A stretch of 64,000 bases of DNA from Gongronella butleri (taxonomy: Eukaryota > Mucoromycota > Mucoromycetes > Mucorales > Cunninghamellaceae). The position numbers and the translations under genes were made by a program. The notes beneath the pieces are model-generated. The model did no database searches, was not told where the DNA came from, and saw only the letters and a list, made by a program, of their open reading frames with translations. This document shows positions 1-64,000 of this stretch, piece by piece; position 1 is the first letter of the stretch; every line of letters starts with the position of its first letter. The stretch lies in the NCBI GenBank assembly GCA_025201375.1, contig JAIWZP010000006.1:248001-312000 (forward strand), written 5' to 3'.

Positions 1-1
1 G

Positions 2-226
2 GGCAAGGCGTTGTACAATGACGAGGTGACGCTGCTTGCCGACCCCAAGGGCGACTTGGCCAAAGCCCTGGATCTTGATTTTGACGCGTCCGCCGCGCTC
101 GGCAACCACCGATTCAAAAGAAGTGCTTTGATCATTGAACAAGGCATCGTCACCCAGGTGTTTGAGGAGCCCGACAAGACGGGTCTCAGCGTCAGTCTCG
201 TCGAGGAGGTCGAGAAGCACCTGTAA
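2..226 (+). CDS. Peroxiredoxin (Prx5/PMP20-type), C-terminal part only
   Basis: Only the last 74 codons lie in the window; the reading frame is open to the left edge, so the gene is cut by the window boundary and the catalytic Cys region is not visible. The visible piece carries the pattern of the atypical 2-Cys / type II peroxiredoxins: a LADPKGDLAKALDLDFD segment, then a short loop, an RFKRSALIIEQG strand pair and the FEEPDK...SV end. These enzymes reduce hydrogen peroxide and alkyl hydroperoxides, usually in cytosol, mitochondria or peroxisomes. No peroxisomal SKL-type end is present: it stops ...EEVEKHL. Family assignment is firm; compartment is unknown. Confidence 0.85.
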   Translation, partial: GKALYNDEVTLLADPKGDLAKALDLDFDASAALGNHRFKRSALIIEQGIVTQVFEEPDKTGLSVSLVEEVEKHL

Positions 227-501
227 AAAGAATATTTCCACCATTATTGTACTAAAAAGCAGCTCTTTATTTTCTGGTCCATGCGATGCCATTGACGGGA
301 TGAATTGGTTTATTATTATTCGAAATTAATTGAAGATGCGTTTTGTTCTTTTGCCTTGTATTTCAAAGGAAAGGGGAATGGGGGGATGGAAAAGGCCATG
401 GAGGAAATGAATCACGTTTTTTTGTGCATGCTACGCGTTAAAAAAGAAAAATCAATGAGATGACGCGGTTCTTTTTTTTTTTTTTGCGATTCCGGTTCGT
501 T

Positions 502-2042
502 TTACTGTTTGGGATTGGCCATCTTTTTGCGTGCGGGTTGCTTGGTATCTAGGATGGCATCAAAGTCGTCTTCGTCATCGTCGTCGCCATCATTGTCATC
601 GTCAGTGCTATGAATAACCATGGGGTCGTCCTTGGTGCTGTGTGCCAGAGAGGCCAATGAATGTGGCGGTGAGCTCGGGGGTGCGTCGCGTGGCGATGTG
701 GACAAATTAATGGCGGTGGAGGAGCTGGAGGAGAAAGAGGGACCCGCGGTCGTGCCATTGGCGGCGGTATGGCTGGAGGCCGTGCGGCGCGGCGGCTTGC
801 TGCTGCTGCTGCTGCTGGCTACGGGCATCGTCACTGGCACGCTGGACGATGGTGCACCTCGCCCGCGACCACGACCGGCACCGCTGCTGGTATGGGACAA
901 AGTGCCCGTCTGAGAAAATGTGCCGCTGCTGCTGCCCAAAGTAGCGCTGCTGCGACTCCGTTTCTTGCCACGAGGCTGGCTCGCGTCCGCCGCAGATGCA
1001 GACGGGGGAATGGCCGGAATGCTCTGAACTAATTTCAAAAAAAAAGAGAGAAATTTAGTGTTTCCTCTCGACCTCTCGATCTCTGTGGTCCAATGGCCTC
1101 ATTTGCCGTTTGTTTACATTCAGCCTGCTGGAGCATCCACCTGATTTTCTTCTTTTTCTGATTCAACAATGCCTTGATCTGAAAAACAAGAAAAAAACGG
1201 GACAAAAAATGGCTTGAAGTGAGCTTGAAAGGGGCATGGAGGTGTCCAGGGGGTTGTTTACCTTGGCCATCCACTCGATGTCGCTCTTCTTTTTCTGTTC
1301 GACGAGCGCCTCGTTCATCGTCATGTGCTTGTCGCGGTCGTCCTTGACGTTTGCCAGCTCAATCGCGGCCGCCTCTTTTTCTTCGACAAGCGACGCGATC
1401 AATTGCGTGTTTGCCACCTGCCATTCGCGTCGCAAATCCTTTTCTTTGCTGTCATCGACGCGGTCCAGGGATATGGAACCAAGAATCATCTTAAAAAAAA
1501 AAAAAGGTCAAAACACACGTCGCGTCGCGTCGCGAGCCAATTTTTCACCGCCTACCGCGTAATTTGCTTCGTCGACAATCAATTCCAACTGCGCATTGAT
1601 AAAAAAATATCAGCAGGGGTATATGTGAATCAAGGCGGGTTTTATGATTACCTGACACTCTTTGTGCGCGGGCTGTGCCTTCCACTCGATTTTGAGGTTT
1701 TCATACGTGCGACGGCCTTGCATGGCGGCGGTGACGAGCTTGTTGAGGTGGTCCCTTTGAATATTGTTGTCTGTAAAGTCTTTGAGATCGCGGTACGTGA
1801 CTAGAAAAGAAAAGAAAAAAGGTGGTCAGCAGGCCAAAGGGCCGCCTTGAAAAAGGCAAGAACATGGCTCGTATTGTTTTACCTTGCTTTGAATAGAGCC
1901 TCATGTCGTTGTCTTCCACGGTGACGGTGCAGACGAGGTGGTGTGTGTCTTTTGAGAGCAAGTCGAGGCTCTGTTCGTGCCAACGGCAGTACACTGTGGC
2001 TTTTGGCGTGTCTCCATGCCCCAAGGTCGCCTTTTGGGCGGC
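502..2042 (-). CDS. XRCC4-like DNA-repair coiled-coil protein (5' exon unresolved)
   Basis: Six exons read cleanly on the minus strand: 2042-1883, 1800-1652, 1588-1556 (only 33 nt), 1489-1262, 1178-1118 and 1028-502, all with GT-AG junctions and a total of 386 codons including stop. The order is a beta-rich head, a coiled coil (LVEEKEAAAIELANVKDDRD and onward), a short LLNQKKKKIR segment, then a Ser/Gly/Arg-rich tail ending in an acidic stretch and basic end. The segments LGSISLDRVDD and LLNQKKKKIR resemble the XRCC4 head-to-stalk strand and its end-of-coil motif. XRCC4 scaffolds DNA ligase IV in non-homologous end joining. The first exon is not certain: ATG at 2291 (exon 2291-2274, donor GTAGAA) would join in phase but a longer N-terminus is possible. 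Other members of the XRCC4/XLF/SAS-6 fold group cannot be excluded. Confidence 0.6.
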
Positions 2043-2588
2043 CTGGTAGAAGCAAGCGTCCATAAAAACAACAAGTGAAAGACAATGAAATTGAAAAAAA
2101 AAAAAAAGAGCGCGCTGTCCCCCTTTTTTTCTTTTTTTGTGTCCATTGTGATGCATTGATCGCCGGTTTTGGCCATCTGAGTTCCCCGCCCCCATCGTCG
2201 ACTTTTTCATGGGCACCCTCTAACAAGTAATTTCATTGACCACATACAAATGGAAAAATGCCATGTATTCTACTTGTTCTCTTCCTGTCATCCAATGACT
2301 TGCACGCTCGTCGATTTCAACGCGGAATAGAGAGAGGACTGGGGAAGGTGAGCAAAAAAAAATGGGTGGCATGACCATTTGAAACGCCGCGAGCGGAGAG
2401 GCACACCCCCTTTTTTTCTCATTTCTTTCCCTGTTTGTTTTATTTTTGCTGTTTTTGCGCCCTTTTTTTTTTTGCCCTGCTTCCATTTTTTATATTCTTT
2501 TTTTTGCCCCGTTTCTGCACGCACCCACCACCACCACCACCACCCACTCCTCCTCCTTTTTTCACTTTTTTTTCGCCCCCGCCATCTG
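2043..2588. promoter_or_regulatory. Divergent intergenic/5' region between XRCC4-like gene and the 2.6-5.3 kb gene
   Basis: The two genes point away from each other here. The stretch holds the unresolved 5' end of the XRCC4-like gene and long T/C-rich tracts (about 2410-2580) directly before the ATG at 2589, as seen before many genes in this window. No TATA box stands out. A shared promoter is inferred only from the layout. Confidence 0.35.
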
Positions 2589-5308
2589 ATGTTTCAATCG
2601 CTGCGCGACGTCTACGACTCGGCCACGCGCGACTTTCGCCAGTGGTATGTCGACCTCATGGGCCGACCGCCCATCTCTATGCAAGACCCTGTAAGAACGC
2701 GAGTTGAAACCAGCAAAATGGTTTGCTCTGGCCTCCGCTCACCATTTTTTTTTTTTAATTTTTAATTTTTTTTCTCTCATTGTTGTCTAGTCAGCAGCAG
2801 GGTCGTCGTCGTCTGGTGCCGATGGCCAGAGCCATGACAAGCCATTATCAGGGCCATCCTCTCAAATAGCGGCCATTTCATCGCCTGGAAGGCGGCGTCC
2901 GCGCCCTGCATTGCAGCGGCATGTGTCGACCCCGCCTGCGCGTGCTCCACCTGCATTGACGGCCGCATTCACCCCACGACTGCGGCCGTCGCTGTCGGCA
3001 GATGTGGTGTTGTCGTCGCCAAAGGCTTCTAATTCTTCTGTTTCTTCCTCTTCTGCGGGGAGAAATATTACAACGACCGTCAATGACGGCGAGCGCGAGG
3101 TGACCGTGTCCACGCGCACCATGGACAATAAAAATAACCAGCATCATCGCGTTTCTGCTCCGTCTACGCCACGCTTGGCGAATAATCATCAATTGGACAA
3201 GTCTGTCTCGCCAAAACCTGCCACCACTACCACCACCGTCAGCATCAACAGCATCGGCACCGCAGCAGCGCGCAAATCACCTGCTCCCCCCAATGCCACT
3301 CTTAATGCCAATCCTACTTCAAATACGCCAAAATTGACCATTTCGTCGTCGCCGGCGCCGCGTCACCCGCCACCATTGACCCATCTGCGCGCTTTACCCC
3401 CAAGGTACACACGTGCATCGTCTTCGCCTACAATCACCACAACGACAACACCGCCCATGCCGGCCTTATCGCCCAATGACGACGCCAACGACCATCCACG
3501 ACCTTTGCCCCCCGTCCGTGCACCATTGATTACGCCTTTGACCACAACGACAAGAGCACCGCCCACGCGCTCACGCTCATCATCGTCGACCTTTGCATCG
3601 CCACCGCCAAGATTCGCCACCCCACGCCGATCCGTCTCGGCTTTGCCATCGTCGCTCACCTCATCCTCATCCACATCCACATCAGCACCGCCTGCCGATC
3701 CGCCATCATCCTTGTTGCCAATGACATCCATCGCGAGGAAACGTGTGCGCGGAAACGACGATGACAATGACGGACTGGAAAACAGCGATTCCGCCCTTTT
3801 TGCATCCCCTTCTTCTTCGTTTTCAATGCGCCGTCAGCCCAAACGGTCACGAATCTATGCAAGTGCCGCATTGACGAGCGCCAGCACCACGACCGCAGAT
3901 GCATCCGCGTCGTTGCCCATCCCATCGCGTAGTGTCTCGTCCATGCAGCTCGATTTGCCCCCGAAAACGCCATCGGCTACAACGGCTCAACCTGCATCCG
4001 CATCCGCATCCGCAGCATCAACATCCGCCTTTAAATCGACCACTGGCCAGACCCAGCAGCAAGACGACAAGGAAAATCGCATGCTGCGCACAGGCTCGTC
4101 GTCGTCATCGTCATCCATGGCATCCTCGTCCCCGCCCACCAATGCTGCCGCTGCAAAGGACAATACCAAGCCCTGGCAGGATCGCGAGCGCCTGGAGCGC
4201 ATCGAGACACAACTGGACGGACTGCTCGATCAGGTACGACCAAGAGAAAAATCATTGCAAACGAGAAAAATGGAGAAAAACAAGAGAAAAACAAGAGAAT
4301 GGGACATGACAGATGAATAACTCTCTTTCTCCTTTTTTTTTTTTTTGTTAGCTCCACCAACTAACACCACAATCGTCGCGCGTGCGTGCTGTGCCGCTCT
4401 TCACGTCATCGCCACGCCGACAGCCGCCATCAACGACACATGCCCTGTCATTTGCGGCGTCTGCGAGCCCAGCATTGCCGGCCACCTCATCCACAACCAC
4501 GACCTCGACCGAGGCGAGTCTTTCCAACAAACACACAAAGGACACGCCGACAAGGAGCACGGCAAACGCGCCATTTTTGGCAACGCCCACGTTATCGACG
4601 AAATCCGTTCATTTCTCCCCCTGGCCTCCATCAACTCTCGGCAACACCACCATGCCTGCATCATCATCATCATCGTCATCAGCAGCAACATTGTCGGCGT
4701 CTGAACGCGCGCACGCGGCGCGTCGCCGCCGCCGCTCCGCCAATGCGACCACCGCGTCACCCTCGCTCGCGCATCATCATTCTCGAACCTATACCCCGTC
4801 GTCAGGCGCCTCGTCGTCTGCGGCCACCACCAATATGATCATGTCGCCGTCGCGACCCGCGTTCACCGCGTTTACAACGCGCAATCACCACCATTTACAG
4901 CCAAAGCTGGATTACGACTGGCGCGCTCCCCCACGCGTCCCGCTACACGCACCCGCTAGCCCCGCACGACCGCCCAGTCGCCTCGTGGTAAGCGCATGTC
5001 CTCGCTGCACAATCGTGTATTTTTTTCTCATTTCTATTTTTTTTCCAGAGCAAGCCGCGTCAGCGGTCGATCAGCAGCGGATCGGACCTTGTGTACAATG
5101 AGATTTACCAAAACATGGAGCAGCTCATGCGCGAGCTGCCGCACGTCGACTTACGTTCAGCGCAAATGATCCCGTAAGTTCGTTGTAAAAGGAAAAAAAA
5201 CACGCAAATATTGTCAATTGACGCTTTTTTTTCTTTTTAAACAAAAGGGGTCCGGACGGGACTCTCATTGAGAATCGCTTTTGGCATGAAATTTATGGCA
5301 AATCATGA
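2589..5308 (+). CDS. Large Ser/Thr/Pro-rich, mostly disordered protein of unknown function
   Basis: Five exons (2589-2690, 2791-4233, 4352-4987, 5049-5173, 5248-5308) join in phase to a 788-residue protein. The N-terminus (MFQSLRDVYDSATRDFRQWY) and the C-terminus (LVYNEIYQNMEQLMRELP...ENRFWHEIYGKS) look structured and may be helical. Nearly everything between is low complexity rich in Ser, Thr, Pro and Ala, with short basic clusters such as RKRVRG and KRSR that could be nuclear signals, and one short helical segment before the second intron (RERLERIETQLDGLLDQ). I do not recognise the family. The design, conserved ends with a long flexible middle, fits a scaffold or regulator, but no function can be assigned. 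The gene is divergent from the XRCC4-like gene. Confidence 0.75.
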
Positions 5309-5745
5309 TCGAGTCTGCATCCGTTTTCTTCCATTTTTCTTTCTCAATCACGGGCCATCCGACTTTTTTTATTTTTTTACGCCTTGTTGTATAATCCCAG
5401 CTTCGTTTGTCGTGCAATTCCCAGACCTCCTCCCTCCATCCCTCTATTTTTTGGTCTCCCTGCTCGCTTTTGATGATTAAAAATACCCTTGTTCGCCATT
5501 TTGAGATAAAAGGCATCAGTTTGCAAATATCATACAGACATAGGTTCACATGATTTTTTACGCGCTGCCACATGGAGACATGGTCAAACGAGCCCACTGG
5601 CTGTTGCAGAGAGTGACCGAGATGCGAGATCCCGCATTACAGTACTGTACAGTACAGTACTGTACATGATTGGGTACTACAGTATTAATGATACCAATAT
5701 TAACGGCACAATTTTCATGATATTAGGATTTTACAGAATTACACA
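5309..5745. other. Intergenic, start of repeat-rich island
   Basis: No gene is seen. At about 5640-5668 there is a run of overlapping TACAGTA/TACTGTA units forming a palindrome, the first member of a motif that fills 5.6-8.95 kb. Confidence 0.5.
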
Positions 5746-6850
5746 CAAATAAACTGTTTGATCCATTCGTATTATTTCAATGTTAGTGGTCAGAAACTGG
5801 CCGTCCTGTGATTTCATCATTTCAATACCGGAGGCGGCGCGCTACACTGCACAAAAAAGCACACCTCGTTTGCCCTTGGAAAATGAAAAAAAGTGTGTTT
5901 TCCAGACTTTGCCGGCTTGCTGTGCCTCCAGAAAAAAATTTACAGCCAACCTGCCCGCAAATGAAAGATGCGTCAAGGCATGGACTATCGCCTGTGCACG
6001 GGATGGGTGCGCCAGATTTTTTTTCAACCCGCAAATTCCAAAAACCTCAAATTTGTCCTATTTTGCATTCATCTCGCCATCTGCATGGTCGATCCTGTTC
6101 AAAAATTGCTGCATCGCAATCAACGCAAAATTTGCAACAAAAAAGCATAAACTCCCAAAGCGCTACAACCACTTTTGAAAAATCCAGGGGTCACTCAGGG
6201 GTCACACATTTCAATCTCAGAAAAATCTTAATTTGGAATTTTTCGAACTCCGAGTGATCAATGCATCCCAAACAGGCAACTCCGACAATTTACTATTGGC
6301 TGCTGACAAAATGACAGGTCGCGCCAACGTAAGAAAAAAGCCCAAAGAGTGACGCATGAACGGCGATCGACTGAGAAAAAGTGCCTACTTTAGGCAATAT
6401 TATTTTGCAAAAATTTAAGGTTTGACACTTCCAAATTTAGGTGCGTGGATTGCATGGAATTTTTATTTTTTTTGTATTTTTTTATATTTCGTTTTGAACA
6501 TTTTTATGCGCTGAGTGGGCTGCAGCCCTGGTGAAATGACCGATGCAAACAGTTCAAACCCAAGTTAGCGCGCTGCGAGTCACCCCATTAGGTACTTTGC
6601 CCCATTGTTTGTTAACAAATCTGCAATAAAAATCGGGGGTCGACTAGACCGTTGTCGAGTACATCGCAATCAAGGATTTTGTTGAAAATGTGGATTTTCT
6701 CTGCCAGTTTTGGCCATCCATCGGTGAAACTACTGTAGCCTCATTCGACAGAGATTCAGCAGCTGCATTTAACACGCTAAAAACACCAATGGTTATTTTT
6801 CCAGCTGAGAAAATACTGTAGAGATTGAAAAATATGATATTTCAATGTTT
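5746..6850 (+). repeat. Dispersed repeat R1, copy A
   Basis: About 1.1 kb that aligns by eye with 23275-24440 over its whole length. Anchors include the identical strings AATTTTTCGAACTCCGAG and TGATCAATGCATCCCAAA and the shared TCGACTAGACCGTTGTCGAG, in the same order and spacing. The copies differ by many substitutions and small gaps, so both are old. No intact reading frame remains. Segments near its right end (about 6541-6615 and 6765-6830) are also related to parts of the 52-54 kb gene region. The element type is not recognised. Confidence 0.8.
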
Positions 6851-7639
6851 GATCGACTTTTGCAAGCGCGCAAAGGTCGTGCATCGGGCGAAAAAACAAA
6901 CCAGAAATGGCACCACCACAGGCCCACAGCGCGTCTCTTTAGATCAATGCCCCATTTTTATCGCGATCCACCACAAAATATATTATTGAGCGACCGTGCC
7001 GAATTTGTGAAATTACTGTATCAATACAGTATTTCTGGTTCCTTTTGAACGGCAACCCAGCAGTCGATTCCCATTTCTTCCCAGTTTGAACGTCTGGTCA
7101 AAAAGAGACGCGGGCGGCGTTGATGTTGTACCGTAATGCTCTCAATGATTTTATTTTGCGCAAAAAACATTTTTTTGACTACAGTACAGTACAGTACTGT
7201 AGTTCTAGGTACTGTACTGCTGGTGGTGGCAAAATGTTTTACAGTATCGTAATAATCTCTTGCTGCGTTGTTGCTAGGTTCCCAGAAAGCGCTTTTAGAG
7301 GGTGAAACGCGTTGGCCCTGGTTGTATCATAAAATTTAATTTAGAATCGACTGGTGCTTCTACTTTTCGTGCCGCCGCGCTCTCTTACAGCAGTAAAAAC
7401 GTGAAAAATCGCAAATGTTGTAGAAATACAGTATGTACGTATCATACCGCCGCGCGCCGCCAAAAAAATCAAAATCAGCCTGCCAAGGAGCCAAGCAGCC
7501 GGCCCCTCCTCGCTCCTCCTCCAAGCGCGGAAATATGATGATACGTACAGTATAGTAATACTACTGTAAGGCCTTTGATCTCTAGTCGCTTAAATACTGT
7601 ACGGTATCATACTGTAACACTGCCAAGCAGTCGGAAATC
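6851..7639. repeat. Repeat-rich intergenic stretch with TACTGTA palindromes
   Basis: No gene is supported. Palindromic TACAGTA/TACTGTA runs occur at about 7009-7030, 7182-7225, 7241, 7426, 7545-7570 and 7596-7615, often as tandem overlapping units. These short units are rare in the gene-dense parts of the window. Confidence 0.6.
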
Positions 7640-8580
7640 AGCAACATGGGCGCAAAGGCAAATTGTCGCTGTCTGAGAGCATGCGCAGCTACTTTGAGTC
7701 ATCCAAGCTGGTAACAATACTGACAATGATTTTGAAGTTTTACGTTCTAATAAATGAGTGCGTGTTTTTAGCTTACTCCCGACGAATTGGCCGATTGGCT
7801 GAATACACTGCCCGCCCTGCCGCGCACATCATGCGATTACAAGCTCCAGGACTGGGTGTACAGTACACCACGCTCAGGTCCATGTACTGTAAGTACATGG
7901 CTGATTTTTAAAGACCTTTCTGAGCTAAAACTTAACGTTTACAGTATAACATAGGAGGGTCACCAAACTGGTGGAGGCTGACGCTTACTGTAGAACAAGG
8001 AGGCACACGCGGAAGGTGGTTCGACGCGAATCTTGGGAAGTTCATTGACGATTTGTTCGTCTTTGACCAAGACTTTGAAGTGATTCGGTAGGAAAACAAA
8101 AAAAGAAAAAAAGGCTCATCCGCCTCTCTGGTTCTTTAGGGGCGACACCATGAGCCATACGTCGCCCGTGCGCCGAAACGCCAATCGGTTCAGTGGCGGC
8201 AAGTGGCTAGGAATTTGGCCACCGTCGTCTGGACCTCCTCATCGTGCGCGCGCGCACGATGATGCCAAAATCACTCTGGTGAGGCGTTCGAGTTGGCAGG
8301 TGGCGAACCGAGCAGCCCGACCTACGAATGGTGCGCACGACACGAAGCTGCTAAGCGAGCGCGACCTGAAGTTGCCTAAGGCCATGAAGGACATGTTCGT
8401 TATGCTCGCGGCCAAGAAGCCCCAGACGATTGCGCAGCTGGAGACCTTTAGCTTGATCACATTTGGTAAACCATTGCACTTTGTCTTGATGCACCACACT
8501 CATACTTGTTTTAATAGGCCGAACATTTATCATGCTGCGCATGGATTGCCCTAACGGCTACGTGTCGTGTGCCGCCTGAC
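7640..8580 (+). pseudogene. Decayed multi-exon gene of unknown family
   Basis: Several coding-like pieces lie in order with intron-like gaps: MRSYFESSKL, then (after GTAACA...TTTTTAG) LTPDELADWLNTLP, then GRWFDANLGKFIDDLF and FVFDQDFEVI, then (after GTAGGA...TTCTTTAG) a piece containing ERDLKLPKAMKDMFVMLA and LETFSLITFG, and finally FIMLRMDCPNGYVS. They are in different frames and separated by TACTGTA-type insertions (7857, 7879, 7943, 7985), so no full protein can be read. The last pieces recall an expanded set of uncharacterised Mucoromycota proteins, from memory only. Interpretation: a gene inactivated within the repeat island. Confidence 0.45.
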
Positions 8581-9100
8581 TCGCCTGCGCGCGACCATTG
8601 TCGTCGGCATCGACGAGACCACTTTTTTCCAAAAGCTTGCTCCGCTGCATGTACTGTGTCTGGGTCCTCCAGCAATGCGTGCACGCCGCCGTGTATGACA
8701 TTGTCTGTGCCGACGACGACGAATGTGGTGGCCACGATTGACTGGAAGAGTTGGACGACGAATTCCAGCTGTGGCAGATGTCGGACTGTGCAACGACCCC
8801 TGAGTACATGTGATGGCCCCGTTCGCTTCTTTCCTCCTCTCTTCTTCTTCCTGCCCCCATCTGCTTATGAATAAATTTTTTAAGTCCCTGTATGTACATA
8901 CTGTATGTATGTAAAAAAATTCAATTGTATGATACAGTATGATGCATGCAGCTGCAAATTTGGTGAGGGCATTGCTGCAAGGGAGTAACGTGCGTGCCTT
9001 TTCTCGGTTTAAAAAATCGGTACGTAGTAAAGGGGTAAAATCACTACCATTTGGTCTCGTACCGCGGCAACTGCTTAGCGCCCCGGCGCGAAAAATACAT
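8581..9100. other. Intergenic, possible tail of the decayed gene
   Basis: Contains possible further remnants of the preceding pseudogene (a frame reading VVGIDETTFFQKLAPLHVLC near 8600) and palindromic TACTGTA motifs at 8895 and 8933. No intact gene. Confidence 0.3.
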
Positions 9101-10480
9101 CAAATGAATCTGCTGTTTAACGCGGCAAAGCGCTTGTGGTTTGGGGTCATCGTGTCGGGTTCTCGGCGAGTTGGCCTTCAGGAATAATTCCATCCCTGAA
9201 TTGGCCCTGAATTTATGACAATAGTGCATTTTCTCAGGACTACACAATCTTATTTGCGAAAACTCTATGGGGCATCGAAGTTTTGAGTCCAGTGTCCACT
9301 GGTCTGAATTTGGAGCCAGATGGTCAAGCTCATCAGGAGAAACGCGTAAAATATTATTTAGCTCTAGGTTTTCACTAGCGAACACGAATCTCGAGATTTC
9401 TCAAGACTGAGTGATCTGATCCGTGAAAAAAATTAACACCATTGGAGAATTTGGGTCCACCATCAACTGGTCCAAATTTGGAACCAGATAAGCAAGTTTT
9501 CGATGAAGCGTCAGATTCATGGGCGTGAAGAGGTAAAATCAGCATCATTTGATCTCGTAGTACTGCGGCAACGATTGAGCGCCCCGACGCGTATATCGCT
9601 TCAAATGAATCAGCGGGCAAACGCGGTAAAAGCGCTTGTGGTTTGGGAACATCGCGTCATGTTCTCGGCGAGTTCGCCTTCAGGGGTCGTTTTGACCCTG
9701 ATTTAGCCCTGAATTTACGCAAAATGCATTTTCTCAGGACTGAGTCATCCGAGTTGTTACAAAAAAATTGGAACCATGGAAGTTTTGGGTCGAGGATCCA
9801 CTGGTCTGAATTTGGCGCCATACGGTCAGCTTCCTCAAGAGAAACGCGTAAAATATTATTTGGCTCTGGTGTTTCACTAGCAAACACGAATCTCGAGATT
9901 TCCCAGGACTGAGTGATCCGATACGCGAAAAAAATGAACAAGGTTAGAGGATTAGGTCTACCATCAACTGGTTCAAATTTGGGACAAGATGAGCAAGTTC
10001 TGATGAAGCGCCAGTTTTATAGGCGTAACGGTGGTAAGATCAGCACCATTTGGTCTCGTACTGCGGCAACGGCTGAGCGCCAAGTCACGTGAGTCACCTC
10101 AAATGAATCGGCGGCCAACGCGATAAAAGCGCTCTTGGTTTGGGGACATCGCATCGTGTTCTCGGCGAGCTAGCCTTCAGGGTCATTTTAACGCTGAATT
10201 GGCCCTGAATTTATGAAAAACGCATTGTCTCAGGACTGAGTGATCCGATCTCTGAAAAAAATTGACATCATTGAAGTTTTGTGTTCAACTTCCTCTAGCT
10301 CAAGTATTAGGACCGGATGAACAAGTTCTGGAGGACACGCCCAACATAAAGGGGTAAAATTTGTCCATTTTGGTGGCGGACGAAACAGCGGCTCAGTATG
10401 TCGACGTGCGAGTCATCTCAAATGAATCAGAAACCAAACGCGGTAAATGCGATTTTGTTTTGGAGAGATCGCGTTGATAT
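9101..10480 (+). repeat. Degenerate array of roughly 0.5-kb repeat units
   Basis: Four related blocks follow one another. Each has an AAACGCGGTAAAAGCGC-like start (about 9118, 9610, 10112, 10435), a GTTCTCGGCGAG box about 45 nt later, a CCCTGAATTTA box, and copies of CTCAGGACTGAGTGATC (about 9235, 9403, 9735, 9905, 10230). Spacing is about 490, 500 and 320 nt. Units are diverged and none codes for a clear protein. Related strings occur again at 23080-23300, linking this array to the second repeat island. Confidence 0.65.
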
Positions 10481-11561
10481 TTCAGCGACTTGGTGTGCGA
10501 TGACTCTGAGAACTCGCTTTTCCGATTTTGATTTGGCAGATATGGTGCTGATTTGACTCTGCCTGCATGTCCAATTCACAAATTTGAGTTTCCCACAAGC
10601 ATGTACTGTAAAGAAATTAGTTAGCATCTCAGCAATTGCCCGAGAAAATACACAAAAACACGGTTTTCGTCCGATTTGGATTTTGCACACAAATAAGATG
10701 AGCGTGTCCTCTGTTTTGGAGTAATATTTGATCTTGGTGTCGAAACAGGGTCATGGGGTTTTTGGACTCAATGTCATCGGTATGATCCAAAAATCGAATA
10801 TACAGAAAAATTCGTGCAATTGACAGTAGGATACCCTGTGCTCAGAATCAGAGTGGTGCCACTCGATGCAAAAAAAAAAAAAAAAAAAAAGAACGACGCG
10901 GGTCGATTTGTGATGCACCATCGATTTTTTGGATTGCTGTTGCGCAAACTGGCCGTTTTGCACATCCTTGATGGTGGTGATCCGCGCAAATCGTACGCGC
11001 AACAACCAGGACGACGAATTGACGCGTTTTACTTATGAGCACTGGCATAGTTTGTCACAATTCTTGGCCATCATCTTCTTTTTACGCGATGAATTTCACA
11101 CGGGCTCTCAATGATATAAAAATAGCTTTTGAAAAGTTGGGCTATAGTGGCTTTTTAATGAGGTACATTGACCGAGTGACGCATAGAATATACCTTTACA
11201 AAAATTTCCGCGTTAAACTGCCATTGCGACGCGCAAATGGCCCCTTTTTGTTGCAATAGAGGACTCAAAAGCACAGAAATGATTTGTACGGAAGCAATCC
11301 GACGCGACAATGGACACATGATGGTGGACCCTTTTCTTGATCTGCCTGGCCATTGTTGATCTGCGGCAGCGCGCTGAGCTGCCTTGGCGCGTATTTCGGG
11401 GTGTACGGCGCCAAGGCGGCGGGGTCCCTGGAGGGTGTGGCGGCGGAGTCTATATGAGGGGACTGATGCTCGGTTGTTGGCGGGGCTCTTTCTTCCTCGT
11501 TTTTCGCACCAATAAGTCTCCCTTTCCCCCCTTTTTTTCCTTTTTGTCCCCCTCTCTCCTA
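10481..11561. other. Intergenic region before VPS55
   Basis: About 1.1 kb. The left part (10600-10700) matches 23190-23290 and so belongs to the repeat family. The rest has an A20 tract near 10870 and short meaningless frames. The pyrimidine-rich stretch 11518-11560 directly before the VPS55 ATG is a likely leader/core promoter. Confidence 0.35.
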
Positions 11562-12749
11562 ATGGCTGGCTTGAGAAGTAAGACGACGACTCGGACGACA
11601 GTGACACGCGCAGAAAGACTCAATTTTTTGTTTAATTGTAGCGTACGATGGTGGTGGTCATGGGCTTTGCGAGCGAGATGAGAAAAAAATGGACTGTGCT
11701 GACGCTTTCGTCCCTTTCTCCACTGTAGGATTATCGCCCTGGCTTTTGTGCTCGCCATTGGGTTCCTGCTGGTGATTTTGTCGTGCGCTTTGTACTAGTA
11801 AGTTGGGGGGCACCGTGACAAAGGCAAGACGAGCGTGGCAAACGTACATTTTGTTCTCCTTGTGCCTTTTTTTTTTTTTCACCGACACGCTCTTTATCTC
11901 CTTTTCGTAGTAATTGGTGGCCATTGCTTGTTGGTAAGGGTCGCTGCTCATGTCCGCTAGATTGCGTTTCGAGAAGCGAGAGGCACACATACTCATGAAA
12001 TGCAAAATCATGGCAAATCGTCGATTCCACACGTCTCACTCGCTTGTTTTCTTTTCCATAGTGGCGACGTATATCCTTGCGCCGCTGCCCAATGCAATCT
12101 GCGCGCGCTGCGCAGGCGAATACGACATCATGTCCGACTACAACAGGTCAGTGGCACGCAAAAGTCGAAAAACAGGACCAATTGACCGACACACCGCGCG
12201 CATTCATGCGAGCGCACGGCACGAACGTCTCACCTTGTTTCTTTTGTCTTTTTCTTTCTTTTTTTTTTTTTGCAATTGATACAGTGGTGCTATCGATGCG
12301 GGTCATTTTGTCACGGGCATGTTTATTGTCACCGGGTTTTGTAAGTCCATTGGGGGCGATGAAGCCGGAGTGATGCTTGGCGGTCATTCTGGTGGGAGGA
12401 GGGGAGGGAGGAGAGGGAACAGTGCGGCGCGTGGCTCGGCACTTGCCCTGTTGCCATGGTCAACTGACCTGTTCTTTGCTTTTAGGCTTACCTTTTGTCC
12501 TGGCGCACGCTGGCGTCGTATGTTTCGGAAAATTACCAAAAGCGCGACGACAGCTCATTCTTTTTTTTTTTCATTTGTAGATCACGGTGCCTGCGATGAT
12601 CATGAGTATTTGCGGTGGTATCCTTGTCTACGGCACGAGTAAGTTGCGCGCCAGGGGCAAAGGGCGCATTGTGTTTAATCCCCCTCTTTTTTTTCAAACT
12701 AGTCATCACCTATTCGCACTATTTCTCGCAGCAGGACGACGATTATTAA
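11562..12749 (+). CDS. VPS55: Vps55/OB-RGRP family endosomal membrane protein, with a 1-nt exon
   Basis: Nine exons: 11562-11577, 11642 (a single C), 11729-11797, 11911-11933, 12062-12146, 12285-12340, 12486-12517, 12581-12638 and 12703-12749, total 387 nt, 128 residues. The protein is a small four-helix membrane protein of the usual length: MAGLRTIIALAFVLAIGF, a second helix ending LAPLPNAIC, the YDIMSDYNSG loop, HFVTGMFIVTGFCLPFVLAH and a last helix ending before SQQDDDY. These match Vps55p/leptin-receptor gene-related protein, which acts with Vps68 in late-endosome-to-vacuole sorting. Without the 1-nt exon the reading frame breaks after residue 5. Introns 64 and 86 nt on either side have GTAAGA...GTAG and GTACGA...GTAG ends. 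The identity is firm; the 1-nt exon is inferred from frame and homology. Confidence 0.9.
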
Positions 12750-13539
12750 GCGCACCTATGCCAATGGCACTCGACACGCTTTTTTTGATTTTTTGACGCG
12801 TTGGCCTGATTTTTGTCGCGCGATTGCCCCTTTTCCCCTATGATTCCCCCGTTTTGCTTCTCTTTTATGTGTGTGCACGCCCATTGAGCGCGTCGCGTGT
12901 TGCGCTTTTTACATTTTTGTTGATGGCGGCGCCAGGCCCGTCTGTTTTTTTTTTTTTTTTTTTGCTCTTGTGATTTTTCCTGTTGTACACACTGTGAATA
13001 AACGATTTTTATTACTATTTTATGGGCCGTGATGGGCCGTGACTCCCTTGGGCACTCGTTGTGGATCATATTTTGGACGAATGGCACGAAAATCCCATTT
13101 TGAGCGTTTTTTTTTTATGAAGACTCGACTCGACTTGATAATGGCATGTTTGCGGTCCCTGTATGCATTGACGCAACGACACGATTAATTATGCCTACAA
13201 TCCAAGATGATGATGCTGCCAAACCGGAAAGGTTGTTTGCAAAAACGCGCGTTTTGTTTCATTCACGCGACGCGCATCACAGAAACGCGCCCGCTGTTGT
13301 CGGGGAAAGATGGCCATCGCTTCATCTTGTGTTAAAGAATCCGCGCGTTCAATTGTGAAGCCATACAGAGCTGTTTCTCTAGTGGAGCACTAAGAGCGAT
13401 CGCTTTTTGAGGCAAATCAGCGTGTCGCTTGTTGACCAATGTATTTTGTTGTCTCGAAACGCACCCTGGCGTGAAATGGCAAGCGAATAAATCGAGCTGG
13501 ACGCGATGTTTTAGCATGCCCCAATCATTGGGGACGCGC
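12750..13539. other. Intergenic, 3' flank of VPS55
   Basis: T-rich 3' flank (a run of about 22 T at 12943-12963, then AATAAA-like TGAATAAACG at 12992-13001, a possible polyadenylation signal). Nothing else is recognised. Confidence 0.35.
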
Positions 13540-13800
13540 CACCAGCAAATTAAAATTTCGTCGTGCCGGAGCGCTCGACCCAAAAATGAAAATCTAGGTC
13601 TCCAGAACGGCGCCAAACATATACGATAGATCTATCATGGGGAGAAACCCACGAAAATGATAAAAACGAGCGCGGTCCATTGACTCGTTGGCGAGCAATT
13701 CGTGATTTTAAATTTAACTTTACAGGCGAATTCCAAAGGAAAAAACGCGTCTTTAGAGGTGCCCCGACGCGTCCACTAGCAAGACATGCTCTAAATGCAT
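13540..13800 (-). repeat. Dispersed repeat R3, minus-strand copy
   Basis: The reverse complement of about 13545-13775 aligns with 41600-41830: shared anchors GGACGCGTCGG, ATTCGCCTGTAAAGTT and GGCGCCNTTCT in the same order. A third, more diverged copy is near 51690-51950. These copies carry GACGCGTC motifs. Confidence 0.65.
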
Positions 13801-14746
13801 GGATTTGAATAGAAGCAGAGGCGTGAAACTCGACGATTGACGCGGTTAATCATGGGTATATAAATATTAATGATTTTAAACTGTGTCAAAAAACCTTGCC
13901 TTTTTCATTGATCACCAATGTCCACGTACGCGGCAAACCGTGCTGTTTCTGATGATGTGTGTTTCTCTGAGATGCAGCCACTTTTCGTTGAGTTGTCCTT
14001 GAGTTGAAAATAGAACCTCAAAAGCATTTTACGCTGTAACTGGCCGATGGAACCTTGGATTTTATTGGATTTTTGTCGTTGAGAGAAGGCTGACCACCAT
14101 ATGATTGAATGGCATGGCGGTCCGAGGACCCAGGTTTAACCATTTTCAAATTCGCGACTGTACCCCTTGGCAAATCTGTGATTCTCGAACATTGTCATGG
14201 CACGCCTTCCAGAGGCTGGGGCGCTCCAAGAGTGGGCTCATTCGAACGCAAGGTCTTTGGACTAGTAATTCAAGAGTAGACTCTATCGTAGGTCACCTGT
14301 TGGTTGACATACGGCCAAATGACTTTAAAAACGCTCGAATCATCATGTTCTCGGCAACCAGCACATCAATCTCAATTTTCAGTACACAGAACGCGAAGAT
14401 CAGAACACAGTCTCAGACCAACTGCGATACACTTGACGAACAACAACTTCAAACAAGATTAGAAAGATATAACCAGTCAGAAAGCCAGCAATTCGATATT
14501 TCTGGCGATCCTGTAATTCGATCTTTGTCAAATGTGGACAAAGCGGCCCTTGTAGGCTTGGAAAGCATTTTGCTTAATTGCAGATAAATGATTGGAGAAG
14601 AGAGGTTCAAAAAATCAAAATTCAAGTGCGCGGATGCATATTTTTTTGACAAGAAACATTTTATTTACTATTTTGTATTATGCAGAATGGGGGAGAAAGT
14701 GTATCAAGGTTGTAGGGAGTACCAGCGCGAGCATGAGTGAGAAGTT
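13801..14746 (+). other. Intergenic with one doubtful ORF (14114-14587)
   Basis: A frame of 157 codons from ATG 14114 to stop 14587 contains a hydrophilic Gln/Ser-rich C-terminal half (LDEQQLQTRLERYNQSESQQ, then FDISGDPVIRSLSNVDKAAL) that looks more protein-like than the N-terminal half. No family is recognised and no intron signals support it. It may be a remnant or a chance ORF. Confidence 0.2.
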
Positions 14747-16672
14747 CTAGGCGACGCGCGGCTGCGGGCGCTGGATCTTGTGGTATTGTTCTGTTTCCAT
14801 GCGTGTTTCGTTCCACTGCTGGATCTTGATGGCCATGTCGCAGTCGCGCAGCGTCATGGGAACGGTCTATTAATATAAAAAAAAAAGACGTATTAGTTTT
14901 AAATCGATTCCCTTTACCTCTTTTTCTTCTATTTCTCTCTTTTCAATGTCTTACGGCCGAAGGATCGTTGACGGGCAGGTACAGCAGCTCGACGTCAAAG
15001 TTGGCAATGACCTTGAGGACACCTTGGTCATTGTGCGTGTCGTCGTTATGCGTTGGGTCGTGTGAGGAGGAAGAAAACGAGGAACCGAAGGAGGAAGTGG
15101 TAATGCGCGAGTCGTTTGCGGCGACGGACGATGCTGTGGTGGAGTAATTGGAGGGGTTGGTTGCGTCCTTTGTGTGCCAAGCGTTGAAGCAGTGGAAGGT
15201 AGCTAGATAGGAATGTTTATGGCAAGCACGAAGCATGTCACGGACGGCGAATCGTGTTTGTCCAATGGCGCCATCTTCGTGGCTGACATAGGCAGAGAGG
15301 GAACCTTTGCGCTTGCGGTGAGTCGAGAAGAGGCGAGTGAGCGGCTTCCTCATGACATAATCGGGGCGAACGTGCAGCGACAAGGTGACAATCATGTCTG
15401 GATGGCTGTCAATGATGCATTCATAGTCAAACGACATGTCGTGGCTCAAAGTCTCGTACCGCGACATGTACTCGTATTTGCCGTCGCTGATTACACATCG
15501 CACCTGCGTCCGGTCCTTGGGCATCGGCAGCAACACGTCGTGCACACCATTCACATGCACGTACAGCTTCCCGATCGACGAATTCGGCGTTTCTATCGTC
15601 GATGTCGCCAAGCTGCTCATTGTCGTGGCCGACCCCGTGCGAGCGGGCGCTGCGGGACGCGTCTGTGGTGGCGGAGATTGAAATGTCGACGCGTTGCGCG
15701 TGGGGGCGGGAGTGGGAGGCGACGACAAGGCCATTTGTTGCTGTTTATGGAATTGGCACATGATGGGCGCCTCCTTTTCCACATTTTCGGGCGCATTGGC
15801 ATCAAATGTGGGCAGGCGATGTGCATAGCGAGCCGTGGAGCGCACAGATACGCTGCCGTACCGCGTCTTGCGCCTTTCTTCTTTGGTTGTCGTGATTTCT
15901 GAGCGATTGGTATCCTCCTTGGGGGTGGTGTCGTGCGTGTGTACCTCCTGCTCATACAGTGATGCCGCACGGCGAGGCAACCACGGCTCACTGGGCTGTT
16001 GCAATGACTGCTGTTGCAATGGCTTCGATGGCTGCGATGGCTGTGATGGCTGCTGCGGCCGACGGCGCGGCATCGGGGTCGATGGGGCCGAAGCCTCCAG
16101 TTGAGAAATGTTGTCCATGGTGCCCTCTATATCGTGGAATGATTCGAATTGCGCCTTGTTCTCGCTAGATGGCTCGCTTTCAAACGATGGAACGGCAACT
16201 GAAGCACTCGGCGCCTCATTTTCGGCGCTGATTTCGGCATCGGCTTCATTGAGACTGAATTCGCGGTCGAGAGTGGTTGCCCACGAGTTCAATTCGAGTG
16301 CCCACTGGTCCTTTTGTGCACCGCTGCGCCTGCGCTGTTCCTTGGTCGTCGTTTTGGGCATTTGCACGTCTTCGCGGCCAGCAAACGACAAATCCGAGCT
16401 GCTGCTGTGGCTATGGACGCTGCTGCTGCTGTTGCTCTGGTACATTTGCTGCCGGCGCTGCTGCAAATCGCGAACTCGTGCCGATGACGCCGACGTGATT
16501 GCCAGAACAGGGTCAATGTCCTGGTAAATCTCGGAAGGTGCCTGGAACGGCGGTGTCAGTGGCGACGCCACCGTCGTAGCGTCGGAGGACGTGCGCTCCT
16601 CGGTTGACACCGACAATGGGGCATCCACTTTTTTTTTTTAAAAAAAAAAGCATAAATATGGAGCACTTTTCT

Positions 16673-16707
<35 letters not shown>

Positions 16708-18288
16708 GTTCTTACAAGATGGAACGATGGGTGAGTGGGCATTTTCGGTGTGGGAATCATCACGGTGCCAATGGGCTGTGTCCTCTGGCTGGTCCTCGAG
16801 TTGTTCCTCGGGCGCGTCGTGTTCCAATGGCTCCAATTGGTTCAATGATTGTGAATGGTCCAATGGCACCAATGGATCGTCCAATGGCTCTGTACGTGAG
16901 GCAGGGGCAATGTCATGGTACTGAGACGATGTGTTAGAGGCGGTGGAGATGGATGGTGTCGGTGCAGGTGAGAGATCGGTGGGAGATACGGACGGCGCGA
17001 CGGCAGGGTCGATGACGGCGGCATTAGCGTCCTTTTTTTGCAATTCCTTTTCGCTCTGCTGCTGCTTGAAGATGCTGGTTGACACGTACGATTTCGTCTG
17101 GAGCGAGTTGATCACCTTGGAATTGCGTTTAGGCTTACGCCCGTCGGCTGATTCTGCGTTTTCCGCGTCATTGTCGGTCTCTGCTGTGGCAATGGGGGAC
17201 GGGTCATTTGGGTCTTCATGCGTCGTGCTGGCAGCCGAAGAAACAGACGAAGTAGCAATGGTGGAGCTCGATGCCTTCTTTTTGATGAATGGGTTATTTC
17301 TGACAGCCGAGCGGCTTGCAAGCAGAGCAATGTCCTTGCGGCGGCGCTCACGCTGCTTCTCAAGCTCGGCTTCCTCCTCGGTGAGCACTTTTTGCTTTGT
17401 CTGCGCGACGCGGCCCGGGCGAAAGTAGTGTTGATCGCGTTGTGTAAGCGGTGACGATTGCGATGGATTCAATTGCTTTTGTTGGAGGGCCTTGCTGCGC
17501 GGCAGACGCGACGACGACTTCGACGGCGACGTTTCAGCGGCTGTCGACGATTCGGCGAGCTGCCGCAATTGCTGAAATCGGTCGGGACTGCTGTAATTGG
17601 GCCGCAGATGGCTGGATTGTTGCTGTTGTTGCTCGTGTTTGCTGGCTTTGGGCGTAAGCAAGCGCGTCATGGCTTCGGAGCGCGCTGTCTGGCAAGGAAG
17701 CGCACCGCGTGCATTCGCGATGAGAGGCGACGCGCCGCGTTGCAGCAATTGCTGCGCGAGTTCCACGTGTCCAAGCACGCTCACAAGATGTAGTGTCGTA
17801 TTGTCATATTCGCCCCATCGTGCGTCGTCCAGGTCCTTGGCCGTCATTGTCTATCATAATCAAGCCCAGAAAAGGGGGCGCGCGGAGGTCAACCGTCATC
17901 ATTTTGCATTTTTTCCATTTCTTGTTCCTCCCTTCCCCATTTTCTCTCCCCCTTTTTATTATTATTTTTTTCTTTCTTTCTTCTCTCTCTGTATTTTGTC
18001 TCTTTCACTTACATCGAGCAAGAAGCGTATAAGTGGTCGCGTGGCGTCATCGTGATGATATTGGCAAAAGAGCCATTGAATGCCATTGAAGCCGTCGAAC
18101 GACGTGCCAAGCGTGTCGTGATCGACAAGAATCTGGTGTGTGGCGCGTAGCGTGTCGTCGAGATCCATTGGCGCGTCCTGCAGCGTGGAAAGAAGCACCT
18201 GTGGATCGCCATAAAATACCTGTTTCAAACCATCCAGATCAAGGCGCTCCAGGCATGCCCACCACATTTCATGCGCATTGACGGACAT
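14747..18288 (-). CDS. Ankyrin-repeat protein with C-terminal anillin-like (Bud4/Mid2-type) domain
   Basis: Four exons (18288-18013, 17850-16716, 16627-14955, 14866-14747) give 1067 residues in one frame. The N-terminus (about residues 1-150) has helical and ankyrin-type repeats (NTTLHLVSVLGHVELAQQLL, RGASPLIANARGALP). A long disordered Gln/Ser/Pro-rich middle follows with basic-acid mixed segments. From about residue 770 comes GKLYVHVNGVHDVLLPMP...RTQVRCVISDG...HDMSFDYEC, then GQTRFAVRDML and FDVELLYLPVNDPSATVP, the pattern of the anillin homology domain of Bud4/Mid2 septum-site proteins. The chain ends soon after at ...KIQRPQPRVA, where Bud4/Mid2 would continue into a PH domain; no PH domain follows. 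A role at the septum or cell cortex is inferred. Assignment of the anillin-like domain is moderate. Confidence 0.7.
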
Positions 18289-19040
18289 TGGAAAAAGGGG
18301 AAGAGTGCGTGAAAAGCGTTTAGAGAGGGAAATTGGACGTGAATATGGAAAAAAAAGAGGGAAGAACAAGAGAGATAAAAAAAGGGCAAGGCGAGACTCT
18401 TTGGAAAAAAAAAAAGTGAGTGGTGTTGCCCCGTGAGTGTGGGTTGTAAGGAGTGCAAAGGGGAGGCAAAAAGGACGAAGGAGAGGAAGGAAGCAGTAAG
18501 AGCGTGCGCCGTTGCGAAATCTGACGGGAAAAAGGAGACCAAAGGCAAAAAGGGGAGTGGACAAAAAAAAAGAGTGAGTCTAGTCCTTACGTGGCTTTGC
18601 CCACGCCGCTGTTGTCTTTTTTACCTTGCTAGAGATTCAAACGCGGTCAAAGAAAAAGAAAAAGGGAAAAAGAGAATTGAAAAAAAAGGGGGAGCGGACG
18701 GGCGGCGGGGGGGGGGCGAGACTCATTTTTGTGCGCGTTTCTCAGAAATGAAATGTGCATCTGGGCCAATCAGACTGCATTTTGCTTGTTCAACACGTCC
18801 ATTAGGCACACATGATTTTTCCAAAGTGGGGGAGGAGCACGCTGCCCAAAATGCTAGTTTATTAGGCTCACATTTGTGGACAAATGTCTTTGTGCTTGGA
18901 ATCAACGAGAGACAGAGAGAGAGAGAGAGGAAAAAAAAAGGAGTGAGCAGGGAAAAGAGGGGATATGAAAGGGCATAAACATTCATTCAGGCCTTTGGGA
19001 AAGGGGGAGGGGATGCCGGGGGATGCAACGGGATAAATGT
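18289..19040. other. Intergenic, purine-rich upstream region of the ankyrin gene
   Basis: Strongly purine-rich on the plus strand (18300-18720 and 18900-18990), that is, pyrimidine-rich on the coding strand of the minus gene starting at 18288. A CCAAT sequence on the plus strand lies near 18765. No gene is supported. Confidence 0.35.
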
Positions 19041-19861
19041 TCAGGCCTTGAAAATGACATGGTCGTATGTCTGGTGATTCACCTGTCGCCCCGCCATTGA
19101 GGCAAGCACATTCGTAGCAAACTTTTGGCGATTGCGCCGCAAATCTTCCGCGGCCTCTGCAAATTGGAAGGGGAAAAAATAAAAAGAGGACATGAGTCTT
19201 CTTTTTTCTTTTTTTCTTTTCATTCTTTGTACCTTTGTTCAATGGATCGTCGGCATTGGGTTCCAAGAACAGGTATTGCAGGCCCACAAGCACAGAGTGC
19301 AACGACAGCACTGGCTTCCAGTCCTCGCGCAGGATATTTAAGCAAATGTTGCCTTCCAAATCAATGTTGGGATGGTAAATCTAACAAAAACAGGGTCAAT
19401 GCGTGTCCTAGACACACGCTCCCCCCCCCTTTTTTTTTGCGCAATTGCTTACCTTTTGCGTGCAATGCACCTTGGGTGGCTCATGGGGGTAGTTGCTGTT
19501 AATCGCAAACGTAAACGTAAACGAGCCGGACTTGTAAAAGCCTAAAAAGACGTCAACATCGCCGCAATGCCCGACAGCCATTGCTTTTTACCTTCGTCTG
19601 GGGTGATGATGACACGGAAATGAAGGATATCGGCGGGATCAGGGAACTCCATCTTGATTGTATCAGGGATTTCTAGCTCGGCCAAGTCTAAGAGTGCAGA
19701 CAGCAAGGTGATCAGAACAACCAAAAACACAAAACGACCAAAAAAAAAGTGGTTGTTTTTTTGACAATACCTTTTTGTACCCGGATCTGCGCGGCGCTCG
19801 TCTTTGGCTTTTTCTTCTCGGCCGCCGCCTCTTTGGTCTTCATGCTCCAAATTTTCATCAT
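19041..19861 (-). CDS. UBC12: NEDD8-conjugating enzyme E2 (Ubc12/UBE2M)
   Basis: Five exons (19861-19771, 19687-19592, 19541-19453, 19380-19233, 19156-19041) give 179 residues, the normal length. The N-terminal extension ([11 protein letters not shown], then Lys-rich) is the Ubc12-specific tail that binds the NEDD8 E1. The UBC fold shows [20 protein letters not shown], the HPN motif in [20 protein letters not shown] with the active-site Cys at about residue 105, then [12 protein letters not shown] and [16 protein letters not shown]. Ubc12 transfers NEDD8/Rub1 to cullins and so activates cullin-RING ligases. All junctions are phase-consistent. Confidence 0.95.
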
Positions 19862-21655
19862 CTTGGCAAACGATTAGTGTGGGGAAAGAAAAAAAGAAAT
19901 AAAAACGAAAATAAAAGAAACGGAAAGGGAGGGAAAAAAAAAAAAAAAGGCGAAACAACCCTTTTCCCCTCATGTTCACTCTTCTGCGGCGGGGACCTGG
20001 CGGAATTCCAAAATTCGACAACATGACGGCGGCGTCCCGCTGCGACACCACACTACATCTCGCCCTGGCCATGTGCCCTCCCGTGCTGCACCAATCGTTG
20101 TACACCTCTTCAAATTCGCTCTCTCGCCGCTTGGCTCGCTCTTTTCGTTTTTTTCTTCTTCTTTTGTGTTCTTTTTATTGGATGTGTGTCAATGGACCCC
20201 GTGGTCCGACGATCTGGAGCGTGCTGCGGCACCAATGTGCCACCAACAAGCCTGCCTTGGCCCTTTTGATCTGAGGCAAACGCTATCTAAGCCCAGCCTG
20301 CGCCAGCTCTGTGGCGCTCTTTTTTTTCGCGACATTCATGGTGCCAATGAAATGAACTTGCCCCCTTTTTGTTCCGTGAATCCATTGTCTTGCTTTGTGG
20401 CCACTAATGATGGGCCCAATGGACGTGTCTATTTGTTTCAAAGACGTCGCTTAGTTGCTAATGGTCAAAATGGTGTAATTGGCAGTTTGCACAACCATGG
20501 CCGTCGAAAGCAAGTGTCCTAGAACAAAAAGGAGGCGCGAACAGTCTACAGTCATGAGTGTGTGCGTGTGCCTCTGAGATGCACGATCGCCCATTCTTTT
20601 ACGAAGCCAAACGCGTAAAATGGAAAAAAAACAAGGAAATGCGCCCTCAGTATTGCTGCTGCGTCCATCTTCCGTGACGGCGCGTTGTAAGGCCATGGTA
20701 ATGAAACATAGCTCGCAAGGGAACAGCTATGTTTTTTTTTCTTGTTTTTTTTCCTCCTTTGCTCCTTGCAATATTAAGAATAAAAGGCGTGTGAACAGAC
20801 TTTCAGGAGTCTAAAAGAGCACTGGACGGGTAATCAGTCTCATTAACGCGTGCTGCTCTTGTTTGTGCGGCAAAGCGCGGTAAACTTGGTCATGATGCGC
20901 ACAAACGGGAGAATCTGCGCCATTTCAGGGGCCCCCAAAGATTGGCGGCCCAATGGATGCTGGCTGTGCTTCAATTTGACGCTTGCCCCTGTTGTTGGGC
21001 GCACAGGGTCAGAGGAGCAGCGCGTCGCGACTTCCTTTTCCGGTGCAATTCTCTTTGTTCCTCGACCTTCTCATATTTACGAGGATTCGCTCGCTCTTTA
21101 TTTCGCCCATTGAACACGCAAATCGCAAAATACACGAAGATTCCACTCTCCTTAAACTAAAAAAGTATAAAGTGGCCAGAATCCTGTGCCATATTTTTTT
21201 TTCCTTTTTTTTTTTTTTTCTTCAATGGTCCCACAAGAGGATCGAGCAGCCGCGTAGGTCAAGACGTGGCAATTCTCTTTGTAAGTCTTGAGAACAATGG
21301 GTTGTAAAATGCTTCATTTGTCTTACTTGTATATATTTTTTCTTCTAGTCAATTTCGGTCCTCCATTTCTTGCTGTCAAGTGGGTCCTGCGTATGGCGCC
21401 GCCCAATTCCAAGCCATGCACATGTCCGGTGCGTGATCGATGCCCTCAAAACGCGTGGAACACGGTGGTCAAAATCGCATGGAACACAGTGGTCAATGGC
21501 GCGCTTCCTTGCCTGTCGAGGCTCAAATGTCACGGACAATTCTCAAAGGCAACACAATGGCCACTTATTGGCATGCAAATGAATTATATTTTATACGGCT
21601 TGCGAGACAAAGCACTGAATTTCTCCCATGCTGAATTGCAACCTTTTGTGGCTGT
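19862..21655. other. Intergenic, 1.8 kb, no recognised gene
   Basis: Only short, low-quality frames are present. There are T-rich tracts (20140-20180, 21190-21225), an A-rich tract near 19930 upstream of UBC12, and GC-rich patches near 20200-20330. I see no tRNA and no clear repeat copy here. Confidence 0.35.
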
Positions 21656-22063
21656 TTAATAGTCATTTTCTTGAATAAATGCCTTGATTCGTCGTTCAAT
21701 GTCGTCACGGATAGCCAGAGTAGTCCCTTGGTCACTGTGCTTTGGGTCAGGAATAAGCCAGTCGACGATACGTACGCCCGGCACGTACGGGCAAGCTTCG
21801 CCACAGCCCATGGTCACAATCACCGAAACAGTTGCAGCCAGCTCGGGCGTAAGCTTTTGAGGTTTCAAATTGCGCAAATCACAATCGACAGCCAGCATTG
21901 CTTCCACCACATTGTCGTGAACCTTGCTTGCAGGATCAGTGCCAGCCGAAATACCGATAATATTGTCTTTTGTTTTATGTTTGTTGAAGAAAGCAGCCGC
22001 CATTTGGGAACGGCCTGCATTATGAATACACGCAAAAAGAATTTTGGTTTGTTCGTGTGGCAT
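21656..22063 (-). CDS. arsC: Arsenate reductase, low-molecular-weight phosphatase type
   Basis: An intronless 135-residue protein. It begins with the LMW-phosphatase P-loop: ILFACIHNAGRSQMA with CX5R (Cys12 to Arg18), then GTDPASKVHDNVVEAM, LTPELAATVSVIVTMGCGEACPYVPG (split here: VIVTMGCGEAC with Cys87 and Cys91) and the DWLIPDPKHS acid loop. This matches ArsC/Acr2-like enzymes of the phosphatase superfamily that reduce arsenate to arsenite using a Cys relay; the GCGEAC pair would be the relay cysteines. It starts 244 nt from the divergently read arsH, so the two share one promoter region. Lack of introns is unusual for this window and could mean recent gain, possibly by transfer. No arsenite exporter is seen nearby. 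Confidence 0.9.
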   Translation of the reverse strand: MPHEQTKILFACIHNAGRSQMAAAFFNKHKTKDNIIGISAGTDPASKVHDNVVEAMLAVDCDLRNLKPQKLTPELAATVSVIVTMGCGEACPYVPGVRIVDWLIPDPKHSDQGTTLAIRDDIERRIKAFIQENDY

Positions 22064-22245
22064 CTTTACTGAGAGATATAAAAAAAAAAAAAGAGAAGAA
22101 AAGCAATGATCGACACCGATATGCCTGCCCTGAGAATGAAAATACCGGAGACTGAATAAAGGAGATCGGCGATGCCCCGGCTCTTCAGAATTGGGCTGGC
22201 CAATGAAATGACTTTGTTCAAGATGTCAAAATTGGGCCTGTTTTT

Positions 22246-22280
<35 letters not shown>

Positions 22281-22307
22281 GCCTTGCTCTTTCTTTCACA
22301 ATCAAAA
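22064..22307. promoter_or_regulatory. Shared promoter region of the arsC/arsH pair
   Basis: A 244-nt divergent intergenic region. It has an A tract beside the arsC start and long T tracts (about 22240-22280) just before the arsH ATG at 22308. No operator is recognised, but co-regulation of both arsenic genes from this space is expected from the layout. Confidence 0.5.
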
Positions 22308-23066
22308 ATGACAGGTCTCAACGCCGTCAAGAACAGCTGGAAAGTATTTCGGTTGCCTGCGACATCCAGGGACACTTGCTGGGTGAACAAGCTTGATTTA
22401 CTGAAGTGTCCACAAGAAGATCCTATCAAGATCCTGGTGCTGTATGGCTCGCTGCGGACGAAATCCTATTCTCGGCTGTTGGCGTTTGAATTTGCTCGAC
22501 TCATGGAAAAAATGGGTGCCGACGTCCGTGTGTTCGATCCCACAGGCTTGCCTCTCAAGGACGACGTAAACGACAAGCATGAGAAGGTCGTAGAATTGCG
22601 CCAATTGAGCGAATGGTCCGATGGGCACATTTGGTGCAGCCCTGAACAGCATGGCCAGATCACGGGCGTGTTCAAAACTCAAATCGACTGGATACCTTTG
22701 TCACTCGGAAGCGTGCGACCGACACAAGGACGTACTTTAGCAGTGGCTCAAGTCAATGGCGGCTCTCAAAGCTTCAATGCAGTCAATGCCCTGCGCATTC
22801 TCGGCAGATGGATGCGCATGTTCACGATCCCTAACCAATCTTCCATCCCAAAAGCATGGACAGAATTTGACGAACAGGATCGTTTAAAGCCGTCGTCTTA
22901 CCGTGATCGTGTCGTAGATGTGGCCGAGGAATTGGTGAAGATCACCGTATTGATGCGCCCACACACCAACTATTTGGTCGATCGCTATAGTGAGCGCAAA
23001 GAAACACAGGAGAATGGTCGCTTGCTTTCTCAGGCTGAAAAAACTAAAATAGAGAATAAAAATTGA
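22308..23066 (+). CDS. arsH: ArsH, NADPH-dependent FMN reductase / organoarsenical oxidase
   Basis: An intronless 252-residue flavodoxin-like protein. The ATG at 22308 is the first ATG of the frame and gives the usual length. The FMN phosphate loop is [10 protein letters not shown] (residues 47-56); further ArsH hallmarks are [65 protein letters not shown] and [11 protein letters not shown]. ArsH enzymes oxidise trivalent organoarsenicals and reduce quinones or metals with NADPH. It is divergent from the arsenate reductase, so the pair forms a small arsenic-detoxification locus. Repeats begin right after its stop codon. Confidence 0.95.
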
Positions 23067-23274
23067 TACAGTAGTATGTACAATGCATTTCTCCAGGACT
23101 GAGTCATCAGATCAATGAAAAAAAACTCGACATCGTTGTAATTTTGTCATTTTGTATCATACTGTAGTTTTGTGTTTACTGTATCATCCCCTAAGCATTT
23201 CAGCAAGTGCCTGAGAAATTGTATGATACTGTACAAAGGAAAAAAACCCATCCGCTTGGATTTTGCGCACAACT
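23067..23274 (+). repeat. Repeat fragment related to the 9-10.7 kb array
   Basis: Contains the CAGGACTGAGTCATC box, a region matching 10600-10700, and several TACTGTA palindromes (23065, 23158, 23175, 23225). It abuts R1 copy B. Confidence 0.55.
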
Positions 23275-24440
23275 AAAACGCTTGATCTGTCCGTGTTTCA
23301 ATCTCAGTAGACAGAAATTGACGCGTGCCGACGTGCTACTGTATCATCGTATGGTTTATTTTTATGATATCATTTCAATGCCTTTAGCATCGCGCTACAG
23401 TACACTGCGTAATACTATGATACTGTAAAAACAATCATACGTATTTACCTTTTATTTACTTTACCTTTTATCATAATTAAACACCAAGCAAAGAGCGTGT
23501 TTTTCAGACTTTACCGGCCTCCTGTGCCTCCAGAAATTTTTTTACAGCCTGTTCACCCGCCAATGAAACCTGCGCCACGGGCTAAACTAGAGCCCTGTGT
23601 TCAAGACGGACCCGCCCGATTTTTTTTGGACTCGAAAATGCCAAAAGCCTTCTATTTTTACTATTTTTCAGTCATCTGTTCATCTGCATGGTCAACCCCG
23701 CTCAAAAATACAGTAGCCACAGTGAATTCAGTGCAAATTTTGCAACAAAAAAGCTTAAACCCCTAAAGCGCTACGACCACTTTTGAAAAATTCAGGGGTC
23801 ACATATTTCAATCTCAGAAAAAGCCTAATTTGGAATTTTTCGAACTCCGAGTGATCAATGCATCCCAAACAGGTAACTCCGACAATTTGCTATTGGCAGA
23901 CAAAATGACAGGTCGCCCGACCTTAAGAAAAAAGCTCAAAGAGTGACGCATGAACGGCGATCGACTGAGAAAATTACCTACTTTGGTCAAGATTTTTTGC
24001 AAAAATTTAAAGTTTGACACTTCCAAATAAAGGTGTGTGGATTGCATGGAATTTTTATTTTTTTATTTTTTCGGTTTGCACATTTTTGTGCGCTGAGGAT
24101 GGAGTGGGCAGCAGCCTGGTGAAATGGCCGATGCAAAAAGTTCAAACCCAACCTCGTGCGCTGCGAGTCATCCCATTAGGTACTTTGCTCCGCTGTTTGT
24201 TAGCAAATCTGCAATAAAAATCGGCGGTCGACTAGACCGTTGTCGAGTACATCGCGATCAAAGATTTTGATGAAAAAGTGATTTTCTCTGCGAGTTTTAG
24301 CCATCCATCGATGATCAAACTGGTCTTGTTCGATAGAGATTAAATTCAACAGATGCCTTCGACACGTTAAAAGTGTCATGTGTTTTCCAATCCGTTGCCG
24401 AAAACATCGAGGTTGGATATTTTTGAAATGCTTGAACAAC
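23275..24440 (+). repeat. Dispersed repeat R1, copy B
   Basis: Second copy of the repeat at 5746-6850, same strand. It has extra TACTGTA units (23338, 23397, 23415, 23708) not all shared with copy A. Two segments, 24128-24195 and 24350-24420, match parts of the 52.9 and 53.9 kb region; the second reads AFDTLKVSCVFQSVAENIEV against AFDTSKALCVVQSVAENIEV there, with most base differences in third codon positions. The repeat therefore includes, or captured, a coding sequence. Confidence 0.8.
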
Positions 24441-25579
24441 GGCTTTCACAACTGTCAGGTTGTTCCGCCTGACAAGCTCGCCTACACTCTTTTTTTTTCT
24501 TCAGCAGATGCCTCAGACCCCATTCACTCCTTTCAAGAACCACTTTCTTTTTTGGCAAGCCCGCTCGCCCTTTTCTTTTTTTCTGTTGCCCCGCCGCTGC
24601 GCCATCTCACCGCTGACACTTTGATGACTGGCTCCACTTGGGCAACCCCGACAATAATCCTTTATCTCTATTTCCCTTTATGATAAATAGCTAGTCTTTT
24701 CCCCTTTTTCTCTTTTCCTTTCTCTTTTCTTTACTCTCCTCATGGTGAACACAATTGACCGTCCTTTCTCCTTTTGCCACAAATTAAACCTTTGCTCGAA
24801 TAATCCATCGTTACAGTAACTCATTGTCAGGCCCACGCATCGATTAGGGCCTGGACGCGTAGTGGGCAAAATGGCGTGTAGCCTGCTGCGCCAGCCTTAG
24901 ATCTTTACACGCACTCAATTCATGGCCATATTCAAGATTGAACCAAGTAACAAGATTAGGCTAGTCATAGATGGAATGGGTCCATGGACATGGGGACATT
25001 CCATTCTCAAAACTCAAAAGAAATTGCATATTTAAGACTATTTCACATTCCTGGGCCAGTCCTGTTTCCAACTCATTGTCAACTGGATACATTTTGAATC
25101 GATCTAGCCCCCCTAGAAAAAAAATCATTGGAATGTAGAAACATATATAAGCTAGCCTCGGATCAAAGAAAATACAGTAAAGCCTCATCGGCAACAACAC
25201 ACATTGTCAAAACCCCATATAATTATCATGAACAGCACGCAACCCGGCTTTTTCGAACAAATCCCCCTCGTCCCTGTTGCGCCTCGATCGGCTGGTCCTG
25301 ACACTCATTCGCATCATGGGCCATTTCAAGCGTCGCTCGCAGCACCGTGACGCCTATCTCGGTGGATTCCCAACAATCAAGCAGCAGCAGACCGGACGAG
25401 AGACAAACAGGGAGACTCGACCGTAAGTGACACGACGAAAATTAGTTCAAAAAAGACGCCATACAGCAGCGTAGTAGTACAGTACTGTTGTAGAGCTGTA
25501 AATACCGTACGCTTGGTTTTTTGTTTTCTTGACAAATCATTATTACTGTATACAGTACAGTACTGTAACGACTTGAAGC
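24441..25579. other. Intergenic between R1 copy B and the transposase remnant
   Basis: No gene is seen. TACTGTA/TACAGTA units occur at 24810, 25175, 25468 and, as a long palindromic run, 25542-25568. The region 25250-25430 may hold the decayed 5' part of the transposon but cannot be read. Confidence 0.3.
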
Positions 25580-27220
25580 ATGTCCATTATAATAACAATA
25601 CTACCTGGCTGGGTCTTGTATAGAGTGCCGAATGATGATGCGAACTCCTCCTCCTCCTCCTCCGTGGCAGATGCAGAAGACATGGTTTCGGCGTTCATCG
25701 ATGAAATGGCGTTTCAAGAAGACGATGGACAGATTGAGGCGGCTCTGGCCGTTGAAACCATATCAATCAATCCAGCCAATTCAACGTGGTAGAAGAACGC
25801 GATTGGAAGAAGCAAGAAGATGATGATGGGACAATCATGACGCTCGATGACTATCATAAGAAGAGGCATACAGTACATCATCAAGCGCCCTATTATGTCT
25901 GTGGACAAAAATAAGGCAGCCCCTGGACAAGATGAAGAGATGACCCTGCCTCTTACTCCCAAGAAACGCGGTCAATATCGCAAGCAAGTACACCACGGAG
26001 CAGGTCCTCCAATCGCTCATCCACAAGGTTATTGAGCTACAGTAGGTACACATTTATCATACAGTACAACGGAGAAGAAAAAGCACAAAAAAAGAGAAAA
26101 AAGACTCATGCATGCGATTACTAATTTTCAGGAATGACAGCCAAGCAAGGACGCCGGCTTGGCTGTTGTTGGAATCAATATTCGGACGGCACAGTCGTAC
26201 GTGAAGCATTACAGGGACGATGATGCTGAGGGGCGTTTGCCGATTCCTCGCGCTGGCCATGGGCGTGATGGCAATCGCAAGCTTTTTGAACAACATACGG
26301 TATATACCGCGTTCCTTGTCAATCTTTGGGACAACAACGCGGCCATCACGCTCGCTGAGGCACGCGACGAGCTCAAGAGCCAATTCGACATCACGATCAC
26401 ATTGTCTGGTCTTTGAAAGCATGTCGTCAAGTATTGTTGTCGCGTGATGACTTTAAAGAAGCTCGAGAAGCTGCCGGCCGCGCGAAACTCCGAGCGCATC
26501 AGAGCTGCGTTACGAGAAGGTGATGGCATGGCGCAACCAGCAGCCCGCCCTCGATTACTGTACTGTACAGTACTGTACCTCGCCAATTGCGTCTTCCTTG
26601 AAGAGGCAGGCTTTAATCTGCACCTTCGCTGAGGATTTGGGTGGTCCAAAGTCGGCACGACGCCGGCGAAAGCGGTCGTCCCCACGCAAAAAGGGGTCAA
26701 CATCACGATCATGGGCGCCATCATGTGCGAGCTGGGAGTGGTTGCCCTGCAGCTGCGGAAACCAACCGTGTGCACGCGCGTCAAGGATGGCAAGAAGGTG
26801 AAAGGCGTCATAGGCACAGTGGCACGCGGACAGAGGATTATACTGTAGGGCCTTCATCAACAGGGTGAAGATGGACGTCCTCGACTCCCGCCAAATGAAG
26901 GGGTGCTACCTGGTGATGGACAACGCGCCCATCCACAAATCACCCGTGATCATTGCCGAGTTGTTGGTGAGATCCCGTGGGTACAGGGCGTTGTACTATA
27001 CTTGCCTCCCTGGTCCCCGTTCCTCAATCCAATTGAGGAGCTTTGGTCGAAGGTCAAGGCTGGCGTCCGTCGGCCACAGCTGACGGACAGCGACTCGCTG
27101 ATGATGACGCCTCGTATTTTGGAGTCGACGAGGCGTGTCATGCCTGAGGATTGCTGTGGGTGGATCCGCCATTCAATCTCGTTTTTTGACTGTTGCATCA
27201 AACGAGAAAAAAATCTTTAA
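25580..27220 (+). pseudogene. Decayed Tc1/mariner-type (DDE superfamily) transposase
   Basis: Order of recognisable parts: an acidic N-terminal leader; PLTPKKRGQYRK and YTTEQVLQSLIHKVIE; an intron-like gap; then a helix-turn-helix (VVGINIRTAQSYVKHYRDDD), a winged-helix-type part (RKLFEQHTVYTAFLVNLW... FDITITLSGL), a linker, VFLEEAGFNLHLR, GVNITIMGAMCELG, VMDNAPIHKSPVIIAEL and PPWSPFLNPIEELWSKVK. This is the DDE_3 catalytic order; the spacing from the second Asp to the Glu is about 37 (DD37E-like), uncertain by one because of a frameshift. The first catalytic Asp is Glu here (VFLEEAG). At least four frameshifts, an in-frame stop and TACTGTA insertions (26038, 26059, 26558, 26842) make it inactive. 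Terminal repeats could not be fixed. Confidence 0.8.
26553..26580. repeat. TACTGTA palindrome inside the transposase coding region
   Basis: A run of three overlapping TACTGTA/TACAGTA units interrupts the codons between the ALDY segment and NCVFLEEAGFN. It has no counterpart in the expected protein and changes the frame, so it looks inserted. Confidence 0.55.
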
Positions 27221-27264
27221 AAATAAAAATAAAAAATGGGTGGCTGGATGGGCACAAAAATAAA

Positions 27265-27301
27265 ATTTCGCGGTGATTGAAGCACCATTTCACCGCGAAA
27301 T
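27265..27301. repeat. Perfect 12-bp hairpin downstream of the transposase
   Basis: ATTTCGCGGTGA at 27265-27276 is perfectly repeated in inverse at 27290-27301 around a 13-nt loop. It lies about 70 nt after the transposase stop and could belong to the element's end or act as a terminator-like structure. Confidence 0.6.
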
Positions 27302-27575
27302 GATTTTTTACAGTAATGATATTACTGTATTATGGAAAAGATCCCATTGAATTGCACAAAATTTTTGCATGATTCATCATCATGGCAAATGATGCTGCCT
27401 TCGAAGGTCCAGCGACGATACAATAAAATCGCGATTTTATGATAAACGTGTACGCGAACTTAAAGCGTCCGTATTCGTTTGTCGTGACGGATACAGTAGT
27501 ACTGTAGGAATCCAGTAAAGCGATGGGTTTAGCAGAAATTTATTGCTCAAATATAGTACAAACGGGGGACCAGTT

Positions 27576-29224
27576 TCAATTGTCGTCGTCGTCCAGGACT
27601 TGGTCTGACACGAGTTCAACATTGGTGTCTTCGAGCACGCCGTACACCTTGCTGGGGTCATTGTCGTGTGGCGCTGGTATGAAGTTTTCAGAGTAGGAGA
27701 AGGAGTGGCGCGCCTTGCGGATGGGTCTGAACTTGAGGAACTGACAACATGCGCGTAAAAAAAAGAAAGTGAGCGACCTCAGGCACCATGAGCTGTGTGC
27801 TTGGCTTACCGCGCCTGTTGCACCGAGGTGGCCCTCGTGTCGCAAGAACAAAGCCTTCATGTCGCCATTTGACCAGAATTTGATGGCGTACGAAAGTGTA
27901 TTCATGGTGATAGGATGACCACGGATGAAGCAGCCGCCAAAATAGATGCGAGTGACGTTTTGTTGGCGTGCATTGAGGTAGGCGATCTGGCCAATGTTGT
28001 TGCTGACCATGAACAGCAAGCTCTTGGCAATGTCCGGGGCCTGGAATCCGCCGCGCCGGTCGGGGTGGCCCATTCGGAACACTTTGCCAAAGCTCGACGC
28101 GATTCGCGTCGCCTTGAGGCCCAGCTTGGTATAATCCGCGCCGTAAATATCTCCTACAAGCAAGTCCACGTTGCGATTGTCGCCTTTGATCGACATGTCA
28201 AGCATCTCTACATCATGACAAAAAAAAAGGGGGGCCAATTAGTGACAAACATCGACAAAAAGCATGTAACGCGTGTTCCACCTACCGTCAAAGGATGTCG
28301 CCTCCGTCAGCAGCGACATCAGGCCCCACAGCGTGCCACCGCCCAGCTATACAAAAAAAAAAAAAAAAAAAAAGGCGCAACATCAATATCAATGGCACCA
28401 AAATTGATGGCGCAACTCTTACCGACGTGCCGCTGACACGCGTGTACGTGTCAGGCCCGGTGACTTTGAGGATGCTAACGCCTGAACCAATGTTGACGAG
28501 CTGCGGCGCGTACAAAAAGAAAAAAAAAGAAAAAGAAAAACGCGCATGAGATCCCACGCGCACCATGATTTAGCATCCATTTCGCCTTACCAGGTAAGGA
28601 TAGATGTCTGTGGCTAGCCGTGTTTCGAATTGCATTGGTTCTTGATCCTGTTCATCATAGGTGAACACCTCGTACGGGATTTCCGAGATGAAAAAGTTGA
28701 GACCGGTGATCAGGCAGTCCATTTCGTCCTCCTTTTCGACGAGGACACCAGGCAGGTTGGCGGTGAGCTTGTCGTAGTACAGATGCGCGCCGCCGCCCGT
28801 GGCCTTCAGCACGCGCGGCGGGCGTCGTGGCGGCTGCGCCATGCCGTCGGCGCCAAATGCCTGTTGTTGCTGCTGCTGCTCGTGGTGCTGGGGGGCGTGG
28901 TCGCCTTCCTGCAACAGAGTGGCAATAAAATCGATGCAATCGTCAATCTTTTCCGTCTCGAATTTCTTAAAATGCAGGCGTCCGCCCGTACGGCCTTTTG
29001 TAAAATACACAATCTTGGCAAGCGAGCCGCCAATCTGGATACAAAAAAATCAGGCCATGGGTGAGCTCATATTTTCCCTTGGTTTCTGTAGCCCTGGGCG
29101 GGCGCTTTCTTACGTCGACGGCTATTTGAGATACATATTCTGTCTGGTTTGGCAGGACAATATCTCTTGTCTCGTGGCGTGCATGGTTTGTAGCTTCAGA
29201 GACAGACGCGCCCGTGACATTCAT
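27576..29224 (-). CDS. CAB1: Pantothenate kinase (eukaryotic type II PanK)
   Basis: Six exons (29224-29114, 29034-28591, 28500-28423, 28346-28286, 28207-27810, 27740-27576) give 418 residues. Motifs: the nucleotide-binding start IAVDIGGSLAKIVYF, made across the first intron; NIGSGVSILKV; the GGGTLWGLMSLLT segment; FGGCFIRGHPITMNTLSYAI and LRHEGHLGATGAFL. These are diagnostic of PanK, which phosphorylates pantothenate in the first step of coenzyme A synthesis in the cytosol. A Gln-rich insertion with a pure Gln run (about residues 90-100) interrupts the N-terminal domain. All junctions fit in phase. Confidence 0.93.
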
Positions 29225-29449
29225 TGCATGCAAGAAAGTAAAAAAAAAGGAGAGAAAAAAGAAGACTCGCTGGAAGGAGAGAAAATAAAAAAGATGATCG
29301 GAGAAAAGGGCAGGCAACTCTGCTCTTTTTTTTTTTTTTTTTTGGTCCATACCGACCCCACACGCGTGCGCGCACGCGCGCGTGCCTTTTTCACGCGCCA
29401 TTGGCCTCGAAAATCAAGAGAAATTGGTGTTCAAATGCTCTTTTTTATT
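29225..29449. promoter_or_regulatory. Upstream region of pantothenate kinase with alternating CG/CA tract
   Basis: Between the PanK start and the stop of the next minus-strand gene. It contains a T18 tract (29324-29341) and an alternating purine-pyrimidine tract at about 29358-29384 made of CGCG and GCAC steps that could adopt Z-form DNA. Confidence 0.4.
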
Positions 29450-29875
29450 TTATTCTGTGGTTTCAGAGAGCTTTCTCATCTCCAATTCGTTTTTGGTCTC
29501 CTCGTAATCTTTGCGAAGCTGTTCCAGCAGCACGTCCAAGTCTTGCTCGCCTTTTTTAGAGTCGTCCAGCTGGCCTAGCTCGTCCAATTGCTCCAATTCG
29601 GCAGTTACATGGTGGTCGACATAGATATCAAGCGTCTTTTTTGTCTTTTCCATGAGCTGGATCTTGGACTTTAGGTTTTCCATGTTGGTGTCCATGTTGT
29701 GCGGGTCGTAGGGTATCTTGTTTGCTCGAAAAAGGCGTTCTAGCTGTGGCCGCAGGTGGTCTTGTTTTTGTAGCTCGATCTGGATCTCGTCGCGCAGCAC
29801 GTCATTGTCGTTTTCGATAATGTCGAGGAGCGTGCTGTCTGTGTTGTCTGAGGGGGTGATATTCAGGGGAGGCAT
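29450..29875 (-). CDS. Small coiled-coil protein of unknown function
   Basis: A single-exon frame of 141 residues beginning MPPLNITPSDNTDSTLLDII. After a short N-terminal part it is almost entirely helical and charged, with heptad-like spacing (NDNDVLRDEIQIELQKQDHL, then MENLKSKIQLMEKTKKTLD and EQLRKDYEETKNELEMRKL). Such size and form fit a subunit of a multi-protein complex, for example a kinetochore or prefoldin-like subunit, but I do not recognise a family. The frame is open further upstream without an ATG. It is divergent from the amino-acid transporter gene. Confidence 0.65.
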   Translation of the reverse strand: MPPLNITPSDNTDSTLLDIIENDNDVLRDEIQIELQKQDHLRPQLERLFRANKIPYDPHNMDTNMENLKSKIQLMEKTKKTLDIYVDHHVTAELEQLDELGQLDDSKKGEQDLDVLLEQLRKDYEETKNELEMRKLSETTE

Positions 29876-30206
29876 CAAGGAAATAGGGGGCGGCGCGTCA
29901 GGCAAAAAAAAAAGAAAGAAAAAAAAAAAGACGGGATGAGCCCCACCACCACCTTTTTTTTTTTTGCATTTTTGGGCCAGCTTGCAGAAATTTTGACGGC
30001 GCAAAGTGGACCAATGAAAAGCATCTGTCCTGATTCTACATTGATTTTTCTTTCTTTTCCCACTGTCCGCTTGGATTTTTCACTTGTTTTTCCTTTGCTC
30101 TCTCTTTTTTCTTTCTTTTGCCCTTGTTTTTCTTTCTTTTTTGCTTCCGAGTTGCCTTTTTCTTTCTTTCCCTTTTATATTTGTTTAATAGTCTGAACGA
30201 GAAACC
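29876..30206. promoter_or_regulatory. Divergent promoter region, T/C-rich
   Basis: 331 nt between the divergent coiled-coil gene and the transporter gene, dominated by pyrimidine tracts (30050-30180) leading to the ATG at 30207. Confidence 0.35.
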
Positions 30207-31935
30207 ATGAGTCATGCTGATGTTTATACGCCTGTGGACAGTGTAGACGAGCGGTCCGTGGTGTCTTCTTCAGCCGTTACTTCCAACACGGGCCTGACGA
30301 GCTGGGACGAGGACGACCAGCGGCCGCTGCTTGCTCGTAGTGCGGCGTCATCGCTTTACCAGCAGGTGGACGACGACTGTCCCCCAGAACATCTTGTGCC
30401 CACTGCCACGCCTCTCAGCTGTTCCGTCAACCTAGCCAATACGATTCTCGGCACTGGTATGCTCGCCATGGTAACGAAAAAGGAGGGCTGGCCAGCTGGT
30501 TTGCCTGTTTTATTTTTTTATTTGGGTGTGCCTGCTTTATTGACGATTTTTTTTTATTTTTAGCCTTCCGCGATGGCGTCGGTTGGCCTGTTGCCAGGTA
30601 TACTTGTGATTCTGCTATCAGCTGGTGCTTCCGGATTAGGTCTCTATTTCTTATCAAGTTGCGCTCGTCACACCAATGGCCGCAATGCCTCTTTCTTTGC
30701 CATTTCCAAGCTCACCTGGCCAAATCTCGCGGTCCTCTTTGATCTTGCCATTGCCATCAAGTGTTTTGGCGTCGCCATCAGCTACCTGATCATCATTGGC
30801 GACTTGATGCCCCAGGTAAGAGAGAAAAAAACCAAAAAAAAAGACAAAATGGCTCATTTTTGATCATTTCCGCGGCATTTTTAGGTGGTTGCTGCGTTTA
30901 TCTCGGGGACAGAAGGATCGGCGATTCTCATGGATCGACGCTTTTGGATCACACTGTTCATGGCGACGGCCATTTTGCCCCTCAGCTTTTTGCGCAAGCT
31001 TGATTCACTGAAATACACCAGTGTTGTCGCGCTGATCGCCGTCGTTTACCTCGTTGTCATTGTCATTGAGCACTATGTGTCACCCGACTTTACACCACCC
31101 CCTGACGGGTCTGTCCAGGTCATTGATCTTTCGTACAAGTTCTTTAGCCACCTGCCCGTCTTTGTATTTGCCTTTACATGCCATCAAAATGTATGAAAAC
31201 GCGGGAAAACGACGAGGAAAAAAAAGAAAAAAAAACGCTCATACTCTTCCCCGTCGACCCGTGTAGATCTTTTCGGTGTACAATGAACTCAAGGACAATT
31301 CGCAAGAGGCGATCAACAAGACAATTGCTGTGTCCATTGGTAGCTCTGCGTTCATCTATGAGCTCATTGCGATTCTTGGCTACCTGAGCTTTGGCAGAGA
31401 TGTCAGTGGCAATGTGATTTCCGAGTGTAAGTCGCGCATTGAGTTGTTTGTTGACATTGAAATCGCTCAATGGCTCCTTTTCTTCTTTTTTTTTTAATTT
31501 TTAGATCGACAGAGCTTGTTTGTTGCCGGTGGGCGTCTTGCGATTGTGATTCTCGTGGTGTTTAGCTACCCTCTGCAGGCGCACCCGTGCCGCGCGTCGC
31601 TGGACAAGGTGCTCGCGTGGCGATCACCCGAAGCACGCGGACTCAAAGTGCCGCCATTGCCCTCGCCCTTTAAATATTTTGCCATGACGACCGCCATCCT
31701 TGTGCTTAGCTACTTGGTGGCGATCACCGTGTCCAAGCTGGATCTGGTGCTTGCCTTTGTGGGATCGACTGGATCGACCACCATTTCGTTTATCCTGCCC
31801 GGTATCTTTTACTACAAGATCCACGAAAACGACCCGTGGACCGCCGGCAAAATCACCTCCGCCGTGCTCACCGTCTACGGCATGCTGGTCATGGTGATCT
31901 GCCTCACGTTTAACGTGATGAATCTGCTCAAATAG
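30207..31935 (+). CDS. Vacuolar-type amino-acid transporter (AAAP/AVT, SLC38-like)
   Basis: Five exons (30207-30470, 30564-30815, 30885-31190, 31267-31426, 31505-31935) give 470 residues. A 70-residue acidic cytosolic head precedes the first helix, which has the family signature SVNLANTILGTGMLAMPSAM. About ten to eleven hydrophobic segments follow, including AIKCFGVAISYLIIIGDLMP, VFAFTCHQNIFSVYNELKD and VFSYPLQAHPCRASLD, all typical of the amino-acid/auxin permease family (yeast Avt5/6, animal SLC38). Members export or import neutral and acidic amino acids across the vacuolar membrane. The exact substrate and paralogue cannot be told from sequence alone. Confidence 0.9.
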
Positions 31936-32245
31936 ACATGACCTGATACCCAAATCCTCTTTTTTTTTTTTTTTTGGTTCCTTTTTGCTCCTCCTCAATG
32001 ATAATTTATTTGCTGAAATTCATTGTTCCATTCTGTCTTTTCGTCCTTTTTTTTTTTTTAAAAAAAAAATATACACATTGGGGCTAATTCCTGTTGCTGA
32101 CAACATTTTCGCCCCCCCCTTTTTTTCGTTTTTTTTTCATTGTCCTTGGTTCTTTTAAAATAGCTGGGCCATTTTTTTTCTTTCTCACTCATCACCTCTC
32201 TATCACACTTCTCCAATTGTTTTGTTTTTCTTCTTTAAAACATCC
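31936..32245. other. Intergenic, T/A-rich
   Basis: Tandem 3' flank of the transporter and 5' flank of the Myb-like gene. It contains a T17-type tract near 31960 and a T(n)A(n) tract at 32048-32069. Nothing else is seen. Confidence 0.35.
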
Positions 32246-33151
32246 ATGGACCGCCAGCAGCAAGACCATGACGAGACCATTGCGGCGGCACATGCACTTT
32301 TGACATTGTACCACCGTGCGTGTGCGGGAGTGCGGGTCGACCATCAGATGAGCGAGGTGCCGGGTAGCAGCCATTCCGGCAGCAACGAGGACGACGACGA
32401 TGATGATGGGGCATGGGACGTTGATGATCAGGGCACCAATGCATCTGACACGACCACGGACGACGATCAGGCCCTTGTCGCTTCTGCCTCGCCACCACCA
32501 CTTCATCGGCCCACGCTCACGCCATCATCCGCAAGGTCAGAGGGGAAACGATCATCCCGATTGACCCGTGACAAAAAGAACACAAAAAAACAACACAATG
32601 AAGCAAAGGGTACACGCCATGCCAAAAGAAACAATGAAAGCAGCGTTGAAAGTGGCCATGACAGCGGTGCCGCACTAAGCGACGACGACATGGATGCCGA
32701 CAGCGAGCGCGACGTCGACGAGGACGACGAGACGATGAAAGAAGACGAGGAAATGGAGCAATCCGAGGAATTGGAGGCATTGGACGATGATGAAGAAGAC
32801 GATGATGAAGAAGACGACGACGAGGAAATGAGCGAGGCAGGTGACACGACGGTGGCCCGACGACGCAAAATGAAGGCTCATGCGCATGGCAAGGCCACGG
32901 GGCGTGCCTCATCTGTCAATGTCAGCCAGGGCATCTCCAAGCCCAGGTGGTCCGACCATGAGCGCAAGCTGCTGGTCCTCGCCCTGATCAAAGAAAAGCA
33001 GCTGGACAAAATCGACACTTTCCCCTGGCAAACAGTTGCCAAACGACTGCGCAAGCCCACCGCCGCCAACGCTTGCCGACATCAATGGCGCCATCACCTC
33101 CTTCCAAAAATGACCTCATTCTATCAGTCGCGTCGCCACAAAAAGAAATAA
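32246..33151 (+). CDS. Acidic protein with C-terminal Myb/SANT-like domain
   Basis: An intronless frame of 301 residues from ATG 32246. The N-terminal two thirds are disordered and very acidic, with long Asp/Glu runs (about residues 145-200). A basic linker follows. The last 75 residues carry a single Myb/SANT-like helix bundle: PRWSDHERKLLVLALIKEKQ, then TFPWQTVAKRL and ANACRHQWRHHLLPKM with Trp spacing like Myb repeats. A DNA- or histone-binding nuclear role is inferred. I do not recognise a named orthologue. The basic end RRHKKK could be a nuclear signal. Confidence 0.75.
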   Translation: MDRQQQDHDETIAAAHALLTLYHRACAGVRVDHQMSEVPGSSHSGSNEDDDDDDGAWDVDDQGTNASDTTTDDDQALVASASPPPLHRPTLTPSSARSEGKRSSRLTRDKKNTKKQHNEAKGTRHAKRNNESSVESGHDSGAALSDDDMDADSERDVDEDDETMKEDEEMEQSEELEALDDDEEDDDEEDDDEEMSEAGDTTVARRRKMKAHAHGKATGRASSVNVSQGISKPRWSDHERKLLVLALIKEKQLDKIDTFPWQTVAKRLRKPTAANACRHQWRHHLLPKMTSFYQSRRHKKK

Positions 33152-33728
33152 AAAAAAAAAGAGAACACACACGCAAATAAAAAAAGAAAAAAAAAGAGGG
33201 CAAAGCATGTTTTTTCTTCTCGTCTTTGCTGCGCCATGTCCAAAAATTGAGCGGGGATTCCTACGTGGCCATTGCTTGGTTGCGCGTGAAACAAATTTGG
33301 CATGGTTTTTTCCGCCAGGTTGCGCAGCTGCATCGCTGATTGGCTCTGCAGTCTGATCATACTGGAAGGTCATGTGCCAATGCGTTCTCCCTCTTTTTTT
33401 ATTTCGCTACGGCATCCCCCACCAATCTGCCCTCGCTTCTTTTTCCTGTTTTTTTTCTTTTTTTTTTATTTTTTACTTTCGCCTTAAATACCTCGTTATA
33501 AGCTCGACGCTTTATATTTTCTCTCTTTCTTTTCTCTTTTCCTTCTTTTGTACAAGCAAGCTCGCTCCCACGAACTCTTTTTCTTTTTTTTATCCCACGA
33601 CTCGTATCAGGCAAGTCGCGCTTGCTTCTTTTTCGCTTGTTTGCTCATTCCTTTGTTATCTCGCCGCTTACCCACGCTTCTTTGTTTCTTTTTTTTTGTG
33701 TGGTCGTGTATCTAGTCTCTTCGAAACC
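33152..33728. other. Intergenic, promoter side of ATG8
   Basis: 577 nt; A-rich 3' flank of the Myb-like gene (33150-33200), then a long T/C-rich tract (33430-33715) that runs up to the ATG8 start. An ATTGG (CCAAT on the minus strand) lies at about 33339. No gene seen. Confidence 0.35.
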
Positions 33729-34317
<589 letters not shown>

Positions 34318-34864
34318 TCCCCATGTTTCCCCCTTGATTCCTTCGTTCCATCGCTGTACCTTTTGCCTCTCTCACTCTCTCTCGCGTCAATTTGTATTTT
34401 TCTCTTTATTTTTTTTTTTGATCTGGATTCCCACCCCCCTTCTTAGCCCCACCCCTTCTTGACATCCCTCTCCTTGCCTCCCCTCCCCAATTGCGCCATC
34501 CGTCGCCTCCATTCACCCCCCCAATGCCTCCCTCTCCTTGCGCAATAAATGAGACAGATGATGGCCAACACGATCACGTGTGCTTTTTTTTCTTTTTTCA
34601 ATTTTCAATTTCGTGTCTTTGGTGTGCAAAAAGAGCGTTGGGCTGGCGACAGAGAAAAAGAGTGAGACAAAAGAGAGAGTGAAAAAAAGCGCGAGGGGTA
34701 TTGTCGCTGAAAATCAATTTTTGGATGGATTTGCGTCAGATTCATTTTTGTATGCGAAACCCATGGATTTTGCGAGAGGCGAGCTGGCCAACGAGCCCCA
34801 TTGAAAAAGACCAATCCCTTTTGCTCACTATCGGCTTTTTCTCTCTGTAATTGGCCTCTTTGAG
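34318..34864. other. Intergenic between ATG8 and HAP2
   Basis: 547 nt. The C/T-rich stretch 34330-34540 is the ATG8 3' flank (CAATAAATG at 34541-34549 may serve as polyadenylation signal). An A/G-rich part follows at 34620-34700. No gene seen. Confidence 0.35.
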
Positions 34865-35679
34865 ATGACGGATACACACTCTTCTGCCCCGTTGATGCAA
34901 CCCGATTACAATGCATTGGCGTCCTTTCAATCTAATCATGGCGCCAGTGCCGTCGATCCACGAGCCCAACTAGGCTACCCACCCACAAGCAACTACCAAA
35001 TCGTAAAAACATGGCAAAACAAAGAAAAACAAAACAAAAACAAGCTCACACGCTTCAAACACTGACAACTTTTCTCTCAAAACAGCAACCACAAGCGCCG
35101 CCGCAGCCGCAGCCGATGATGGCTGCGCCGAGTTTGTATCGGCCAGCGACGACGCAAGGTATCACACAGCCGCAGGCGCCCCTTCAATCGCAAGCTGCGC
35201 CGTCCGAGGAGCCGCTGTACGTCAATGCCAAGCAGTACCACCGCATACTCAAGCGCCGCGCCGCCCGCGCCAAGCTCGAAGAAATGCATCAGGTGGCCAA
35301 GGCGCGAAAACCCTATCTACACGAATCCAGGCATCGCCACGCCATGCGACGCCCAAGAGGACCTGTAAAAACGACAAAAAATATCGAAAAATTGGCAACA
35401 ACGAGTGAAGCTCACCTCTCTCTCTTTTTTTTTTTTTTTTATTGAACGTTGCACCCAGGGTGGCCGCTTCTTGAGTAAGTTTGAACGGGGGGGGGAAATG
35501 GGCACGCTGCGGATGCCGACTTTTTTTTCTTTTTTTTTTCGGTAGCCTCTGCGGAGATTGCCGAGTTAGAGGCCCAAGGCAAGCTGCCCAAGATGGACGA
35601 CGACGGTCCACACGAGGAGCACGGGCTGGATATGCCGCTGCACGACACTATGGACCCGGTCAACAAGGACGACTCGTAG
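34865..35679 (+). CDS. HAP2: NF-YA/HAP2 subunit of the CCAAT-binding complex
   Basis: Four exons (34865-35002, 35086-35364, 35459-35474, 35546-35679; the third is only 16 nt) give 188 residues. The core is complete: [20 protein letters not shown] (subunit association helix) and [20 protein letters not shown] (DNA-binding helix), where the last GGRFL is encoded by the 16-nt exon. A Gln/Pro-rich activation-type N-terminus and an acidic tail flank it. The protein joins NF-YB and NF-YC histone-fold subunits on CCAAT boxes. It may regulate genes such as HEM3 in this same window, which has a CCAAT upstream. Confidence 0.95.
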
Positions 35680-37781
35680 TTTTTTTCTTTTCTTTTTTTT
35701 TTGGCTTTTCTTGTCTGGCTAGTTTTGGACCTAATTATTAAAAAGCTTGCATTTGTAGACACGCACAAACGCCTCTTGGTGCTTCGCCCATGGCACCCCC
35801 ACAAGTGACGCTGGGAACGCGAGGCACACGAATTTTGTCTTGCTGGAAGAGGAAAATTTTCAATTGTAAAGAAAACTTGATGCCACCACGGGGACCGTGT
35901 TGACGACCGAGGCACATGGTTGTGTGGGTGGATGGACCTTGTGATCAAGCCCAATGGCATGACATCATCCACGAAAAGTGCACGTGCCCATTGGATCGCA
36001 TCTGCGGGCGTTCTAGGCCCCGTCCATCCTCATGCGCGCCGCCGGACGGGTGCCTCTGGTAGCGCATGTGACCGCACCATGAGTCATTAGCACCTGGAAT
36101 GGCAAATGGGCACCTGCATTGCCACCTGCAAAAAGAGCAACAGACTCGCCACGGGTCCATTTTCTTGCTTTTTTGTTGATTTGACAATCATGGTCAGCAA
36201 CTGCATACAGCTCGATCGCCGACAAAGCTGTGGCGTGTCATGTCCACGATCTCCTGATTCCGTTTTTGGATCATTTGTGCAAGTTTCCGGCTATAGGGAG
36301 TAGGTCTGCTAATTTTCTGATTCATCGCATGGGCAACGACGCGATCTATCAACGCGCAAGTAATCTCAAATGAACTGGCGCAATGAAATGGCGAGGCTCC
36401 AGCCTTCAGAGTTGATGGTTCAGGTACAATTCTCCGTGAGTTAGTTACAAGGAAGGGCATTTTCTATCATTTCACATGCTCGTCGCAAAATGCACGAACA
36501 TGATGCCGTCAAATCGTGTTATCCTTTCATCCTTGCCTTGGACCATCCACCATTGTAAGTTTGGGACGAGTTGCATAATTTTTACGCGTGAGATCTCAAA
36601 ATTGGTCATTTTTAGCAACTTGCTTAATAGCAACTCGCCAACATGGCAGCCCAAAGGTCCAGAACGCGATGAACATGAGACAAAGTGCTTGAAAACATTG
36701 AATGGCACTCGGGCTTTCAACCGTCAAAGCACAGTATAACATTTTAAGTCGCATTCATTCAATATTACGGACACTACAGTAATATGATCATTGTGAAATT
36801 GAGACCGGTTGATCTTCACGGCTATTGAAAGCAACGCGTAAAAAAAAAGCGAGAGGTTGGCCGATGAATTTTGGAGCACTGTATAATTTGCGCGGAAACA
36901 TGATCCATCCTTGAACTATGTCGACAGCTTCGCGATATCAAGTCCTGGGTATGGTATTTTAGAACGAGAGGGGCCTGGCGAAACCGTGGACACTGAGGGG
37001 CAGCGCACTTGGGCGCGTGTGACGCGTTTGACGCGCACTTTTCGCTGATTTCTCGAAATTCATCTTTTCTTCTGCTGATCGCCGAGAAATTTGGACAGCC
37101 GCAAGGCACCAATGGGAAGAATAGTGGGCGCTATCATGTATGATTATTGTAACGGTGGAAATTCTTCAAATCGGAAACATGCGCGCGCTATTTCTTTTTA
37201 AATCTGAAATGTCGCGTTGGTGACGCGTCTGAGCATTCTAAAACTTCAATTTTTTTTGTTGATGCTGGTCAACGCGCAGCCTTGCCACCAGTCGATGACT
37301 ACAAATTAACGTGTGTTGACCACGATTTGACGCGCATCAAATGAGATTTTATGTAAAATCTGGCCGTTTGAAGCACTGGCATGCGCCACCATTTCATTTC
37401 GTCGCGCCGCGCAATGCGTGCAGATGACTTGCAGGGTAGTCGTCTCCTTGGAAACCTCAATAGCATCACTCTTCTTTGAACGACATGCATTTGAAATGGG
37501 AAAATGGCCATTTTCTCACTCTCCAGTCATTTAAAGCTGGCGACATTTGACTATTGTCCAATTTGATGATAGATAAGAGCGTGCCCACGCGTGGAGTGGA
37601 GCAACGGGAGGCCATTGAGCTTTAATGATGCCAATGGCAGTCCAAAAAAAAAAAAAGGAGGGGATGCAACAAGGGAAGGTGGTCATGGGAAACTTGGTGA
37701 TGGGGGTGGGGGAATACTCAATGCAAAAAGAAACAAAAAAAGAAGAGAAAAAAAAAGTAAAAAAAAAAAAAAAAAAGGAGC
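35680..37781. other. Intergenic, 2.1 kb, repeat-like, no gene seen
   Basis: No coding region is supported. The sequence contains scattered GACGCG-type motifs (37020-37040, 37217, 37277, 37330) and short strings such as TCAAATGA next to AACGCG that recur in the 9-10 kb array, so it probably includes old repeat copies. Downstream of CDH1 (37640-37780) it is A-rich. Confidence 0.35.
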
Positions 37782-39622
37782 TCATCGTAGGACGGAATGT
37801 CTGTCGAATTCCTTGCGTGGTGGCTCGACGGAGCCAAAGACGTCCCAGAATCGCAATGTTTCGTCACCAGCGCCTGTGACGACGGTGCTGCCATTGTCAT
37901 TGAGGGCCATGTAGAGGACACGTGAATTGTGGCCGGAGAGGACGGCGACGCGGGACATGGTGGTGGTGTCCCAGACGACGACCTGGTTTGAATTGCCGAC
38001 CTGGTTGCTTGCGTAGCCGTGGCTGGAGACGATTTCTTTGGACCGCTTTGACCAGACAAGATTACACACCTGGGAGCCCGTATCGTAGGAATCCAGCAGC
38101 GACCCACGCGACGCGTTCCAGAATTTGATGGTTTTGTCAGCGGTTCCGCCGCCGCTGGCGAGGATGCCGCGTTCAAAGGGACTCCATGCAATGGCCTTGA
38201 CGGCAGCGACGTGTTGTGTGAATTTGTGCGCGACGAGGTCTTCGTGAGAATTCCAAATGACGAGCTGATTGTCGTTTCCACCAGAGGCGAGCATGGACCC
38301 ATCGGGGCTCCATTTCAGGCCACACACCTCTTGCGAATGGCCGACCATGTTGCGGAAATAGGGGTCCTTTGCACGGACGTCGTGATGGAAGATGCGTGTG
38401 TCGCGTCCACCGGACGTCAGGATGTTTGAATTCCATGCCAGGGACCCAATGCGCGCTTCGTGATTTGTCCACGTGCGCACGCGCTTGCTGGCCTTGACAT
38501 CCCACAATAAAAGGCGCGACCGGTTGGTGCCGACGGCCAGAAACTTGCTTTCGGGCGCCCACGACACGGACGTGATGTTTTCCGTGACGAGGTCGCACAA
38601 TTTCGTGACTTTGGATGAATTGGCGTCCCAAAGGTATACACACGTGCCCAGGCCCACAGCCAAAAAGTCATTGGAGCCCCAATCGACGAGATTCAGGTAG
38701 AAATCGTCCTGCAGATCAGGCGCGTCTAATATCTTGATGGCCGTGTGGTTGATGTTGCGCTGTGGCCGCTGGTGCGCCTGCAAGATGCGCATGCCGGCCT
38801 CGCTGATGGGCGATGTCCGGAACCGCGCACTATTGATGGGCGATGTCGACGCGCCGCGCGTGTGTGGCGAATAGCTCGGCAGCCCCGATGTGCGCCGCTC
38901 GGTCCTCGGACTCGTTGAAAAGTGATATAATCGCCGCACCGTCCTCGCATTGGGCTGCGTCCGCGTCGATGATGGCGTGCCAATGGGAGGCTCCGATGTG
39001 ATGTAGTCGTCTGCCGCGTAGGGATCGTTCAGGCATTCAGATCGATAGAAATACAGCATCCGCCGGCTCTCGCGTTGCTCTAAAAAAATGCGTAAAAGAG
39101 AGGAAAATCATGAGAATCGCGTCTTTTCTTTTTTTTTTCTCTCTTTCAATATACCTTCTTCTGCTTGTTGGTCGGATTGATCCGCGGACTTGCGCTTGGG
39201 TGTGCGTGGAAATGGCTCCATGAGCTGATAATCGCGTGCTAAATGAGGGTCGCGTAAGGGAATGAACCTGGGAAAAAAAAAAAGCGGATGAGAAGCGCCC
39301 TTTTTTGCATGGATTTTGTTCTTTTTTTTTACCTGTCGCCTTGGACTTGCTTGCGTGGCCGTCCATAAGGCGACGGCGGGAAAAAGGCGGTGAGGTCGGG
39401 TGTGGCGAAATTGAACAGATCGCTCATTTCCGGTGTTTTGGGGTTGGCGTCGTCGCCGCCCTGGCGCTGCGCATAATCTGCAGAGTCGTCGGACGCGTCT
39501 TCTCTACGCTGCGACCCATGGTCGTCGTCATCGCTCTGACCATTGGTATCCGACCACTCATTGGTATCTTCCTCGTGCTTCTTGGTCGCAGACCGAAGCT
39601 TCATGCGGTACGTGGCGGACAT
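37782..39622 (-). CDS. CDH1: Cdh1/fizzy-related activator of the anaphase-promoting complex
   Basis: Three exons (39622-39333, 39267-39155, 39079-37782) give 566 residues. The C-box DRFIPLR spans the first intron junction (about residue 96). Then come KILDAPDLQDDFYLNLVDW and FLAVGLGTCVYLWDANSSKV, the entry of the Cdc20/Cdh1 seven-bladed WD40 domain, which continues through SVSWAPESKFLAVGT, GGRDTRIFHHDVRA, CGLKWSPDGSMLASGGND and TGAGDETLRFWDVFG. Cdh1 brings D-box and KEN-box substrates to the APC/C in late mitosis and G1. The usual final Ile-Arg that docks to the APC/C is Leu-Arg here (...HSVLR). Confidence 0.95.
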
Positions 39623-41559
39623 GGCTGCACTGGTATCGGGCTTTTGCTGGGCGTAGGAACAAAAAAAAAAGGGCGAATCGAGCGCAAGGCGGAATAAAAA
39701 TAGACACAATAGACGTGCTACGAAAAAAAAGAGCAGGTGCGGACAGCAAGGAAGGGAAAAAGGAGAGCGAAACAAGATGCAATGGCAACAGAAACAAGAA
39801 AAAGAAGTAAGATGGGAAACAAAGAAGAGAGACAAAAAAAAAAAAAAAAGGGGGGGGGAGGACGAATGTGTTTTGTAAGAGGAGCAACTTTCCGCGGTGA
39901 TTGGTCAAAGCAGGTCGGGCACTCAAATCGCAGTCACGGCCTTTTTTTGGCAGTCTCCATGCACTGTGCAACCTGTTTCCAAAGAGCCCCCATTGACCAC
40001 GCATTGGCTCAATTGAAGTCCAAATTCATGCAACCAACCTGTTTGGTCAACAGAAACCCAGATCATGTCCGTCTGCAAACCAAAAACGACAAAACCGACA
40101 AAATGTCCCTTGAAACCCCCCTTTTGCCACCATTGCGAGAGGCCGGAGCAACTTCCGCCGCTGCGGATCACCTCGCTCTTTCTTTTGAGCCCAATTTTGT
40201 GCCGTTTGTTTGAGGGACTGATGCACGACGGGGGGAAAAGAGTGATTGAATCGACCTTGTCGCGTTCAATCCTTGTCCCACGTCGCGCAAGTACGGTTGT
40301 GCGGGGAGAGCGTGGGTTTTGACGGACAATCAGAGCAATACAAACGCCATCGCGCAGCCTGATTCATGGAATGCCCCAAGTTGTGTCCTGCAAGTACCTG
40401 TTTTCGACAAGTCTTTGCTGGATGAGCAAGGTTTGTCTCCATAGAAGATGTCACCCGAGATGAGTGGGGTGACTCAGTGCGTCCGTGAGTACCCATGGGA
40501 AGGGCCGGGACCATGTTCAATGCGCGGAAAATCGCGTGAAAAAAACACATTTGCATGAAAGTGACTTGTTTTTCAGGTACACCTCAGATCCAGCCAGTCG
40601 ATCAGCCTAAAACTGATACCCTGCATGCGCTCTGCAAAACGCCATTCTCACGAGATCGACATCCGGAGGATTAGTGTTGCGTGCCGGGTCGTTTAGGGCA
40701 CTTTTTTTTCTTAAACAAGCTCTCTGACATGTACAAAAACTGATCCAGCTGGCTGCACTGATCAGAAATTCGCTCCTAATGTCCAACAAAGTAGCACAAT
40801 TTATTGGGAGCCAAAAAAAAATAAAAAAAAGTGGGACAATCTGCAGAGTTTTGTTCATGCAACTATAACTTGCACGTTTTGACGCGTTCCTGACACGCTT
40901 TTTCCCGCCTTGACGCGTCATCTTTGTGCTCCAGAATCATGTTGTCGACAGAAATGAACAATACTCACGTGTCTTTTCCAGAATCATTAGGTTGCGCTCT
41001 GCAAAGTTATAAGTGATTTAAAATAGTCACGTTTCTCTTAAAAACACGGCCAAAATCATTGAATGACAGGGTTTTACACGCTGCATCGTTGTACGTGTCT
41101 CTCATCCGGTTCAAGCGAACCATTGTCCAGGGCGGTGCGATGACCACATCAAGAGCAATCGCAACAATCAAAAACGGCCAATTTTGCCTGAATTACCCCC
41201 GAGGATCGAAAAATCGCAAAAATAAAAGTACTCCAATCGCCACGCCATAGGGTCCACCATGTAAGCGCATCCATTTATCCGTGAAAAATCAAATAAAAAC
41301 TTGGGGCTTACTAGCGCGTTATGGCGCAAAAGACCATTTACTGACTTTTGACATCCTTTTTTTGAAATCGCCACAGTGTGATGAAAAATGGACTTAGGGG
41401 TGTGCAAATGGCACCATGCGAGAGAAAAAGACCCTGGTGCGTGCTCCTGGTCGGTGATCACAAGAAATTATTTCTTGACGCGTGCGCTAGGCGTGGAGAG
41501 AGTGATTCCATGGTTTTAGTCATTTTACGACGCGTCCAAAAGCACATCAAAAGTCGTGG
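39623..41559. other. Intergenic, 1.9 kb, no gene seen
   Basis: The part next to CDH1 (39660-39860) is A/G-rich with an A17 tract, i.e. T/C-rich on the gene strand. An ATTGG (CCAAT box on the other strand) occurs at about 39900. Further right are GACGCGT motifs (40880, 40910, 41476, 41529). Open frames here have no recognisable protein character. Confidence 0.35.
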
Positions 41560-41830
41560 TACGCGCTCCTTGCCTTCATCAAATTCATGCGCCAAGGGCT
41601 CCTCTTACTGGTGGACGCGTCGGTGCAGCTCTATGGACGTGTTTTTCCTGTGCAATTCGCCTGTAAAGTTTAAACTAAAATTGCTCATTGCTCGACAACG
41701 AGCACATGGACCGTGCTGTATTTCGCATTTCTCGCCCTTTCTCTGTGCCGTTTCTCGTGTGTGCAAGTTTGGCGCCATTCTCAGGACCATGATTTTCGAT
41801 TTTGGTTTTGGCGCTCACCAAGGCCGTTTT
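41560..41830 (+). repeat. Dispersed repeat R3, plus-strand copy
   Basis: Aligns with the reverse complement of 13545-13775 and, more weakly, with 51690-51950. Anchors: GGACGCGTCGGTGCAGCTCT, ATTCGCCTGTAAAGTT, GTGTGCAAGTTTGGCGC. The ORF running through it (41378-42013) is not considered a gene. Confidence 0.65.
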
Positions 41831-42232
41831 TGTTATTTGCACGCAGCGCGCGCCAAATGCCCCCAAATTTTGAACAGATGGAGTGGAAATGCGAGTAGGC
41901 GACGAATTCAAAGTTTTGTGGCAGTCGGACCATCCATATTTGAAATTCGAGCTAAATTAACCCAAAATACAGCCTATTCAAAAAGGCCTCGGCTGTTTGA
42001 CCCCTTCAAATAAACCAAATTATGATAAATGCGTCTGCATACAACAATGGCCAAGGTATTATGTCATTTGAGCAGCTTACTGATGGTAAAAATTGGCAAA
42101 TTGGGCAAAAAAAAAAAAAAAAAAAAAAGAGCGCTGCGGTTGCAAGGGGGCATCCAAATCAAAACCCCGCCCGGGTTGTCTTTTGCTTTTGCCTCTTTTT
42201 TCTTTTCCCTCTTTCGATTCATTTCAAACCGG

Positions 42233-44739
42233 ATGGCCAACGGGCGCAAACGACAAAAAACAGGGCCGGACGTGGCTCTTTCGCCTGGGCTTTTGCGTCT
42301 TGATGTGCTTTTTCGTAAACTTTCGCCGTTTTGTGCGTTTTGGGAGGCGCGGTTCACGGGCGTGCTGACACTGGCGAGTTTGCGGTCGTGTGTGCCTGCG
42401 CTTGACAAGCGTGACCTTGCGCAGCTCAAGGCGATCGTGCCGTCGTTTGTGCATTTCGACTATCAATTTGCGGATGTGAGCGAGGACACGGGTGCAGGGT
42501 CGATCCACGTGCAATTTGGGCGGCCGTCGTCACAACAGGCAAACCGTGCCAAGCATGCGCGCGCGGCTGGGGCCGATGCTTCTGCGTCCAAGCACATGAA
42601 AACGGCGCAGGCCATGCAAAAGTCGGTCCTCAAGCACAATACCATGTTTTCCGCTGCATTGGCGGCGTTTGCACGGCAACACGGGCCCGATGCTGCGCAG
42701 ATCGACGCTGCTTTGGACCGCGCCGCTGCCAAATTCTATCTGGCGACCCCACCGCCGCCCGACGCGCCGCCTGCTGCGCCCCTCGATACCCCCGAAGTGT
42801 CCGAAAACGCCTCCATGGACGAATTGATGCAAGACATCCAAACGCAGCCATTTTACAAGGACCAGCTCGATGCGCAAGAATGCCAAATCACCTTTCCCAC
42901 TCAAAATCCCCAATATGGTAATTTAGAAAAACGCGTCGAAATCGCGCGACCGCAGCCTTTTTTCATCACTATTTATAATAGGGGAGCTCACGACGCCGTT
43001 GCCGGGCCCCGTGCTTGAAGTGATGGAGGAGCACGGCATTTCGCGATTATTCTCACATCAAGCAGCCGCGATCAATGCCATCCGCGAGAGAAAAAACGTG
43101 ATTGTGTCCACATCCACTGCCAGGTAAAAAAAAAAAAAAAAAAAAAAAAATGAGGGCCATTGGCACCAGTGTGGCACTGACACTCCCTTTTTTCCTTCGT
43201 TTTAGTGGAAAATCGCTCATTTACCAGCTTCCATTGTTGGAGGCGCTCTTGGAGGATGCGACGACGCGCGCCTTGTTCATCTTCCCGACCAAGGCGCTTG
43301 CGCAGGACCAGCAGCGGTCCATGCAGCTGTGGCTCATGTCCGTGCCTGCGCTGTCTCAATTGCGCGTCGCGTGCTACGATGGTGATACCCCAAATGATCT
43401 ACGCGCTCACATTCGCGCCAACGCCAACATCATCTTGACCAATCCTGACATGCTGCACCACTCCATCCTCCCAAATGCAAAGGCCTGCTGGCATGACTAT
43501 TTTGTCGCGCTCCGCTTCATTGTCATTGATGGTAAATTTCCAATTGGATTCTTGACAAGTTGGATCTCCCTCATTATTGTTTTTATTCAGAAATCCACGT
43601 GTACCACGATTTATTTGGCGCGCATGTTGGCATGATTCTGCGCCGGTTGCGGCGTCTGTGCGATCAACTGTTTCTCAATGAGCGCTACAGCATCATTTCG
43701 TGCAGTGCGACGCTCAATGAGCCCACCGCACACATGCACCGCCTGACGGGCTGTGCCATGGACTCGATTGTGTCTGTCGAGAACGACGGCGCGCCACAGA
43801 GCGCCAAAGTAACAGCCAAAAAAAAAAAAAAAAAAGGCAGGCCGTTTTGTGTGAATTAAGTTTCAATGTCCTTTTTTTTCATAGAAAATGATTCTGTGGA
43901 ACCCGCCGATGCTGGACCAGCCGCTGGCGGTGCGGCGCGGTGCGATTGCCGAGGCGTCGGACTTGCTTGTGTACCTTGTTTCGCGCGGGATCCGGACCAT
44001 TGTGTTTTGCAAGCTGCGCAAGACATGCGAATTGCTGATGAAGCAGGTGCGGGAGACGCTGGAGTCTGCGCAGCAGCAGCACGTGCTTGCCAAGATCATG
44101 TCGTACCGCGGCGGGTACACGCCGGCCTCACGCCGACTCATTGAGCAGCAAATGTTCCGCGGCGACTTGCATGCCATCATTGCCACCAATGCCCTGGAGC
44201 TCGGCATCGACATTGGCAGCCTGGATGCCGTCATGATGGTCGGCATCCCATGGTCCTTGGCCGCCTTTGTAAGAGGTTTTTATCATGTGTGTGTGATTTT
44301 TTTTGCTTAAAAAAACCTTTTTTTTTTCTTTATCAGTGGCAACAATCGGGTCGCGCTGGCCGACGACACCGCGAATCGTTAACGTTGGTGGTGGCGGACC
44401 AGAACCCACTGGGCCAATTCTATGCGGTGAGAACATAGGCAGCATTTTCATTTTTTTTTTTTTAAAAAAAAAAAAGGTGTGACTGACGTTAACTTTCTCG
44501 TGTTCCGACCCCTCCATGTTAGAGCCATCCTCAACAATTGTTCACACGGACGATCCCGCCATTGATGCTAGAGGTTGACAATCGTGAAACATTGGAAGGG
44601 CACCTGCATTGTGCGGCGCACGAAATGGCCATCTCGCTGGATCGCGATCAAGCCTATTTTGATCGACACATGGTGCCTCTTTGCCAGGAAAAACTGATGC
44701 ATGTGCCTGAGAGTGACGTAAAGTGGGGCGCGTCGAGGG

Positions 44740-44771
<32 letters not shown>

Positions 44772-45688
44772 ATCCCAAATTGCCTCAATTTATTTGTTTC
44801 ATGTAGATCTTTCGACCCCATGCGTCTCGCGTGTATCCGCAGCCGCCGTCGTCACACGTGCAGATCCGCGGCATCATGGACAATGATGCTATTGCGATTG
44901 TGGACGTGTCGGATGCGAGTCATCCACGGATTTTGGAGGAATTGGAGCCGTCGCGCGCACCGTTTGAGGTTTATCAGGGTGCGATCTTTTTACACAAGGG
45001 CATGACGTATGTTGTGGAAGAATGCAACATGGACGGGCGGTACGCCAAGGTGCACATGACCAAAGTGGACTGGACGACGCGGCAGCGCGATTTTACCAAT
45101 GTGAATTCGGTGTCGACCAAAGTAAAGCGGCCACTTTTGAGCTCCGAGTGGGTATGCTATGGCGACATTGAGCGTGAGACGGTGGTCTTTGGCTACTACA
45201 AATTGGACAAGCGCAACCGGATATTGGACACACAAGAGATCCACATGGACCCGATTTTACGGAAAGGCGTTGGTTTGTGGGTGGATCTGCCACGTGCATG
45301 CTTGCACCAATTTGAAATCGAGGAGATCAATGCGATGGCGGCCATCCACGGCGCTGCGCACCTGATGATTGCACAAATCACGCGGCTCTTGTCGCACGCG
45401 TCTGCGGCGGCCGATGTCCGCACTGAATGCAAGAGTCCCTTTGCCACGCGGCATCGGCCCAACCGCATCATCCTGTACGAGAATTATGCGGGCCTGCTCC
45501 GCGCCGTGTACGATGGATTCGAACGATTGCTCGTGCTCTGCCGTGATTGCATTGATCAATGCCCGTGTGTCGATGGATGCCCGCAATGTATCTTGCTCAA
45601 CACGTGCTCAGAGGACAATCTGCTCTGCTCAAAGCGTGGCGCCGCCATCATAATTCGCGCATTGGCCCCGCAAAATCTTTTAAAATAA
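42233..45688 (+). CDS. HRQ1: Hrq1-type (RecQ4-related) superfamily 2 DNA helicase
   Basis: Eight exons (42233-42917, 42982-43123, 43206-43531, 43591-43808, 43885-44268, 44337-44426, 44523-44717, 44807-45688) give 973 residues. Helicase motifs in order: Walker A STASGKSLIYQLP built across intron 2, FPTKALAQDQ, TNPDMLHHSI, the DEIH box across intron 3, SCSATL, ATNALELGIDIG and QQSGRAGRR (motif VI). The C-terminal third is the DUF1998-type region with a four-Cys cluster, CPCVDGCPQCILLNTC, typical of Hrq1/YprA-like helicases. These 3'-5' helicases act in interstrand-crosslink repair and telomere maintenance. The N-terminal 230 residues are family-specific. Confidence 0.93.
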
Positions 45689-46732
45689 AATCGGATCCTC
45701 AGATTTGGGATTTGATCCCCCCCTTTTTTTTGCGGGGGGAAAGGACAATATGATGGACACCACGGCTGGTGACGGGGGGGAGGACGTCAGCCACCCATTG
45801 ATCCTACAAAAATAAAGTTGTGCAAGCTATCAGATTTGTTCTTTTGTCATGAATGGACGAGAGGCCAAAATGCCTCAGGCTGTTTTTAGGCAGCCGAGCC
45901 TGGGGGACAAATGAAAGAGCGGATGAATTGGGCAAAGGCTGGGCAACCATCTCGATTGTGAAAAAAAAAAAAAGTCAGGTCGTCAACAAGCCAAAATGCC
46001 TCAGTGGGCGGCCGCTGAAAGCACATGGCCACTCCGCCCAATGGCGTTAAATGCTCGGCGTTGCACCGCATCCAAGATCATGCCCAAAAAGATCGCCGAG
46101 CAAAAAAAAAAGTGTCCTTTTTGTGTGTGCGTCATTTTTCTTTTATTTTTTTTACCTTGGCCCGATTCAGCTATACACGGCGTGTCGTGACTCTTCTGTG
46201 CCCATGCAGCGACGCTAGCATGCCCTTTCCCCCATTGCTCAGCAAGACGGATGATTTTTTTCTTCCCCTTTTTTCTTTTGCGTCTGTCATTGGTAAAAAA
46301 AAAAAAAAAAAAAGTGGCGGGATTGCCTTGTGGCGGTGCGCTCCCGTTGGCTAAAGACAATGCAGATCACCAATGGACAAAATGGACAAAATGATTTGGT
46401 CCGATCTGCTCAAAATTTTTTTTCTTGGCCCGATCAGGTTGCAAAAGTCTATTTTCACCAGTCCCCCAGCCTTGAGGCATTTTTTAAATTGCCAAAACGG
46501 GTCAATGGGTGTCATGTTCATCAGGGCCACTTGTCTGAGTTTTCCTTTTTCTTTTTTTTTTTACACGCATGGGGGCGCGCAAGGACATTTGGATGGATTG
46601 ATATAAAAAGGAGGGAGAAGCATGTGGTCTTTTTTTCGTTTTTTCTTTTTACACCTCTTCCTCCCTTTTTTTTTTTTTCCCTTCCCCTTTTTCGACCCTC
46701 TTCCCCCCCTCCCCTCTTCGCTCATCAAGGGA
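45689..46732. other. Intergenic, about 1 kb
   Basis: Contains the HRQ1 3' flank (an AATAAAG at about 45812), an A19 tract near 46297 and a long T/C tract (46630-46725) before the ATPase start. No gene seen. Confidence 0.35.
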
Positions 46733-49700
46733 ATGCCTAGCGATCCTGAAAAGCAAGTTGAATCCCACCTGGAATTCAAGGACACGGTGGTGGTACACCA
46801 CGGGTCGGCGGTCACGCGCACGCTGTCTCGTCGCAATTCGATGCAATCTGCCAACGAAAAGGTGGAGCCTGGGTACGAGCACATCCCGATCAAGTTCCGC
46901 ACGTTGTCGATGGATGTGACCAACTCGATCAGCGCTGGGACCGAGAAATCTGGCAAGAAAAAGCAGGACATGGATGATTCCGAGTACTTTGCGTCGATGG
47001 ACTTCCACAAGCTGTCCAATGAGGCGATCATCCAGCAGCTCAACAGTTCTGAGAAGCAAGGCCTCGATAGCGCGTCGGTGGAGACGCGTCTCAAGCTGAA
47101 TGGGCACAATGTGTTTCTGACCAAGCGACCCAATTACCTTTGGAAGATCCTGCGCTACGTGTTTGGCGGCTTTTGCTCGGTGTTGTGGGTTGGCGTCATC
47201 ACCTACTTTTTGTGCTGGATGCCCTTGAGCACGCCACCCATTGTGCCCGATGGTTCTCCCAGCGTCATCAATTTGGCGCTCGCCATTGTCGTCATGATCG
47301 CCATTATTGTCCAAGCTTCGTTCTCGGCTTTCCAAGATTGGTCCACGTCGCGCGTCATGAAATCCATCCTCAATCTGCTCCCTGCTGAGTGTCTCGTTGT
47401 CCGCGACGGCAAGGTCACCAAGATCCAGGCCTCGGAGCTTGTCAGCGGCGACATTGTGCAGCTCAAGCTCGGCAACAAGGTCCCTGCCGACATCAGACTC
47501 CTGCAGGTGTCCAATGACCTCCGTTTTGATCGCTCCATCCTCACTGGCGAGGTCGAGCCCGTCGAGGGCACTTCCGACCAGACCGACGACAGCTATCTGG
47601 AATCCAAAAACATTGCGCTCATGGGCACCTACATTGTCAATGGCAATGCTCTCGGCGTTGTCGTCTTGACAGGTAAAAAAGGAAAAAAAAAATTTAAAAG
47701 GGGAGAAAATATGCAATTGACCTCTTTTGCTCACACCCCGCTCCTCTGCACTTCTCCTCGATTCCTTTTTTAGGCAACAACTCCGTCATGGGCCGCATCA
47801 ACAGCCTCACCATGAACGGCAAGGAGAAAAAGACTCTCATCCAAATGGAAATCAGCCGCTTTGTCACCATCATTGTCTGCTTGACCATCGCTCTTGTTAT
47901 CATCCTCTTGATTGAATGGCTTGCGTAAGAAAATTTAGAGAAAGAGCGACAATGGTCCCTCCAATGTGCAAAAATGGCTCATTTCTCTTTTTTTTTTTTT
48001 CTTTTTTTGGGGTTCTCCATTGGTACAGTTTCTTGCATCGCGTGCACCCCGACTTTCAAAACGTGGTGGCTCTCTTGATGAACCTGATGGGCTGTGTAAG
48101 TCTCGATTCTTGCCTTTTTTGGGGGCGATCCAAAGGGGGGGGGAAATGGCCTCTGACGCTCCCTATTTTTTTTTTCTCTCTATCAAAATAGGTTGTCGCG
48201 TTCATTCCCGAGGGTGTGCCTGTGGGCGTTGCCATGACCATGATGATGATTGCCAATCGCATGAAAAAGAACAATGTGCTGCCCAAGGGCCTGACGACGG
48301 TCGAGACGCTTGGCTGTGTGAATGTGATTTGCTCGGACAAGACGGGCACGCTGACTCAAAACAAAATGTTTGTGGTGAATGCCGGCTTTGCCGATGGCGA
48401 GTGCACGCCCGAGGAGTGCCGCGATGCCATGGTGTCTGGCGCCAACAAGCATTTGATTGGCGCGTACAAGCAATTGCACTTGGCCTCGTATTTCTGCAAC
48501 AATGCCACCTTTGACCCTGCGACCATGGACATGCCCGTTGCGCAGCGCGAGGTGAATGGTGACGCGACCGACAGCGCGATTCTCCGCTTCGCCGCCACGC
48601 TTGGCCCCGACATTTACGACGAAAAGACCTTTGACCGCACTTTTGAGATCCCCTTCAACTCCAAGAACAAGTGGATGCTGGCCATGTACCGTGCCGGTCC
48701 CGATGCGACGCCCATGAACGAGATTTTTGGTGGCAAAGCCAACGACAATTTGATCTTTGTCAAAGGTGCGCCTGATGTCCTGATGCCCAAGTGTACGTCG
48801 ATCCTGTGCTCCGAGACCAACACCATCATGCCATTGGACGTGAAGCAAGCTGAAAAGGTACGAGTCGTGCAAGAAAAGTGGGCACGCAATGGCCAACGTG
48901 TGCTTGTGCTCTGCCGTCGCTTCTTTACCCCTGCTGCCGAAGAGGGCTCCAATGCATACACGGATGAAATTGTCAGCCATGGTGTGCAAGACCTGACGAT
49001 CATTGGCCTTGTTGGTATCATGGACCCTCCACGCCCCGAGATTACCCACACTGTCGCCGAATGCCGCCGCGCCGGCGCCCGCTTCTTCATGGTCACCGGT
49101 GACTTTGGTCTGACCGCCGCCGCCATTGCGCGCCAGATTGGCATCATCACCACCTCGCGCGATCCCGATACGTACATTGACATTGCCAAGATTGCCCAGG
49201 ACGACGAGGAAAAGTTCCAGGGCACCACAAGCCTGCTGCTTACCGGCTCCGATCTGCTCAAATTCGGCGACATGGAGTGGAACACCGTCTGCAAGTACGA
49301 GGAAATCGTCTTTGCCCGCACAACCCCCGAACAAAAGCTCAAGATTGTCAAGGAATTCCAAAAGCGCGATGGTGTTGTCGCCATGACCGGTGATGGTGTG
49401 AATGACGCGCCCTCGCTCAAGGCTGCCGACGTCGGTGTCGCCATTGTCACCGGCAGCGATGTCGCCATTGAAGCCGCCGATCTTGTCCTCATGGACTCGT
49501 TTGACTCCATTGTCGAAGCCATCCGCCTTGGCCGCCTCGTCTTCCAGAACCTGCAAAAGGTCATTGCCTATCTGCTCCCTGCCGGCTCTTGCTCGGAAAT
49601 CTGGCCTGTCCTCATCAATGCCTTTGCTGGTGTCCCATTGCCTCTTTCCGCCTTTTTGATGATCATCATCTGCTGTTTCTCAGACCTTTTCCCTGCGTTA

Positions 49701-50395
49701 ACGATGATTATGGAGGAGGAGGAATTCGACTTGCTGTCCATGAAGCCTCGCAACGCCAAGCGCGACCACTTGATCAATCTCAAGATTTACGGTCAATGCT
49801 ATCTGTAAGTCATTTTTTGCAAGGAAATTGCATGAAACTCATCTTTTTTCTTTCCTCTCTGCTCTCCATTAGCTTCATGGGCTCGATGCAAACCATCTGC
49901 TCCATTGGCATGTTCTTCTTTTACATTCAAACGGCCACTGGCTTGACTTGGTTCGATTTTGTCGGCACATACAGCCCTGGTCCCTGGGGCGACAAGGGCT
50001 TTGGCATGTCGCCCGACGGTGTGGCGCTCACGGCGTCTGATTTCGCCTGGCAAGTGCAAATTGGTCAATGTGTCACCTTTGTCACGCTTGTGATCCTGCA
50101 ATGGGGCAATTTGCTGTCCGTGCGCAACCGCTGCCTGACCTTTGTCGAGGGCGACCCCTTCCGCGCCAAGCGCCGCAATCTCTGGGTCTTTGCCGGTATG
50201 GCCTCGGCGCTGATCGTGGCCATCGTCGTCACCGAGGTGCCCTGGTTCAACAATGTCATGCAAACCGGTCCTGTTCCCATCCGCCATTGGCTCATTCCCT
50301 TGCCCCTCGCCCTTGGCATGATTGTTATGGACGACATCCGCAAGGTCATTGTGCGCGTCTTCCCCAACAGCTTTGTTGCAAAGGCCGCCTGGTAA
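46733..50395 (+). CDS. P-type cation ATPase, type IIC-like (Na+/K+- or H+/K+-ATPase alpha-like)
   Basis: Five exons (46733-47672, 47774-47924, 48029-48095, 48192-49804, 49873-50395) give 1097 residues. Hallmarks: actuator-domain TGEVEP; TM4 VAFIPEGVPVG with the cation-site Glu (about residue 390); the phosphorylation loop SDKTGTLTQNKM (Asp near 436); VKGAPDVL; MTGDGVNDAPSLKAADVGVA (near 785) and ten predicted membrane segments. The N-terminal IPIKFRTLSMDVTNS region and the overall layout resemble the fungal IIC ATPases rather than PMA1 H+ pumps or ENA Na+ pumps. It would move Na+, K+ or H+ across the plasma membrane. No beta subunit is visible in the window. The subtype assignment is from motif resemblance, not a tree. 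Confidence 0.88.
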
Positions 50396-50884
50396 AAAGC
50401 ATCTACTCTTTGTATTATGATATTCCCATGCCATTTCCCCCCACTATGTAAATATAATAAACAAATCATTAGAGGAACAGGCCAATTCCTGCTCCAACAT
50501 TCTAAGATCGGTTCAAAGCGTCAAACTATGAAATCATCCGTTTTAGCCTGCATTTTTGCCTTTTGGCGCCATGTTTGCAACGCTGACGCGTTCGGCGGCA
50601 GGTGAATCCTCTGGCGCATGAATTCGAAGCCGCGAGGAACGCATACGTCGGGCTTTGACGCGCTTTTTCACGCGTCGAAAATGCTACCAATGCTGAATCC
50701 GCCAAAATTCCATTTTTCTAAAGACCACCAATATCTACTTGCGCAAAGTTTAAAGGAACAAAGGCGCTGTTTCGCGGCTATCATATGCAGTTGGTTTGAG
50801 CCTCGTAGCACCCACATAGCACGAGTAATTGGAATAAACCCATTAAACCCCCCAAATCTAAATTTTCTCGTCATCCACGCAACA
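50396..50884. other. Intergenic, 3' flank of the ATPase
   Basis: TAAATATAATAAACAAATC at about 50447-50465 is a likely polyadenylation region. GACGCG/ACGCGT motifs at 50583 and 50657 resemble those in R3. No gene. Confidence 0.35.
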
Positions 50885-51100
50885 AATTCCCATGAAACTT
50901 TGTACAATGCATTGGCTGGTTTTGGTTCACTTAGGTTCCAATTGTTTTCAAATTCTACCTTGCCAATTTTGAGACAAACGCAAAATGCAACCGATTTGCT
51001 TTTATCTCAAGATTGGCAAGGTGGAACTTGAAAACAATTGGAACCTGAATATACCAAAGCGCACGATGCACTAAGAAAAGTTTCATCCAGATCGATTAAA
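50885..51100. repeat. Long imperfect inverted repeat (arms about 90 nt)
   Basis: The segment 50885-50980 is the imperfect inverse complement of 51005-51100. The inner parts are strongest: AGGTTCCAATTGTTTTCAA at 50933-50951 pairs with TTGAAAACAATTGGAACCT at about 51030-51048, and CTACCTTGCCAATTTTGAG pairs with CTCAAGATTGGCAAGGTGG. The outer parts (GAAACTTTGTACAATGCAT against ATGCACTAAGAAAAGTTTC) are weaker. The loop is about 25-40 nt. Confidence 0.75.
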
Positions 51101-51689
51101 ACAGTGGCCCACCAGGGCTGAAATGGTCAATTCGATAAAATGTCGATTTTCTCATAAACGGCTCGATTGACACCCGGTTTTTAATGTCAACTTTGAGAAG
51201 CAGAGCGCCAAAATACCCATAGCGAAGCGTTTCATGGAGCGGCAACCACCCATTGACGTGGCATGTCGCTTTTCAAAATGACGATTTTTCATTGATTTTC
51301 CAAGGGGGTCGGTCAGCATTTTTCAACATGTTGATTTTAGGTCCTCAAATCGCCGTGGCAATCATACCAAGAGTAAATGCTGCGTCCTGTTACTCAAAGA
51401 GCACGGCCCAAAACCCGGTGGTCGATCATCTGGTTTCCGCGCAAAATGCGTTTGAAACGTGAGAGGCACTGCTTTCGGCTTAATGACAACTCAACGAGTA
51501 ATTGCCGCAGCGCCTTGAAATTTGGTTAAATAGAAAGACAATATCTCTCTGCATTGCTGGATGCCGATGATCTATGAAAAAACCGCGTGACGACGCGATG
51601 ACACTGGAACAATAAGTGGCTATTTTTCTGGCTTTTTGCGTGCAAGCTGGCGTGCGCTACAGCAATCATTTCCGCTCGCAGTCCTTATC
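51101..51689. other. Intergenic, no gene seen
   Basis: No protein-like frame. The AT-rich sequence includes GCGTGACGACGCGATGACAC-like strings resembling parts of other repeats here. Confidence 0.3.
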
Positions 51690-51960
51690 AAATCCACGAG
51701 CCCTGTGCTCTTCTTGCTAATGAATGCGTCGATGCGGCGCTGTAGTGCATTCTCCCCGCGGTGTACATCGAGAAAGAAAAATCTAAAATTGCATATACCT
51801 CGCCAATGCGTCGATGTATCATGCTCGTTTTGGCCTCAGATCTTCGTTTCTCCACGCGGCCCTTCTTGTGTGCAAGTTTGGCGCGATTCGGAAGACCCAA
51901 ACTTTCAATTTTGGTTTGGGGGACTCGCGAAGCCAAAGCTTTGATTTTGTGTTTTGTGCG
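51690..51960 (+). repeat. Dispersed repeat R3, diverged plus-strand copy
   Basis: Shares GCGTCGATGCGGCGCTGTAG-like, CTTGTGTGCAAGTTTGGCGC and TTTCAATTTTGGTTTGGG boxes with 41612-41825 in the same order. More diverged than the other two copies. Confidence 0.55.
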
Positions 51961-52194
51961 CCGACCTGTCTTGGAGCCCCCATTATCTCATTATGTCGAT
52001 CACCTCGCCCCCTTTTTCGGGGTCTGCGGATCTCAAATGAATTTCGGACCCAGCCGTTTTGCCGCTTTTCTTCCCATCCTCTTTTAAACGAAATATCATT
52101 TTATCAGTTTTAATACCACACGGCCAAAGGTGATAAAAATGTAGAAAAGGGAGAAGGGGGAGGGGAGTCTCCTTTTCCGTTGTATTGATCGAGT

Positions 52195-53930
52195 ATGAAA
52201 CGAAAACGCTCTCCTGGTAATGGGCTCATGTCGTTTGTGCGTATTTGAACGCGTTTAAAAGCTGACTTTATATTGTTTCGCGTCTTGTAGGTGCCACCGC
52301 GTCGGCGGGCCGCCGTCAAGCGCCGGCCACAGACCGACGAGGTAAGGAATCGTGGACATAGTTGAGGGGAGACGTGTAAAGGATTGTGGCAAGAGGACAC
52401 ACGCTCTTTTTTTTCGCGGCTGACAACAATTTTTCTTTGTTTACGATGTGCGCAGATCCCACGCAAGCCAATGCGATTCAGGGTGCACCCAGCATCACCC
52501 CATCCCCTTTTCCAGCCAACTTGGCGTGCGAACAAGCAGCATACACGATGCAGCGCCGCCCTGCGCGTGCTGAAGCGCGCCCAACGACGCCGCCTTCCGA
52601 CTACGAGCCGTCATTGTCATCCAGCTCCAGTGACAGTGAGCAAAGTAGGTGCCTGGGATTTTCTTCGTGTCGTTTTTGCTTTTTTTTTTTATCAGCAGTG
52701 GCTGATTCCTTTTTTTTTTTTTGGTCCTGCAGGTACTGCCACTTCGATGGCGCGACACACAGCCGCAACATCCAGCGAAAAAGGTAAAGGATCATTCATA
52801 AAATCGGTGGAATGCGCATAAAGAGTTGGGATTGGTGGACGCGTTCATAGTGGCTGACAATCCCTTTTTTTTCCATTCTCAAGCCGATCCTCGTCGTGAT
52901 GCTACGCCACAAACGGCGGCAAAGCATCTAATGGGATGACTTGCAGCGCGCTAGCTTGGGTTTGAACATTTTGCATTTTCTGCAAGCTGCCGCTCCGCGC
53001 GCGTTGGAGCGCTTGCAAGAACGCCGACGTATTACGGGCCGCCGTTGTCGTCCAGCTCAAGCGACGACGAGCAAGGTACGTGCCTGAGACCTTGCTCATG
53101 TCGAATTTGTTGCCTTTTTTTTTCGGCGGAAAGGGCTCATTTCTTTTCTTTTTTTTTTTTTTTTTTTTTTTTTGCTTTTTGAAAAGATGCTCGCCCCGAA
53201 ATCCGGTCGGACCCGTCTGATGGCCACCACGAGCCGGAACAAGACGACGATGATAGCAACAGCTATGGCCAGGACGACAATCTGGCCCAATCTGACAGCG
53301 AATATTCAGATTGGGCCAGATTGTGCAACTGACGAATCTGATGATCAAGACGGCGACGCCCGTGCACCTCGACGGGCATCCAGCGCCAATGTGCCATGCT
53401 CTTACACCCGTCCTCGTCGTGATGCTATGACACAAACGGCGTCACGCCGGTCGGCGGGCGTCAAAGCGCTTCCAACGGCTCTAACATCATATCACGAGCC
53501 GTCCTCGTCGTCCAGCTCGAGCGGCCACGAGCAAGGTAAGTGCTTGGGATCTTGCCCCTGTCGATCTTGCCTTTTTTTTTTCCGGCCGCAGTGTCTCATT
53601 TCTTTTTCTTTTTTGCTTTTTGTGAGAAGATGATTGCCCCGAAATCCAGTCGGACCAGCCTGATCACCACCACGAGCCGGAATATGACGACAATGAAAGC
53701 TACAGCGATAGCCCAGGCGGGGATGAGAGCGATAGCCAGGACGTCGATCATGATTCTGTTGACCACAATGCTATAACCGACGAATCCGATGATCAAGACA
53801 GCGATCGCGATGCGCTGAATCCTCGTGATGGCCAGCTTGATGCGCCGGATCCACGCATAGCAGTCCATAATCCACAACACGGCCGACGCATACTCGATTT
53901 GGGAGACCTCGTTCGAAAAAGATGCAACAG
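52195..53930 (+). pseudogene. Internally duplicated acidic Ser-rich gene, probably disrupted
   Basis: Splice-consistent start: 52195-52216 (MKRKRSPG), 52291-52341, 52456-52644, 52733-52783, then an exon from 52884. The protein begins basic, then becomes Pro/Ser-rich. Three related exon-intron units follow: each ends in a PLSSSSSDDEQ-like run and a GTANGTGCCTG-type intron (52615-52730, 53041-53185, 53490-53630), the last two followed by an acidic exon (DARPEIRSDPSDGHHEPEQD and DDCPEIQSDQPDHHHEPEYD). Unit 2 is broken by a roughly 70-nt segment shared with repeat R1 (52912-52985), giving a stop, and by a frameshift around an 18-bp hairpin (53278-53323). The third acidic exon runs on into a Cys-containing stretch (RCNRCFRHVKSAVCRPISC). 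No family recognised; a functional variant using alternative splicing is still possible. Confidence 0.5.
53278..53323. repeat. Perfect 18-bp inverted repeat within an exon copy
   Basis: CAATCTGGCCCAATCTGA at 53278-53295 and its exact inverse complement at 53306-53323 enclose a 10-nt loop. The matching place in the other unit (about 53735-53770) has no such hairpin, and the reading frame changes across it. Confidence 0.85.
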
Positions 53931-54158
53931 GTGCTTTCGACACGTCAAAAGCGCTGTGTGTCGTCCAATCAGTTGCCGAGAACATCGAGGTCATCTTCTT
54001 CGCGCCAATATGCCTGCAACAAGCTTCCTCGTCGTGTTTGTGGAGGACGCTCCTTTGGCAGCCAACCGTGTGTCTGCTGCGGCATTCGAGCCGACGGCAA
54101 AGACCACTTTTTTTTTGCTGCATGATTTTCTTTTTTTTTTCTTTACTTCTTTTTCATC

Positions 54159-55104
54159 ATGTATATTGTGATGCGCATTCTGATCAAAACGCGCTTTGCC
54201 GACGTTGTTTCGCGCGTTTTAAATTCCCAAACAGCCATTTTGGTGTCCATGGAGCGGCCTTCCCGCCGAGAACCAGGCGCGTCAAATGACTCGGTCGTCA
54301 CCGTCATTGGCGACCACTGGAGTGTCAGTCGCGCCTGTCGTGTCATCTTTGAGGCCACACGCGACGAAATCCTACAAAAGGAGCAAAAGGTACGACAGGT
54401 TGCCATGAAAAACTCCCCAGAAGCTCATTCTTTTTTTTTCTCATTAGACACGAAAGCGATTTGCGCTGGATTTCCTCGTCCCCATCGATCTGCTAGAGGC
54501 CATCCACAACCTGCCCTACGCCAATGCCCAAAACGCACCCTTTCTTGGTTTTTGCGCTGGTGACACCATCTACGCCCAGGCCCACCAGCCCCTTTTTCAT
54601 ATCAGCACTCAAGCCTGTTATGTTTTTGACTTGCCGGATGTTCTGCAAATGGTTGGTGTTGCGGGTCCGCGCATAACGTAAGCATTGATCAAGTACATTG
54701 ACGCCAAACTTATTGTCTTCATATCCCCTTTTCTTAGATTTATTGCCGATTCATCGGTCAGTGTGCATTTTGGCGGTCGATTCGGCACGACAAGATGGTA
54801 CAACTATGGCCTGCACTTGCCGCGACTTTGGCAAACAAACGGGTTTGCCGTCATTCAGGTAAGTCAATGTGGCGCGCTTGTTGTCGTTCGAGTTGTTAAT
54901 TTGTTTAAAAAGCACGCGCGTCTACGCTGCAATATTGGCCGAGGTTTGACCCAAGTCACGACAACACAATGCACGCACATCCATATGCGTGATGTCCACC
55001 GTTAGCAGATCATACAAAAAGTGATCAATTCACAACTTTCGGGTCAGTCGAGGCCACTCTTATCATTATTAAACAAGCCATTGTGGGCGATCGTCAGCCT
55101 TTGA
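54159..55104 (+). CDS. Small protein with weak KH-like start, family not recognised
   Basis: Exons 54159-54389, 54448-54677, 54738-54858 join in phase; a fourth, 55006-55104, fits the phase and gives a stop but its acceptor lacks a T tract. Total 226 residues. The first 75 residues (MRILIKTRFADVV...NDSVVTVIGDHWSVSRACRVI) recall a KH RNA-binding fold, but the GXXG loop is missing. The rest (FLVPIDLLEAIHNLPYANAQ, HFGGRFGTTRWYNYGLHLPR) is not recognised. It could be a separate gene or the 3' part of the acidic gene just upstream, since the first exon could also be entered by splicing. Real coding is likely because two introns are phase-consistent. Confidence 0.5.
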
Positions 55105-56360
55105 AGCGGAATAAAAAGAAATTGGAGAGTTGACATTGTGACCATGTGCATTTTGCTAGTTTCAACTCTTCTGTTTTGGGCCTTGTCATTGCACATTAAG
55201 GTCGGATTGCGCGTCTTCGTGTCTTCGCTCGCTGAATTGCGCTTTTCTGGGAGGTTTTCGTTCTTTTTCTGATATTGTGGAGGGGGGAGGAGGCGAGGAT
55301 CACAAGAGAATTCTCATTGCTATTTGCCTCTTTGGTGCGGCCGTGCCTTTTTGCACTCTTCCTCTGAATTTTTTTTTTTTTTTTTTTTGCCATTTGGTAG
55401 TATCATAGTGCACAAAGAAAATTTCAAGATCTGCAGCCAAGCAAATCTAAGAGTGGTGGTGATCAGAAAATAACGAGCGCTATTTTACTCTCATAAATTA
55501 GCTTCATGGGCTCAATGCTAACCATCTGCTCCAAGATTTTGAGGGTTTTATAGTTTTTTCTTTTTTTTTTTTCTTTTGCCTTTTACACACACTGAACAGA
55601 GCACATCTATCGATTGCAATCATTCCGCTATTCACAGCTGACGATATGGCGCCAAAAAAAAAAAAAAAAAAAAGTTGCAAAATACATTTTGCGACATCCA
55701 CGGGATAATCCTGTAATCTCATCAACTTTTCGAGGATTAAATAGTCGTTGGATGGGGGATGTTCTGTTTAAAGAGTCTCACATGCATAAATTAAAAGAAA
55801 AAAAAACGTGTTTGAATAGTTTTACAAGGTTAAATGCACACTTTTTCATGACCAGCCGGTGCAAATGATGATCTAACATGTAAATTTTGATGGAGCGGGG
55901 CCAAGACCTCTACTATACTGTTGATCTGTTGTACGGCTAGGAACCGCTTGCACGACCGCCATGGCCATCGCGGACACAAGTCTGAGTGAAATCCAGAAAC
56001 GCATGTTGTGATTTTACTGAGATTTTTTTTGCCTTGATTTGCTTGATTCCCCTCTTTTTTTTTCCCTTTCCTTTTCCATGCATCTCTCTCCTTTGATGGC
56101 GTCTTTAAGAAAAGGCATTTCTTGATCAGTTCGCCGGTTGCATCCATTCAATAGTGTTGGAACGTCCATTTCCGGGCACATTGGGCATGCGGCAATAAAC
56201 CACACAGAGATGGACATTGGCATAGCCGTCCGACCAGTTGAAATTGACATGGTCATTGTATCCCCCCCCCATTTCTCATCTTTTTACCATTTTTTTTCTC
56301 AATTACATGTGGACCATTACTCCGGTATTTTTAATGGTACGATTGGGTCTACTCTACTCT
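55105..56360. other. Intergenic with a small ATPase-gene fragment
   Basis: No gene is supported. T-rich and A-rich tracts at 55368-55388, 55560-55572 and 55653-55672. The piece 55498-55533 copies the start of the last ATPase exon (separate entry). Confidence 0.4.
55498..55533 (+). pseudogene. 36-nt copy of an ATPase intron-exon junction
   Basis: 55498-55533 matches 49869-49904 at 34 of 36 positions, covering the TTAG acceptor and the first bases of the last ATPase exon (reading FMGSM...TICS). Flanks on both sides are unrelated. Whether it is a gene fragment or a coincidence of a short duplication is not known. Confidence 0.6.
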
Positions 56361-57461
56361 TTAACGCGTGAGCAATTCGGCGGCACCGGCGTCCAGGAGG
56401 GTCTGGGCCACCTTGCAGCCCAATTGGTGGGCAAGCTCGTATTGTTCCTGCTTTGTGGCGCTGACGTCAATGGTTGTGGAGGCTGTGTCCTGGACGACGT
56501 GCTTGCCGTCGAGACTGGCGACGAGTCCGTGCAATTTGAGCGTGCCATCGACTTCGGTATAGGAGGTATTGACGCCAATGGGGACGCTGCAGCCGCCCTC
56601 CAGAGTGCGCATGAACGATCGCTCGCATGTGCATTGGAGGCGCGTTTCATGGTGATTCAGCGGTTCAAGCATCTCAAGGCACACCGTGTCCTTTTCGCGG
56701 CACTCGACACCCAGCGCGCCCTGTGAAACCGCATAAAGAGACTGTGCAGGCGTCAAAATGTGCGAAATGCGGTCGCCAAGATCGATGCGTGTCAGGCCAG
56801 CCACCGCAAGCACAATGGCCGCATACCCATTCGCAGGATCATCCAATTTGGCCAATCTTGTGTTCCTGTAACCATGAAATAAAAAAAAAGGAGGGAAAAA
56901 AAAGAAAGACAGTCAGATTTTTTTTTCTTGTTTCAGGGGCAAGGGGGGTGCCCAACTCCAGTTTTTTTTTTTTTTTTGTCATTTTTACAAGTTGCCACGG
57001 ACGTCCTTGTATTCGAATTGAGGATAATTGCGCTTGAGCTGAGCAATGCGGCGCAAGCTGCTTGTGCCAATGACGGAGCCCGCGGGCAGATCATCCAGTG
57101 TTTTATCCTTGTTTTGCGGGGCCATGCACACGGCGTCATGCGGGTTCTCGCGCTTGGTGACAGCACCAAGGGTCATGCCGGGCGGCAATGTCGTGGGCAA
57201 ATCCTTCAAGCTATGGACCACAAAATCGACGCGGCCGTCTTCGAGCGCGATCTCCAATTCCTTGGTAAACAGCGACTTTTCGCCAATCTTGCTCAGCGCA
57301 ACGTCGAGCACCTTGTCGCCCACTGTCGACATGGGCACAATCTCAAACTTGGAGTCTGGATGGAACGTCTGCATCATTTCTTTGACAAGCACCGTCTGTG
57401 CCATAGCAAGCTGCGACTTGCGAGTGCCAATGCGAAAAATGCGTTTCTCTTCGACAGCCAT
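56361..57461 (-). CDS. HEM3: Hydroxymethylbilane synthase (porphobilinogen deaminase)
   Basis: Two exons (57461-56989, 56865-56361) give 325 residues. Motifs: [14 protein letters not shown] at the start, [63 protein letters not shown] across the intron, and GGCSVPIGV with the dipyrromethane-cofactor Cys at about residue 250. The enzyme joins four porphobilinogen units into hydroxymethylbilane in haem synthesis. A CCAAT box lies about 120 nt upstream, and the CCAAT factor subunit HAP2 is encoded in the same window; haem genes are known HAP targets in yeast. Confidence 0.97.
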
Positions 57462-57578
57462 AATATTTACTAATATACAAAAATTGACAAGAAAAACAGA
57501 AAGAAAATGCAAAAAGCAACAAGCAACCAGGGGACAATCCAAAATGCTTTGCAATTTGACGTGCCGCACTTGCACTGA

Positions 57579-57583
57579 CCAAT
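57579..57583 (+). promoter_or_regulatory. CCAAT box upstream of HEM3
   Basis: CCAAT within TGACCAATCAA, about 120 nt before the HEM3 start codon, in the space between SYS1 and HEM3. Binding by the HAP/NF-Y complex is a reasonable inference. Confidence 0.4.
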
Positions 57584-57714
57584 CAAAATCCGATTTTCTC
57601 AGGCATATGACAGGCAAAAGCTGCACAAAAATGGCGGATTTTATTTCTTGTGGATGGGATGCATGAACAATGCGTGGGGGTATCGAGTTTTGTTTTTTTG
57701 CAAGACAGAACCGG

Positions 57715-58515
57715 TCAATTGCTTGTGGACGGCATGTTTGCCATTGGAATGGTCTCATAATCGTTTGCGTGCGATGTCCAAAGGTGCTGGCTCTTGTCAA
57801 TGATGACCTGGCGTGCCTTGCCGACGGCCTCGGTCAATGGCCCCTGCTCCGCGGTCCGGTCGACCTTTTCGGCGTCGGACACCTTGCGCTTGGGCATCTT
57901 GTTGGCGCTTGCGCTCGTGTTTCCTTCATCCAGGTCGTCGTCGTCGATGCGATGCTGCTCGGCCATCACGGGCCGCGCATGCTGCGTGCCTGCGCCGCCG
58001 CCCATGAGCAGAATGGGCTTCATCTCGTACCGCATGCACGCCCACTCGCCGCCCAATGTCATGAGCAGCGCAGCAAGCCCCTGCACAATCCACCACGACA
58101 ATGTCCATGGGAAATGCCGCTCGTACACCCAACAAAAGACCAAATGGCACCCGTGCAGCGTCAGCACGAAGTCCAGCACCAGGCGCGCGCGCTGCACCAC
58201 GAGCACAAGCACAGGGATCAGCACCACCGCTGTGAAAAGCCATACAAGGCCAAGTGTCCACCCAAATACATTGTCTGGCTGCACAGACTCGGTGCGGAAA
58301 ATCGCGTCCATCGTCATGGGCAGCCCACTGAGGTTCACGGCAATAAACAGCAGCAGACTAAGCACAAGATAATAGAGCGCTTGCAGGGCGACCATCTTCA
58401 TAATAGGCGTGTCAATTTTTTTTTTTGGCCTTGTTTTGTCTTTTTCGCATTTTTTCTTTACCTGTGACGTGATAAGTATGGGGTCCCATCCTGATAGTCG
58501 AAAAGACGAAGACAT
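57715..58515 (-). CDS. SYS1: Sys1 Golgi membrane protein
   Basis: Two exons (58515-58462, 58395-57715) give 244 residues. The start [20 protein letters not shown] (built across the intron) followed by [18 protein letters not shown], a second and third helix ([31 protein letters not shown]) and [20 protein letters not shown] with GEWACMRYE is the Sys1 pattern of four membrane segments. Sys1 recruits the Arl3/ARFRP1 GTPase to the trans-Golgi. The C-terminal 90 residues are a hydrophilic, acidic extension longer than in yeast or animals. Tandem with HEM3 on the same strand, 253 nt apart. Confidence 0.93.
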
Positions 58516-58917
58516 GGTGTGTGTAGAAACAAAAGAAAGAGAGACGGATTTAAAAATCTGCAAGGAATGATGGCAAATAGGCAAAAATGAAGGTCAGGCG
58601 GCCTTTGAATCCCACGCCAAGGTTTGTCCTCTCTCCCTTTTGACGCGTACAGTGCCCAGAAACAAAAAATTGTGCGCGCAAAACGCGATTTTCAGGGATC
58701 CAAGATCAATTTGAAGAACAAAATGCTGAATTTGGCGAAAATGACGAATTTTGGAGGCGGCCACGGTGACAGCCCAATGAACCTCCGGATTTTAATGATT
58801 CATTGGAAAGAGACGCGATAAAACAGCCGAGTGGCAAAAGCGTAATGACGATCCTTTGCTTATTTTGTGTTGTCTCGAGCTGAATTTACATGAAAATAAA
58901 AAGGAGTGGTGGAAAAT
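58516..58917. other. Intergenic between SYS1 and the USP gene
   Basis: About 400 nt; contains one ACGCGT (58642) and no other recognised signal. Confidence 0.3.
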
Positions 58918-60128
58918 CTAGGCTTTAATGTTTATGCTACAGGCGTACAATTGCACAAGGGAAGTGGGTGGGTCGGTGCGGGGGGGGGGAATACAAGCGT
59001 GGAAAATTTGATGGGATGCGACAAAGTGTTGGGGGGAGGCTCGGGTCACTGGAAAGGTCGGGTGAGTGTTTTGCTGCGCATTTTTGCTGTGGACTTTTTT
59101 TTTTACCTTTTTTGTGCTGGATGATGTGTGCGTTGTCGGCTTTGTGGGTTTCTTCATTTTGATGACGCTCACAGGCGCGGGCGACTTGTGGACGAGATAG
59201 CTCGAGACGGAGCCGAGGAAAAGTCTATAAAGAGCAGAGAAACGTGTGAGCACGACGCGTCCAAGATTCCTTTTTTTTTTTACCCCTTGACCGAGCTTCT
59301 GCCTCTGGAGCCACAGACGACCAGTGTGAATGCATGGTCCTGAATAAATTGATACAGGGTTTCCTTGATGCGGCCCGCCAAGGCGTGCACGGTGAGCTTG
59401 ATATTGAACAAGAGCATCTGTTCCAATGCGCCCTGGGCTTTTTCCAGAATCTTTTCGGCGGCCATTTTCAGCTGTCGAGGAAAAAAAAAAAAAAATGCGC
59501 GTGAGATGGGCAAAAAAAAAAAAAACCGTGTTTTTTTCTCTTTTCTCTTGATTTTTACCTCTGATTGCATGGACAAGCCCATCTTTTTCACGGTTTCCGG
59601 ATTGTCTTCGCGATTGAGGACGGCGACCATGTGCAATTCGTCGCCGTCGCGCAGCAATGAGCCCATGGCGTACTGCATGGCATTGTAAGATTCGTCTGAA
59701 AAATCGCATGCAACCATGTAGGCGCGCGTGCGACGCGTAGATGGCTCGACTTCGGTGCCATCGAGGCCCGCGCCATACGTGGCGGCGACGACGTAGCGGT
59801 CGGCCTGTTGCATGACAATGGGCGTTTCCTGAAAAACCAACACGTGATTGCGGGCATTGCGCTTTTTCGTCAAGTTTCGCGTGAGCTGGCGCTTCATATC
59901 CGGCGTGTACGGGATATTCTTGTTGTTCTCGGTGGTTTGCCACAGAGCCTCGTCGATGCTGTCGCTGTCGTCGTCGCTGTCGCTTGCTTGGTCAATCAGA
60001 TTCGGCTCTTGCTGCGTGTGGATCACGGCCACCGTCGAGTCGGACGCCACAGGTTCATTCAAGTGCTTGATCTGCTCATGGTGCACGTCGTCGCGCGGCT
60101 CCTCAGTCGTCAACGGGTGCTCTTGCAT
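58918..60128 (-). CDS. Universal stress protein (UspA-like) with acidic N-terminal extension
   Basis: Exons 60128-59559, 59471-59284 and 59224-58918 join in phase (354 residues). A disordered acidic first half (EPNLIDQASDSDDDSDSIDE) precedes a UspA domain: RTRAYMVACDFSDESYNAMQ, ELHMVAVLNREDNPE, a coiled helix and the ATP-binding end LVVCGSRGRSSVKGLFLGSVSSYL (listed in two parts: LVVCGSRGRSSVKG from exon 2, LFLGSVSSYLVHK from exon 3), matching G-2X-G-9X-G(S/T). USPs bind ATP and act in stress response. The 3' end is less certain: the frame stays open to 58918, but a donor GTAAAA at about 59105 offers an alternative shorter end. Confidence 0.85.
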
Positions 60129-60365
60129 GATAATTTGTTGAAATGCGGGAAAAAAAAACAAGCACTAAAATGTGGTCGAGAAGGCGAGGGCAAAATTGCG
60201 CAGGTTCACATGCCATTTGACGGCCGGAGTTTCGCAGATTGAGACGAAAATCGCTTGGTCATTGCAATTTGTTGGCCCTTTCTCCTCTTTTATTTCTTTT
60301 GTTCCCCCACATTTTTTATTTTATTTTATTTTTTGCCCTTTTTTATTGTTATTTTTTTTTTGCAA
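60129..60365. promoter_or_regulatory. Divergent promoter between the USP gene and PEX3
   Basis: 237 nt, with a T-rich stretch (60280-60360) running to the PEX3 ATG. No specific operator is recognised. Confidence 0.4.
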
Positions 60366-62497
60366 ATGGCCATTCTGACGTCTGTCAAGGACTATATCAA
60401 GCGGCATCGACGTGGCCTGCTAGTCACAGCCACCGTCGCCGGCGGCACTTACCTTGCCGGCCGCTACGCCTCAAACAAACTCAGAGAGTTCCAAGAAAAG
60501 TCCACCTCGGAGCGCATGGCCAAGGAAAAGTAAGAACTTGGTGGCCATAAACGAAGGAGAAAAGGGGAAAAAGGAGTGGTCAAGGCGCTCAATGGCTCAT
60601 TTTTTTCATTTTTGTTAAAAAGTCTGAAGCGGCGATTCCAGCAAAATCAAAACGACTGCGTTTTCACGGTGCTGTCGCTGCTTCCAACGCTGGGCGACCA
60701 GGTTTTGTACGACATGAACATTGAGGCGTCGTGGGCCAAGCTGCAAGAGTCGCGCAAGCTCGAGAAAATCGTGGAAAAGAGGCGCCAGGACAAGGAAAAG
60801 CGCCGCCAGGAGCGACTCGAACAAAAAGCCAAGCGTCAGCAAGAAAAGCAGGAGAAAGCCGCGGCGGCTGCTGCTGCTGCTGCTCTCGCTGCTGCCGAGG
60901 TTCAAGCCAAGGAGCAACCTGAGGAGGAACCAAAGGTCACGGACGACGCCAATGCCACCGAAGACCAGCCCAAATCTGATGAAAACAATGAAGAAGCGGC
61001 CAATGCCAATGGTGATCAGGATGAGGGCCAATTGCAGCAGCCTGCGGCAGGTGACGAGGAGAACAAGGGCACGGCTACGGTATTAGCGCCACCTGCATTG
61101 GAAATGAGCGTCGGCAGCATCTCTGACTCGGTGTACACGACGACCACGACATCGTCGTCGGTGGTGGTGGTCCATGAGGATGAATTGGACGAAGACGAGG
61201 ACGACGAGAGTGACGACGACGAAGATGACATTGATTTGTCCGCACTTCTTGACAAAAAGGCCAAATACCTGTTGTGGGAGGACATCAAGCTCCAGAGTAA
61301 GCTTTTTTTATTTTTTTTTTGAAAATGTCCCTGGAGCTCACCTTTTTATTTCTTTTTAAAAAAGGCTTTACGCGCACAATGGCGTCGATTTACTCGGTGA
61401 CGTTTTTGACCTTGTTGACGCACGTCCAATTGAATTTGCTCGGCCGATTCACGTATGTGTGGTCTGTGTCTGTGCTGAACAAGAGCGAGCCGACAATCCG
61501 CTTGCAGTATGGCGATGACCAGCCCGACAATGGCCTGCTGGATCCCAAGACCGAGCGTATGTTCCTGAGCGTCAGCTGGTGGCTGTTGCACCGCGGCTGG
61601 CGCAAGTGCGTTGAGCGTGTCCAAGAAGCCGTCCAGGAGGAAATCAAAAAGTAATGGTTCATCGACGTGGCAAAACAATTGCGCCTCTTCCCCCCCCCTT
61701 TTTTTTTACTTGTCAAAAAGCTCAACATCCTCCTTTTTTTCGATTTTTTTTCGATCAGTCTCCCTCTCAAGAGCATCATCACGTACGGTGGCGCCCAAGA
61801 CATCATCAAGAACCTTCGACAACGCGTTGAATATGAAGAGGATGGCACGACGCCCTTCAGGTAAAAGCAAAAAAAAAAAAGAGGAATGGAGCGGTGCATT
61901 GACCTTTTTTTTTTTTTTGTCGTTGTCGTTACACAGCTTCCGATCGTGGATGTTGCCAGATAGCCACGATGACGAGCGTGAATTCCTACGTGAGAGCGGG
62001 TTTAGTGCCGAGGAGATGAACGAGACGCTTGCGGGCGTGTCGCTGCGCCAGCTTTTGGACGAAACCAAGGACTTTTTGGACAGCCCCGACTTTGTGTCTG
62101 TGCTGTCGTGCTGCTTGGAGGAGGTGTACGGCATCTTTAACCACAATGTCTTTGGCAAGGCGCTGCTGCCGTCGCTCGACCCCGCCGATCGCATCCAGGA
62201 GATCACCGACGACGCCGTCGAGAAGAAAATGACCCTCGCCAATCTGTTACCCTCCATCAGCCGCCAAGCGCATCTCATCATCGCTGGCAATGAATACCTC
62301 AATGTAAGAAAAAGAAAAAAAAAGAAAGAAATATGCAAAAAGCGTGTCCATGGCCCGCCTCGCCCCTTTGTTTGGACAGCCATTGACTCGCTCTTGCTCT
62401 TGCTCGTTTTTAATAATAGGGATTTGCGTACATCAAGGAATTGCAGGCGTTTTCCGCAATGATCTACACGCAATATGGCGAAGAAGTGAATGCGTAG
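60366..62497 (+). CDS. PEX3: Peroxin 3 (peroxisomal membrane biogenesis factor)
   Basis: Six exons (60366-60529, 60623-61296, 61365-61650, 61759-61860, 61937-62303, 62420-62497) give 556 residues. The start has a basic segment and one membrane helix (YIKRHRRGLLVTATVAGGTY), followed by the Pex3 motif LKRRFQQNQNDCVFTVLSLL. Later come YSVTFLTLLTHVQLNLLGR, SVSWWLLHRGWRKC, a KSIITYGGAQDIIKNLR part and a C-terminal helix ending IYTQYGEE. Pex3 anchors Pex19 and inserts peroxisomal membrane proteins. The chain is longer than usual because of a roughly 170-residue insertion after residue 95: Lys/Arg/Glu coiled coil, a run of Ala, then a very acidic stretch. Confidence 0.93.
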
Positions 62498-62710
62498 CCA
62501 GATTGAGAAGCAATAAACTAGAATCTTTTTTTTTCTTTTTTCTTCACGAGATGATGGCTCAGGGAAAAAAAAAAAAAAGGAGGATGAGGGGCACGGGGGG
62601 CGCGGAGCTGGCGGAGTCAAGAGGCAAAGTCGGGGCCGAAAAGCATTTCGTCTCTCTTTCCTTTTTGCACTTTTTTTTTTCTCTGTCTATTCTTTTTTTC
62701 GCTTTTTCCT

Positions 62711-63950
62711 ATGGCTGAAATCAGACGCAAGTTGGTTATTGTTGGTGATGGTGCTTGTGGCAGTAAGTGAAAAAAAAAGCGCAAAAGGCGAAAATCGACA
62801 AATTGGCGCAATTAACTAATTCGTGTGTCTTTTTTTTTTTCGTACAGAGTAAGTGCTGCTGGCGTGTTTGACGAAAGCGCCGTAGAGGGAGCGACTGTGA
62901 GGCGCCAGTGCAGCCTGTGCTCGTGAGAGAGAAAGGACACAAAAAAAGGAAAAACAGGGAGGGGAAGCAAACGACCAGGGGAAGGAAGGAAATTGACCCT
63001 GTATTTCTATTATTTTCGTTGTTGGGTTCTTAGGGTAAGCCCAAAAGCTTTAAGCAAGGAAAGGGAGACGAGGACTCTCACACTGCCCAATTCGCGGCTT
63101 TTTTTTTAAAAAAAAAATCATAGACGTGTCTCTTGATTGTGTTTTCCAAGGGCACCTTCCCCGAGTTTTACGTGCCCACCGTGTTTGAAAATTACGTTGC
63201 GGACGTCGAGGTCGATGGCAAGCACGTCGAATTGGCCTTGTGGGATACGGCTGGTAAGGAAAATAGGAAAAAAAAAAAAAGTTAGAGAGAGGACGACTCA
63301 CCCTGCTTCTTATTCTTCACTAGGCCAAGAGGATTATGATCGTCTGCGACCATTGTCATACCCGGATTCGCATGTCATTCTGATTTGCTATGCGGTCGAT
63401 TCACCTGACTCGCTTGAAAATGTGCAAGAAAAGGTAAAAATCGCTTTTAAAACACGGGCCACGGACTCAATTTTTCGTTTCTAGTGGATTTCCGAGGTGC
63501 TGCACTTTTGCCAAGGCTTGCCCATCTTGCTCGTTGGCTGCAAGAAGGATCTGCGCCACGACCCCGCCACCATTGAAGAGCTGAAGCGCAATTCGCAGCG
63601 CCCCGTGGCTATGGAAGAGGTAAAAAGCTCTCGAATTGAAAAGATTAGGCCGCCTTCATTAGGCGACTACGCATTTATGCGCTTTTTTTTTTTTCTAATT
63701 GTAGGCGGCCGCCGTTGCCCAGCGTATTGGCGCGTACAAGTATTTGGTAAGAATCAAAAGGGATGGGCGCCATGGGTGCAATCACATGTCTCTCTGACAG
63801 TGGGAATCCCTTTTTTTTTTTTTTTATCATTGATAGGAATGCTCTGCCAAGACGGGCGAAGGCGTGCGCGAGGTGTTTGAGCACGCGACGCGTGCGGCGC
63901 TGATGGTGAACAAAAAGAAGAAGAAGAGTCATTTTTGCAAGGTGCTGTAA
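62711..63950 (+). CDS. RHO1: Rho1-type small GTPase, with two 1-nt exons
   Basis: Eight exons: 62711-62762, 62848 (A), 63034 (G), 63124-63253, 63324-63433, 63485-63619, 63705-63746, 63837-63950; 585 nt, 194 residues. The P-loop is GDGACGKTCLLIVF: exon 1 ends GGC-A, the two single-nucleotide exons supply A and G to make AAG (Lys), and exon 4 opens with ACG TGT. Other motifs: effector loop [53 protein letters not shown] and a polybasic tail with CAAX box CKVL (geranylgeranylation type). Rho1 drives glucan synthase, Pkc1 and actin polarity. Introns of 85, 185 and 89 nt around the 1-nt exons have GTAAGT, GTAAGT and GTAAGC donors and T/C-rich acceptors. Identity is firm; the 1-nt exons are inferred. 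Confidence 0.95.
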
Positions 63951-64000
63951 TCCATCCTTTCATCGCCCTTTTTTTTTTCTTTCCGATTGCTTCCCTTTCT

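Follow-up and report, generated by a model that had tools for sequence, protein, structure and literature searches.

The RHO1 gene at the right end of the window (the whole 64,000-nucleotide stretch of DNA that was analysed) very probably assembles one codon, the AAG of its P-loop lysine Lys18, from three exons, two of which are a single base long and whose introns would be removed sequentially. Contig C67 of the genome that we searched (33.0 Mb, 110 contigs) contains the window, and RHO1 is encoded on the plus strand. Our analysis supports the interpretation of the RHO1 micro-exons given in a preliminary description of this DNA, and adds to it a second RHO1 copy, predicted consecutive two-base exons in a CDC42-like gene and four more genes with a candidate one-base exon. 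The last base of exon 1 is 62762, directly before GTAAGT at 62763, and coding resumes with ACG TGT CTC TTG at 63124, both found where that description had placed them. The sequence permits an A and a G exon between them, giving the following layout.

62711..62762, plus strand: RHO1 coding exon 1, 17 codons plus the A that opens the Lys18 codon, read from the sequence as ending TGT GGC A
62763..62847, plus strand: predicted intron 1, 85 nt, GTAAGT...TACAG, donor score 3.09, acceptor rank 13 of 36
62848..62848, plus strand: predicted one-base exon, an A that fills the second position of the Lys18 codon, GTACAG-A-GTAAGT, the same in the second copy
62849..63033, plus strand: predicted intron 2, 185 nt, GTAAGT...CTTAG, donor ranked 1 and acceptor ranked 8 of 36
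63034..63034, plus strand: predicted one-base exon, a G that fills the third position of the Lys18 codon, TTCTTAG-G-GTAAGC, the same in the second copy
63035..63123, plus strand: predicted intron 3, 89 nt, GTAAGC...CATAG, acceptor score -5.0
63124..63253, plus strand: RHO1 coding exon, starting with T19 C L L
63324..63433, plus strand: RHO1 coding exon
63485..63619, plus strand: RHO1 coding exon
63705..63746, plus strand: RHO1 coding exon
63837..63950, plus strand: final coding exon of RHO1, stop codon included; the protein ends in CKVL (CAAX-like)

Inclusion of the two one-base exons yields a coding sequence of 585 nt, and the restored frame encodes Lys and a protein of 194 residues, reproducing the product described previously. 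This protein matches the Pfam Ras family (E = 1.5e-52), and its closest solved structure is Rho1 6jik (E 4e-108); Ras fold family, a G-x4-GK[ST] P-loop and similarity to Rho1 together mark it as a Rho1/RhoA GTPase. Among the best 120 of 7,989 RHO1 matches, the proteins of highest identity (92%) are from Halteromyces and Cokeromyces, and no self match is present. The P-loop in these 120 matches is G-x4-GKT with no insertions (118 GDGACGKT and two GDGSCGKT, from a query that itself contained GKT), and because it is uninterrupted there, exactly two bases must be supplied between exon 1 and the exon starting ACG. Directly upstream of RHO1 lies a Pex3 gene (window about 61020–62497), whose nearest of 55 matches, again with no self match, is from Absidia cylindrospora (67% identical); Halteromyces and Absidia belong to the Cunninghamellaceae of the Mucorales. 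The genome is that of a fungus, in all likelihood a Mucorales mould.

We enumerated splice chains with GT or GC donors in or near exon 1, AG acceptors and at most two middle exons of 1–60 nt, with introns no shorter than 40 nt and a maximum of 90 coding nt ahead of the LLIV anchor, and asked which of them carried G-x4-GK[ST] in frame. Of the 117,312 chains, a single one recovers the P-loop of the window gene, and it is the pair originally proposed, A (62848) plus G (63034), leaving this copy without an alternative among the enumerated chains. The acceptor of intron 3 is likewise the only one in the enumeration that fits an exon starting ACG. A scan of the 361-base gap (62763–63123) agrees with the earlier count of exactly two AG-N-GT sites. 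Each places one base between a canonical AG and GT with GT-AG introns on either side, as do the two sites of the second copy, and in the enumeration each base is needed for both frame and motif, its omission leading to an early stop. The gap holds no AG-NN-GT site, and whether the donor is GT, GC or AT, no exon of two bases in it gives AA or AG, in keeping with the earlier description, in which no two-base exon or other donor that would serve could be found. Reading five bases, AGTAA, as the exon at 62848 would give Lys followed by a stop codon, and neither longer middle exons nor earlier exon 1 donors fit within the limits of the enumeration.

The frequency of such chains by chance was assessed with 4000 dinucleotide shuffles per gap, in which rescuing chains were counted by donor strictness. 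For the window gap, a rescuing chain was present in 1472 of 4000 shuffles if any GT was accepted, in 153 of 4000 with GTRNG and in 13 of 4000 with GTAAG[TC], the kind of donor seen here. Taken alone, the window gap thus goes beyond chance only moderately, which is suggestive rather than conclusive. The corresponding counts were 143, 7 and 1 of 4000 for the second RHO1 copy, and 64, 4 and 0 of 4000 for the CDC42-like gene, and it is these two genes that settle that the layout is more than chance.

The second RHO1, which emerged when this genome was searched at the protein level, lies on the minus strand of contig C56. All seven exons before the last have identical sizes in both copies (52, 1, 1, 130, 110, 135 and 42 nt). 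Its predicted one-base exons, A at C56:466828 and G at C56:466698 on the minus strand, lie in the islands TTTAG-A-GTAAGT and ATTAG-G-GTAAGC, and introns 1–3 measure 122, 129 and 98 nt. Conserved AG-N-GT islands in related genes had been named in the preliminary description as a check, and both islands, A then G, indeed recur here at the same codon positions. Two of 7,305 chains fit this copy, both with the A and G one-base exons and one of them using a GC donor. Compared over 180 codons, the RHO1 copies have a pS of 0.64, a dS of 1.42, with silent sites near saturation, and a dN of 0.059 (dN/dS about 0.04); this low dN at high dS places both proteins under strong purifying selection, and the same two islands are retained, within one genome, at a dS of about 1.4. 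In a tree of 30 rows, both copies group with Halteromyces, Cokeromyces, Choanephora and others (support only 88/88); the tree gives no order inside the group holding both copies and does not resolve the timing of the duplication. Compared copy with copy, introns 1–4 and 7 score better than mononucleotide shuffles, of which there were 300 and 0 to 1.7% reached as high a score, and introns 5 and 6 do not score above theirs; by sequence, the introns of the two genes appear neither alignable nor strictly unrelated, with short local matches. Intron 2 of the second copy (L029, minus strand) contains an extra AG-CCAA-GTAAGC site with TACTAAC just downstream, possibly a decoy donor, and an exon from the first island to this site would read Lys and then stop.

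A related arrangement is predicted in the gene that we take to be CDC42-like (L037:539–967, corresponding to contig C28:6538–6966). The Rho-family names used here are presumptive, and our working labels were reversed, with 'RAC' for L037 and 'CDC42' for L031 and L032. The P-loop of this gene reads GTG GG-GTAAGT ... CAACAG-GA-GTACGT ... TTATAG-AG-GTGAGC ... TTCTAG-ACC TGC, in which two consecutive two-base exons (GG-GA-AG-ACC), at C28:6654–6655 and C28:6786–6787, are predicted to rebuild the P-loop Gly-Lys. Two of 16,103 chains fit, both of the 2+2 type, with GA or, using a GC donor, CA as the first exon. Introns after the first and third bases of the Lys codon are common to RHO1 and the CDC42-like gene. 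The six other Rho-family genes examined have one ordinary intron in the P-loop region or none, and a Rab11-like gene has one intron near the P-loop. In a Rab2-like gene (L092 minus strand, C37:144300–145000), an 11-nt exon, GCGTAGGAAAG, encodes the P-loop VGK; as in RHO1, the Lys codon is immediately followed by an intron. Introns seem to have piled up at neighbouring positions of the P-loop motif in the Rho-family genes of this genome.

Some of the splice signals are weak by the standard of 36 ordinary introns. Donors 1 and 2 of window RHO1 take ranks 0 and 1 among them, mainly because A precedes GT (found in one of 36 ordinary donors), and acceptor 3 (-5.0) is lower than all 36 ordinary acceptors. 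When the RHO1 exons are joined from 5' to 3', the score of the next donor rises from 3.27 to 4.62 and then from 5.98 to 6.91, the donor contexts becoming CAA-GTAAGT and AAG-GTAAGC. In the CDC42-like gene, donors 2 and 3 take ranks 0 and 1 of 36 and the first acceptor (-0.54) is below all 36; joining from 5' to 3' leaves donor 2 unchanged at 1.38 and lowers donor 3 from 3.27 to 2.66. Branch-like TTAAC and CTAAT lie 32 and 28 nt upstream of the 3' end of intron 1 in the window gene. Branch-like YTRAY words within 70 nt of the intron end are absent from RHO1 intron 3, intron 1 of the second copy and CDC42-like introns 1 and 2, and are likewise absent from 19 of 36 ordinary introns.

We trained a gene finder on these 36 ordinary introns, which come from nine Rho-family genes. 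With one-base exons allowed, it took both in the window gene, but paired them with incorrect neighbours (62734 and 63151) and ran the gene together with the one upstream; in the second copy it took the G alone, and it missed the GA exon of the CDC42-like gene. Forcing single sites changed the score by +2.0 for the window A, +6.7 for the window G, +8.9 for the G of the second copy and -3.8 for its A.

On the reading that we favour, the three introns would follow the three successive bases of the Lys18 codon and, being short, would be excised singly and in succession by intron definition. Each splice would add one base to exon 1 and set the next GTAAG donor right against that base, a ratchet that would resemble recursive splicing except that one base is retained per step. 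One base cannot accommodate 3' and 5' splice-site factors simultaneously. A similar argument about a one-base exon and splice-site factors is made in the accessible text of the APC11 study (PMC4674806). Ordinary introns of the same gene family span 51–176 nt, and as the introns around the RHO1 micro-exons are of ordinary or somewhat long size, sequential intron definition is the simplest path. The sequence of RHO1 is compatible with recursive splicing, the donor being regenerated at each predicted join; that these sites are used in RNA, and in succession, is what we infer, as is any part in regulation. More tentatively, the invariant P-loop Lys of polarity GTPases (both RHO1 genes and the CDC42-like gene) may be built by three successive splices that give one or two bases each, a one-base ratchet kept in this fungal lineage since before the RHO1 duplication because incomplete products stop early, with GTPase output tied to the fidelity of the spliceosome.

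The bases of the gap can also be parsed in other ways. A two-base exon AG at 62848–62849, followed by an intron that starts with TA and runs to 63123, would make the second island a chance occurrence, and CAG-AG-TAAGTG and TTTAG-AG-TAAGTC can be read so in both RHO1 copies. We consider this very improbable, since it requires a TA-AG intron although a canonical GT-AG path exists, and leaves unexplained the second island, TAG-G-GTAAGC, which is rightly ordered in both copies; the CDC42-like gene, moreover, has a path with GT donors throughout. To our knowledge, TA-AG introns fall outside the known spliceosomal classes. It is exceedingly improbable that the region represents a stwintron, in which one intron is nested inside the splice site of another, instead of exons between introns. 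Stwintrons are known in fungi and, according to the accessible parts of the reports, are also removed by consecutive splicing (PMC9024468, PMC12403724), but neither donor nor acceptor is interrupted by an internal intron in window RHO1: the GT and AG ends examined are intact in all three introns, with no split splice signal. Each island also leaves a base required in the mRNA to encode Lys, and a shift of a single base in any one of the three introns would abolish its GT-AG ends.

The window copy might instead be decayed or misassembled, with islands that arose by chance, while the cell depends on another RHO1. The presence of a second RHO1 in the genome, the weak first donors of the window gene and the 1472 of 4000 window-gap shuffles with a rescuing chain, if any GT donor counts, would all fit this account. 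That second, diverged copy, however, has the same layout and islands on a different contig, which makes assembly error or decay very unlikely, as would be the loss of the same exon from both copies in assembly; the dN/dS of about 0.04 and the other four introns of window RHO1, all GT-AG with the frame intact, also speak against it. Both a longer exon lost in assembly and a pseudogene were rejected on the layout of the second copy and the dN/dS. As an addition to sequential removal of the three introns, not a replacement for it, the micro-exon pair could be a regulated switch, with partial splicing throttling RHO1 and CDC42 output. Skipping one or both micro-exons would leave 21–38 residues in the window gene, 21–30 in the second copy and 18–29 in the CDC42-like gene, and the layout recurs across three Rho-family genes, but most frame-breaking micro-exons cause early stops anyway and the six other Rho-family genes have their single ordinary P-loop-region intron or none, so we regard a switch as unlikely.

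At the ratchet points of recursive splicing, a donor is regenerated at the end of exon 1 with no base left; a donor would be regenerated in RHO1 and the CDC42-like gene as well, but here one or two bases would remain. Recursive splicing has been discussed for the one-base exon of Arabidopsis APC11 (PMC4674806, accessible text), a constitutive exon for which the authors favour intron definition and recursive, one-after-another splicing. That exon is single, isolated, shown in RNA and from a plant, whereas those of RHO1 are two in a row, from a fungus and predicted from sequence. The accessible part of a study of plant microexons (PMC8831610) describes 1-nt microexons in VPS55 and APC11 that were overlooked by annotation, with RNA-seq support for the APC11 exon, an Arabidopsis 1-nt microexon transcript detected by RT-PCR and conserved GTRAGT donors in VPS55. 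It also reports adjacent microexons of 5 and 12 nt and, in contrast to RHO1, no adjacent one-base pair in that same part; consecutive longer microexons occur in a plant peptidase (PMC8831610, PMC11096116, accessible text). In Fusarium CYP621A, a one-base exon, AG-G-GT, completes a codon in a conserved motif with support from SRA reads; its report counts it as the second such case and as the first from a gene of a fungus (PMC12940212). It is single and in a P450 gene, whereas the present genome combines predicted pairs in Rho-family GTPases with other candidates. Mammalian RPS24 has three microexons in succession, but these are of 3, 18 and 22 bp, none below codon length, and alternatively spliced (PMC12686416, in the part accessible). 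Neighbouring introns one base apart also occur in the mitochondrial rnl gene of Ophiostoma, although these are group II and not spliceosomal introns (PMC12308204, in the part accessible). Isolated one-base exons have thus been published already, and a search of the open-licence literature, with subscription literature outside its scope, returned no consecutive one-base exons in the titles, abstract openings and passages that it covered.

If true, this structure would shift the minimum for exon architecture, so far a one-base exon standing alone, to one-base exons in succession, with an essential codon broken base by base in genes that the cell presumably needs. RHO1 would allow one to ask, at the level of a natural gene, if the spliceosome is able to proceed strictly intron by intron without a definable exon. 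Tiny exons are rarely reported and easily overlooked in annotation. Because the simple gene finder used here misses the exact structures, and microexons are often missed by annotation (PMC12940212, PMC8831610, accessible text), conserved genes that seem frameshifted may be intact. As an apparent site of intron pile-up, the P-loop of Rho-family genes would also have a bearing on intron gain.

One-base exon candidates recur elsewhere in this genome, with no evidence that they are common. An initial pattern (TTTNYAG, a gap of 0–30 and GTAAGT) gave 128 sites genome-wide, and YYNYAG-N-GTAAGT gave 46, or 41 after joining repeats. Other gap sizes (k) gave 36 (k=0), 23 (k=2), 24 (k=3) and 28 (k=4) sites; the excess at k=1 is modest and a reversed-pattern control exceeds the real count at each gap size (165 for k=1 and between 141 and 204 across all five gaps), and the counts therefore carry little weight as proof. 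Free gene models of the 46 sites placed 11 at the last base of an ordinary exon, four within an exon, four within a modelled intron and 27 beyond any model. Forcing the one-base exon clearly improved the gene model at four of 46 sites, by 7.8–20.0 units, in unrelated conserved genes:

C1:1188048: candidate one-base exon in locus L040
C28:298237: candidate one-base exon in locus L053
C67:386652: candidate one-base exon in locus L072
C78:135310: candidate one-base exon in locus L077

The four genes encode a GPR1/FUN34 transporter, ribosomal protein L24, a rhomboid protein and a phosphoesterase, and all four look rebuilt by their predicted exon. Including it raised the Pfam score in each (4/4), from 76.6 to 173.7 bits for GPR1/FUN34, 85.9 to 103.3 for L24e, 56.9 to 64.9 for rhomboid and 202.4 to 255.8 for the phosphoesterase; the models compared were the gene finder's own, trimmed by hand, and the rival for GPR1/FUN34 was also shorter (83 against 139 residues). 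The remaining 42 of 46 sites are without clear support, and the idea that one-base exons are common genome-wide is not supported. We did not count slight gains at L082 (1.1) and L046 (0.2, one of four repeat copies), and in a shorter context L046, L063, L059 and L078, all repeat members, gained 0.3–1.7. Among a further 80 pattern sites, three of them RHO1's own, none of the eight intron-like ones examined was supported. In the window and the other loci analysed (251,386 bases together), the best 45 of 50 candidates, from a filter that misses the CDC42-like sites, contained no one-base exon in the window besides the two of RHO1. A repeat carrying TTACAG-T-GTAAGT is present in four copies (L046, L063, L070 and L081) and inflates the one-base-gap count. 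On the minus strand of the window, an AG-CAAG-GT site lies at 18627, where a four-base exon has a near-neutral score of -0.1.
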